This document shows positions 1-44,267 of a stretch of DNA of 44,267 nt, piece after piece. Under the pieces are notes generated by a model, which had not been told where the DNA came from, did not search any database, and saw nothing but the letters and a program-made list of their open reading frames with translations. A program made the translations under genes and the position numbers. Each line of letters starts with the position of its first letter. The stretch's first letter is position 1. Source of the DNA: Butyrivibrio sp. (GTDB taxonomy: Bacteria > Bacillota > Clostridia > Lachnospirales > Lachnospiraceae); the NCBI GenBank assembly GCA_024692165.1, contig JAILMY010000169.1, positions 1-44,267 on the forward strand. Direction: 5' to 3'.

Positions 1-446
1 GCAAAGCCGTAGGTATCACTGGAAAAGATATATTTCCATACAATGTAGGCCTGTCCGGAAATAGTCGGCGCATAGAAAAGAAGTGTCATAAAAGCCCTGA
101 TCTTCTTATTCTTGATGTCATTGATCATCCAGGCTATAAAAAGAGCCAGGAAATATCCGATAGGTCCTGTGATGACCGCAAACAGGAAGGTATTTTTTAC
201 TGCCGTAAGGAATACCTCATCCGCAAAGAAAAGATCCACATAGTTCTGCCATCCAACGAACCTTGGCTTTTCCAGCACGTTAAAATAGGTAAAGCTAAGG
301 CCGATTGAGATGAGAACCGGGGCCAGTATGAAAATTGTAAAAAGAAGGCAATAAGGCAGAATGAAAAGATATGAAACCCGATGGCGCTTAACATCCTTCC
401 AGGTTGCTTTCAGCTGTCTTTTTAAATATGCGGTGTAAATACTCAT
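1..446 (-). CDS. Carbohydrate ABC transporter permease, MalF/UgpA-like, partial
   Basis: This is an inner-membrane permease subunit of a sugar ABC importer, cut off by the left window edge, so only the N-terminal 148 or so residues are present. Translation of the minus strand from the ATG at 446 starts MSIYTAYLKRQLKATW and runs open to base 1. It contains a first membrane helix after a short basic cytoplasmic stretch (SYLFILPYCLLFTIFILAPV), then the region FNVLEKPRFVGWQNYVDLF, which is typical of MalF/UgpA-type permeases (xGLxNY motif before the second helix), then more helices. Its ATG follows the stop of the solute-binding protein gene by only a few bases, with AAGAAG in front, so it is translated from the same message. 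The family follows from this motif and from the neighbouring solute-binding protein. The substrate is inferred from the GH43 gene at the head of the operon. Confidence 0.85.
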   Translation of the reverse strand, partial: MSIYTAYLKRQLKATWKDVKRHRVSYLFILPYCLLFTIFILAPVLISIGLSFTYFNVLEKPRFVGWQNYVDLFFADEVFLTAVKNTFLFAVITGPIGYFLALFIAWMINDIKNKKIRAFMTLLFYAPTISGQAYIVWKYIFSSDTYGF

Positions 447-451
447 CTTCT

Positions 452-3370
452 TTAGTCCACAGCCAGACCGAACTCCAGCCTCTTTCTTTCTATTTCATAA
501 TTGATCTGTTTTACATAATCCTGCAGGGTTTCCCTGGGATCTTCGTTGTTGTTGTAAACAGTGTAAAAAGCATTTTTGATATGTCTTTCTGTAAAGTATC
601 CTCCCGGAACCTGCGGAAGGGCCTTCACCCAGGTCAGCTGTCTCTTAAGCTGTCTGTAATCTGCGCTGGCCCATGGAAGGTTTTCAAGGGCGTCCATGTT
701 GGCAGTAGCCACACGGCCTGCCACGCCCAGAACATTTTCTATCTCGTTGCCATAGTCTGTCTGGGTGTCACAACTCATCCACCACTTAAGGAATTCCCAG
801 CCTCTCTCCTTCTGCTCACTGGTCTCCATGATTACGCAGGCAGTCTCCCATGCTGATACTGAATGATCCAGTGTGCCGTCTCCTTTATCGTATCCGGGAA
901 CCACCGTAAAGCCCCAGTCTCCCTTAATCTCAGGAGCAAAAACAGATAAGTAGTTGTATTGGGTGTAATCTCCTATAGCCAGTGGCATCTCTCCGGTTCT
1001 GAATCTGTTGGCCAGATCAAAGGTTACAGGCATATTGTAATTTACATAATCCCCGGACCACTGCTTGAAGGCTGCAATGGCGTTTTCTGTATCCAGAGCG
1101 CTGTGCTTGGAATCCTCCGTATAGTACTGTCCTTCGTGCTGGTACAGGAACATGGCAAAGGTAGTCCAGTCAGGGAAAATACCTATATTCATGTTGTTCT
1201 TCTGAATAACTGCAAGGCATCTGTAGAACTCATCCCAGGTGGTGGGAACTTCCAGCCCCAGCTCATCGAGAATATCTGCCCTGTAGAACATCACGTGGAA
1301 GGACATGGTCTGAGGAAGAGCATAAACTCCGCCCTCTAAGGTGAACTGATCCAGAGCTTCCTCGTAGAACCAGTGACTAACCTCTTCAAAGTCATCAAAC
1401 TGTGTAAGATCCGCCACAGCATTTCTAAGTGCGTAGTTCATGGGCTCAACACCTGCCACGTTAAGGGCCACATCAGGTCCCTCTCCCGCCAGAGTAGCTG
1501 AAAGAAGCACATCCTTATTTACCAGCTTTACATTTACAGGAATACCGGTATCGGGAACAAAGTAGTTATCTACCAGGGTCTTTATAACCGTGGCCTGATC
1601 TCTTCCTCCTCCGGTCATACTTGTTATGTTGGCGCCGTCTGCCAGGATCCACACATCAAGGACCTGAGAATCCTCATATACTTCACCGATGCTGTCGTAG
1701 TCTTCCACAAAGCTTGCAAAGAACTGTCTCACTTCGTGGGAAACAGTATTCATAAGTCCGGGTTTTATCCTGGGTTCTTTTAAATCGCTGCCTCCAAGGA
1801 TAAAGTAGTCGATTTCCAGAGGCTGCTCGCTCATGGTCAAAGTCCAGGAGCTCAAGGAAACAATATTGTCCTTAAAGGCTGACCACTGCTTGGCGATGCT
1901 CTCAGGCTTTTTTGTCATACGATCCAACTGATTTATAAGGTTGTCGATGGCCTGGGTCTCACTCCCCTTTCTGCCACCGGAATAGTTTTCCACCAGATTT
2001 TTGAGCTTTTGTATCTCGCTGTGCTGATTTTTAAGCTTGACCAAAGTGTCAGGGCACTTGATCTCAAGCTGATAATCTCTCATGGTATCCGGTGAACTTC
2101 CTATAACCATAAGAAGTTCTCTGTAGGCCTTGTTCAGCTCTTCTACGCTTTCACTGGAGGCCTCAAGAATATCTGCCAGTTCTCTTCCAAGAGATACCCT
2201 GAAGGTGAGTCTGTGACTGCCCTTGGTCAGATGAAAGTAGAAAGGCTCGGTTCCTGTACCTAAAGTGGACAGCTGCCAGTCATTTTCATAGTAGAAGTAA
2301 AACTCATTTGCCTCCTTGAAAGGCACCTCTCCGTCTATCTCCAGAGATCTGCAAACCGTAACTCCCGTGTTCTGATTCTGTCTGTACTTGACCATTATTG
2401 AATACAGGCCATCCTCCGGAACTTCTATGTCCCAGGTTATCCACTGACCCACCAGCTTCCAGTTGGCACCCCCTATTGTGTTAAGCCTGGTCTTGGATGC
2501 GTTGTAGGGTTCTGTCAGCGGTGATGTTCTGTCTGATATAGGATAAAGCGTTGAATTTGATTTAAAAGAAGCATCCTCTCCCTGAATCTTGCTCTCAAAA
2601 CCTGTTACCGGGTTAAGGCCCTTTGCAAGGCTCTCTTCATAGTATTCACTGTAGCTTGGAAGCTCCTTTTGCCCCGTCAGCTTTATCCTTCCTATAACCA
2701 TGGGCTCTTTTATGGCAACAAAGGAAATGGTGTTGATTCCCTTTTCAAAGTAATACTCATAGTCTCCGGTTTCATAGCCGTCGCTGTCACGAAGAGTTGT
2801 GGTGATCCACTCAGGGGCTTCTTTCTGCCTTGGTCTTACATCATTGTCCCTGGAGTCTCTCTTTATTTCTGACTCATCCTTCCAAACCCTTGTAAATTCC
2901 AGATACCTGGAGCCCTCAAAGGGAATCTCTCCGTTTACATAGACCTGACGCTGGATGTTATTGTTTTTTCCCTCAATGGGATAATAGGTCAGCTCGATGC
3001 AGTACATTCCTGCTTCCGGTACATCGATCTCATAGGTTACAGATCCTTCTTCATCGGTAAAAAGAGCATTCCCATCAAACCCCTCATAGGCTCCAAGAAC
3101 CTTAGCGCTATCATCCGCTTCCAGATAATCGCCGCCGTCGACGAAAGCCTCTTTGGTCCCCTTCTTATCGCCTGAATGTTGCTCAAGATAGTCGCTGTAG
3201 CTATAAAGGTGGTGAACTAAGAGACTAAGATCAACGCTTTCCTCCTGAAATTCAGAGTCATCATTTGAGGATGAAGAAGCCATGGCCATGCTATGTGCAG
3301 GGAAAAAAGTAAGCCCCATTACACCGGCCAGTGCAAATGCAATTATGTTTTTAGTTACATGCTTCTTCAT
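452..3370 (-). CDS. Large secreted solute-binding protein with N-terminal carbohydrate-binding-like modules
   Basis: The C-terminal part (about residues 565-972) is a family 1 extracellular solute-binding protein of a sugar ABC importer. Landmarks are GEGPDVALNVAG, GGVYALPQTMSFHVMFYR, TTWDEFYRCL and WEFLKWWMS. Residues 1-31 form a signal peptide ending near AHSMAMA. No lipobox cysteine follows, which is odd for a Gram-positive binding protein. Residues about 85-235 and 255-525 look like two beta-sandwich modules of the carbohydrate-binding type (endings IGRIKLTG and LEIDYFILGG). The second is interrupted by about 110 mostly helical residues. At 972 residues it is more than twice the usual 400-450. 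The start has GGAGG ten bases upstream. It lies between a GH43 enzyme gene and a permease gene in one operon, so it probably captures a galactan-derived oligosaccharide. No ATPase gene is seen; such systems often share one encoded elsewhere. Confidence 0.85.
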   Translation of the reverse strand: MKKHVTKNIIAFALAGVMGLTFFPAHSMAMASSSSNDDSEFQEESVDLSLLVHHLYSYSDYLEQHSGDKKGTKEAFVDGGDYLEADDSAKVLGAYEGFDGNALFTDEEGSVTYEIDVPEAGMYCIELTYYPIEGKNNNIQRQVYVNGEIPFEGSRYLEFTRVWKDESEIKRDSRDNDVRPRQKEAPEWITTTLRDSDGYETGDYEYYFEKGINTISFVAIKEPMVIGRIKLTGQKELPSYSEYYEESLAKGLNPVTGFESKIQGEDASFKSNSTLYPISDRTSPLTEPYNASKTRLNTIGGANWKLVGQWITWDIEVPEDGLYSIMVKYRQNQNTGVTVCRSLEIDGEVPFKEANEFYFYYENDWQLSTLGTGTEPFYFHLTKGSHRLTFRVSLGRELADILEASSESVEELNKAYRELLMVIGSSPDTMRDYQLEIKCPDTLVKLKNQHSEIQKLKNLVENYSGGRKGSETQAIDNLINQLDRMTKKPESIAKQWSAFKDNIVSLSSWTLTMSEQPLEIDYFILGGSDLKEPRIKPGLMNTVSHEVRQFFASFVEDYDSIGEVYEDSQVLDVWILADGANITSMTGGGRDQATVIKTLVDNYFVPDTGIPVNVKLVNKDVLLSATLAGEGPDVALNVAGVEPMNYALRNAVADLTQFDDFEEVSHWFYEEALDQFTLEGGVYALPQTMSFHVMFYRADILDELGLEVPTTWDEFYRCLAVIQKNNMNIGIFPDWTTFAMFLYQHEGQYYTEDSKHSALDTENAIAAFKQWSGDYVNYNMPVTFDLANRFRTGEMPLAIGDYTQYNYLSVFAPEIKGDWGFTVVPGYDKGDGTLDHSVSAWETACVIMETSEQKERGWEFLKWWMSCDTQTDYGNEIENVLGVAGRVATANMDALENLPWASADYRQLKRQLTWVKALPQVPGGYFTERHIKNAFYTVYNNNEDPRETLQDYVKQINYEIERKRLEFGLAVD

Positions 3371-3396
3371 TTAATCAATGCCTCCAAAACAAAACT

Positions 3397-4509
3397 TTAT
3401 TTATCCTCTTTAAGCTTCCACTCTGACACAAAGGAAAGTTCCATATCGCCATTATCTCTGAACTTAAGCGGAAGCCAGATGTATCTTGAATCGTGCAGCG
3501 CCTCTGAAAACCAGCGATCTCCCATGTAGATCCATGTATCACTCTCAGGTTCGTGGAAAATACAGGTGCTCTGAGAATCAAAGGTGGTCTTTTTGGTATC
3601 TCCTATGCAGGGGTCTTTCTTTGATGTCCACTCCCCCATGACCGAGTCCGCCACATAGTACCTTGCCTGGTTCGGTGCCCAGCCGGTACAGCCCGAGGAC
3701 ATAAGGTAATACTTGCCGTTTCTTAGGAAAAGAGCCGGTGCCTCCCTCTGGGCGCCTGGAAAGAGTCTTATGAAGTCTTTTCCATACACAGCTTCCTCCG
3801 GCTTCATGGCCAGATACGTATAGTCATCGTTTAATCGCGAAATATATAAAGTAAGATTCTCTTCGCTGGAATAGATGATATAAGCACTTCCGTCCACATC
3901 AGTGAAAAGATTCATGTCTCTTGCCATGCCACGGCTCTTTGGATACTTATCCTCCTGATCCGGTGGACATATATTGAGACGATATCTGTCTATGAATTTA
4001 TAGGGTCCAAAAGGAGTCTTGCTGATGGCAACTCCTGCGCAGGCTGCAGCATAATTGCTGTCGCTCTCCGGTGTCGGTCCGTCTGCGTGGAACCACAGAA
4101 CATAATTGTCATTCTTGGGACTATATATAACCTTTGGTCTTTCTATGACTGCTCTCTCGGCGCTTAAGCTAAGGGCCACATTATCCAGCTCATCGCTGCT
4201 GTAGCCGGCATAGAGTTTCTTAAAGTACTCGTCGGTATCAAGAGAATCTCTACTGGGAACATTTCTCATAACCACGCCTTTAAACTGCCAGTTATAGAGA
4301 TCATCTGAGCTGTACATACAAACGCCGCCCCTGTATCCGTTTGTCTTATCCTCTCCGATCCACACCCACTTGTATGAATCCTCGCCGGAATCATTACGGA
4401 TAATCAGCTTCTGTACCTGGCCTCCATGGGCCTGAATAACATTGCCATCTGTATCCTTCCAAACTTCCCCTGGTCTGAAACTGCTGCATCTGGAACTGTC
4501 CGCTGTCAT
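3397..4509 (-). CDS. Glycoside hydrolase family 43, exo-beta-1,3-galactanase-like
   Basis: A five-bladed propeller glycosidase of family 43, most like subfamily 24 (galactan 1,3-beta-galactosidase), which releases galactose from beta-1,3-galactan backbones. The subfamily traits are IQAHGG near residue 25, a CMYSSDDLYNW stretch at about 64-74, ERPKVIYS (Glu124), ARDMNLFTDVDG (Asp198), REAPALFLRNGKYYL (Glu256) and SSGCTGWAPN. There is no Asp base near the N terminus. In characterised fungal members of this subfamily a Gln serves in that role, and Gln313 (TTFDSQST) sits where it would be expected. There is no signal peptide, so the enzyme should act in the cytoplasm on imported oligosaccharides. 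AGAGG precedes the ATG by eight bases. It is the first gene of an operon with a solute-binding protein and a permease. Family is confident; the exact substrate is inferred. Confidence 0.82.
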   Translation of the reverse strand: MTADSSRCSSFRPGEVWKDTDGNVIQAHGGQVQKLIIRNDSGEDSYKWVWIGEDKTNGYRGGVCMYSSDDLYNWQFKGVVMRNVPSRDSLDTDEYFKKLYAGYSSDELDNVALSLSAERAVIERPKVIYSPKNDNYVLWFHADGPTPESDSNYAAACAGVAISKTPFGPYKFIDRYRLNICPPDQEDKYPKSRGMARDMNLFTDVDGSAYIIYSSEENLTLYISRLNDDYTYLAMKPEEAVYGKDFIRLFPGAQREAPALFLRNGKYYLMSSGCTGWAPNQARYYVADSVMGEWTSKKDPCIGDTKKTTFDSQSTCIFHEPESDTWIYMGDRWFSEALHDSRYIWLPLKFRDNGDMELSFVSEWKLKEDK

Positions 4510-4626
4510 AATTAACCTCTTAACATTGTGAAAAACTGCCGGTTTATGTGACTGTATATAGAAAACTATTAAAAAAATAATTTATTTATCAGAAATTTAT
4601 AGATTTTTTATATTTGAACTAATTTC

Positions 4627-4655
4627 AGAATACACCGATGAATGTTTGTCCGCAA
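4627..4655 (-). promoter_or_regulatory. Candidate promoter of the GH43 operon
   Basis: On the minus strand, TTGCGG (4650-4655) and TATTCT (4627-4632) are separated by 17 bases. Both boxes are weak (3/6 and 4/6 matches). The call rests mainly on spacing and on overlap with the LacI-type palindrome. Confidence 0.35.
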
Positions 4656-4663
4656 TCGATTGC
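4652..4663. promoter_or_regulatory. LacI-family operator (perfect palindrome)
   Basis: GCAATCGATTGC is a perfect 12-base palindrome with the central CG and flanking AA/TT typical of LacI/GalR-family operators. On the minus strand it reads TGCAATCGATTGCG. It lies 143 bases upstream of the GH43 start and overlaps the -35 element of the promoter candidate there, as expected for repression by a sugar-responsive regulator. No LacI-type gene is in the window. CcpA is less likely, because the site matches the cre consensus at about 11 of 14 positions. Confidence 0.55.
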
Positions 4664-4773
4664 ATACACAAATTTCACATGGATTTTTTGTGTATTTTTC
4701 ACAAACAGCCCTTAAGCACAACCGATTTCACATATACATAATTTACTATGCAACTGGGTTGAAGAAAATAAGC

Positions 4774-4810
4774 GCAAAAAAAGATCGCTCCTTTTCATCG
4801 AAGCGATCTT
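4774..4810 (-). terminator. Intrinsic terminator after the glycosyltransferase operon
   Basis: On the minus strand AAGATCGCT (4802-4810) pairs with AGCGATCTT (4781-4789) across a 12-base loop and is followed directly by a run of T (read from the A-run at 4776-4782). It lies about 90 bases past the stop at 4900 and closes the operon that includes sigH. Confidence 0.88.
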
Positions 4811-4899
4811 GAATATCCTTATTTTCTTGTGATATTTGTATGCCTACTTTAGTCTGGCTCAAACTGCTCTACTGTCTGCTTTAGCCTTGCCCGGGAACT

Positions 4900-6498
4900 C
4901 TACTTCCTTCGATACACAGTGTAGCCTCCTCCTCTTGCCACCTCTTCCATATCTCTTGCCACATCATCCAGAAGACCCTGACTGAAGGGATAAAGCACCG
5001 GCCACTCAGGAGCGCTGTAGTTCTCATCTCTCTGCTCCGGTCCAATAACTACGTAGTTGGCCTCGGCCAATGTATAGACCTCCGTTGGAGTTACATCGTG
5101 GTAGAACTTAAGCACGTATTTCTGGAAATCATCAGTGTAATAAATGGTGTCGATCTCTTTTGTATCCATCTTAGCAAATGCCGATTCCATGGCGTTTTCC
5201 ACCTCAGCCAGGGGCTGGTTGTAATAGCCTCCAAGGACGCTGCAAACTGCGTACAGGATTGAAAGGCACATGATCAAAGCGCCGGTAATAAAGGCTGTTT
5301 TCTTGTTCTTTATGGCATTTACAAAGCCTGAAATACAGATCACAAAGCCCACCAGAAGTGGAATCAGATAAAAGCTCAGTACCCTCTTGTAGGGATGAAC
5401 GCTCTGGATTATCAGCATCGCGGGAACCAGTACAGAACAGCAAGATACAAAGAAAAGCACAAAACGTTTCTCCTTACCGGCACTTTTTTCTGTAAAAAGC
5501 TGGATAATACACACCACTGCGCCCAGGGATAACAGTACAAGCGCAAGGCCTCCGATCCTGTCATAGAACTGGGAGCACAGAACCTTGAAATAATCAAAAA
5601 GTCCCTTAACACACTCCGCCCTGTCAATACTCTGAATATACGGTGTAGCTGTCATGTACTCGATACCTTTAAGTGCCGCCTTAACCGGCGCCTTGAGGAT
5701 CACACTCACCTGTCCCATGCCAAAGAAAGCACTGCCCTCCTCCTTACAAAGAAGATTTGCTCCGATAGCAAGCCAGATAAGAGTGTACAGAAATGTCGTA
5801 GCTACTGCTGCGCAGACTCCGGATAAAAAGAGCTGCAGAAGCTTTTTATATTCTTTTTCAAAAAGCAGGAACAAACCGCCTGCTATACATACAGGCATAA
5901 CCCAGTAGATGGAGCTTGGAACAATGTAAAGTCCGTAGCAAAGAGCTGCTGCAAAAAGGACAAAATGTCTTTTGCCATAGTTTCCTGTGCAAATCTCCAT
6001 GCAGGATAAAACAGCCACAAGAAAACATGTGGTGGCAAGGGTATAGCCCCTTCCCTGAACAGAGAGCCTGAAAACCAGATAGGCTCCGGCGTAAAGAGCT
6101 GTAACGGTAAGGCTGTAATACTTATCAAGGCACTTAAGGCACAGCTTATAAATCAGGATCAGATTGGTAACTGCAGCGATCAGGGATACTCCCCTAAGAC
6201 CAATGTATGGATTTCCGAAAAAGTCAAAAAAGGCTGACAGCACAGAATAACCCACATGATTATTGGGCACCGGCCAGTGAATAGCCGCATATACAGGGCC
6301 TCTGCTGACAAAATAGTAATAGGTATAGAGTTCGTCGTACCAGGGGCCATTGGTGAACATCATGCGGATATAAATAACGCTCATAAACAGTACGAACAAC
6401 GCCGCTATGAAATGCTCCTTTAAAAGCCCTGGTAAATTCTTCTTTTCCCTCATAAATTTTCCACTTTCCATATGTTTGGTATCTGCAAACTGCATCAT
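4900..6498 (-). CDS. Membrane glycosyltransferase, GT39/PMT-like
   Basis: A polytopic membrane protein of 532 residues with about ten hydrophobic helices. The motif WYDELYTYY (Asp55-Glu56) follows the first helix, where GT39 and ArnT/PMT-type enzymes carry their catalytic acidic pair in the first outer loop. These enzymes move a sugar from a lipid-phosphate donor to an acceptor on the outer face of the membrane. The acceptor here is unknown. The C-terminal 100 residues form a soluble domain. The ATG at 6498 overlaps the stop of the upstream paralogue (ATGA), with no clear ribosome site, so coupled translation is likely. A second in-frame ATG at 6453 with GGAA upstream is an alternative start. 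Together with the 8012 gene it forms a tandem pair of diverged paralogues. Confidence 0.75.
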   Translation of the reverse strand: MMQFADTKHMESGKFMREKKNLPGLLKEHFIAALFVLFMSVIYIRMMFTNGPWYDELYTYYYFVSRGPVYAAIHWPVPNNHVGYSVLSAFFDFFGNPYIGLRGVSLIAAVTNLILIYKLCLKCLDKYYSLTVTALYAGAYLVFRLSVQGRGYTLATTCFLVAVLSCMEICTGNYGKRHFVLFAAALCYGLYIVPSSIYWVMPVCIAGGLFLLFEKEYKKLLQLFLSGVCAAVATTFLYTLIWLAIGANLLCKEEGSAFFGMGQVSVILKAPVKAALKGIEYMTATPYIQSIDRAECVKGLFDYFKVLCSQFYDRIGGLALVLLSLGAVVCIIQLFTEKSAGKEKRFVLFFVSCCSVLVPAMLIIQSVHPYKRVLSFYLIPLLVGFVICISGFVNAIKNKKTAFITGALIMCLSILYAVCSVLGGYYNQPLAEVENAMESAFAKMDTKEIDTIYYTDDFQKYVLKFYHDVTPTEVYTLAEANYVVIGPEQRDENYSAPEWPVLYPFSQGLLDDVARDMEEVARGGGYTVYRRK

Positions 6499-8012
6499 CG
6501 AAGCTTATAGATATTTATCCAGTACCGCTCTATCAGAGCCTCCCCAAGAAGCTCAGAAGATACGCCAAGTCCCTTCCAGTTCTCCACTATCTCTTCCCTG
6601 GAATTAAAGCTTCCCAGGAAATAAACGTCCTGACCTGAAGATACCAGTTCTTTTACATCCGCATCCTTGGTAAGCTCATGTATGTTTCCAAGACCGTCCA
6701 AAAGGAGCCTGTCTATGGGCGCTTCATATAAATGCACTCTAAGATCAGGCCTGTAATAGGCGATCACCGCTGTCACATGGTCAAAATTGGTGATGACCAC
6801 AGCATCCTCCGGTATCTCACTTACTTCTTCCAAAGCCGTTTTAGCATGATCAAGCTTCTTCTGCTCCTCATAGCTAAAGCCCTTAAAATTCATCTCTCCA
6901 ATGAGAATGAAAGGAATCAGAAAAAGAATAAGCGAAAACCTGTCTATGGCTTTGTCAAGGATTATGGCCACGAAAAGCCAGAATGCTCCAAGGGTGGGCA
7001 CCAAATATCTATATATAAAGATCGGTGTTCCCAGCGCCGAAAGTACAAATCCCGAAAGTACCACGATCACCGAAGGGGCGATCATCAGAGCCATTATGCG
7101 GATCAGGCCATGCCCTGTTTTTATAAATGAAAACACCAGCGCCGCTGCTATCACAAACAGCATCAGCCCCACTGATACGTAGGCAATCTTCGATGTGTTG
7201 CCCTCAGGAAGAGTCACAAATTTCACGCATCCGGCAAAGCTCCTAAGAGTCAGAGGCTGAATCCAGTAGCTTCCGCTTATATTCTTCATCTGACTTAGCA
7301 GGGTCGGAATCCAGGGCAGATACAGAATGCAGGAAAGAATCGCACTAAGTAAAATCCAGGACAGCCTCCTCTTGCTGACTGTGCTTTCCCTGTCTACAAA
7401 AAGAATTATCACTACCACAAGATAAATCCCAATAGTGGCGATGCAGGCATAATACTGGGTATAGGCCGTGGTTATCCCTAGAAGAAAAAACAGTGCACAC
7501 TTAAACCTGCAGCTTTTTTCCCCGGAGGAAACATAGCTTTCCGCAACAAGCACATGCAGGGTCACCAGTAAAAGTGCCAGGGAATACATCCTGATCTCCA
7601 GGTAGTATACGCTTAGCTGTGGCATTACTGTTATAAGCAGGGAAAAAAGGCCCGAAGCAAAAAGGCCGAATCTCTTTCTGATGTAAGTGATATTAACTGC
7701 GAATAAAATGATCCAGGGCAGCAATGACGCCAGCTTGGCGGCAAAATAAAAGCTGCCTTCCCCTAAAATGGCGGTCACTACTGTGGTGAAGGCCTTAAGA
7801 TAAATATAATAAAGCGGCGGGTGAACATCTCTGGCGGTGGCTTCAATGATATCCGATACGCTTCCCCTTACAAACATAAGGGAAAAGACTTCGTCGTACC
7901 AGATATCTGCGCCCCGGGCGAATTTAAGAATACAGATAAAAATGGCTCCACTTAGAACCAGAGCCATGATCCCCATAATAGATTTAACGTTACTGACTTT
8001 TTTCACACCCAT
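6495..8012 (-). CDS. Membrane glycosyltransferase, GT39/PMT-like
   Basis: A polytopic membrane protein of 505 residues from the ATG at 8012. The reading frame opens 18 bases earlier at a TTG with no ribosome site. The motif IWYDEVFSL (Asp40-Glu41) after the first helix and DVHPPLYYIYLKA (about residues 62-74) are hallmarks of GT39-type transferases that use polyprenyl-phosphate sugars. About ten further helices follow, then a short soluble C-terminal domain. The gene begins 29 bases after sigH and overlaps the next paralogue by four bases, so the two are probably made in fixed proportion and may act on the same cell-surface glycan. The family is well supported; donor and acceptor cannot be read from the sequence. 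Confidence 0.78.
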   Translation of the reverse strand: MGVKKVSNVKSIMGIMALVLSGAIFICILKFARGADIWYDEVFSLMFVRGSVSDIIEATARDVHPPLYYIYLKAFTTVVTAILGEGSFYFAAKLASLLPWIILFAVNITYIRKRFGLFASGLFSLLITVMPQLSVYYLEIRMYSLALLLVTLHVLVAESYVSSGEKSCRFKCALFFLLGITTAYTQYYACIATIGIYLVVVIILFVDRESTVSKRRLSWILLSAILSCILYLPWIPTLLSQMKNISGSYWIQPLTLRSFAGCVKFVTLPEGNTSKIAYVSVGLMLFVIAAALVFSFIKTGHGLIRIMALMIAPSVIVVLSGFVLSALGTPIFIYRYLVPTLGAFWLFVAIILDKAIDRFSLILFLIPFILIGEMNFKGFSYEEQKKLDHAKTALEEVSEIPEDAVVITNFDHVTAVIAYYRPDLRVHLYEAPIDRLLLDGLGNIHELTKDADVKELVSSGQDVYFLGSFNSREEIVENWKGLGVSSELLGEALIERYWINIYKLR

Positions 8013-8041
8013 ATCAAATCCATAATCCAATACTTAGCACA

Positions 8042-8665
8042 TCAGGTATTCAGGTACTTCTTTAACTTGTGCCTGATCCTCTGCATTGCATTATCAGTAG
8101 ATTTCTCATCTCTTGATAATACTGCCGAAATCTCCTTTACGCTCATACCTGTAACGTAAAGATCCAGGACCTGTCTCTCTAAAGAGCTGAGCTCCCTCTC
8201 AATTGCCTCTTCCAGGTCCAGAAGATTTTCCTGATTGATCACATGCTGCTCAGGAATAAAGTCCGATCCGGCCTCCAGCACATCCTCAAGGGATATATCC
8301 GATTCCTCTTCGGCCCCCTCCCTCTTGGCATATATGGAAATATAGCCGTTTAAGGGCGCATGCTTCTTGCGGGCAGAAGCCTGAATTGCCGAATACATCT
8401 GCCTTGATACGCAAAGCTCCGCAAAGGTGGCAAAGCTGGCATCGCGGCCGTAATCATAATCTCTTATGGCCTTAAAGAGGCCGATCATGCCCTCCTGAAT
8501 AAGATCCTCTCTGTCGGCACCGAGAATAAACATAGAGCCTGCCTTCTTCCTGACCAGGTTCTTGTATTTATCCATGATGTAGTCCACAGCAGCGGAATCC
8601 TCATCATCCTTAAGAGCAAGGATTATCTCCTCATCGGTTTTGTCCTTGTATTTCTCACTACTCAC
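8042..8665 (-). CDS. sigH: RNA polymerase sigma factor SigH
   Basis: A sigma-70 family factor of 207 residues matching the SigH (Spo0H) group, which directs early stationary-phase and sporulation-onset transcription in Firmicutes. Region 2 is clear (DREDLIQEGMIGLFKAIRDYD and FATFAELCVSRQMYSAIQ), and region 4 holds the helix-turn-helix (SSLERQVLDLYVTGMSVKEI, then AMQRIRHKLKKYL). The start is GTG at 8665 with GGAG seven bases upstream. The position after rlmB is the standard Firmicutes arrangement. The gene rae1 (yacP), usually found between rlmB and sigH in Bacillus, is absent; only 69 bases separate them. In a Lachnospiraceae host SigH may serve competence-like or stationary-phase genes rather than sporulation. 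Confidence 0.92.
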   Translation of the reverse strand: MSSEKYKDKTDEEIILALKDDEDSAAVDYIMDKYKNLVRKKAGSMFILGADREDLIQEGMIGLFKAIRDYDYGRDASFATFAELCVSRQMYSAIQASARKKHAPLNGYISIYAKREGAEEESDISLEDVLEAGSDFIPEQHVINQENLLDLEEAIERELSSLERQVLDLYVTGMSVKEISAVLSRDEKSTDNAMQRIRHKLKKYLNT

Positions 8666-8734
8666 GTCTTTTCTCCGGTGAAAGTGCTCATGAACTTAGC
8701 CAAAGCAACAGGTTAACTGTCTGTTAAATATGGC

Positions 8735-9484
8735 TCAGCTCAGTCTCTGTCTTACAACCTCGAAGGCTAAAACTCCGCAGGCAACAGAAGCATTAAGGGA
8801 ATCAATATCGCCCTTCATGGGAATAGAAGCGATCATGTCGCACTTTTCCTTGACAAGGCGGCTTACTCCGTTTCCTTCATTTCCGATAACAATTCCGATA
8901 GCTCCCTTTAAATTGAGCTTGTACATGGTCTCTCCGCCCATATCTGCGCAGGCAAACCAAAGGCCCTTGTCCTTAAGATCCTCGATGGTCTGGGCGATGT
9001 TGGTGACCTTGGCCACGGGAGTATAGTTGATGGCACCGGCTGAAGCCTTAGCCACTGTAGCTGTCAGACCTACTGCCCTGTGCTTGGGAATGATGACTCC
9101 ATGGGCACCGGCAAGATTTGCTGTACGAATGATAGCTCCCAGGTTATGAGGATCCTCAATTCCATCCAGAATAATAACAAAGGGATCCTCGCCCTTTTCT
9201 CCGGCTCTTTCTAAAATATCCTCCACCGTGGCATACTCATATGAAGCAGCGTAGGCAATAACCCCCTGATGCTTGCCGGTTTCGGAAAGCTGATCAAGGC
9301 GCTCCTTTTTCACAAAGCTGATAACAGTGTCCTTGTGTTTTTTGGCTTCCCTAAGGATTGTCTGAACCGGGCCGTCCTTGCAGCCGTCCAGAACAAAAAG
9401 CCTGTCTATGGTCTTGCCGGAACGAAAGGCCTCAAGTACAGCATTTCTTCCTTCAACTATTCTGCTCTCAAAATTCTCTTCCAT
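8735..9484 (-). CDS. rlmB: 23S rRNA (guanosine-2'-O-)-methyltransferase RlmB
   Basis: A SpoU/TrmH-type 2'-O-ribose methyltransferase that modifies G2251 of 23S rRNA (E. coli numbering) in the peptidyl-transferase centre. The N-terminal substrate-binding domain begins VEGRNAVLEAF. The knotted SPOUT domain shows all three motifs: DGIEDPHNLGAIIRTANLAG (motif 1, with Asn and Arg), IVIGNEGNGVSRLV (motif 2) and IPMKGDIDSLNASVACGVLA (motif 3). Length 249 is standard. AGGAA precedes the ATG. It lies between mrnC and sigH, in the common Firmicutes order. Confidence 0.95.
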   Translation of the reverse strand: MEENFESRIVEGRNAVLEAFRSGKTIDRLFVLDGCKDGPVQTILREAKKHKDTVISFVKKERLDQLSETGKHQGVIAYAASYEYATVEDILERAGEKGEDPFVIILDGIEDPHNLGAIIRTANLAGAHGVIIPKHRAVGLTATVAKASAGAINYTPVAKVTNIAQTIEDLKDKGLWFACADMGGETMYKLNLKGAIGIVIGNEGNGVSRLVKEKCDMIASIPMKGDIDSLNASVACGVLAFEVVRQRLS

Positions 9485-9536
9485 AAATTATTCCTGTTTT
9501 CTCTGTAATGACACGCCACCTTGGGCTGTCATAAGC

Positions 9537-9977
9537 TCATTTCAATATATCCAGTCCAAGGCGCTCGATTCCAAGCTTTATCAGCTCACAGGCCCTGTCC
9601 ATGTTATCTGAAAGGTATAAAAAACCTATGACTGCCTCAAAGCCTGTAGCCTCCAGGTAGTCCATGGTGGTGGCGTTCTTGGCCTTGGTATGGGGCTTGG
9701 AGTTGCGGCCTCTTCTGTAATAATCCGCTTCTGCCTCGGTAAAATCATCCATCAGCACCTTAACAAATGCTGCCTGAGACTGGGCTTTCACCACGCTGCT
9801 GGCTCTCTGATGGAGCTTGTTTACCGCTGTGTTGCCCTTATTTACCAGGATTGAACGAACTATCACGTCAAATATTGCATCTCCGATATAGGCAAGAGTC
9901 AGGGGCGAATATGTTCTTATGTCCTGACTCTCTATACCAAACTCTTTATTTAAATAATCATTTAAATGAGCTGCCAT
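9537..9977 (-). CDS. mrnC: Mini-ribonuclease III
   Basis: A compact RNase III-type nuclease without a double-stranded RNA binding domain that matures 23S rRNA ends. YSPLTLAYIGDAIFDVIVRS carries the catalytic Asp of the RNase III signature, and DYLEATGFEAVIGFLYL supplies the second acidic pair. Length 146 is typical. The ATG at 9977 lies inside the 3' end of cysS (16-base overlap) with GAGGGAG four bases upstream, so translation is coupled to cysS. The cysS-mrnC-rlmB order is conserved in Firmicutes. Confidence 0.93.
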   Translation of the reverse strand: MAAHLNDYLNKEFGIESQDIRTYSPLTLAYIGDAIFDVIVRSILVNKGNTAVNKLHQRASSVVKAQSQAAFVKVLMDDFTEAEADYYRRGRNSKPHTKAKNATTMDYLEATGFEAVIGFLYLSDNMDRACELIKLGIERLGLDILK

Positions 9978-11395
9978 TTAACTCCCTCACGAGTGTCCTT
10001 GATCTCTACGCCCTTTTCAAGAAGCTCTGCGCGGATCGCATCGGCGGTAGCAAAGTCCTTGGCCTTCTTGGCAGTTGCTCTTCTCTCGATGGCGTCAAGA
10101 ACATAAGCCTCAAGCTCAGGATCTACATCCGGCTTATCTTCTTTATTTGAAAGAGCCTTGGCATGAGCTAAAAGATCCAGTGAAAGAACCTTATCAAAGC
10201 TCTCTATCAGTGCGATCTTTGTGGCATCGTTTGTATCTGCCTTAAGGACATCGTAAAGAACTGTGATTGCCATAGCTGTATTCAGATCGTTGGAAATTGC
10301 ATCCCTGAACTTGCCCTCAAACTCAGCCTTAACAGCCTCGTCGACTACGCCGCCTTCCTTGAGCTCTGAAATTCTTTTTACAAGCTTGTTAAATGCGCCC
10401 ACTACGCTATCAAGAGCCTCGAAGGAGAAAACAAGAGGCTTGCGATAGTGAGACTGAAGGCAGAAGAATCTGTAAACCAGAGGATCGTAGCCTTTTTCCT
10501 TAAGAAGAGAAACTGTAAGGAAGGCTCCCTTTGACTTACTCATCTTGCCTGACTGATCATTAAGGTGATTTGAATGGAACCAGTATCTGCACCACTCATG
10601 TCCCAGATAGCTCTCGGACTGGGCAATCTCATTGGTGTGGTGAGGGAAAATATTGTCGACGCCGCCGCAGTGGATATCGATGTACTCACCAAGGTGCTTC
10701 ATGGAAATGCATGAGCACTCAATGTGCCATCCCGGGTAGCCAACGCCCCATGGGCTGTCCCACTTAAGGGCCTGATCCTCAAACTTGGACTTTGTAAACC
10801 ACAGAACAAAGTCTGTCTTGTTTTTCTTATTGGTATCCTCTTCCACGTCGTCACGAACGCCCACCTGGAGCTGCTCTTTTTCCACATCTGAAGAGAAAAC
10901 ATAGTAGTCTTTAAGCTTGCTTGTGTCAAAATAAACGTTACCACCTGCCACATAAGCAAAGCCCTTCTTTATAAGAACATCTACCATGTGAATGAACTCA
11001 GGAATGCAGTTAGTTGCAGGCTCAATCACATCAGGTCTCTTGTTTCCTACAGCATCAAAGTCATTAAAGAAAGCATCTGTATAGAACTTTGCGATTTCCA
11101 TAACAGTCTTGTGCTCTCTCTTAGCGCCGGCCAGCATCTTGTCTTCGCCGGTGTCAGCATCTGAAGCAAGGTGTCCTACATCTGTGATGTTCATGACACG
11201 CTTAACATCGTAGCCCGCATACTGGAGGGATTTGATAAGCACGTCCTGCATGATATATGTTCTGATATTTCCGATATGAGCGTAGTGATAAACAGTAGGT
11301 CCGCAGGTGTACATTGAAACCTTGCCCTCTTCTCTGGGCTTAAACTCCTCGACCTTTCTGTCTAATGTATTGTAAAAAGTAAATGTATTAGCCAT
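9962..11395 (-). CDS. cysS: Cysteinyl-tRNA synthetase
   Basis: A class I synthetase that charges tRNA-Cys. CGPTVYHYAHIGNIRTYI contains the zinc ligand Cys and the HIGH-type motif HIGN. Further zinc ligands are in WHIECSCISMKHLG and in the HCGGVDNIFPHHTNEIAQSE stretch. KMSKSKG is the second ATP motif. The C-terminal DALR-like helical domain ends ELLEKGVEIKDTREGVKWQLI-like. I place the start at the ATG at 11395 (MANTFTFYNTL, 477 residues), because AGGAGAG lies seven bases upstream and this is the family's usual N terminus. The open frame extends 21 codons further to 11458 and would overlap ispF. The gene sits between ispF and mrnC. Confidence 0.95.
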   Translation of the reverse strand: MANTFTFYNTLDRKVEEFKPREEGKVSMYTCGPTVYHYAHIGNIRTYIMQDVLIKSLQYAGYDVKRVMNITDVGHLASDADTGEDKMLAGAKREHKTVMEIAKFYTDAFFNDFDAVGNKRPDVIEPATNCIPEFIHMVDVLIKKGFAYVAGGNVYFDTSKLKDYYVFSSDVEKEQLQVGVRDDVEEDTNKKNKTDFVLWFTKSKFEDQALKWDSPWGVGYPGWHIECSCISMKHLGEYIDIHCGGVDNIFPHHTNEIAQSESYLGHEWCRYWFHSNHLNDQSGKMSKSKGAFLTVSLLKEKGYDPLVYRFFCLQSHYRKPLVFSFEALDSVVGAFNKLVKRISELKEGGVVDEAVKAEFEGKFRDAISNDLNTAMAITVLYDVLKADTNDATKIALIESFDKVLSLDLLAHAKALSNKEDKPDVDPELEAYVLDAIERRATAKKAKDFATADAIRAELLEKGVEIKDTREGVKWQLI

Positions 11396-11454
11396 TTTCG
11401 TCTCTCCTATATTTTTAGATAACACGGATTGCTCCGTGCTCTGCACTCCCGCAA

Positions 11455-11922
11455 TCATGTTATCATACAGACTGCCTGCGAGGAAATGCCTTCCCCGGTT
11501 CCGGTAAAACCAAGCCCCTCTTCAGTGGTGGCCTTAACGTTTACCTGGGTTATATCTATACCAAGAGCCCCGGCGATATTCTCCCTCATCTTATCAATAT
11601 GAGGTCGCATCTTGGGAGCCTGGGCAATTATTGTAGCATCAATATTCTCAACAGTAAACTTATTCTCGTCAAGAAGTTTCCTAACACATCTTAAAAGCTC
11701 CATGGAATCTGCTCCCTTGAACTTTGGATCCGTATCAGGGAAGTGTTTGCCTATATCCCCAAGAGCTGCTGCTCCAAGAAGCGCATCCATTACGGCATGT
11801 AAAAGAACATCCGCATCCGAATGTCCTAAAAGCCCCTTCTCATAAGGTATCTTAACACCGCCGATTATCAGGTCTCTGCCCTCCACCAGGCGATGAACAT
11901 CATATCCCATTCCTACTCTCAT
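11455..11922 (-). CDS. ispF: 2-C-methyl-D-erythritol 2,4-cyclodiphosphate synthase
   Basis: This enzyme forms 2-C-methyl-D-erythritol 2,4-cyclodiphosphate in the non-mevalonate isoprenoid pathway. The N-terminal signature [11 protein letters not shown] (zinc ligands Asp and His), [19 protein letters not shown] (third His), [12 protein letters not shown], and the C-terminal [19 protein letters not shown] are all present. Length 155 is standard, and the enzyme works as a trimer. AGAGG lies before the ATG. It directly precedes cysS, so isoprenoid and tRNA-charging functions are transcribed together, as in many Clostridia. Confidence 0.96.
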
Positions 11923-11968
11923 ATTATTTCCTCTTTAATACTTTCTATTCCGGGATAACCCACTTATC

Positions 11969-12271
11969 CTACAGGAACAATTCTACCACAAAGGCTGCGA
12001 AGCAGGCGCATCCTGCCACAGTCAAAAGACTCTTTTTATTAAATGCCAGTACCAGTGCCACTGCAAAGCCTACAACAGAAGAAAGTACATAGTCTGTAGC
12101 CGACAAAATTGCAGGAAATGTCATGGCTGCCAGAGTTGCATAGGGCACATAGTGCAAAAAAGACTTGATAAAGCTGCTCTTTATCTCTTTCCTTATAAGT
12201 GTCAGCGGCAATGCCCTGATAAGGTAAGTAACCACTGCCATAAGAAGGATGTATGCGTAAACCTTACTCAT
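11969..12271 (-). CDS. azlD: AzlD-type branched-chain amino acid exporter subunit
   Basis: A small 100-residue membrane protein with about three or four helices (YAYILLMAVVTYLIRALPLTL, LHYVPYATLAAMTFPAIL, VVGFAVALVLAFNKKSLL). The TYLIRALP motif and VPYATLAAMTFPA stretch are typical of AzlD, the small partner of AzlC in export of branched-chain amino acids. It overlaps azlC by eight bases and has a full AGGAGG site upstream, as usual for this two-gene unit. Forty-six bases separate it from ispF. Confidence 0.88.
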   Translation of the reverse strand: MSKVYAYILLMAVVTYLIRALPLTLIRKEIKSSFIKSFLHYVPYATLAAMTFPAILSATDYVLSSVVGFAVALVLAFNKKSLLTVAGCACFAAFVVELFL

Positions 12272-12986
12272 TTGCTTCCTCCTTTATGGGTGAAATCACT
12301 GCGGCTATTGCTGCCACCACTACAGTAACTATTATAATCCTAAAGCCGGAAGAAATCATTTTCAAAATGGGAGCATAGGTAAATACAGTGCTCATGGTCA
12401 TTGCACACAGCACCACCACAAGCAAAGTCCTGTTCTTTCTGGTATCCGGGATAATTATTGCGATGAACATTCCGTAAATTGCAAGGCCAAGACAGCTGAT
12501 AAGTCGCTGTGGCAGGAGCTGTCCCGCTATGGATCCCAGCACCGTACCGAATACCCACCCAAATACGGATGTGGCAATAAGGCCGTAGGAAAACATCGGG
12601 TAAAGAGGGCCTTTTTTGAATATGCTTACGGCGAATATCTCATCAGTAACGCCGTAGGATATGCCCAGTCTGTGAAGAGTGTTTATTTTTGTATCCAGCT
12701 TCTGGGAAAGAGCTGTACTCATCAGCATGTATCTAAGGTTAATGATGAGCTGCAAAATAGCAAGTTCCACAAAGCTGCCGTTTCTGGCAATCAGCTCCAG
12801 AGCCGAAAACTGACCGGCGCTGGTGACATTTAAAAGGGATGTCATGGCCGCCTGAAATGTGGTCATCCCAATCTTGGATGCCTCAATACCAAACGCGAAG
12901 GACACCGCCATATATCCCAGACAGATTGGCACAGCATTCTTACATCCATCCCGAAAGTCCTCAAATTCCCCGATTCCTTTTCTCAT
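12264..12986 (-). CDS. azlC: AzlC family branched-chain amino acid exporter subunit
   Basis: A 240-residue polytopic membrane protein of the AzlC family. GCKNAVPICLGYMAVSFAFG near the N terminus and the LLNVTSAGQFSALELIA and GISYGVTDEIFAVSIFK segments are family hallmarks. It should form the large subunit of a branched-chain amino acid exporter with AzlD. GAGG precedes the ATG at 12986. It appears to be the first gene of the run that leads through ispF and cysS to sigH, though separate promoters inside the run are possible. Confidence 0.9.
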   Translation of the reverse strand: MRKGIGEFEDFRDGCKNAVPICLGYMAVSFAFGIEASKIGMTTFQAAMTSLLNVTSAGQFSALELIARNGSFVELAILQLIINLRYMLMSTALSQKLDTKINTLHRLGISYGVTDEIFAVSIFKKGPLYPMFSYGLIATSVFGWVFGTVLGSIAGQLLPQRLISCLGLAIYGMFIAIIIPDTRKNRTLLVVVLCAMTMSTVFTYAPILKMISSGFRIIIVTVVVAAIAAVISPIKEEANE

Positions 12987-13095
12987 AATTCCTCACTCAA
13001 ATCTAGCCAGGATCTCCTGCCTGGGCCAATGTTTCCTATTTATTCAGAGTTAATGCAACTATTTCCTATTCAAAAACAAATCGTTATCATGATAC

Positions 13096-13116
13096 CCATA
13101 TTATCCCAAAATATGG
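13096..13116. repeat. Inverted repeat upstream of azlC
   Basis: CCATATT (13096-13102) and AATATGG (13110-13116) are perfect inverted repeats around a seven-base loop. They sit in the 167-base gap between the AlaX gene and azlC. No T-run follows, so this is not a standard terminator. It may be a regulator site near the azlC promoter, but AT-rich DNA gives such repeats by chance. Confidence 0.3.
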
Positions 13117-13153
13117 ATAACAGAAATCAAAAAAGTATGAAATGTTGACTTCG

Positions 13154-14440
13154 TTAGCTATTACCACTAATTTGATCAATCAATTCTAAAATGTTTACGT
13201 TGTCAATCTGAATGCTTCCCTGTATCATCTGCGGAGATCCACCGCCCTTAACGTCGCAGGTCTGCTTGAGCTTTTCAAGAAGTGCCTTGCAGTCCTTTCC
13301 ATCACTACCGGAGCCGATGATGAATCTGTAGCCGGCTTTGGCATCACCTGCGAACACTCCGCAGTAACCGGAATGCAATTCAATCAAAGCATTGACGGTC
13401 TTCCTGATCACGTTCTGGTCGATGGAACCGTCTTTTACCAGGAAAACGTCCTTCTGATCCGCATCAATTCCTGCAATCTGGTAGCCGATGAGTTCTTCGT
13501 TTGCCCCGTTCAGCCTGGCCTTTAAATCTGCATTTTCTTCCCTCATCTTATTGAGCGAAGGAATGATCTTATCTGCAGAAGTTGTGAGCATGCCTGAAAG
13601 CTGAGTAACTATCTCATACTGACTTTGAATATACGAAAGAGCGCGTCCGCCGCAGAGAATGCTTACTCTGACGCCGCCCTTGTAGTTCTGGCAGCTGATG
13701 ACCTTTAACAGGCCGATTTCTCCTGTCCTCTCCACATGGGGAGCACAGCAGGCGCAGTCGTCATAGCCCGGAATGGTTACAATCCTAATGTCACCTGTCA
13801 GTTCCTTTTTACTTCTGTAATCTATGGTATCAAGCTCTTCCTTGCTGGGGAAGCGGCACAAAACCTCAATATTTTCCCAGATGGCTCTGTTTACCATATA
13901 TTCAATCTTCTTTATATCCTCGGATCCAAGGACACCGTTGTAATCCATGGTTACTTCGGCATCACTTAAATGAAAGCCCACATTATCAAAGCCGTATTCG
14001 GAGTGCACAATTCCGGAAAAGATATGCTCTCCCGTATGCTGCTGCATATTGCTGAATCTGTGACTAAAATCGATAAGGCCGTAAACCCTGCTGCCTACAG
14101 GAAGTTCCCTGTCCACAACATGCCTGATAACGCCCTCTTTATCGATACTGACATGGGAAACCTTAGCACCTCCGTCAACAGTTCCAATACCTGCTGCCGT
14201 ACTTCCTTCATCCTTATCCTCGCCGCAGACACTTATCACACCCACATCTGAGCTCTGGCCTCCCTGCTCAGGAAAAAAGGCTGTTCTGTTCAGCACGACC
14301 TCAAATTTCCCGGTTCCGGTGCCGGCCTCTTTGTCCTTTGGAGCGCCGTCGCCCTTATATACCTCGGTGCAGCTTACTACCTCAGCCTCAAATTCTTTTA
14401 AATATGCACTTTCATAATATAATTCAGTAGTCTTACTCAT
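13154..14440 (-). CDS. Alanyl-tRNA editing protein, AlaX-L type
   Basis: A free-standing trans-editing protein related to the editing half of alanyl-tRNA synthetase, expected to hydrolyse Ser- or Gly-tRNA(Ala). The beta-barrel part contains NRTAFFPEQGGQSSDVG. QQHTGEHIFSGI is the HxxxH zinc motif, and DDCACCAPHVERTGEIGLLK gives the Cys-x3-His second half. The C-terminal part (about residues 280-428) has a coiled coil and a DHHA1-type domain ending KGGGSPQMIQGSIQ. I choose the ATG at 14440 (428 residues, MSKTTELYYES), with GGAGAG ten bases upstream; the frame is open 21 codons further. Both zinc motifs look intact, so it should be active. Confidence 0.9.
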   Translation of the reverse strand: MSKTTELYYESAYLKEFEAEVVSCTEVYKGDGAPKDKEAGTGTGKFEVVLNRTAFFPEQGGQSSDVGVISVCGEDKDEGSTAAGIGTVDGGAKVSHVSIDKEGVIRHVVDRELPVGSRVYGLIDFSHRFSNMQQHTGEHIFSGIVHSEYGFDNVGFHLSDAEVTMDYNGVLGSEDIKKIEYMVNRAIWENIEVLCRFPSKEELDTIDYRSKKELTGDIRIVTIPGYDDCACCAPHVERTGEIGLLKVISCQNYKGGVRVSILCGGRALSYIQSQYEIVTQLSGMLTTSADKIIPSLNKMREENADLKARLNGANEELIGYQIAGIDADQKDVFLVKDGSIDQNVIRKTVNALIELHSGYCGVFAGDAKAGYRFIIGSGSDGKDCKALLEKLKQTCDVKGGGSPQMIQGSIQIDNVNILELIDQISGNS

Positions 14441-14505
14441 AATCCCGTTACTCTCCATAACACAATCATGAATAATTCTACACATTTCCCTGGTTGTTCG
14501 CAACC

Positions 14506-16617
14506 TTAGTTGTCGTTCATGAGCTCATTTGCCTTATTGATAACCATTGAAAAGTCCTTTGTGCCATACATGCAGTAAACTGCACCAACAGCCACATTGA
14601 TCCCACTGTTTTCTATAAGCTTTTTGAACCGGTCCACATCGTTGTTAAAGAACAGCTCATCTGACTCAAAGCCAAAGGCTGCAAACTGAGTACCGGTGAT
14701 ACGATACACATTTGTTTTTCCGAACACATCCATAAGATATGATGACACTTCAATGATCATCTTATCGCCGGAGTCGTAGCCATGGGCATCATTGGCATCA
14801 TCAATACCCTTTATCTTGCAGAGCAGATATCCAAAGGGCGATGAAATGTCCAGTTTTTCACCTATGAATTCTCTGTAAGCTCTTCTGTTGTAAGCCCCTG
14901 AGAGATTATCATTGTAGAAATATGCTTTAAGCCTCTTTTCCTCATCACGACGAAGAATGAACTGTGAGATAAAATATGAAGTCATATCCACAATTCCCGA
15001 CGCCTCCGAGAACTTAGCCTTAGGAATATCAAGCATTACCAGAATTCCCAATATCCTGTCATTTACCTTCAGCCCCCTGGCCACCATATTCTTTACATTA
15101 TTTGCATTAAGGATCTTAAACAGTTCGAAGTTCTCCAGTTTACAATCCTCTGTATTTTCAACAATAAGCTTGTCATTCCGCTCATTAAATATCCTGTAAA
15201 TATCCTCTATAAGACCATGATAAGGAAGGTACAGAAGATCCACTGCTCCGGGATCTCTGCCCTTTTCGTACCAGTCATAGGCGCCGTGATACTTGCCGTT
15301 ATTCTGATCTTCAAAAATGGTGACTCTTCCTGCACCCAACTCTTTTCCCAAAAGACTGAGGATGGCTTTGATACTCTTGTCCGAAGAATCAGAGGAAATC
15401 GCATATTGCATGACCTTGTTGACAAATCTGTCTCTTCGGATTGATTCCTGATCTCTTGTCCACCATCTCAAAAACTGAGTCAACATTATTATGAAAAACA
15501 AGAGTGTCCCATACAGGACAAAGGTGCCATAGGACTCCACATGTAAAATCCCATAAACAAAGGCGAAAAAATCCATCAGAGCGCAGCATAATAAGATGAT
15601 ATTCCCGGCAAACACGTATCTAAGCTGCCTGACAATACCGTTTGTTCTGCAGTAGATGGCATTATCCAGGAATATGATACTGACAATAACTGCGATTACT
15701 ACCAGGTAAATGATCAGAACATTTGTAAAAGTTAAGAGCATATCCACTTTAAAGAAATACCTGGCTATAAGAAGGAAACCGATGCTTGCAGCGGTAATAC
15801 TAAATCCCAGAACATGATATATAAGGCGCTTAAGAGCAGTCAGGGAATTAAAAAAGCATATCAGAGGAAAGCCTGCCAGAAAGACCATAAACCTGTTAAG
15901 GACTCTGCAGGTATAAATAGCTCCCGTCAAAAGCTGCAACGTTTTTGTATCCTCTAAAAGCCATATTCCTATAACACATGCAAATACTCCAAGGGCCGTA
16001 ATATCAAAGGGCAGATTTCTGGAATCATAAATGCACATGGAAACAATTATCATGATTAATCCATAAAGAATAATGATTATGGATATAACCACTCCGGCCA
16101 GACTATTGGAAACCTTCAGCTTGACATAATTCTGGGGCGGACTTATAAATACTTCCCAGACACCGCCTTTTACCAGGCCCTCAAACAGCGGATCAAAGTA
16201 AATGGTTACTACACGGTTATTATCCACGCTTCCAAGTCCAACCTGATGGAAAGCAATACCATATCCCATTCCGCTGATGTTTTCCTTGGAATTAAAAGAA
16301 TACCTCTCTTTACCATCAATGAAGACCTTCAGGTTAACATTGATACTTTCAAAGCACAGGCAATCATCGTCGTTAAGATTGTTCGGCAACTGCTTTGAGA
16401 GGCTAAAGCTTCCTCCGTAGTCACCTACTCTGACATCTTCGACGTAATGTATAATGCCATTCTGATCTCTCCATCCGTCAGAAAAGGCAGTAATGCTATC
16501 CTTATAGCTGTTATCAAAAGTATCTGATCTAAAAAGAGCAATCAAAACCACAACAGCTACAGCTATGCCAAAAATAAGTGATGATATTCTTCTAATGTCA
16601 TAGGTTCGTTTATTCAT
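14506..16617 (-). CDS. 7TM sensor protein with GAF and degenerate GGDEF domain
   Basis: A 703-residue membrane signalling protein. After one helix (about 12-30) comes an outer domain of about 140 residues, then seven helices (about 170-385, 7TMR-DISM-like), a GAF-type domain (about 400-555) and a C-terminal GGDEF fold (about 570-700). The cyclase fold is recognisable (SGAYNRRAYREFI, ANDAHGYDSGDKM), but the active-site motif reads TGTQF (641-645) instead of GGDEF, and the first metal-binding Asp is Lys (CKIKGIDD). It therefore cannot make cyclic di-GMP by the known mechanism and may be a GTP or c-di-GMP sensor or a protein-interaction module. It follows the DegV-containing kinase by nine bases and is likely the third gene of the signalling operon. 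Confidence 0.82.
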   Translation of the reverse strand: MNKRTYDIRRISSLIFGIAVAVVVLIALFRSDTFDNSYKDSITAFSDGWRDQNGIIHYVEDVRVGDYGGSFSLSKQLPNNLNDDDCLCFESINVNLKVFIDGKERYSFNSKENISGMGYGIAFHQVGLGSVDNNRVVTIYFDPLFEGLVKGGVWEVFISPPQNYVKLKVSNSLAGVVISIIIILYGLIMIIVSMCIYDSRNLPFDITALGVFACVIGIWLLEDTKTLQLLTGAIYTCRVLNRFMVFLAGFPLICFFNSLTALKRLIYHVLGFSITAASIGFLLIARYFFKVDMLLTFTNVLIIYLVVIAVIVSIIFLDNAIYCRTNGIVRQLRYVFAGNIILLCCALMDFFAFVYGILHVESYGTFVLYGTLLFFIIMLTQFLRWWTRDQESIRRDRFVNKVMQYAISSDSSDKSIKAILSLLGKELGAGRVTIFEDQNNGKYHGAYDWYEKGRDPGAVDLLYLPYHGLIEDIYRIFNERNDKLIVENTEDCKLENFELFKILNANNVKNMVARGLKVNDRILGILVMLDIPKAKFSEASGIVDMTSYFISQFILRRDEEKRLKAYFYNDNLSGAYNRRAYREFIGEKLDISSPFGYLLCKIKGIDDANDAHGYDSGDKMIIEVSSYLMDVFGKTNVYRITGTQFAAFGFESDELFFNNDVDRFKKLIENSGINVAVGAVYCMYGTKDFSMVINKANELMNDN

Positions 16618-16626
16618 ATAAATCCT

Positions 16627-19600
16627 TTACCGGGCTATGACCGCCTTCATTTCTTCGAAGTTATCCTGTCCCAATAGACTCTCTATTTTATCAAGCTTTT
16701 CTACTACTTCATCAGGAAATCCGTATTCTCTCGCCTCATTAATGGTCTGACTTATGTAGGCTTTATCCTTATCGCCTATTCCCTCTATGAGGGCATCGTA
16801 CATACTCTCTAAAAGATTCTCGTCCACTCCCCCGCAGATTCCCGAAAGTGCCTCTTTATATCTTTTCAGCTGGGTGATAACTTCCTCATTATGCTCACGT
16901 ATATACTCTGTATTTCCTTCTTTACCGGCATTTTCCAGCCCCAGAGCATCCTCAGACAGCTTCATTGCACCCACCAGTTTTGCCGAGCTCTTAAGGGCAT
17001 GGACTTTAATAGTGTAATTCTCCCAGTCCTCTGTATCATAGCATCGGCTTATATCATTAAGCTTTTCGTCGATGGAATCATAGAATATCTTCAGAACTGA
17101 TTTGAAGACATCCAAAGATCCGCTGTTTTGGATTGCTATATTCTGATCCAGTCCCTCTATGCCTTCATACCACACAGGCTCTTTTTCCGACTCTGATTCC
17201 GATAAGCTTTCCCCCGAAATATCATCCCGGGAAGTATCTTCATAGTCTTCATCATAGGCAATGCTTTCAACAACCTCATTTTCATTATCAGGTAAAAACA
17301 TGGAGCCAATCCGGTAAGGTTCAGCATTTTTCTCATAGAACGTAAGTCCCAGTGCTCCGGCACCTACGTTAAGAGCCATAACCGAACTGATCTTAATAAA
17401 TATGATATGTTCAAACTTCTGATTCGCTAAAATGAGCTTTCTTATGTATTCCTTCTGTCTTTCGGTAAGATCCGGATGGTTGACGATGATCATATCCAAA
17501 TCCGGCTTTCTGTAAGCCGGAATCGCGTAGTCTATGTATCTTTTATATGCCTCCTCCAGATCACCTATTTCAAGGCGCTCCATTTTGTATACGCTCTCCT
17601 GGCACTTGATAATGGGTCTGATACTAAAGGTCCTCATGACGTCTGCTATGACCTTGCTGTAGGCATCCTTGGTCCTCATATAAAGGTCTCCGTCTGTAAT
17701 AAAGCTGCAATGAAGGAGTGACCTGGCTTTTCCAAGTTCTTCAAGAATCCTTTCCACAGACTCACCCTTTGAGGCCATCCTTTGAGCCAAAAGTGCTAAA
17801 ACTCCGATGGCACTTGATCCGACACCCGAGTCGAAGATTTCAACATTACCGTAGGCCTTAGCAGCCTGGCTGGCTCTTGAATACTCCTTGCTGACAGTAC
17901 CTGCAGAGGATATGTAGATGACATTAAGAGCTTTTTTAAGCTGCTGGGCAAAAAACTTCTCATACTCCTCAACTGACGGAGTATCAGATTCAAAATTCTG
18001 CCCATTTTTCAGGTATCTCATAAGTTCATCAGTCTGAACCTCAAGCCCGTCATAGAATATTTTATCTTCATGGCGGATAATGAACGGAATGCATTCAATC
18101 TGGTACTTGCTGATCTCACGTCTGGGAAGATCACATATGTTTCCAACTGTAATAACCACAGAAACCCTTCTGTTATAGCCCTTTTTGGTATTCATGGAGA
18201 ATCGTGCCAGGCTGCCATCCCTTAAAGGTACTACCTTGGATTCAGGGAGATAGGAAAGCACCATGTTTTCAAGCTGATTACCTGAAACCGGCTTTACAAG
18301 ATAATCCTCAAATCCGCTTCTTGCATAGAGTTCTTTGCTCTCACCTCCCGTATTTGCAGTCAGAGCAATTATCGGTGTTCTGGTATTTAAACCGGATGGC
18401 TGTTTTCTGATATTCCTAAGGCACTCTATACCGTCCATTTCAGGCATGAGATGATCCATGAAAATAATGTCATAGGCGTTGGACGAGGTCATATCCAGTG
18501 CCTGTCTGCCGCTCATAGCTGTATCTATGGTCATTTCAGCGTCGGCTAGGAGCTTTCTTTCAACCTCAAGATTCATTTCATTGTCGTCAACAATAAGGAT
18601 TCTTACATCAGGAGCAGTAAATCCCGGTTCATAGCTTCCTACAGTGGCAGGATTTTCATAGTTCTCAACATTGAACTCTCCTACGGATTCAGGGCTGATG
18701 ATCTTCTGCCACAGCGTAACCATGAATGTAGAACCCTGGGTGTAAATACTGTTTACAGTGATTCTGCCGCCCATAAGCTCCACCAGATTTTTAACTATGG
18801 AAAGCCCCAGTCCGGTTCCTTCAATTTTGGCATTCTTTTCTTCATCTACTCGTTGGAAGGCATCAAAAAGATATGGAATAGAATCCTGTTTTATTCCCAT
18901 TCCGGTATCGGATACTGAAAAGGTGATCGCCACCTGATCCTCCTGAATGGTCTCTTTTTCGATATACAGAGTAACAGTTCCTTCCTGGGTATACTTGACT
19001 GCGTTACTTAGAAGGTTAATAAGTATCTGCTTGATCCTGACCTCATCTCCAAAAAGCTCTGCTGGTATGGAAGGATCCACCTCCACCTTGAACTCAAGGC
19101 CTTTTTGCTCGGCACGAAGCCATATCATGCTGACAATTTCAGAAACCAGGGCTTTAAGACTATAGTTAACCGGGACAATATCCATTTTTCCGGCTTCGAT
19201 CTTGGAAAAGTCCAGAATATCATTGATGATGGCAAGGAGCATCCTGCCGGCACCCTGGATTTTTCCGGCATCTCTTTTTATCTCTTCTGAAGCATCTTCC
19301 TGCCTTAGGATAACTTCGTTTAGACCCAGAATTGAGTTGATAGGCGTTCTGATCTCATGGCTCATACTGGAAAAGAACCTGTTCTTGGTGTTGTTTAACT
19401 CTTCAACCTTTTTGGTCTCCTCCCTGGCCCTCTTGTTCTCTTCCATGTACAACCTGTTCTGGAACCAGGTCATGACAAAGCACACAATTCCAACCTCTAC
19501 CACTGCCAGAAAAGAATCCATGAACTGTATTTCTTTTCCCTGACTAATAATATATTCCGGGTAGTAATATCCCAAGTAATAGAGGATATAAATGACAGCA

Positions 19601-19995
19601 GTAAGAACAGCCAGCATGGTGAGTCGCCATGCCCCTGATAAAACCAGACCTATATACAGATAGCTGAATACAAACCAGGGAATAGTTCCACCGCTGATGC
19701 CACCGCCAAAGAAAAACGATAATGGTATTACAATCAGGACCACTCCTAAGGATACAATCCTGGTGGTCAGTTCGACCCTTTTATTCTTTACGCCAATGTA
19801 AGTAAATGCAGGAACTGCAACAAGCGTAATTATATGAGTTATGATCTCGATAATATTCTCATCGTATAAGATGTCTCCCAAGAGAGCCAGACTCACAATG
19901 GCAAGCGCAATAATAGTGAGCATGACATACACTCGCTCAGTAAGGCTTTTTGAAGCATCAAACAGCATTTCTTTCAGCTTATTTATCAATTTCAT
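16627..19995 (-). CDS. Membrane hybrid histidine kinase with internal DegV domain and HPt
   Basis: A 1122-residue phosphorelay kinase. Domain order: five or six membrane helices (about 20-180), short coiled coil (185-205), HisKA with His213 (SSMSHEIRTPINSIL), HATPase (Asn331, Asp363 in SDTGMG, GTGLGLS at 393-399), receiver (Asp470-Asp471, phospho-acceptor Asp514 in IIFMDHLMPEMDG, Lys568), a complete DegV-type fold (about 611-889), an acidic linker (905-945), and HPt with His999 (KVHALKSSAKLVGA). All phosphotransfer residues are intact. The DegV part shows the family pattern ICDLPRREI, SDTPSVEEY, YISSAGTVSKEYSRA, IFDSGVGSSAIG and LNVGAGALGLTFYEK; DegV proteins bind fatty acids. Its ATG overlaps the upstream kinase stop by four bases. 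DegV inside a kinase is unusual; the ligand is inferred. Confidence 0.93.
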   Translation of the reverse strand: MKLINKLKEMLFDASKSLTERVYVMLTIIALAIVSLALLGDILYDENIIEIITHIITLVAVPAFTYIGVKNKRVELTTRIVSLGVVLIVIPLSFFFGGGISGGTIPWFVFSYLYIGLVLSGAWRLTMLAVLTAVIYILYYLGYYYPEYIISQGKEIQFMDSFLAVVEVGIVCFVMTWFQNRLYMEENKRAREETKKVEELNNTKNRFFSSMSHEIRTPINSILGLNEVILRQEDASEEIKRDAGKIQGAGRMLLAIINDILDFSKIEAGKMDIVPVNYSLKALVSEIVSMIWLRAEQKGLEFKVEVDPSIPAELFGDEVRIKQILINLLSNAVKYTQEGTVTLYIEKETIQEDQVAITFSVSDTGMGIKQDSIPYLFDAFQRVDEEKNAKIEGTGLGLSIVKNLVELMGGRITVNSIYTQGSTFMVTLWQKIISPESVGEFNVENYENPATVGSYEPGFTAPDVRILIVDDNEMNLEVERKLLADAEMTIDTAMSGRQALDMTSSNAYDIIFMDHLMPEMDGIECLRNIRKQPSGLNTRTPIIALTANTGGESKELYARSGFEDYLVKPVSGNQLENMVLSYLPESKVVPLRDGSLARFSMNTKKGYNRRVSVVITVGNICDLPRREISKYQIECIPFIIRHEDKIFYDGLEVQTDELMRYLKNGQNFESDTPSVEEYEKFFAQQLKKALNVIYISSAGTVSKEYSRASQAAKAYGNVEIFDSGVGSSAIGVLALLAQRMASKGESVERILEELGKARSLLHCSFITDGDLYMRTKDAYSKVIADVMRTFSIRPIIKCQESVYKMERLEIGDLEEAYKRYIDYAIPAYRKPDLDMIIVNHPDLTERQKEYIRKLILANQKFEHIIFIKISSVMALNVGAGALGLTFYEKNAEPYRIGSMFLPDNENEVVESIAYDEDYEDTSRDDISGESLSESESEKEPVWYEGIEGLDQNIAIQNSGSLDVFKSVLKIFYDSIDEKLNDISRCYDTEDWENYTIKVHALKSSAKLVGAMKLSEDALGLENAGKEGNTEYIREHNEEVITQLKRYKEALSGICGGVDENLLESMYDALIEGIGDKDKAYISQTINEAREYGFPDEVVEKLDKIESLLGQDNFEEMKAVIAR

Positions 19996-22061
19996 GCTAT
20001 GCCTCCTGTTCTATGCTTTCTGTTAGAATCAGGCATAACGCTGGTCATGACACGTTCAAATTCGTTTATATCGATGGGCTTACTGATAAAGCCGTCAAAG
20101 CCTTCTCTCAGGAACATTTCCCTGGCACCGCTTATGGCGTTGGCTGTCAGGGCTATTATGCATATGCTCTTATACTGCTGATTTGCAAGGCTTCGTATCT
20201 GCTTCATGGCTTCTATGCCGTCCATTTCAGGCATCATATGATCCATGAATACCACGTCGTAATCATTCTCGGCAAACTTTGCTATAGCCTCCCTGCCACT
20301 GCCGGCAGTATCAATGATCATGTTGTATTCCTTGAAGAGACCGTTGGCCACCACAAGATTCATAGGTTCATCATCAACTACCAGTGCCCTGACTCCATTA
20401 AGTACGGGAACACTATGAATATCATCACGAAGATCCAGAGCCTCCTTTGACTCTCCACTGAGAATTCTTACTATGGAATAGCCATACAAAGGCTTTGGAA
20501 TAAGAACAATTTTGCTGTCCGGTGGTGCCTTAAAATCTCCGGGCGCTGACACAGTTACAACGCATCCTTTATCAGCCAGCTCATCAAAATATTCTTTATT
20601 TGCCTTATACTCTTCATTCCCCATGAATATGTGAGTGATATTTCCTGCATCCATGAGTTTTTTCATTTCCTTGATTCCCGTGGCTGTATAAAGGTTTACC
20701 CGAAGCCCCGCGGCAAGATTTGTAGCCATCTGCCTGTAGAACTCACGAACCTTGGAAACCTGGAATTTTTCAGGATTAAAATGATAGGCAATGTTAATAA
20801 ACCTGCTGTTTTCTACTCTAAGGCAGGGCTGAGGATTTATCACTTCCTGTACTATGCTCACACGGACAGTGGTTCCCTGTCCCGGTTCACTTTCAATTGA
20901 GACAAAACCGTTCATCTTTCTGACAAATCCGTAGACTATTGGAAGTCCCAGTCCAATACCTCCCGTAGAGCGATTTCTCCTTCGGTCAATCTGGTAGCTT
21001 CCCTTGGAAACCCGCTCAATGTCACTGCTTTTCATGCCACAGCCGGTATCCTTGATCTCTATAAGGAGATTATATCCATAATCTCTTCTGCCTCCTGATA
21101 TGTGAAGGTACACACCGCCCTTTTTCGTAAATTTTGTGGCATTACTTAAAAGATGTCTCATGATCTTGCCCAGCTTTCTAACATCGCCGTTCATGACTGA
21201 AGGCACATCGGGGTCAAGATCAACCACCAGCTCAAGACTTCTCTTTTTCCATCTTGCCTTGTAATCGGCAATAACATCGTTAATGAGAGATGTGATCATA
21301 TACTTATCTATCTCAAGAGCCACATCTCCCCTCTCTATTTCACTGTAATCCTGGATATCATCTATCTGCCTTGAAAGGCGTCTTCCTGCATCCCTGATGG
21401 ATTCAATATCTTCTCTTTCCTCACGCTTTAAGATTATGGAGGTAAGACCATTAATTACATTTACCGGCGTTCGAAGTTCATGGGATATATTGACAAGAAA
21501 GTCCTCCATTTCGGACTTTTCTTCCTTTTCAATTTCGTTCCTGTCATTTGTCTCCTCTCTATTTCTGAGCTCTATGTTGATTATTTCCGAAAAAGCCCTG
21601 TAGGCACATAATACAGTGAGAGTATGAAGCGAAACTCTTGTAAAATAAACTGACCTGACAATCTCTTCTCCGCTATTGGCCTGCAAATATAGATGTACAA
21701 TGAACAGCATAAAGAATTCAATGACAGCAAATATAAGGACTCTTTTACGAACAATAATGGCTATTATAGCCATAAGAACCATCATTATCGGCGCAATATC
21801 TTCAAAACTGTCCTTATGTATGCCATGGTAAAAAGAAACCAGCATATACAGGATCAGATAATAATTCTCTCTGAAGTAGGTATTTATCTGATGAGTAATA
21901 TGGATAAACCATGCCCCGGCTACTCCGATCAGGATGAGCGGCGGCACCCAGAACTCCCAGCCCTGAGTAATACTTGCAACGGTAGTTCCCAGGCAGGCAA
22001 TGGTTATTATCATAAGCACAATATTGTGAATCCGGTCAGTATGAGATGTATGTGTTTCCAT
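19992..22061 (-). CDS. Membrane hybrid histidine kinase with receiver, no HPt
   Basis: A 689-residue kinase with about five membrane helices (12-160), then HisKA with His194 (NISHELRTPVNVING), HATPase (Asn307, Asp338 in KDTGCGM, GGIGLGL), a domain of about 120 residues (418-537) that looks like a receiver without its Asp, and a true C-terminal receiver (Asp563-Asp564, phospho-acceptor Asp607 in VVFMDHMMPEMDG, Lys661). There is no HPt domain, so it must pass phosphate to an HPt elsewhere; the neighbouring kinase has one. The ATG at 22061 has GGAGAGG upstream and the gene is first in the operon. The receiver is similar in wording to that of the downstream kinase, which suggests the two are diverged duplicates. 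Confidence 0.93.
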   Translation of the reverse strand: METHTSHTDRIHNIVLMIITIACLGTTVASITQGWEFWVPPLILIGVAGAWFIHITHQINTYFRENYYLILYMLVSFYHGIHKDSFEDIAPIMMVLMAIIAIIVRKRVLIFAVIEFFMLFIVHLYLQANSGEEIVRSVYFTRVSLHTLTVLCAYRAFSEIINIELRNREETNDRNEIEKEEKSEMEDFLVNISHELRTPVNVINGLTSIILKREEREDIESIRDAGRRLSRQIDDIQDYSEIERGDVALEIDKYMITSLINDVIADYKARWKKRSLELVVDLDPDVPSVMNGDVRKLGKIMRHLLSNATKFTKKGGVYLHISGGRRDYGYNLLIEIKDTGCGMKSSDIERVSKGSYQIDRRRNRSTGGIGLGLPIVYGFVRKMNGFVSIESEPGQGTTVRVSIVQEVINPQPCLRVENSRFINIAYHFNPEKFQVSKVREFYRQMATNLAAGLRVNLYTATGIKEMKKLMDAGNITHIFMGNEEYKANKEYFDELADKGCVVTVSAPGDFKAPPDSKIVLIPKPLYGYSIVRILSGESKEALDLRDDIHSVPVLNGVRALVVDDEPMNLVVANGLFKEYNMIIDTAGSGREAIAKFAENDYDVVFMDHMMPEMDGIEAMKQIRSLANQQYKSICIIALTANAISGAREMFLREGFDGFISKPIDINEFERVMTSVMPDSNRKHRTGGIA

Positions 22062-22141
22062 GAAGTTCCTCTCCTATGGCTACTTAACAATTTACTGTTA
22101 CTGCAATCGTTCAAATATTGTAAAAATGCGCATATCTATTC

Positions 22142-22186
22142 ATTATATCGATAACTAATTATAGCAACAATGCCAGATACAGTCTA
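22142..22186 (-). promoter_or_regulatory. Promoter of the two-kinase operon (two overlapping candidates)
   Basis: On the minus strand, TAGACT (22181-22186) and a perfect TATAAT (22158-22163) are 17 bases apart, with TGC directly before the -10 (extended -10). A second TATAAT (22142-22147) has TTGTTG (22165-22170) 17 bases upstream. Both lead to the ATG at 22061 with leaders of roughly 75-90 bases. Confidence 0.65.
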
Positions 22187-22210
22187 TTAAGGAGACCTCA
22201 ACAAATCCTT

Positions 22211-22247
22211 AAAGAAAAATAAAAGGAGACTGTATTAAACAGTCTCC
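22211..22247 (-). terminator. Intrinsic terminator overlapping the end of carD
   Basis: On the minus strand GGAGACTGT (22239-22247) pairs with ACAGTCTCC (22225-22233) across a five-base loop and is followed by TTTTATTTTTCTTT. The carD stop codon lies in the loop, so the last codons of carD form the stem. Confidence 0.88.
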
Positions 22248-22753
22248 AGTGGAAGCTCTGAAAGTTCTTCAATAACCCTTCTCTTTATCTCGTCCTTTTC
22301 AGTCTCGAGAGAATAAGCCATCTCAGTGTAAAGAAGCTTTTCAGCCATATTCAAGTATTTTTCATTCAGCGTGGCAAACTTCTTGCCTTCAGCCTCTCTG
22401 ATCGCTTTGATCTTGTGCAGGGACTTAACAAGACCCATCATCTCTTCTGCAACATTTCTCTTGATGATCTCTAAAATGGTTGCCTCAGCCTTCTTGCCCT
22501 CAGGGAGCTCAGCATCCACAATCTCTTCGATATCATCCATCAATCCTTCAGCATAGTCAGCGCTAATGACTTCGCGTACCTTATCCTCGGCACCGTCCAC
22601 CGGTACATACAATATGCTGCCGGCATCGACTGCGGAAATCATCATGTAATACTGTTTCTCTTTTCCCCTCTCAAGAAACGATGGAACGAGAATATCTCGA
22701 ACCTGGCATAAGCCATGACTACCGTAAACTACGCACTCTCCAATATTTAACAT
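22235..22753 (-). CDS. CarD/CdnL-family transcription regulator
   Basis: A 172-residue protein of the CarD_CdnL_TRCF family, which binds the beta subunit of RNA polymerase and stabilises open promoter complexes. The N-terminal Tudor-like domain is clear: NIGECVVYGSHGLCQVRDI, then KQYYMMISAVDAGSILYVPVDGA. The rest is helical, as in CdnL (KRNVAEEMMGLVKSLHKIKAI, LNEKYLNMAEKLLYTEMAYS). The ATG at 22753 has AGGAGG seven bases upstream; the preceding TTG codon at 22756 is too close to that site. The gene has its own terminator and a long structured leader with a CcpA-type site, so it looks independently regulated. Confidence 0.88.
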   Translation of the reverse strand: MLNIGECVVYGSHGLCQVRDILVPSFLERGKEKQYYMMISAVDAGSILYVPVDGAEDKVREVISADYAEGLMDDIEEIVDAELPEGKKAEATILEIIKRNVAEEMMGLVKSLHKIKAIREAEGKKFATLNEKYLNMAEKLLYTEMAYSLETEKDEIKRRVIEELSELPLETV

Positions 22754-22816
22754 CAAAGTACCTCCTAAAATCCTGAATCCAAAGGGGATTCAAAACGAGC
22801 CCCGGGCTCAATTAAC

Positions 22817-22830
22817 CGAAAGCGCTTTCA
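22817..22830 (-). promoter_or_regulatory. CcpA-type cre site in the carD leader
   Basis: The minus strand reads TGAAAGCGCTTTCG, which fits the Gram-positive catabolite-response element consensus (TGWAANCGNTNWCA) at 13 of 14 positions around the palindrome GAAAGCGCTTTC. It lies about 64 bases upstream of the carD start and downstream of the likely transcription start, where binding would act as a roadblock. Confidence 0.6.
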
Positions 22831-22842
22831 TGTCTGAAGGAT

Positions 22843-22899
22843 AAAAAAACATGGAAGTGGGATGTCCCTGGTCCCCCCAACCATGTTAGTCTCGCATGG
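22843..22899 (-). ncRNA. Short leader or small RNA with terminator-like hairpin upstream of carD
   Basis: A transcript begun at the TATAAT at 22904-22909 would start near 22897 and within about 55 bases meet AACATGG (22881-22887) pairing with CCATGTT (22848-22854) around a G-rich centre, followed by seven T. This is an intrinsic terminator by form. CCATG at 22895-22899 could pair instead with the same CATGG, giving an alternative fold. The element could be an attenuator for carD, a stand-alone small RNA, or the terminator of the acetyltransferase gene upstream. No known riboswitch class was recognised. Confidence 0.45.
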
Positions 22900-22903
22900 A
22901 ACA

Positions 22904-22932
22904 ATTATAACACGATATTACATTTTTTGTAA
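22904..22932 (-). promoter_or_regulatory. Candidate promoter upstream of carD
   Basis: On the minus strand a perfect TATAAT (22904-22909) has TTACAA (22927-22932, 3/6) 17 bases upstream. It lies between the acetyltransferase stop and carD and would produce the structured leader. Confidence 0.5.
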
Positions 22933-22941
22933 TACTTTTGT

Positions 22942-23508
22942 TCATATATTTTTTATATTTTTTTGCGCAAAGAAATCTTCTCTCGTAAGGACGCTAAAAT
23001 GCTCGACCCTGGTTTCACCCAGCATGATAACACGGGTGTCCGGATTAGTATGATGATATTTAAACCCGCATTTTTCCTGGACTCTTTTGGACTTCTCATT
23101 GCCGTCAAAATATCCGCAAAAAACTCTCTCAAGGCCCACGTCCTCAAAGCCGTGGCGAAGGACCTCTTTTGCCGCCTCAGGCACCAGTCCCTGCCCCCAG
23201 AAGGGGACGCCTATCCAGTAGCCAAGCTCCGCCTCATTATCTCCAAGAGGTCTTTCCTGACTTCCCTTCAATGTAAGACCTATGCTGCCCACGGGCTCTT
23301 TTTCCCTGCCCTTTAAGCAGATGGCATAGACCTCCTCTTTGGAAAAAACGACCCTGATAACCGCTCTGCTATAGTCCTCATCCTTGTGGGGAAGCCAGCC
23401 GGCAGCCGGTCCTATCCTCTCATCCCTGGCATACTTAAAGAGGCTGGCGGCATCAACCTCCTTCCAACCCCTTAATATCAGTCTGTCAGTTTCAAGTACA
23501 ATCCCCAT
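22942..23508 (-). CDS. GNAT family N-acetyltransferase, RimJ/RimL type
   Basis: A 188-residue acetyltransferase using acetyl-CoA. It begins with the RimJ/RimL-type pattern LETDRLILRGWKEVDA. The acetyl-CoA site (motif A) is GYWIGVPFWGQGLVPEAAKEV, followed by VFCGYFDGNEKSKRVQEKCGF, where the Asn-x-x-Ser-x-x-x-x-x-Lys-x-Gly-Phe pattern is standard. The substrate, either an N-terminal residue of a protein or a small amine, cannot be read from sequence. The ATG has only a G-rich stretch upstream. It follows the 145-residue unknown gene closely and probably shares its message. Confidence 0.85.
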   Translation of the reverse strand: MGIVLETDRLILRGWKEVDAASLFKYARDERIGPAAGWLPHKDEDYSRAVIRVVFSKEEVYAICLKGREKEPVGSIGLTLKGSQERPLGDNEAELGYWIGVPFWGQGLVPEAAKEVLRHGFEDVGLERVFCGYFDGNEKSKRVQEKCGFKYHHTNPDTRVIMLGETRVEHFSVLTREDFFAQKNIKNI

Positions 23509-23536
23509 TTTAGGCTATAGCCCCCAATTCAAATAT

Positions 23537-23974
23537 TTAAAGAGTCGTGTAAGTAAAGCCTGTTTTGGCAGTAAAAGCTTCCATGGACTTTTTGAAAAGA
23601 GTAATATAAGCATCCTGCTTGTGCTGAGCTTCATGGCCAAGGAAAAAGATAACCTTTCCGCTCTTGATATCCCATTCGATATCATGCTGCGGATCCAGGG
23701 CATCAATATCCTTAAAGCTAAGGCCGTATTTTTCCCTGCAATAGGCATCCCTGTTCTCCATATCCATGGTCAGTTCTATGATCCTGTTCTTGGTCTTGAG
23801 CAGAGCATCCAGTTGTTCAAGCATGATCTGGTGAGCTACGTTAAGTGCGGTGATCTCATACCCAACAAGCCTCATGTCAGATATGATCCTGTCAAAATCA
23901 ACAGCGCAATGCTCGAACGGATCAACCTGATTCTCGCCATAGCAAAATACTGCATTGTAAAGCCCTTCGTTCAT
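23537..23974 (-). CDS. Conserved-looking hypothetical protein, 145 residues
   Basis: I do not recognise the family. The protein has no signal peptide or membrane helix and looks mostly helical (VAHQIMLEQLDALLKTKNRI; KDAYITLFKKSMEAFTA-like). It has three Cys, of which Cys11 and Cys22 lie near the N terminus, and a central acidic part (SFKDIDALDPQHDIEWDIK). The frame is real by its strong AGGAG site six bases before the ATG, spacing to neighbours, and lack of a better frame on either strand. It starts 15 bases after the EAL gene stop and is followed by the acetyltransferase gene, so it probably belongs to that operon. Confidence 0.65.
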   Translation of the reverse strand: MNEGLYNAVFCYGENQVDPFEHCAVDFDRIISDMRLVGYEITALNVAHQIMLEQLDALLKTKNRIIELTMDMENRDAYCREKYGLSFKDIDALDPQHDIEWDIKSGKVIFFLGHEAQHKQDAYITLFKKSMEAFTAKTGFTYTTL

Positions 23975-23989
23975 ATCCTACTCCTTTCG

Positions 23990-25894
23990 TCATTCCTGTG
24001 AAAAAAGTCCTTTTTGCGACTTTAAAAATTCTATATAACCATCTTCAGGTATCGGTCTTGAATAGTAGAAGCCCTGAAGATACTCAACCTTTTTATCGAT
24101 AAGAATCTTTGCCTGATCCAGATTCTCAACACCCTCTGCCAGAATATGAAGCCCAAAATCCCTCAGGAAATTGATGGTATAATCCAGCATTTTAAGATTC
24201 TCAGGTTCCTCCGGATCAAGGCACTTCCACACAAACTCTTTATCCATCTTGACCAGAGCATAGTCCATTTTAAGGATTTCAATGAGGTTTGAATATCCCG
24301 AACCAAAGTCATCCATTGAAAAAGAACTGCCCTTTTCCCGTAGGCGTCTGACATTCTCCATAAATACCTTGTCGTTGCTGATATAGGAGGTCTCCGTAAT
24401 CTCGAAGTTTATAAATTTAGGCGGTATATGATATTTTTCCATCTTACTGGAAAGTCTTGAATGGGTGTGCTCATCCACCGCCTCATTTCCCGAAAGATTA
24501 ACCTCTATCATCTTTACTCCGTAGGATGAGAGGTTTTCCCTTGCTATGAAGGAACAGACCTTTTCGAAAACAAGATCGTCAATCTCCTGTATAAGTCCGC
24601 ACTTCTCGGCTACCGGAATGAAATCCTCAGGAGAAATGAAGTTCTCATCGTCCTTCCTCTTAAGCCTTACCAGGGCCTCTGCCGATGAAAAGGATCCGTC
24701 TTCAACGCACAGGATTGGCTGGTAGTAAACATCGAAAGCCTTGTCCATTACCGCCTGTCTTACCACATCCTCTATGGAATATCTGAACTTCATCTTGCCA
24801 ATGACTGTATCATCGATAACAAGATTCGGTGAGGACTGGGTATATACATACTCTCCTGAAACAAAGGTAAGGGCCTGCACCGCCTCGTCAATGTTCTTTG
24901 CATATTTAGGGTGTTCCAGAATGCAAAAGGTCAGTCTGTAATTGGCTCCGCTCTCCTTCATTCCGTTGACCAGATTCATGAAAGCCTCAGCCTTTTGCGG
25001 AGTTTCAACAATAAAGCTCAAGGTATTCCAGTTAAAAAGAAAGGCCGGTGTTCCGATGTAGCTGTCTGCCATCTGTGCTATCTTCACCTGCATTGAAGAA
25101 AGTTCATTCCTGTCAGAGTTGGTCATGACAGTGGTCTTTCCGGTAAAAACAACCGAGACGATGAAAAAGCTCTTTTTCTGAGCCATTTTCTCTATAAGGA
25201 CCATCTGAAAGGCATCTCTGTTTCTTACTCCCTTAAGAGATCTTTCATAGAACTCCCTGGGATTTTCAAGGGACAGGAAAAGAATCAGCGACATAAGCAT
25301 CATAGCGATTGAAGAAACCTGCACATCTCGCTGGATAAACTGGAAAAGAGCCAATCCCGTCCATATCAGAAGTCCTACGACAATAACAGAAAAATCCTCT
25401 CTCTTTATCCTGTCGTGAAGGACCACAACCCTTAGAAGAGATGTGAGAATGTAGGTAAAACCTACAAGATAGCATACGGATATGGCCGTTCCGGTATTGT
25501 AATAGCGCCCATCTTCAAAGCCATAGCTTATATCTCCAAGGGCCAATGCTATATATGCAAATAAAGCCGGAATCGAAGCTGGCACCACTGCCTTCCATGT
25601 AAGTTTGGCCTTACGGGTGGTCTTTGAATAGCAGTATATACACATAACAAGAGCTGCCAGAACAAGAGTCCCTGCGTACAGGTTCTGGGAAGATCTTCTT
25701 AGCATACTGTAAGTATCATCCAGTCTCTGGAAAGCTATGCACTCAAATATCTCGCATAGATTGCACAAAAAGCACACAACCAGAAAGCAGAAGAAAATCC
25801 TCGAAGCCATAAGCTGCGGAAGCCCCTTCCTCAGGTAGATTATTATTAATATGACTGCTATCAATAAAGCAATTATTGGTGATCGTATTTCCAT
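23990..25894 (-). CDS. Membrane EAL-domain cyclic di-GMP phosphodiesterase
   Basis: A 634-residue protein with about six or seven helices (5-210), a pseudo-GGDEF-like middle (about 220-360, no GGDEF motif) and a C-terminal EAL domain (about 375-625). The EAL catalytic set looks complete: EAL at 406-408 (SAEALVRL), Asn466 (EVNLSGN), Glu498 (FEITETS), Asp528-Asp529 (DDFGSGYSN), Lys549, Glu587 (LAEGVEN) and Gln607 (QGFYYSRP). It should cleave c-di-GMP to pGpG at the inner face of the membrane. The only good promoter places the transcription start at or next to the ATG, and no ribosome site is visible, so the message may be leaderless. Confidence 0.9.
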   Translation of the reverse strand: MEIRSPIIALLIAVILIIIYLRKGLPQLMASRIFFCFLVVCFLCNLCEIFECIAFQRLDDTYSMLRRSSQNLYAGTLVLAALVMCIYCYSKTTRKAKLTWKAVVPASIPALFAYIALALGDISYGFEDGRYYNTGTAISVCYLVGFTYILTSLLRVVVLHDRIKREDFSVIVVGLLIWTGLALFQFIQRDVQVSSIAMMLMSLILFLSLENPREFYERSLKGVRNRDAFQMVLIEKMAQKKSFFIVSVVFTGKTTVMTNSDRNELSSMQVKIAQMADSYIGTPAFLFNWNTLSFIVETPQKAEAFMNLVNGMKESGANYRLTFCILEHPKYAKNIDEAVQALTFVSGEYVYTQSSPNLVIDDTVIGKMKFRYSIEDVVRQAVMDKAFDVYYQPILCVEDGSFSSAEALVRLKRKDDENFISPEDFIPVAEKCGLIQEIDDLVFEKVCSFIARENLSSYGVKMIEVNLSGNEAVDEHTHSRLSSKMEKYHIPPKFINFEITETSYISNDKVFMENVRRLREKGSSFSMDDFGSGYSNLIEILKMDYALVKMDKEFVWKCLDPEEPENLKMLDYTINFLRDFGLHILAEGVENLDQAKILIDKKVEYLQGFYYSRPIPEDGYIEFLKSQKGLFSQE

Positions 25895-25900
25895 AGACTA

Positions 25901-25929
25901 ATTATAATACAATCCTATTTTTCAGTAAA
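25901..25929 (-). promoter_or_regulatory. Promoter of the EAL gene, start at the ATG
   Basis: On the minus strand TTTACT (25924-25929, 4/6) and a perfect TATAAT (25901-25906) are 17 bases apart. The expected transcription start is 25894-25895, at the A of the start codon. Confidence 0.55.
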
Positions 25930-25937
25930 CTTATGCA

Positions 25938-27248
25938 TCATTTCAGGTCCTGTAAAAGATATGCCGTATAGCCCGTGATATCAAGACCACCGCCAAAATC
26001 AATTTCCTGCCCCGTAACAGCATCCGTTGCCTTGCCTGCTCGAGCATTGAAATCCGCGTGGAACTGGTTCTCGTCGGCATTTATAACAATAAGTGCTCTG
26101 TCACCGTCGGTCTCTCTTTCAAAGATGCACTGCCTGTTTGTAAGAAGCAGAGACTTGAAATCTCCGTAGGCAAGGGCCTTGGAGCCTTCCTTGGCCTTGC
26201 ACAGGCTCGCGATCACATCTGTAAGTTCGTTCCACTCAGGAGCTTCAAAGCATGGCCTAAGCGCCGGATCTCCCTGGGATTTGTCAGCCTTAGCCCCCCA
26301 CTCGCTTCCGTAGTAGATTGTAGGGATTCCCGGCATTCCAAACATTATTGTATAAATGAGCTTTAGATGCTCAGGCCTTTGAAGAATACTGGCAATCCTT
26401 GAAACATCGTGATTGTCCACAAAGGACAGCAGGTGCCTTCCTCTGTAAAGCGTCCAGTTCTCCGGGCCAAACTGCCTTAGGAGTGAATGTATGATTTCAA
26501 ATAAGTTCATGCTGTTAAGAGCAGAGAACATGCCCTTGTAGCACTCATAGTTTGTGGCACTGTGGCAAAGATCATCTCCCATGATGCGGTTATAATCTCC
26601 ACCTATCATCTCTCCCATCAGGAAGAAATCCTCTTTCCAGGAAGCACTCTCTCTTCGAAGGCGCCTTATAAAATCAGGATCCAGGCAATATGCCACGTCC
26701 AGGCGAAGCCCGTCTATACCGAATTCATCTACCCAGAATTTTGCGCTCTCCATCAGATAATCAGCCACTGCGGGATTTTTAAGGTTCAGCTTTACCAGGT
26801 CGTAGTTGCCTTCCCAGCCCTCATACCACAGGCCGTCATTGTAATTGCTGTTTCCCTCAAAGCTTATGTTGAACCAGTCCTTATAGGGAGAGTCCCATCT
26901 CTTTTCCAGGACATCCGTAAATCCAAAGAAACCTCTTCCTGCGTGGTTGAAAACGCCGTCCAGTACAACTCTGATGCCTTCCTTGTGAAGAGCATCGCAG
27001 ACCTCCTTAAAATCCTTGTTGGTACCAAGCCTTACATCTATCTTTTTGTAATCCCTGGTATTGTAGCCGTGGGTATCGGATTCAAATACCGGATTGAACA
27101 TGACTGCTCCGATTCCCAGCTTCTTGAAATGGGGTATCCAGTCTATGACCTTTAATATCCTGTGCTGGAGCTTTCCGTCATTTTCAAAGGGCGCTCCGCA
27201 GAAGCCCAATGGATATATCTGGTAAAAAGAAGTTTCGTAAGCCCACAT
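25938..27248 (-). CDS. Cytoplasmic alpha-amylase family (GH13) glycosidase
   Basis: A 436-residue GH13 enzyme acting on alpha-glucans or maltodextrins, of the cyclomaltodextrinase/neopullulanase-like type. The four conserved regions are present: DGVFNHAG (region I), GLRLDVAYC with the nucleophile Asp184 (II), MGEMIGG with Glu213 (III) and FVDNHDVSR with Asp278 (IV). It opens directly with the barrel (YETSFYQIYPLGFCG) and lacks the N-terminal domain of typical neopullulanases. There is no signal peptide, so it works inside the cell on imported oligosaccharides. GGAGG lies upstream of the ATG. It follows the PAP2 gene by 15 bases and probably shares its message. Confidence 0.92.
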   Translation of the reverse strand: MWAYETSFYQIYPLGFCGAPFENDGKLQHRILKVIDWIPHFKKLGIGAVMFNPVFESDTHGYNTRDYKKIDVRLGTNKDFKEVCDALHKEGIRVVLDGVFNHAGRGFFGFTDVLEKRWDSPYKDWFNISFEGNSNYNDGLWYEGWEGNYDLVKLNLKNPAVADYLMESAKFWVDEFGIDGLRLDVAYCLDPDFIRRLRRESASWKEDFFLMGEMIGGDYNRIMGDDLCHSATNYECYKGMFSALNSMNLFEIIHSLLRQFGPENWTLYRGRHLLSFVDNHDVSRIASILQRPEHLKLIYTIMFGMPGIPTIYYGSEWGAKADKSQGDPALRPCFEAPEWNELTDVIASLCKAKEGSKALAYGDFKSLLLTNRQCIFERETDGDRALIVINADENQFHADFNARAGKATDAVTGQEIDFGGGLDITGYTAYLLQDLK

Positions 27249-27263
27249 AATTTGTACCTCCGA

Positions 27264-28220
27264 TTAGTTTGCTACTGCTGCGCCATTTTCTCTTTTTCTG
27301 AAGAATTTAAAAGACATTGGATAGAGACCCACCGTCACAAAGGACACAACAAAATACCTGAAGGTCCTGGCAAGCCCTGCAGCAAAGGTTCCTGATTCAA
27401 GAAATTCCTTGGAAAAGGGAATCTTGAGCAGTGTATTTACCACCAGATAACAGATAAGTCCGCCAATGATCCTTAAAACACATTCGGGGATCTTTCTGGT
27501 GCCCTCAAATCTGACAAATCTCTTTTCGAATTCAAAAGCTGCGAATATTCCTGTCATTAGTCCAAGAGCTGTGAAGTAATCCGAAGTCTTGCAAAACAGC
27601 AGGCCTACACAGGAGATGATCACCACGATCAGGTACATCAGCCATCTCTTTTCATCAGGAATCCTGTTAAACAGGAAGTTTACCAGCAGGGAAAAGACAA
27701 TTCCTATCAGCCAGCCAACTAAAACATCCGTCGGGTAGTGAACTCCTACAGAAACTCTGGATACCCCCACCAGTATTGGTATGATCACAGCTGCCACCGT
27801 AAAGCCCAGAGCCTTCTTTTTCAGAGCTATTGTGGTGTATGCGCAGATTGAGTTTGTGGCATGATTGCTGGGAAAAGAAAACCCCTGGGCCGCAATGTCG
27901 TAAATATCCGCCTTCTTGTCAACCGGCCGATAGCACTTAATATTTTCATGATCAAAATAAGGTCTTCTTCGCCAGAATACATTCTTAATTATGGGCGTAA
28001 GCACCAGACCAAACATAATAGCCGTAGCTACCGCCTCTCCCAGCTTTTTGTCGTAGCACCAGAACAAAAAGCCTATGATAAGTACCAGTATCAGTTCCTC
28101 TCCAAACATGGAGAACTGAGATACCACCTTAACTCCGGTTTCACCAAGAGTTCTTTGAAGCCATTCCATGAATGTCACTTCAAAATCAAACCAAAATGAA
28201 TTTCCCACAACAACTCCCAT
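27264..28220 (-). CDS. PAP2-family membrane phosphatase
   Basis: A 318-residue membrane protein with the three motifs of type 2 phosphatidic acid phosphatases: KNVFWRRRP (K-x6-RP), PSNHA (in place of PSGH) and SRVSVGVHYPTDVLVG. The catalytic His residues are present. Such enzymes remove phosphate from phosphatidate, undecaprenyl pyrophosphate or related lipids at the outer membrane face. The N-terminal part (about 1-190) carries the catalytic helices; the C-terminal 120 residues hold four or so more helices, longer than the minimal family. GAGG precedes the ATG. The substrate is not determined. Confidence 0.88.
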   Translation of the reverse strand: MGVVVGNSFWFDFEVTFMEWLQRTLGETGVKVVSQFSMFGEELILVLIIGFLFWCYDKKLGEAVATAIMFGLVLTPIIKNVFWRRRPYFDHENIKCYRPVDKKADIYDIAAQGFSFPSNHATNSICAYTTIALKKKALGFTVAAVIIPILVGVSRVSVGVHYPTDVLVGWLIGIVFSLLVNFLFNRIPDEKRWLMYLIVVIISCVGLLFCKTSDYFTALGLMTGIFAAFEFEKRFVRFEGTRKIPECVLRIIGGLICYLVVNTLLKIPFSKEFLESGTFAAGLARTFRYFVVSFVTVGLYPMSFKFFRKRENGAAVAN

Positions 28221-28294
28221 ATTTATCCTCTTTTCACAGTTAATAGAAATATATTATCACTATTTTGATTTTTAAAAAAATATCAAAATTGTTG

Positions 28295-28324
28295 TTGACA
28301 ACACCCTCGGATTTGAGGTATATT
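28295..28324 (+). promoter_or_regulatory. Promoter of the tRNA-Met gene
   Basis: A perfect TTGACA (28295-28300) and TATATT (28319-28324) are 18 bases apart, upstream of the tRNA. The 5' precursor includes a small hairpin, CGGCTG-ATT-CAGCCG. Confidence 0.8.
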
Positions 28325-28364
28325 ATGTTGGTCGGCTGATTCAGCCGGTCATCAATAAAGGTTT

Positions 28365-28438
28365 GGCGAGGTAGCTCAGCTGGCTAGAGCACGCGGTTCA
28401 TACCCGCGGTGTCGAGGGTTCAAGTCCCCCTCTCGCTA
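28365..28438 (+). tRNA. tRNA-Met (CAT), elongator type
   Basis: A complete cloverleaf of 74 bases. The acceptor strand GGCGAGG pairs with TCTCGCT (two G-T pairs). The D arm GCTC-GAGC is intact. The anticodon arm CGCGG-TTCATAC-CCGCG has anticodon CAT, and the T arm has TTCAAGT with one A-C mismatch. The discriminator is A and no CCA is encoded. The 1-72 pair is G-T, not the C-A mismatch of initiators, and the arm resembles elongator Met tRNAs of Firmicutes. An Ile-CAT tRNA is less likely because the body matches Met. It is the only complete plus-strand gene here. Confidence 0.93.
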
Positions 28439-28442
28439 CTAC

Positions 28443-28471
28443 AAAAGGAAGCAAATAATGCTTCCTTTTTT
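28443..28471. terminator. Bidirectional terminator between tRNA-Met and the L,D-transpeptidase gene
   Basis: AAAAGGAAGC (28443-28452) pairs with GCTTCCTTTT (28460-28469) over a seven-base loop. On the plus strand T-rich bases follow, ending the tRNA; on the minus strand the stem also ends in TTTT, serving the convergent transpeptidase gene. Confidence 0.88.
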
Positions 28472-28486
28472 GTTTGTCGTAATTCT

Positions 28487-29119
28487 TTAATGAACCACCA
28501 CCATGGTTCCTATATCCACCATATCATAAAGATTCAGCGCCACATCATGTGGAAGATTCACGCATCCGTGGGAGCCGTTGTACTTGTAGATGTCGCCTCC
28601 GAAATTACTTCGCCAGGAAGCATCATGGATTCCCACCGCTCCTGTGAATTTCATCCATCTGTCAACCCACACGTTCCAATCAGGACCCACAAGGTATTTT
28701 CCCGGGACCTTCGTGTCTATAAAAAATACTCCCACGGGGGTTCCATTACCTTTTGCTTCATTTCCAGTGACAACCTCAGAGACAAGGACCGCATCTCCCT
28801 GCTGATAGTAGATAAGAATCTGATTTGCTATATCCACATCCACATAAGTATCCGGCATCTGCACTGCCCCGCCGGGATTTGCAGCCTGAGCAGCTTCAAA
28901 GGCATTTTTGAATCTGTGCTCCTTTATTCCAAAAGTCAGATAGTGATTGTAAAGAACTGCAGGATCAGTTCCCAGCGCTGCCACCACATCCGGATACTGC
29001 TGTGCATAAAACGCAGGATCAAAATCCCCCGCTTTGGCTTCCTTGCCACTAAACATAAGTGCAACGCTCATAAAAACAGCTGTCGCAAAAATCCTTGCAA
29101 TTACCCTCTTTCCATCCAT
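28487..29119 (-). CDS. Secreted L,D-transpeptidase (YkuD)
   Basis: A 210-residue exported enzyme that forms 3-3 peptidoglycan cross-links or attaches proteins to the wall. Residues 1-30 are a signal peptide ending KEAKA. Residues 33-70 hold one repeat of the type FYAQQYPDVVAALG...LYNHYLTFGIKEHR, seen in surface proteins of Lachnospiraceae. The YkuD domain (about 92-210) has IHDASWRSNFGG (His165) and GSHGCVNLP with His184 and the catalytic Cys186. GGAGG lies nine bases before the ATG. It follows the GGDEF-EAL gene closely and ends at the bidirectional terminator shared with tRNA-Met. Confidence 0.92.
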   Translation of the reverse strand: MDGKRVIARIFATAVFMSVALMFSGKEAKAGDFDPAFYAQQYPDVVAALGTDPAVLYNHYLTFGIKEHRFKNAFEAAQAANPGGAVQMPDTYVDVDIANQILIYYQQGDAVLVSEVVTGNEAKGNGTPVGVFFIDTKVPGKYLVGPDWNVWVDRWMKFTGAVGIHDASWRSNFGGDIYKYNGSHGCVNLPHDVALNLYDMVDIGTMVVVH

Positions 29120-29161
29120 GTCAGAGTACCTCCGTATTTTTATTTATTCCACAGTCTTCAC

Positions 29162-31669
29162 TTAGTTGTCTTGTACCTTAAAATCTATGGCTATGCTTGC
29201 ACTGAGCGGTTTACTGAAGTAGTAGCCCTGAATAGCATCAGCCTCAAACTCCAGAAGTCTTTCATACTGCCACTTTTCCTCAACGCCCTCGATGACAATG
29301 GTCTTGTTGAGGTCATGGGCAAGAAGAATAACATCCTTAATAAAGCTGTCCTTGCCCTCCACCAGAAATGCATCCACCAGGGACTTGTCCAACTTGATCT
29401 CATCAATAGGCACATAGGTCAGGTATCCAAGGGATGAATAGCCTGTTCCAAAGTCGTCCAGAAGCAGCCTGATATTCAGATCCTTCACTTTATCAAACAG
29501 CTTCATGGTCTGGTGATTCTTTTCAAGGAAAAGACTCTCCGTCATCTCAAGCTGCACGTATTTGGAAGGTATATCATTTTTCTCCAAAAGTTCTTTTAGA
29601 TATGCAGGATAGGTATGGTCGTTTATCTGCTTAGTTGAGAAATTGATGGATACCGGCACCAGCTCTTTTCCCTGTCTCTTCCACAGGGCCAGCTGCTCAA
29701 CTACAATCTTCGTGGTGATTCTTCCAAGCCTTGCCACAAGACCGTTCTTCTCAATTACCGGGATAAATTCAGCCGGAGGCATATCATAGTTTTTTATGCG
29801 TACAAGCGCTTCAAATCCCAGGAGCATCTTGGTTCTGGTATCAATCTTTGGCTGATATACCATGTAGAAAGCCTCGTTCTCGAAGGCTTCCAGGATAACA
29901 GCCTTGATTCGGTTCTCATCCCTCATCTTAAGCTGCATGGACTCCGTAAATACCGATGCCATATCCTTGCCTCGTTCCTTGGACTCGTACATGGCAATCT
30001 CGGCATTGATGATATGCTGCTCAGGACTTGATACGCCGTCAGAATTGGCAATACCGATACTTGCCGAAAGCTGTATGGTTTCAGTGCCAATAGTCATAGG
30101 CTGCCTGAAGAATTCCAAAAGATCGTTTATTTCCAAGGATTTCTCATTAAGTGACGTACCGGGAACCATTATGATAAACTCATCACCGCCATATCTTCCA
30201 ACCAGCCAGTGATAGTTTTGCTCAAGGCGCTTTAATTCAGCAGCCAGGTGTTTTAAGATATCGTCACTTATAGCATGACCGTAATTTTCATTGATGGTCT
30301 TAAAGCCGTCCAGATCCACCATCAGGATTGAATACATATCAGACGGTTTCAGCTTCAGATTCAAGGTTGCCACTATGGATTTTCTGTTGAGAATATCCAG
30401 AAGCTCATCGTGCTCCGCTGCGTAAATAAGCTGCTTCTGAGACTTTTCCAAGTCCTCCTTGGATTTTTTTATCTCGGCATTGGCCTGTTTTTGTTGCTCC
30501 ACTGCCAGATTTGATGTAAGGATAAACATCAAAAGAGCCGTGATGATAAGCACCGCAACCGGAATAATGTCGCTGTAATACCCAATGATACTGACAGGCT
30601 TATCTATATACTGTGTATCATCTGGCAAAAGCTTTTCATCAATCCCATACTTCTGCATAAGCTTGTAGTTGTAGCTGGTAACGCTTGGAGTATCTACATC
30701 AAGAGGATATTGGCTTATATCTGCATCCTCTGATAGAACCTCATAAATAATCTGGGCCGCTTCCCTGCACTGGGCTTTAAAGTCCATATATGTGCCCCCA
30801 AGAACGCCCTGATCTCTTCCTCCCGAATAGTTTCGGAAAATCGGAACCTTTGCGTAGGTTACAACAGTATTTGTCCTATCCAGTACAGAATAGGTCTTTC
30901 CTTCCACGTCCAAGTAACAGGTCATGTAAAAGAGCACAGAATCCTCAGGGAGTTCCTCAAGCGCCTCAATGAGCTGTTTTTCAGTGATCTTGGAGGTGTT
31001 GATATCTATGAACTTGTGGTCGGGATATTTCTGATCATAGGAGTAGAAAATGTCTTCATCTTCACGACCTGCAGCAGAATCATCATGAAGAGCCACAAAG
31101 GTCTTCCGATCCGGTAATGTGGCTATTGCAGTCTCTATGCATTCTTTTAGATAATCTTTTTCATAAAACCCTGTCATCATAGGGTTCTTTGCAGCGGTCT
31201 TAGCAAGATCAATATCATTGATCCCAAAATACACCATAGGATAGTCTTTAAATAACTCTTCCTGGTGCTCTAAAGCAAATAAAAGAGCATCGTCATCTCC
31301 CAGAAGAACTGCCTCATAGCCTCTGTTCTTTTTCAGCCTTTCCTTGAGAAAGGTATAGAAATGCAAAGTGTCCCCATAGGTACCATAGTTTTTGGTATCC
31401 ATAAAGACAACATCGTATTCGATTCCATTGGGATAAAGACCTTCCTTAAGTCCTTCCGTCTGGGCTTCATATGTAAAATAAAGAGGATTATATGCGCACA
31501 GAAACAGTACGCGGTGATCAACCTTTGTAGGTTCGGAAATCATGTATTCGCTATCGTCTTTTCCGGATATCATTGCAAGCATGAAAAGAGCTGCGATCAG
31601 CATCAATGTACCAATCACAGTCAGTGTGTAACGGATATAATGGAGCCGTCCCTTCCTATCCCTGTCCAT
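29162..31669 (-). CDS. GGDEF-EAL protein with extracellular ABC-substrate-binding-type sensor
   Basis: An 835-residue membrane protein. After a helix (about 13-34) comes an outer domain (about 50-315) resembling the ABC_sub_bind periplasmic-binding fold (VLFLCAYNPLYFTYEAQTEG, VYFGINDIDL, IFRNYSGGRDQGVLGG), then a second helix (365-388), a coiled coil, GGDEF (about 415-570) and EAL (about 585-830). The cyclase site is intact (DLDGFKTIN, GGDEF at 494-498), without the RxxD inhibition site. The EAL site also looks complete (EAL 620-622, LEMTES, DDFGTGYSS, EGVEE, QGYYFSKP). It may make or break c-di-GMP depending on the ligand. The start has only a weak ribosome site. A TATAAT at 31710-31715 lies upstream but without a clear -35. 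Confidence 0.92.
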   Translation of the reverse strand: MDRDRKGRLHYIRYTLTVIGTLMLIAALFMLAMISGKDDSEYMISEPTKVDHRVLFLCAYNPLYFTYEAQTEGLKEGLYPNGIEYDVVFMDTKNYGTYGDTLHFYTFLKERLKKNRGYEAVLLGDDDALLFALEHQEELFKDYPMVYFGINDIDLAKTAAKNPMMTGFYEKDYLKECIETAIATLPDRKTFVALHDDSAAGREDEDIFYSYDQKYPDHKFIDINTSKITEKQLIEALEELPEDSVLFYMTCYLDVEGKTYSVLDRTNTVVTYAKVPIFRNYSGGRDQGVLGGTYMDFKAQCREAAQIIYEVLSEDADISQYPLDVDTPSVTSYNYKLMQKYGIDEKLLPDDTQYIDKPVSIIGYYSDIIPVAVLIITALLMFILTSNLAVEQQKQANAEIKKSKEDLEKSQKQLIYAAEHDELLDILNRKSIVATLNLKLKPSDMYSILMVDLDGFKTINENYGHAISDDILKHLAAELKRLEQNYHWLVGRYGGDEFIIMVPGTSLNEKSLEINDLLEFFRQPMTIGTETIQLSASIGIANSDGVSSPEQHIINAEIAMYESKERGKDMASVFTESMQLKMRDENRIKAVILEAFENEAFYMVYQPKIDTRTKMLLGFEALVRIKNYDMPPAEFIPVIEKNGLVARLGRITTKIVVEQLALWKRQGKELVPVSINFSTKQINDHTYPAYLKELLEKNDIPSKYVQLEMTESLFLEKNHQTMKLFDKVKDLNIRLLLDDFGTGYSSLGYLTYVPIDEIKLDKSLVDAFLVEGKDSFIKDVILLAHDLNKTIVIEGVEEKWQYERLLEFEADAIQGYYFSKPLSASIAIDFKVQDN

Positions 31670-31767
31670 ACTTTTTTACCAAAAATAAACGAAATACTGT
31701 TACACAACCATTATATTTAATTGTTAACTATAATCATATTAAAAAAACATAAAAATCCTAATAACTC

Positions 31768-33108
31768 TTAATCAATAACTCTGTGGATCCATTTTCTGCT
31801 TCTGAATCTGAAAGTGAAAATAACTCCTCTGATAGCCCAGTCTGCGAACATTCCGATCCATACTCCCATGGCACCCAGACCTACCACGCGGATAAGGAAG
31901 GTTGCCAGGGTAACTCTGCAGAGCCACATGGTAAGTGTAGCTATTATCATGGAGAACTTAACGTCTCCTGCAGCCCTGAGGGCATAAGGTATAACAAATG
32001 AAGGCGACCACAAAAGAGGCTTGGCTATGGTGATCCACCCCAGCATATAAATACACAGTCTGGCACTTTCTTCCTGCATTCCTGCAAGGATTGTGACGGG
32101 TCTTGCAATGGCATAGGTAAAAAGACAGCTGGATAAAATAGCAATATATCCCCAAACTATCATCTTCTTTGTGTAATAAATGGCCTCATCCTTACGGCCT
32201 GCGCCAAGACACTGACCTACAATTGTCATAAGTCCGATTCCCACACCGATTCCGGCCACTCCGTTTACATTTTCAAAGATATTGGTCATAGACTGGGCTG
32301 CGATGGCAGCTGTTCCAAGGAGCGATACTGAAGACTGGATAGCCAGCTTGCCGAATTGGAACATGGAGTTCTCGATTCCGTTCGGTATTCCCATGGCAAG
32401 GATCCTTCTGATCTTGCCAAAGTCAGGTCTGATCCTGTGATACTCTCTGATATTGATCTCGTATTTATCTCTTCTAAGTAGAGTCAAAAGCACAACGGCA
32501 GAGAAGATTCTGGAGGCCATGGTTGCGATAGCCGCACCGTAAACTCCCATTCCAAAGCCGTAGATAAGAATTGCATTTCCTGCCACGTTAAGGATATTGG
32601 ATACTATTGCTACGTTCATGGGAAGCTTGGTATTGGACTGAGCCCTGAATATGGCACTTCCTGCCGCAGCAAGGGATATTCCCGGATATGAAATGATTGT
32701 CAGAAAGAAATAAATGCTTGCAGCCTGCATAACATCTGCATCAATGCTGCCAAAGATGGTGCGAAGAAGCTGATCTCTGAATATAAGGCATACGAACATC
32801 AAAAGAAAAGATATAAAAGCAGAAACCAAAACAACCTGCCTTGCAGATTCATTGGCTCTTTTTATATCTTTCTGGCCGAAGTATGTGGAGCAGATAATAA
32901 CTCCGCCGGTAGCCATGGCGTTAAAGGCCTGAACCACCAGGTTGTTGATGGAATCAACCAAAGAAACGCCGGAGAGGGCTGCCGCTCCAACGTTACTTAC
33001 CATCATGGAGTCCGCCATTCCCATAAGGGAATTCAGGAACTGCTCTGCAATAATTGGAATCAGCAACAGGAGAAGTTTCCTGTTGCTGAACATGTGATTG
33101 TTATTCAT
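31768..33108 (-). CDS. MATE family efflux transporter
   Basis: A 446-residue cation-coupled multidrug exporter with twelve helices in two similar halves. MMVSNVGAAALSGVSLVDSINNL near residue 35-57 and the second-half LLGTAAIAAQSMTNIF stretch are the paired family signatures. The sequence fits the DinF/NorM-like branch. The substrate cannot be told. The ATG at 33108 follows the argS stop by three bases with a poor ribosome site, so translation likely depends on argS. No hairpin terminator is seen past the stop. Confidence 0.92.
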   Translation of the reverse strand: MNNNHMFSNRKLLLLLIPIIAEQFLNSLMGMADSMMVSNVGAAALSGVSLVDSINNLVVQAFNAMATGGVIICSTYFGQKDIKRANESARQVVLVSAFISFLLMFVCLIFRDQLLRTIFGSIDADVMQAASIYFFLTIISYPGISLAAAGSAIFRAQSNTKLPMNVAIVSNILNVAGNAILIYGFGMGVYGAAIATMASRIFSAVVLLTLLRRDKYEINIREYHRIRPDFGKIRRILAMGIPNGIENSMFQFGKLAIQSSVSLLGTAAIAAQSMTNIFENVNGVAGIGVGIGLMTIVGQCLGAGRKDEAIYYTKKMIVWGYIAILSSCLFTYAIARPVTILAGMQEESARLCIYMLGWITIAKPLLWSPSFVIPYALRAAGDVKFSMIIATLTMWLCRVTLATFLIRVVGLGAMGVWIGMFADWAIRGVIFTFRFRSRKWIHRVID

Positions 33109-33111
33109 AAT

Positions 33112-34914
33112 TTACATTTTTTCGGGTGCAGAAAAACCTAACATATCGATACATGTCTCGAGAATCTTAAGTGTAATGGAGAGGAGTGCGATATAACTGC
33201 TCTTCTTGTCAGGGTCAGCCTCTGCAAGGATCTTGGTTCCGTGGTAGAAGCTGTTAAATGCGTTACTGAGGTCATAGATATATGCGCAAACTCTGTTAGG
33301 TGCAAGGTCCTTGGCAGCGCCCTCTACAGCATCCGCAAATCTTGTAAGAAGAAGCATCAGGTTCTTCATGGCCTCATTCTGAGGATCTCCAAGCTTTGCT
33401 TCCTTGACGTTTCCGCCCTCTGCCTCGAACTTCTTGAGGATTGATTTGATACGAACCATTGTGTAAAGGATATATGGGCCTGTATCTCCCTCAAAGGAAG
33501 TGAATTTCTCTATATCAAAGATATAGTCCTTGGCAGGCTGGTTGGAAAGATCGCCATACTTAAGAGCTGAAAGAGCGACCTTATTAGCTGTGCTTCTAGC
33601 CTCATCATCAGGCATATCAGGGTTGCTGGCCTTAACCCTCTCGTACATCTTGTCGTTGATTTCCTGAACAAGAGCCTCAAGATGCATAACTCCGCCCGCT
33701 CTTGTCTTGAATGGCTTGCCGTCGGCACCGTTCATAGTACCGTTTCCTACAAATCTAAGTTCAGTTTCAGGCATAACCAGCTTGGTCTTCTTGGCAGTTC
33801 TGAATACCTGCTCAAAGTGAAGAGCCTGTCTCTTATCTGTGAAATAGTAAATTCCGTCAGGATGGTACTCTTTCATACGCTCCTGAATAGTAGCAAGGTC
33901 TGTTGTGGCATATAAAGCCGCTCCGTCTGACTTAAGGATGATGCAAGGAGGCATCTCTTTTGCATCCTTCTCATCTGCAACGTCAACAACCAGGGCTCCC
34001 TGGCTCTCGTGAGCATATCCATGCTGTTTGAAATACTCGACCATTCCCGGAATATCGTCATGTACGTCTGACTCACCCTTCCACAGATCAAAGTGTACAT
34101 CAAGGCTGTCATAGTTCTTCTTAAGATCAGGGAGGGAAACATTCATAATGTGATGCCAGATAGCTCTGTAGGGCTTGTATCCTTGCTGCATACGCTTAGT
34201 GGCATCAAGAGCAGCTGCCTTGTACTCCTGCGCAGCCTTCTTCTCTTCTTCGCTGGCATCCTCAGCCGCCTTGGATTTGGCGCTGGCTGCCGGATATATC
34301 TCAGCCAGTTCTTCAATGGTAAAAGGTGGTTCCTTAGGATATGGTCCCTCAAAATCAGGATCAAAATAAGGCAGTTCAGGATGACGGCACTTGAGCTCTG
34401 TGATTACCAGGCCCATCTGTGTTCCCCAGTCACCCATATGGATATCACCGATAACCTTGTTACCGTTATATTTAAGGATACGCTTAACAGCCTCACCGAT
34501 AATGGCAGGACGAAGATGTCCTACGTGAAGAGGCTTGGCGACATTAGCTCCGCCGTAGTCAAGAACAATTGTAGGCTCATGTCCCGGAAGTGTTATTCCA
34601 AAGCGCTTCTCATGGAGCATCTTTACGATATAGCTTCTTACGAAGTCGCCGCTTAAGATAATGTTCAAAAATCCGGGCTTAACTGACTCAACCTTCTCAA
34701 ATGCCGGATTGTCCTGAAGCTTTGCAGCTACTTCATCCGCAATGATAAAAGGAGCCTTTCCGTACTTCTTGGCACCGGCCATGGCACCGTTACACTGATA
34801 TTCACAAAGATCAGGTCTGTTGGAGATTGTAGCTCTTCCAAGCTCGCGGTCATATCCGGCCGCCTCAAATGCATCTCCGACTTCTTTAGAAATTAGCTCA
34901 AGTACTTTTTCCAA
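33112..34914 (-). CDS. argS: Arginyl-tRNA synthetase
   Basis: A class I synthetase charging tRNA-Arg. It has the N-terminal add-1 domain (1-110), then YGGANVAKPLHVGHLRPAII with the HIGH variant HVGH, GDIHMGDWGTQMGL, and the C-terminal DALR helical anticodon domain ending ILETCIDMLGFSAPEKM. KFKTRAGGVMHLEAL-like text stands where KMSKS would be, as is usual for many ArgRS. Length 600 is normal. The start is TTG at 34914 with AGAAGG seven bases upstream; no better ATG lies nearby. The upstream 87 bases are AT-rich and must hold its promoter, but no good pair of boxes stands out. Confidence 0.94.
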   Translation of the reverse strand: MEKVLELISKEVGDAFEAAGYDRELGRATISNRPDLCEYQCNGAMAGAKKYGKAPFIIADEVAAKLQDNPAFEKVESVKPGFLNIILSGDFVRSYIVKMLHEKRFGITLPGHEPTIVLDYGGANVAKPLHVGHLRPAIIGEAVKRILKYNGNKVIGDIHMGDWGTQMGLVITELKCRHPELPYFDPDFEGPYPKEPPFTIEELAEIYPAASAKSKAAEDASEEEKKAAQEYKAAALDATKRMQQGYKPYRAIWHHIMNVSLPDLKKNYDSLDVHFDLWKGESDVHDDIPGMVEYFKQHGYAHESQGALVVDVADEKDAKEMPPCIILKSDGAALYATTDLATIQERMKEYHPDGIYYFTDKRQALHFEQVFRTAKKTKLVMPETELRFVGNGTMNGADGKPFKTRAGGVMHLEALVQEINDKMYERVKASNPDMPDDEARSTANKVALSALKYGDLSNQPAKDYIFDIEKFTSFEGDTGPYILYTMVRIKSILKKFEAEGGNVKEAKLGDPQNEAMKNLMLLLTRFADAVEGAAKDLAPNRVCAYIYDLSNAFNSFYHGTKILAEADPDKKSSYIALLSITLKILETCIDMLGFSAPEKM

Positions 34915-35001
34915 AATTCAACCTTCTTTCTATATATAATGCAAAAATAATTATCTGAATAAAAACAGCTTACACGATTTTATCAAAATAATCCTAATCA
35001 A

Positions 35002-35685
35002 TCAATGACAATCTTTTTCTCTTTCTCTCTGGGCCTTTGAAAAGCTGCAACCGCAGAAATCCTGCCGATAAAGATCAAATTTGTGAGAAAGCTCTATTGA
35101 CCGCTTATAGCCGTTCTTTTTCTTGAAGTCCGATGGAAGGAACTCAGTTCCCTTAACTTCGGCGCTGGCAGCCTCTCCTACTTCGTTTAGTACATCGGCG
35201 TTCTTAAGAGGGCTGATTGTCAGGGTGGTGGTGAAATAATCAAAGCCATTTTCTTCAGCTACCTGAGCGGTCTTACGAAGTCTTAGTTCAAAACACTTTC
35301 TGCAGCGTTCTCCGCCTTCCTTGCAGTCCTCATAGCCTCTTGCCGCATCAAAGAAATCCGATGGTTTGTACTCGCCCTCGATTATCTCAATAATCCTGGC
35401 GTTCTCATCGGAGTTCATGCCTTCAAAATTCTTTTCCCTAACCTGTCTGTTGTACTCCTCGATAAGCCTCTTCTCCTCAATTACGCGCTTCCTGTACTCG
35501 CTTTCCTCCGTAATATTTGGATTATAAAAAAAGACTGTTATATCAAAGTACTCCCTAAGATACTCGAGGCAATAGGAAGAACAGGGGGCGCAGCATGCAT
35601 GTAATAGCAGCTTTGGGTGCGCTGCCTGCCTTTGAAACTCCTCTATTTTCTTTTCTAATTCCTTACTGTAATTTCTGCTGTTCAT
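35002..35685 (-). CDS. queH: Epoxyqueuosine reductase QueH
   Basis: A 227-residue iron-sulfur enzyme that makes queuosine from epoxyqueuosine in tRNA, the alternative to QueG. HACCAPCSSYCLEYL provides the first Cys pair, GGERCRKCFELRL the second, and the C-terminal DLYRQDFCGCSFS the third. FTTTLTISPLKNADVLNE and FLPSDFKKKNGYKRSIELS are family signatures. The ATG overlaps the aroE-aroK stop by four bases. No other queuosine genes are in the window. Confidence 0.93.
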   Translation of the reverse strand: MNSRNYSKELEKKIEEFQRQAAHPKLLLHACCAPCSSYCLEYLREYFDITVFFYNPNITEESEYRKRVIEEKRLIEEYNRQVREKNFEGMNSDENARIIEIIEGEYKPSDFFDAARGYEDCKEGGERCRKCFELRLRKTAQVAEENGFDYFTTTLTISPLKNADVLNEVGEAASAEVKGTEFLPSDFKKKNGYKRSIELSHKFDLYRQDFCGCSFSKAQREREKDCH

Positions 35686-37154
35686 AGTCCTATGGCGGCG
35701 ATGATCTCGTCTGCGATGTCTGCCGCTTTCTTTCCATCTGTATCGATAATAATATCCGCAGCCAGCTCGTACCTTTCGCTGCGATCACCAAGTAGCTCTT
35801 TTATCCTTCCAAGAGGATCCTCAGTCCTAAGAAGAGGTCTGGTATCATCTCCCTGAAGTCTGTCGTAAACCGTCTCCGGCTGTGTCCTCAAGTATACCAC
35901 TTTGCCGGCCTTTTTAAGCAGTTCCCTGTTTTCTTCCCGAAGGGGAAGTCCTCCTCCCAGAGAAACCACCATTCCGGTTAAGTGCTCTGAGACCACCATA
36001 TCTAAAAGGTCTGTCTCCATGCCCCTGAAGGCCTCTTCGCCATCCTCTGCAAAAATCTCATTTATCGTGCGGCCCTCGGCCTCTTCAATAGCCTGATCTG
36101 TATCAAGAAGCTCAAGATCAAGCTTGTCAGAAAGGATTTCAGACACAGTAGTCTTGCCGCTTCCCATAAAGCCCTCAAGGATAATGTTGGATGCACCAAG
36201 AACCTCCATCTCCATCATTCTGTAAACTTCGTCGGCCTGCTCCCTGGAAATCGTAATGTCTTTTCCCTCAGACCTGTTCCAAAGCTCAAAGGCATCAATG
36301 CCCTGATACAGAAGCATCTTAAGACCGGAAAAGCTCTTGGCACCGGCCTCTGTTGCCAGCTTCATAAATTTGGTATTCACGGGCCTGTAAACCATATCGA
36401 TGGCAACGCTTACATGCTTGTAAAACTCTTTATCCTCTATAACAGCGCTGTTCACATCAGGGAAAAGACCTACTGACGTACACTGCATAACGATGTATTT
36501 CTCATCTCCCCCAAGGAGCTTACTATAGTCCTCTATAGGCATCGGAACAACCTTTTTCTCATAATCCACAGGTTCTCCGTCAGCTTCCATCCCATCTTCT
36601 GTCAGTTTATCCTCTGTTCCCAATTTTGCCAGAGCAATGTTGACTTCATCTGCCACAGCCTCTGCTTTATCAAAGGTTCTGTTTAGAACATATATTGCCT
36701 TGGCCCCTTTGCTGCCGCATAAAAAAGCTGCAGGTCTCGACACTCCACCGGCGCCAAGGATGATGACCTTTTGTCCCTCGAGACCAATACCCTCATCCAT
36801 CATGGCACGATAAAGCCCCGACATGTCGGTATTATAGCCCTTAAATCCACCGTTTTTGGTTCGAACCAGAGTATTGACCGCTCCGATTCCCTTTGCCAGA
36901 GGATCAATTTCCTCAAGATAAGGAATCACCGCGCTCTTATGAGGGATTGTGACATTAAGTCCCATCACATCCAGAGCATCAGCGCCTCTGATGGCATCGC
37001 CGACGTTCTCCTCCCTGACCTCAAAGGGCACATACACAAGATTGATTCCAAACATCTGGGCAAGAGTGTTATGTATAAGTGGTGAAAGAGTATGCTTAAC
37101 CGGATTTCCAATAAGTCCGCATACTCTGGTGTTGCCGTCCGTGAAATTCGCCAT
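35682..37154 (-). CDS. Fused shikimate dehydrogenase - shikimate kinase
   Basis: A 490-residue bifunctional enzyme of the shikimate pathway. Residues about 1-305 are AroE (IGNPVKHTLSPLIHN, MGLNVTIPHKSAV with catalytic Lys, VIILGAGGVSRPAAF, the NADP site, and GLKMLLYQGIDAFELW). Residues about 318-490 are AroK (ILEGFMGSGKTTVSEIL Walker A, LDTDQAIEEAEGRTI, FRGMETDLL, VSLGGGLPL, DDTRPLL). The two steps, dehydroshikimate reduction and shikimate phosphorylation, are consecutive, so the fusion joins them. An acidic insertion (about 188-215) interrupts the AroE part. GGAGG precedes the ATG by five bases. The fusion order dehydrogenase-kinase is known in some Clostridia. Confidence 0.93.
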   Translation of the reverse strand: MANFTDGNTRVCGLIGNPVKHTLSPLIHNTLAQMFGINLVYVPFEVREENVGDAIRGADALDVMGLNVTIPHKSAVIPYLEEIDPLAKGIGAVNTLVRTKNGGFKGYNTDMSGLYRAMMDEGIGLEGQKVIILGAGGVSRPAAFLCGSKGAKAIYVLNRTFDKAEAVADEVNIALAKLGTEDKLTEDGMEADGEPVDYEKKVVPMPIEDYSKLLGGDEKYIVMQCTSVGLFPDVNSAVIEDKEFYKHVSVAIDMVYRPVNTKFMKLATEAGAKSFSGLKMLLYQGIDAFELWNRSEGKDITISREQADEVYRMMEMEVLGASNIILEGFMGSGKTTVSEILSDKLDLELLDTDQAIEEAEGRTINEIFAEDGEEAFRGMETDLLDMVVSEHLTGMVVSLGGGLPLREENRELLKKAGKVVYLRTQPETVYDRLQGDDTRPLLRTEDPLGRIKELLGDRSERYELAADIIIDTDGKKAADIADEIIAAIGL

Positions 37155-37271
37155 AATATCCTCCCGGCAGAGCCTGACTTGCTCCGCCTATGTATTCTCA
37201 TGCATAGATAAACTTATTTTACTACAAACCCTCCGAATATGTGCAATAAATATGGAATGCACCAGACACAT

Positions 37272-37299
37272 AAAAAGCGCGTAGCATTTCGCCACGCGC
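37272..37299 (-). terminator. Intrinsic terminator after the 144-residue protein gene
   Basis: On the minus strand GCGCGTGGC (37291-37299) pairs with GCTACGCGC (37277-37285), nine pairs with one G-T, across a five-base loop, followed by five T. Confidence 0.9.
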
Positions 37300-37342
37300 C
37301 TGTAATTCAAATTCATATTACCTTACTTTCGAATATCGGACC

Positions 37343-37777
37343 TCATGAGAGCTTGATAACAAGCCCATCCTCTGTACCGGCAATAATGTTTCTCTCCTGG
37401 CCTGCCAGGTCCTTGCCACCTACAAAGTACTGATATTCGTGCAGAATCTTGTCTCTCTGCATTTCTGAAATTGCCTGCTTCATATCGTCAGAGGCCAATC
37501 CCCTTTCTCCAAACAGATCAATTGAAGATGCATTATACTGTCCAAAAGAAATAGCTATATTTTCAATGGATGCATTTTCCCTGGAAGGAACTTCGGTAAC
37601 TGTAAGATCCAGTCCCTTCTTCTCTTCCTCTTTGGCGGGAGCTTCCTGCGGTTTTCTTTCAAGATCAGGTGTCACAGCAGGACTGCCGGCTGCGCCTATC
37701 TTTATCTCATCTGAAGCTTTGGGGATACTGTAAGCATCGTAACCGTTAACATAGCCGTTAATTCTATCTAATGCCAT
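37343..37777 (-). CDS. Hypothetical protein, 144 residues
   Basis: I do not recognise the family. The protein is soluble, without signal or membrane helices. Residues 35-60 are rich in Pro, Glu, Lys and Ala and likely disordered. The C-terminal half is ordered, with a helix near GLASDDMKQAISEMQRDKIL, followed by EYQYFVGGKD and a beta-like end (NIIAGTEDGLVIKL). GGGAGGG precedes the ATG and a strong terminator follows, so it is a single-gene unit and surely expressed. It lies between oppF and aroE-aroK. Possible promoter boxes are TTGACA at 37832-37837 with a weak -10 about 18 bases downstream. Confidence 0.7.
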   Translation of the reverse strand: MALDRINGYVNGYDAYSIPKASDEIKIGAAGSPAVTPDLERKPQEAPAKEEEKKGLDLTVTEVPSRENASIENIAISFGQYNASSIDLFGERGLASDDMKQAISEMQRDKILHEYQYFVGGKDLAGQERNIIAGTEDGLVIKLS

Positions 37778-37946
37778 CTATCGCCCTCCCTTCTTTATAC
37801 TTCCACATACATATTGTATCCGAGAACTACTTGTCAATCCGTATATCGACAATTCCCCCAGTTCCTTAACACCATTATACTAAAATTCCAATTATTTTGC
37901 TTTTATATAGGGATTTTTTAATAATTTTAAGCGTTATTTAATACAA

Positions 37947-38723
37947 TTACCTGGTAATACCTGCCGCCTTAAGCAGCTGCTTGGTGTACTCAGCCTGAGG
38001 ATTCCTGTAGACATCCTTCGTAGCACCGTATTCTACAATTCTTCCGTTTTTCATGACCATTACATGGTCGCTGATCTGATATACAACTCTCAGGTCATGG
38101 GAAATGAAGATAATGGAGATTCCAAGCTTTTTGTGAAGATTTCGAAGCAGCTCCATGATCTGTGCCTGAATGGTCACATCCAGGGCTGAAACCGGCTCGT
38201 CTGCAATAAGGAGCTTGGGATTACGCATAAGAGCTATTCCTATGCACACCCTCTGCCTCTGGCCGCCTGAAAGCTGTGATGGATATCTCTCCAGCATGTT
38301 AAGAGGAAGCTCAATCTCCTCCATGATCTCTTTTACCCGTTGCTGTCTCTCTTCCTTGGTCCACTTGCGCTTCTTGTCGACCTTGAGGGGTTCTTCCAAA
38401 AGCCAGCCGACCTTCTTGGCAGGGTTTAGTGAGTTGTAGGGATCCTGGAATACCATCTGCGGATCACCATATTTCTGCCATATCACGCCCTCGTAGTCCT
38501 TGTTGATGCCCACAATAGCTCTTGCCAGAGTGGACTTACCACATCCCGACTCTCCGGCGATAGCAAGCACTTCACCCTCCTGGACCTCAAAGGACACATC
38601 GAAAAGAGCCTGTATCTTCTTGCTCTGTTTTGAGAAAAGCTTTCGCTTTCTGTTTTTGTAAAAAACGTCAAGGCTTGAAACCTTAAGCACTGTTTCTTTT
38701 TCCATATAAACCTGCTGTTTCAT
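37947..38723 (-). CDS. oppF: Oligopeptide ABC transporter ATPase, OppF type
   Basis: An ATPase subunit of a peptide importer. Walker A GESGCGKST, Q-loop MVFQDPYNSLNPAK, signature LSGGQRQRV, Walker B LLIADEPVSALD and switch ISHDL are all present. The second-subunit type (OppF) follows from the pattern around Walker A and the position after OppD. The ATG at 38723 touches the oppD stop (TGATG); the codon before is TTG, and an ATG at 38705 with AGCAGG upstream is another option. It is the last gene of the opp operon. No clear terminator hairpin follows. Confidence 0.9.
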   Translation of the reverse strand: MKQQVYMEKETVLKVSSLDVFYKNRKRKLFSKQSKKIQALFDVSFEVQEGEVLAIAGESGCGKSTLARAIVGINKDYEGVIWQKYGDPQMVFQDPYNSLNPAKKVGWLLEEPLKVDKKRKWTKEERQQRVKEIMEEIELPLNMLERYPSQLSGGQRQRVCIGIALMRNPKLLIADEPVSALDVTIQAQIMELLRNLHKKLGISIIFISHDLRVVYQISDHVMVMKNGRIVEYGATKDVYRNPQAEYTKQLLKAAGITR

Positions 38724-39517
38724 CAAAGGTCAATCTTTGGTATTGCTGCTATAAGCTTCTTGGTGTAACTGTCAATCGGATGAGTAAATACATCCTTGGT
38801 ATATCCTGACTCAACTATGTTGCCCTTCTGCATAACAATAACCCTTTCGCAGAGCTGGCTCACAAGGCTGAGGTCATGGGAAATAAAGATAATTGAAGTT
38901 CCCATCTCTCTGTTAAGTGTCTTTAAAAGTTCAACAATCTGTGCCTGGACTGTAACATCCAAAGCTGTTGTTGGCTCATCAGCGATCAGTATCTGAGGAT
39001 TGCCGATCATGGCTGAGGCGATCATTACTCTCTGTCTCATACCACCGGAGAGCTCGTGAGGATACATGTAGTAAACATCCTCAGCGTTATCAAGGCCCAC
39101 TGCATGCAGCATTTCGATGGCGCGTTTTTTCCTCTCCGCCTTTTTTATCTCAGGATGATGAATCTTAAGGGGTTCCTCCACCTGCCAGCCGATTCTCTTA
39201 ACTGGGTTAAGACTGGTCATAGGCTCCTGGAAAATAATGGAGATTTCATCTCCCTGAAAGCTTCTAAGGGTCTTTCTGTCACAGGTAAGAAGGTCCTGTC
39301 CCTGGAACATGATCTTACCGGTTTTGGAAATGGCATGTCTGTTGAGAAGTCCGGCTATAGCCAGGGCACTCATGCTCTTTCCGGAACCGGATTCTCCCAC
39401 GATTCCAACAATCTCGCCCTTTGCAAGCATAAGATCAAAGTCCTCAACTGCAGTCTCAGGGGCGTCATGATCATGGAATTCAATATGAAGGTCAGTAACA
39501 TCAAGGATTATTCCCAT
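38723..39517 (-). CDS. oppD: Oligopeptide ABC transporter ATPase, OppD type
   Basis: The first ATPase subunit of the peptide importer, 264 residues. Walker A GESGSGKSMSALAIAGL, Q-loop IIFQEPMTSLNPVKR, signature LSGGMRQRVMIASAM, Walker B ILIADEPTTALD, switch FISHDLSLV. The C-terminal Cys cluster of some OppD proteins is absent, as the protein ends soon after the PIDSYTKKLIAAIP segment. The ATG at 39517 lies inside the end of oppC, with GGGGAGGG upstream, and the gene overlaps oppC by ten bases. Confidence 0.93.
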   Translation of the reverse strand: MGIILDVTDLHIEFHDHDAPETAVEDFDLMLAKGEIVGIVGESGSGKSMSALAIAGLLNRHAISKTGKIMFQGQDLLTCDRKTLRSFQGDEISIIFQEPMTSLNPVKRIGWQVEEPLKIHHPEIKKAERKKRAIEMLHAVGLDNAEDVYYMYPHELSGGMRQRVMIASAMIGNPQILIADEPTTALDVTVQAQIVELLKTLNREMGTSIIFISHDLSLVSQLCERVIVMQKGNIVESGYTKDVFTHPIDSYTKKLIAAIPKIDL

Positions 39518-40323
39518 CTCTTAATTCCCTCCCCTAAAAATGCAAAGCCAAGAACCATAAGTACTATAACAATACCCGGACACATAACGTAGCTGGGTCT
39601 TGTGAACATATACTGCTGCGCGTCTGAAAGCATTCTTCCAAGGCTGGCATAGGGCGGCTGCGAACCAACACCCAAGTAGCTAAGTCCTGCCTCTGCAAGA
39701 ACAGCGTTATTAAATCCAATAAGAATTGATGAAGCCAGAACTCCCTTGATATTAGGCAGAATGTGCACAAATATCATACGAAGGCTCCCAACTCCCTGAA
39801 GTCTTGCGTTCTGAATATAATCCATATCCTTGCAGCGAAGGACCTCACCTCTGACAATACGGGCAAAGCTTGGAACAAAAGCAATTCCCAGTGAAACCAC
39901 AAGCTGCATCCAGCCCACACCAAATACGCTGACAATAACCAGCGCCAAAAGAATGCTTGGAAAGGCAAATAGAGCGTCAATAATTCTCATGGCAACCTCA
40001 TCGATCACGCCGCCGTAGTATCCTGTCACGGCTCCTATGATGGTGCCAAGGCCTGCTCCGATAATAATGGTGCCCATGGCAATAAGAAGCGTCACTCTGC
40101 TACCATACATAACTCGGGAAAAAACATCTCTTCCCATGTTGTCAGTGCCCATGATGTGCCTTAAGGATATTCCCTGGAGCTTCTCGGAAGCGCTCATCTT
40201 GGTAGGATCATAGGGCGTCCAGAAAAAGCCCACAATGATCATGAGAAGCACCAGTCCCATTATCAGAATACCTATAGCCAGGTATGGATCTTTTATGATT
40301 TTTTTAAAACTGATCTTCTTCAT
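39508..40323 (-). CDS. oppC: Oligopeptide ABC transporter permease, OppC type
   Basis: A 271-residue inner-membrane permease with about six helices. After helix one, the segment RHIMGTDNMGRDVFSRVMYGSR is the OppC/DppC hallmark. The EAA loop (RLQGVGSLRMIFVHILPNI) contacts the ATPase, and ALAEAGLSYLGVG-like text follows (NNAVLAEAGLSYLG). The ATG at 40323 touches the oppB stop (TGATG) with AGGAT upstream; the preceding TTG is an alternative. It pairs with OppB to form the channel. Confidence 0.93.
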   Translation of the reverse strand: MKKISFKKIIKDPYLAIGILIMGLVLLMIIVGFFWTPYDPTKMSASEKLQGISLRHIMGTDNMGRDVFSRVMYGSRVTLLIAMGTIIIGAGLGTIIGAVTGYYGGVIDEVAMRIIDALFAFPSILLALVIVSVFGVGWMQLVVSLGIAFVPSFARIVRGEVLRCKDMDYIQNARLQGVGSLRMIFVHILPNIKGVLASSILIGFNNAVLAEAGLSYLGVGSQPPYASLGRMLSDAQQYMFTRPSYVMCPGIVIVLMVLGFAFLGEGIKRWE

Positions 40324-41267
40324 CAATCATCTATCCTTATTCTTGGGTCGATAAGTCTGTAGATAATATCAACCAGTAAATTCAAAACAATAACAATAAT
40401 GGCAATGCCCATGATAATAGCCTCAACCACAGGATAATCCCTGTTGCTGATGCTTGTAAGAAGGATTCTGCTGATACCGGGGATACTGAAAACCTGCTCC
40501 ACCACAATACTTCCTGCCACCATATCCGCCAGTGCCATGCCCAGGAATGTTATTACCGGAATCATGGCATTTTTAAGAACATGCCTGTACAATACGCCAT
40601 TTGTGTTGTTACCTCTGCTGTACGCAGTTCTGGCGTAGTCCTTGCCTGCCTCATCAATAAGATTGCCCCTGAGCATCTTGACTGTCATGGAAATCTTAGG
40701 GAAGGCAATAGCAAATGAAGGGAAAATCAGATATTTGATAAACCCGACAAAGTCATCTTTATATGATACGAAGCCACCCGGGGTAAAAACTTTAAGTATC
40801 ATGCCAAACACAAATGTAATAAGGATTCCGGAAAAGAAAGGCGGAATCGCCATAATGATCTGGTTAAAAACAGTGATTATCCTATCCAGCACACCGTTTT
40901 CATACTTGGCAGTTACTATCCCCATAGGAATTGAAATCAAAACCGTAAGAATAAAAGCAAGGATTCCCAGTGAAAACGTGATAGGTATCTTGTTAAGAAG
41001 CATACCTGCCACCGGAACCTTATAACTGTAGGAGGTACCAAAATCTCCCTGTAAAAAAGCGATAAACCATCTGCCATATCTGACAAGGAGCGGATCGTTA
41101 AGTCCCATAGCTTCTCTTGTCTGTTCAATAAGTTCATCTGAAGCCTCAAGCCCCAGCATTCTGACAGCCGGATCTCCCGGCAATACATTAAAAGCGAGGA
41201 ATACGCAAAGCGAAACCACAATCAAAGTCATAAATGTTGAAAAAAGCTTCTTAATTGTGTATCTCAT
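40323..41267 (-). CDS. oppB: Oligopeptide ABC transporter permease, OppB type
   Basis: A 314-residue permease with about six helices. FNVLPGDPAVRMLG and the GLNDPLLVRYGRWF segment near residue 50-70 are typical of OppB/DppB, as are DYARTAYSRGNNTNGVLYRHVLKNA (ATPase-contact loop) and VFSIPGISRILLTSI. The ATG at 41267 has GAGG nine bases upstream; the ATG two codons earlier is too close to that site. It is separated from the binding-protein gene by 134 bases containing three strong hairpins. Confidence 0.93.
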   Translation of the reverse strand: MRYTIKKLFSTFMTLIVVSLCVFLAFNVLPGDPAVRMLGLEASDELIEQTREAMGLNDPLLVRYGRWFIAFLQGDFGTSYSYKVPVAGMLLNKIPITFSLGILAFILTVLISIPMGIVTAKYENGVLDRIITVFNQIIMAIPPFFSGILITFVFGMILKVFTPGGFVSYKDDFVGFIKYLIFPSFAIAFPKISMTVKMLRGNLIDEAGKDYARTAYSRGNNTNGVLYRHVLKNAMIPVITFLGMALADMVAGSIVVEQVFSIPGISRILLTSISNRDYPVVEAIIMGIAIIVIVLNLLVDIIYRLIDPRIRIDD

Positions 41268-41297
41268 ATGCATATTCCTCGCATTATTTCTATTTCA

Positions 41298-41416
41298 GAA
41301 ATCCGCACTGGCTGCGGATTTCGTGAGAACATGATTCAAGTGGCAAATTGGCCCTGCGACATTAGTCGCCTTCTAATGGCCAATTTGCTTGCATCTTGAA
41401 TTACTATTCAAGATGC
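41298..41416. repeat. Cluster of three strong hairpins between oppA and oppB
   Basis: Three inverted repeats follow each other: GCATCTTGAAT/ATTCAAGATGC (41391-41401 with 41406-41416, holding the oppA stop); GCAAATTGGCC/GGCCAATTTGC (41343-41353 with 41378-41388), whose loop contains GCGAC-ATTA-GTCGC; and GAAATCCGCA/TGCGGATTTC (41298-41307 with 41313-41322). No T-run follows any of them on the minus strand. They likely protect the oppA message or set its ratio to the permeases, rather than ending transcription fully. Confidence 0.75.
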
Positions 41417-43018
41417 AGGCTTAATAGCTGCAATATCCTGAACATAAAGTGGGAAGAACTTATAGCCTGTAAACTTCTTGTTAAGAACTACAAACTCAGG
41501 AAGGTCCTGAATGTATACGCTGGCAGCTTCCTGTGAAAGGATTGTCTCGCACTCCTTGTAGAAGGCTGTCTTCTCGTCGTCGTTCTGTGTAGCCTGTGCA
41601 TTTGCATAAGCTGCGTCGTAAGCATCGCTCTTGAAGTTAACAAAGTTCTTGCCTGCATCTGACACATATCTTGAAAGAAGTGCAGAAGCTGAAAGTGTAG
41701 AAGCATCAATACCTACTACAGTTGCCTCATACTTTCTGTCTGAGTAAACATCGCTAACCCATGAGTTCCACTCGATCTCCTGAATGTTAGCTGTGACACC
41801 GATTGCCTTAAGTTCCTCTGCGATAACCTGTGCTGTATCTACGTGCTGGCCATAGTTTGATGGAACTGTGATAGTAAACTCAAATCCATCAGGATAGCCT
41901 GCCTCAGCCAGGAGTTCTTTTGCCTTATCAACATCTGTGTTGTATGTATCATTAAGCTCAGGCATATAGTACTTGGTAAATGCAGGGAACATGGCACTTC
42001 CTACCTCTGTTCCTGCTCCGTCAGATACGAAATCCATGATTTCCTGTGGATTTACTGCATAGCAGAGAGCCTGACGTACCTTCACATCATCAAAAGGCTT
42101 AACATCGTTGTTGAGGTAAAGAGCCTGTACAAGGTTCATTGTTCCCTCATAAACTTCAAACTTGTCTGAAAGCTGATTAGCCTGTGTGCTTGTTACACGG
42201 GCCATCATATCAATAGAACCGCCCTCAAGGTCCATAACAATAGCATCCATATTGGACTCGATCTTGAACACCACATCCTTGATATAAGCCTTTTCTCCCC
42301 AGTAATCATCAAATCTTGTTACGATGAAATTCTCCTGTGGTGAGTTTGAAACATACATGTAAGGGCCTGTTCCGATTGGAGTAGTATCAGGATGCTCATT
42401 AGCTGCAGGGATAATAGCAACTGTAAGCTGTGTTAAAAAGTCTGAATCTGCCTCCTTAAGAACGATGTCCACATGTGAATCATCTACAATATTTACACTG
42501 TCGATCTTGGAATAAGCACGGATAAGTGGCTCTGAGCCATCAACGCCCATGTTGCGCTCGATAGAATACTTGATATCATCTACTGTAACTGCGCTTCCAT
42601 CATGGAACTTGATTCCATCTCTAAGTGTGAATGAATAAACTGTTGCGTCATCTGAAATGGTGTAATCACTGGCTACAGCAGGGTTAAGGTTACCGTTTTC
42701 GTCAGCCTTAACAAGGCCCTCGAAAATATTATAGAATACTTCTCTGGTTCCAGCCCCTGTTGCGTTGTGGGGGTCAAGACCGTCAATATCCTGAGGTATA
42801 CCTACGATAAGCTTGGAAAGATCATCCGCCTCTGTAGTAGCTGCCTGAGTATCAGCAGTTGTATCTGCTGTCTGTGTGCTGGTCACTGTATCAGTGCCTG
42901 CCCCTGTCTCCTGGCTACTGTTTGCGGAATCCCCTGCCTTGTCACTTGAGCATCCACTCAATGCAACAGTCAGTGTTGTTAACACGACCATCAGAAGTGA
43001 AGTTCCTTTCTTTCTCAT
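41408..43018 (-). CDS. oppA: Oligopeptide-binding lipoprotein, OppA/DppA type
   Basis: An extracellular solute-binding protein of family 5 that captures peptides for the Opp permease. It has a signal peptide with lipobox (VALSGC, Cys at about residue 23 from the chosen start), a Ser/Thr/Ala-rich linker (about 25-65), then the family core: LIVGIPQDIDGLDPHNATG, YSFTLRDGIKFHDGSAVTVDD with the family 5 signature, PIGTGPYMYVSN and VRQALCYAVNPQEI. I choose the ATG at 43018 (MRKKGTSLL), which has GAGGAG close upstream. An ATG six codons earlier at 43036 has AGGAGG 11 bases upstream and is nearly as good. It heads the opp operon, behind a strong promoter. Confidence 0.92.
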   Translation of the reverse strand: MRKKGTSLLMVVLTTLTVALSGCSSDKAGDSANSSQETGAGTDTVTSTQTADTTADTQAATTEADDLSKLIVGIPQDIDGLDPHNATGAGTREVFYNIFEGLVKADENGNLNPAVASDYTISDDATVYSFTLRDGIKFHDGSAVTVDDIKYSIERNMGVDGSEPLIRAYSKIDSVNIVDDSHVDIVLKEADSDFLTQLTVAIIPAANEHPDTTPIGTGPYMYVSNSPQENFIVTRFDDYWGEKAYIKDVVFKIESNMDAIVMDLEGGSIDMMARVTSTQANQLSDKFEVYEGTMNLVQALYLNNDVKPFDDVKVRQALCYAVNPQEIMDFVSDGAGTEVGSAMFPAFTKYYMPELNDTYNTDVDKAKELLAEAGYPDGFEFTITVPSNYGQHVDTAQVIAEELKAIGVTANIQEIEWNSWVSDVYSDRKYEATVVGIDASTLSASALLSRYVSDAGKNFVNFKSDAYDAAYANAQATQNDDEKTAFYKECETILSQEAASVYIQDLPEFVVLNKKFTGYKFFPLYVQDIAAIKPAS

Positions 43019-43119
43019 AATTCTCCTCTTAATCATGTTACAATCTTCCTCCTATATTAAGTTGAATTTACTGCCTTAGAAGGTGGCAGCGATATGTGCA
43101 CTCTCGTGTCACAATCATC

Positions 43120-43148
43120 ACTATACGGCTTTGTCAAAGAATTGTCAA
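43120..43148 (-). promoter_or_regulatory. Promoter of the opp operon
   Basis: On the minus strand a perfect TTGACA (43143-43148) and TATAGT (43120-43125, 5/6) are exactly 17 bases apart, giving a leader of about 95 bases before oppA. It lies just past the nrdR terminator. Confidence 0.85.
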
Positions 43149-43163
43149 CGCCCCAAAAAGCCC

Positions 43164-43199
43164 GAAAAATAAAGAAGGCGCAGCCCCCAAAGCTGCGCC
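43164..43199 (-). terminator. Intrinsic terminator of nrdR
   Basis: On the minus strand GGCGCAGC (43192-43199) pairs with GCTGCGCC (43177-43184) over a seven-base loop, followed by TTCTTTATTTTT. Confidence 0.9.
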
Positions 43200-43227
43200 G
43201 GATTTGCGGATAAACAAACACTTGCTG

Positions 43228-43740
43228 TTATTCCTTCTTAAGAAGAGGAGTGCTCTTATCAGTAGAATATGTAATGGTACCCTCAGCTTCCTTCTTAAGC
43301 ACAGACTTAAGCTCATCCATAAAGGTATTAACATCCTTGAACTCACGATAAACTGAAGCAAATCTTACATAAGCGACAGGATCCAGATTCTTCATCTTGT
43401 CCATAACTATCTCACCGATAGCACGGCTAGGAATCTCCTTCTGTTCCATATTGAAAACCTCAGTCTCCACAGCATCAACCATCTTGGTAATCTGCTCGGC
43501 GCTTACAGGTCTCTTATGGCAAGCCCTGAATACACCTGCCTCGATCTTGGCACGATCATAGGGTTCTCTTACATCGCCCTTCTTTATAACAATAAGCGGA
43601 ATCGTCTCGACCTTCTCATAGGTGGTGAAACGCTTACCACAGGAATCGCATACTCTTCTACGCCTGATGGATGTATTCTCATCTGCAGGCCTTGAGTCAA
43701 TAACTCTAGTGTCATCTTTTCCACAGAAAGGGCACTTCAT
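43228..43740 (-). CDS. nrdR: Transcriptional repressor NrdR
   Basis: A 170-residue ATP/dATP-binding repressor of ribonucleotide reductase genes. The N-terminal zinc ribbon has CPFCGKDDTRVIDSR and RRRRVCDSCGKRFTTYE (four Cys). The ATP-cone follows (PLIVIKKGDVREPYDRAKI, then IVMDKMKNLDPVAYVRFASVYREF). Length and order match the family closely. The ATG at 43740 has GGAGG seven bases upstream. The frame opens 33 codons earlier, but that part is not family-like. No nrd genes are in the window. Sites resembling NrdR boxes lie upstream, so it may control itself. Confidence 0.95.
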   Translation of the reverse strand: MKCPFCGKDDTRVIDSRPADENTSIRRRRVCDSCGKRFTTYEKVETIPLIVIKKGDVREPYDRAKIEAGVFRACHKRPVSAEQITKMVDAVETEVFNMEQKEIPSRAIGEIVMDKMKNLDPVAYVRFASVYREFKDVNTFMDELKSVLKKEAEGTITYSTDKSTPLLKKE

Positions 43741-43775
43741 TGGGTTTCCTCCGCTTAAAAAATATTCTACTTTAT

Positions 43776-43804
43776 ATTGTATATAAAACTTTGCCACTCC
43801 ACAA
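43776..43804 (-). promoter_or_regulatory. Candidate nrdR promoter
   Basis: On the minus strand TTGTGG (43799-43804, 3/6) and TACAAT (43776-43781, 5/6) are 17 bases apart, leaving a leader of about 30 bases to nrdR. The -35 overlaps an NrdR-box-like site at 43799-43814. Confidence 0.4.
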
Positions 43805-43835
43805 TCTATTGTATCATCAATTCTCGCCATTTTCC

Positions 43836-43851
43836 ACACTATATTTCGTCT
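43836..43851. promoter_or_regulatory. Possible NrdR box
   Basis: ACACTATATTTCGTCT agrees with the published NrdR-box pattern (about ACACWATATATWGTGT, from memory) at 13 of 16 positions. A second candidate, CCACAATCTATTGTAT at 43799-43814, also scores 13. Their 37-base spacing is not the usual whole number of helical turns, so the pair is uncertain. Confidence 0.3.
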
Positions 43852-43904
43852 TGCGCCGCATTTAAGGTATATTTTTCGACTTATTTTGAGCTTCTTAGGC
43901 GCTA

Positions 43905-43956
43905 TGTAAAATATATTTTACACTTTTCATTAGAATTTTGTAAAATATAGTTGACA
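43905..43956. promoter_or_regulatory. Tandem palindromic operator sites
   Basis: TGTAAAATATATTTTACA (43905-43922) is a perfect 18-base palindrome. A copy with 16 of 18 identical bases (43939-43956) lies 34 bases downstream and ends on the -35 box of the plus-strand promoter. Two copies of one palindrome at a promoter indicate a dimeric regulator; its identity is unknown. Confidence 0.6.
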
Positions 43957-43979
43957 TTATTCATATGACGCGTTATATT
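43951..43979 (+). promoter_or_regulatory. Promoter of the right-edge gene
   Basis: A perfect TTGACA (43951-43956) and TATATT (43974-43979) are exactly 17 bases apart. The -35 overlaps the second palindrome. Confidence 0.8.
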
Positions 43980-44094
43980 AAAATCACAGAAAGCAAATGC
44001 GCATTGTAAAACAAACAAATCACAGACAATAAGCTGTCCTGAGGAATCCACTGCAAAGGATAACCCTAAGGATCCACACCGGAGGAATGAGAAA

Positions 44095-44267
44095 ATGACA
44101 GAATCAATTATTTTAGTACTTTTTTACTTAGTTATTGTAGTAGTACTTGCTATTCTTATAAGACGCAAGAGCAAGAATCAGCAATATGATGAGATGCAGC
44201 TCAAGAACCGGGCTGAAGCATATAAGCGTGCATTTTTTACCATGATAATCATGCTGGTTGGAATTAT
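44095..44267 (+). CDS. Membrane protein, N-terminal part only
   Basis: An open frame from the ATG at 44095 that runs off the right edge (57 complete codons). The first residues are a membrane helix (SIILVLFYLVIVVVLAILI) followed by a basic, polar stretch (RRKSKNQQYDEMQLKNR), and then a second hydrophobic start (FFTMIIMLVGI). GGAGG lies nine bases upstream. A three-codon frame (44087-44098) overlaps the start. The family cannot be told from this fragment. It is transcribed divergently from nrdR under a strong promoter with tandem palindromes. Confidence 0.75.
   Translation, partial: MTESIILVLFYLVIVVVLAILIRRKSKNQQYDEMQLKNRAEAYKRAFFTMIIMLVGI

Follow-up and report, generated by a model that had tools for sequence, protein, structure and literature searches.

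The window, by which we mean the whole 44,267-nucleotide stretch of Butyrivibrio DNA analyzed here, encodes a hybrid histidine kinase that carries a DegV domain between its receiver and its HPt domain. The kinase gene stands in an operon on the reverse strand, behind the gene of a second hybrid kinase and ahead of a gene for a membrane protein.

19992..22061, (-) strand: partner hybrid kinase, 689 aa, HisKA-HATPase-(405-556)-REC, no HPt (Pfam, neighbor analysis)
16627..19995, (-) strand: DegV hybrid kinase, 1122 aa, TM-HisKA-HATPase-REC-DegV-HPt (ORF call, Pfam, relatives)
19456..19995, (-) strand: N-terminal membrane region of the DegV kinase, residues 1-180, about 5-6 hydrophobic segments (hydropathy)
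19189..19386, (-) strand: HisKA, residues 204-269, His213 (Pfam)
18709..19050, (-) strand: HATPase_c, residues 316-429 (Pfam)
18259..18600, (-) strand: REC, residues 466-579, Asp514 (Pfam)
17332..18153, (-) strand: DegV domain, residues 615-888 (Pfam, predicted fold, alignment)
17176..17292, (-) strand: linker before HPt, residues 902-940, predicted disordered (pLDDT < 50)
16873..17097, (-) strand: HPt, residues 967-1041, His999 (Pfam)
14506..16617, (-) strand: 703-aa membrane protein, GGDEF-like domain degenerate, gene 9 bp downstream of the kinase gene (ORF call, Pfam)

The window kinase has a complete His-Asp-His relay set. HisKA, HATPase, REC, and HPt are all present with their active residues by Pfam and alignment, and His213, Asp514, and His999 are invariant in an alignment of 26 kinases that carry an HPt behind DegV (the HPt class), as are N327, N331, D363, G393, G395, and G397 of HATPase_c and D470, D471, D514, and K568 of REC. 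The only Pfam match to the membrane region was sub-threshold (DUF6057, E 0.0076). A preliminary description of this DNA had placed a complete DegV domain at about residues 611 to 889, between receiver and HPt, and had suggested a structure prediction as a check. Pfam indeed gives the order REC-DegV-HPt, with PF02645 matched over its full length at 111 bits (cut-off 27) across residues 615-888; the segment also scores 117.7 against TIGR00762 (cut-off 99.7), and its predicted fold is that of DegV/FakB, the matched structures including FakBs loaded with fatty acid. We conclude that the embedded DegV domain is real. A full-length AlphaFold model of the kinase (pTM 0.38) was uninformative on REC-DegV contact and was not used for domain contacts.

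We collected 118 relatives of the window kinase, 116 with kinase domains, one DegV-HPt protein, and one in which a membrane region is joined to DegV (TM-DegV). A first search covered 99 related genomes, and long-frame matches listed (>400 aa) were fetched, except G034:C204, which measured 553 aa in that search and 289 aa in another reading. Among the matches listed there were 94 DegV ORFs: 57 had all five domains, 31 were HisKA-HATPase-REC-DegV without HPt, 3 lacked a domain (L075 and two frames that were short or cut), and 3 had DegV alone, one of these with a membrane region and no kinase. These ORFs occur in 37 of 61 Butyrivibrio genomes, at 1 to 7 each, with none among the matches listed for the other 24. 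Confinement to Butyrivibrio is nonetheless rejected, as members exist in at least 15 other genera of the family and beyond. Searching 392 genomes of the order with a profile built on the embedded domains gave at least 25 long-frame places in at least 21 non-Butyrivibrio genomes, and the same for 245 genomes of the class added at least one genus, with two genomes, from beyond the order; these counts are lower bounds because 6 or 10 candidates were scored per genome and weak rows went unlisted. The places outside the genus span at least 15 further genera of the family and at least one genus of another family. The 26 proteins used from outside the genus (24 of the 25 order-search places and two from the class search) repeat these architectures, with one DegV-HPt protein in addition. 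The remaining matches listed for order and class were mostly frames of 200-382 aa, with five in frames of 580-606 aa; three of the five were fetched, and proved to be two Dak2-FakA_M-DegV proteins and one 469-aa protein without an assigned N-terminus. The set of 118 leaves aside L196 (contig edge), L214 (stand-alone), and four more long-frame places of the genus (two each in G406 and G414), and it retains the partial or edge frames L117, L119, L078, L121, L207, and L201.

The DegV kinase is one half of a pair. In the window, the partner gene and the DegV kinase gene share 4 bp. Neighbors were counted over 117 loci, L096 not having been placed by the gene picker, and at 107 of them the gene immediately upstream, on the same strand, encodes a second hybrid kinase, with an overlap of exactly 4 bp in 72 of the 107. 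The two kinases may be translated jointly. Four of the ten other loci end at a contig edge with no gene left, and six have another gene or a stub in that place. In Pfam nothing matched residues 405-556 of the window partner below E 0.08, and the PDB gave a single row, at E 1.5; a pseudo-receiver is only our guess.

The pairs obey a rule, in that exactly one HPt is present per kinase pair in 106 of 107. The HPt is on the DegV protein and not on the partner in 61 pairs, and on the partner and not on the DegV protein in 45. The sole pair without any HPt is that of the TM-DegV protein (L091:5456-7006 (+)), a 516-aa protein in which the membrane region is joined directly to DegV, without a kinase, behind a partner kinase. 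A further reduced form is L205:4887-6131 (-), a DegV-HPt protein without a kinase behind a HisKA-HATPase-REC gene. The two locations of the HPt are not equivalent, as the phospho-accepting His is present in 64 of 65 DegV-protein HPts versus 28 of 45 partner HPts. The 17 partner HPts that lack it (e.g., L076:8101-10581 (-) and L101:8499-11003 (-)) all belong to pairs whose DegV kinase has no HPt (the no-HPt class). Thus, some pairs of the no-HPt class probably have an inactive HPt, which argues against a simple relay everywhere. In a tree of the HPts, built on few columns, the labels cluster, with 3 changes for DegV-protein HPts and 2 for partner HPts, without pointing to a direction of movement. 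A quick tree of the DegV domains, in which long outgroup branches meet, takes 2 changes between HPt and no HPt.

The HPt may sit on either gene, but REC and DegV usually stay together. The linker between them is 20-27 aa (median, 22) in 90 proteins of the genus, versus 51-109 aa between DegV and HPt in 59 genus members, and 90 of the 91 kinase ORFs in the genus set have REC immediately ahead of DegV. The near-constant spacing and the variable place of the HPt suggest that DegV belongs with the receiver and argue against a gate on flow from receiver to HPt. The preliminary description had envisaged such a gate, with flow from receiver to HPt depending on a bound acyl lipid. A kinase that reads a lipid is still the best explanation, but the gate is unsupported, as 52 of the 118 relatives have no HPt after DegV and, in the 45 readable pairs noted above, it is the partner that carries the HPt. 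The exception to the REC-DegV order is L075:4971-7421 (-), an 816-aa HisKA-HATPase-DegV-HPt protein that has no REC and no membrane region and looks complete; its partner kinase retains REC. Thus, REC is not indispensable for DegV to function or at least to survive, and the notion that the two never separate is rejected. REC-DegV is the usual unit and not an absolute one.

Whether the embedded domain might still hold a ligand was judged from residues with known roles in FakB, as given in the available parts of PMC8892158 and PMC9136124. Residues were mapped, in FakB1 numbering, through an alignment of 92 embedded genus domains (59 of the HPt class and 33 without HPt, the latter including the TM-DegV protein and L117), 34 stand-alone DegVs, and four solved chains. 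The stand-alone DegVs, 33 of the genus and one from another family of the order, are mostly the best match per genome and so are not a random sample; they comprise 32 of 34 loci submitted (L136 and L137 failed a filter), L104 from the other family, and one neighbor in L048. In the window kinase, Thr62 corresponds to Ser670, the ligand serine Ser95 to Ser702, and His270 to Asn876, and the last agrees with the preliminary description. Its statement that the paired serines are kept at 696-697 reflects a misalignment, as the Ser-Ser of FakB corresponds to Ala698-Gly699, two positions further on. Within the HPt class of the genus, Ser or Thr at position 62 and Ser at position 95 occur together in 55 of 59 domains (Ser95 in 57), and Asn replaces His270 in 46. 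Moreover, Cys is found at position 158 in 56 of 59, at position 271 in 52, and at both in 49, versus none of the 34 stand-alone DegVs. S/T62, Ser95, Asn270, Cys158, and Cys271 are each present in all five HPt-class kinases from other genera. Of the 34 stand-alone DegVs, 27 have Tyr at the His270 position, which is thus no clean marker, and the Asn should not be over-read.

The residues that serve the FakB cycle tell a different story. Arg173, which acts in catalysis, and Arg205, which docks FakB to FakA and the membrane, are described as completely conserved in FakB (PMC8892158, in the part available). The window kinase has neither (Ala778 and Ile810, respectively). Arg205 is absent from 92 of 92 embedded domains of the genus and from 25 of 26 outside it, and present in 33 of 34 stand-alone DegVs; Arg173 is found in 6 of 59 HPt-class domains, 24 of 33 no-HPt domains of the genus, and 34 of 34 stand-alone DegVs. 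The Arg205 equivalent is also missing from both FakA-type (Dak2-FakA_M-DegV) fusions from other genomes, and its loss may therefore only reflect fusion. At the lid position (Trp180), 5 of 92 embedded versus 33 of 34 stand-alone domains have a hydrophobic residue, which makes FakB-style uptake from the membrane unlikely. Among tunnel positions, 191 is hydrophobic throughout the 92 embedded genus domains (59 of 59 in the HPt class) and 267 in 57 of 59 of the HPt class, while 121 and 162 are partly polar (hydrophobic in 38 and 39 of 59, with Gly and Thr in the window). The pattern fits a head-group site retained in altered form and a FakB shuttle cycle abandoned. The no-HPt class keeps Ser95 in 14 of 33 domains and the two hydroxyls together in 11; its site is less FakB-like, and ligands may differ between the classes or binding may be lost there. 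We note that a stand-alone 287-aa DegV (L214:4769-5632 (+)) has kinase-type residues (Asn270, Cys271, no Arg173 or Arg205) and was perhaps detached from a kinase.

We tentatively favor, at a shade below an even chance, a reading in which the DegV domain is a FakB-derived, FakA-independent acyl-lipid sensor in a two-kinase phosphorelay and acts via REC. A FakB-type domain would have been captured by a membrane hybrid kinase and become an intracellular sensor. The segment would no longer serve FakA because the docking Arg205 is lost, and the ordinary Fak role is covered in the same genome by four stand-alone DegVs plus a FakA-like gene. The ligand would probably be an acyl lipid bound at its head group by Ser670, Ser702, and Asn876. 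Because DegV comes close behind REC with near-constant spacing, occupancy of DegV would most likely set how REC takes, keeps, or loses the phosphoryl group, and so change REC phosphorylation lifetime. Input from the membrane and input from DegV would then converge on one relay, with the state of REC setting the net flow from both kinases through a single common HPt and onward to a response regulator encoded elsewhere in the genome. Butyrivibrio live in the rumen and hydrogenate polyunsaturated fatty acids that inhibit growth. Growth of Butyrivibrio fibrisolvens is restrained by linoleic and linolenic acid until these are converted, according to the part of PMC2836310 available, and free fatty acids are thus a physiologically apt candidate ligand in Butyrivibrio, as a setting and not as proof. 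If the lipid-sensor reading is true, a FakB-derived lipid receptor sits within a signaling kinase, and with up to 7 copies per Butyrivibrio genome, it offers a testable candidate for intracellular fatty-acid sensing by gut bacteria.

Alternatively, the domain may have lost ligand binding and serve as a rigid docking or dimerization block that pairs the kinases and positions the relay domains, much as RcsC and RcsD have extra linker domains. The missing Arg173 and Arg205, a lid that is no longer hydrophobic, the near-constant REC-DegV spacing, the pairing of the kinases, and the poor retention of the hydroxyls in the no-HPt class are all compatible with a structural module. Moreover, the REC-less L075 slightly raised our estimate for it and lowered that for the lipid sensor from an even chance to just under one. 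A scaffold need not keep pocket residues, however, and the HPt class has a coherent pocket signature both within the genus and in 5 of 5 kinases outside it, as expected for a ligand site that was retained but changed. We consider a structural module unlikely, though the likeliest of the alternatives.

Another reading keeps the sensor and changes its ligand to something other than a fatty acid, either a lipid with an uncharged head group or an electrophilic or oxidized lipid caught by cysteines of the pocket. Asn at the carboxylate site is in keeping with such a ligand. Positions 158 and 271 are acyl-tunnel residues in FakB1, and the cysteines that the HPt class so often has at both, and none of the 34 stand-alone DegVs does, make redox or electrophile sensing possible. 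The window protein, however, has only the first (Cys763), position 271 being Val877, and we regard a modified-lipid sensor as rather improbable.

FakB carries acyl-phosphate, as stated in the available part of PMC9136124, and the embedded domain could similarly be a partner of FakA, its bound acid being phosphorylated and passed to lipid synthesis or to REC. Retention of Arg173 in 24 of 33 no-HPt members is in keeping with such a carrier. Arg205, the key residue for FakA binding, is missing throughout the 92 genus domains, however, and Arg173, essential for catalysis, is rare in the HPt class and absent from the window, and the carrier seems very unlikely. Acetyl phosphate feeds some receivers, and REC and DegV might likewise form a phosphoryl-exchange unit in which a DegV-borne acyl-phosphate donates to, or is made from, the REC aspartate. 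Such an arrangement would wire the activated-fatty-acid pool directly into a two-kinase phosphorelay, and the fixed REC-DegV spacing and the kept Ser670 and Ser702 allow it, but the loss of Arg173 and the existence of the REC-less L075 make it just as improbable as the carrier. Finally, although the window assembly is a draft of 246 contigs at 87.34% completeness, a chance fusion or assembly artefact is hardly credible, as the same gene occurs in Butyrivibrio sp. MC2021, VCB2006, XPD2006, INlla14, NC2007, and CB08, whose records carry no MAG label, the active sites are invariant across domains, and 57 of the 94 listed ORFs have all five domains.

Parts of the favored lipid-sensor reading have counterparts in known systems. 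The embedded domain resembles FakB/DegV proteins (PF02645) in its whole fold and profile and, in the HPt class, in two hydroxyls of the carboxylate site, and differs from them in lying inside a kinase, in lacking Arg205 and usually Arg173, in having Asn at His270, and in a mostly non-hydrophobic lid. Reuse of a substrate-binding relative of a small-molecule kinase as a receptor is seen in DhaQ, the DhaK-fold co-activator of the dha operon. RpfC, the DSF sensor of Xanthomonas, has the domain order HisKA-HATPase-REC-HPt, the same as in the window kinase, and to our knowledge has no DegV domain. It is a membrane kinase directly activated by a fatty acid, while a lipid switch is only proposed for the DegV kinase: DSF binds a 22-residue N-terminal sensor region of RpfC and changes autokinase activity (PMC5391125, in the part available). 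Fatty acids also inhibit SaeRS signaling in Staphylococcus aureus, where intracellular free fatty acid controls the two-component system (PMC5539427, in the part available); there, unlike here, FakB and kinase are separate and are linked via the fatty-acid pool. The pairing of kinases is reminiscent, in gene content only, of another system with two membrane kinase-type proteins and one HPt, RcsC/RcsD/RcsB. In that phosphorelay the two proteins share one HPt, and RcsD, the HPt protein, has a degenerate kinase core. In contrast, both window kinases keep their catalytic motifs, the HPt may be on either gene, and no RcsB-like gene lies beside the operon. L075, which lacks REC, is the most RcsD-like relative. 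If sharing between the kinases holds, a single HPt could reside on either gene of a two-kinase phosphorelay with the rest unchanged.

The conserved system of two paired kinases is seemingly undescribed. The preliminary description knew of no system with this architecture, and none was found among the best matches in the openly available papers searched. The available parts of PMC3146951, PMC9912610, PMC3091722, PMC8931315, and PMC3533761 likewise do not mention a DegV kinase. In the available part of PMC3091722, a table on Listeria lists a "DAK2/DegV domain-containing protein." We note that in other class members (L217:1866-3665 (-) and L219:719-2500 (+)) Dak2 and a FakA-like middle domain are fused to DegV, and such Dak2-FakA_M-DegV proteins are possibly one-chain fatty acid kinases.

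No response regulator gene was found adjoining the window operon. The downstream membrane protein matches GGDEF at 29.3 bits, has the signature TGTQF instead of GGDEF, and is probably not an active cyclase; proteins of the same cluster adjoin DegV kinases in 19 loci. Among the downstream neighbors of relatives, 26 of 117 bear a REC and are shorter than 330 aa; in 20 the REC is C-terminal and preceded by an unassigned half, and in 6 it is N-terminal. The unassigned half had no Pfam match in the one protein examined. Three full-length proteins with a C-terminal REC are encoded elsewhere in the genome of the window, two of them beside DegV-free kinases. A relay layout without DegV is found in the same genome at L227:3402-7202 (+), where a gene for a 1266-aa HisKA-HATPase-REC-HPt kinase is followed by one for a 253-aa REC protein. 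Several genes of cyclic-di-GMP type occur in the window, among them, close to the operon, those for an EAL protein (23990-25894 (-)) and a GGDEF-EAL protein (29162-31669 (-)). Finally, a single 490-aa protein encoded in the window at 35682-37154 (-) combines shikimate dehydrogenase and shikimate kinase domains.
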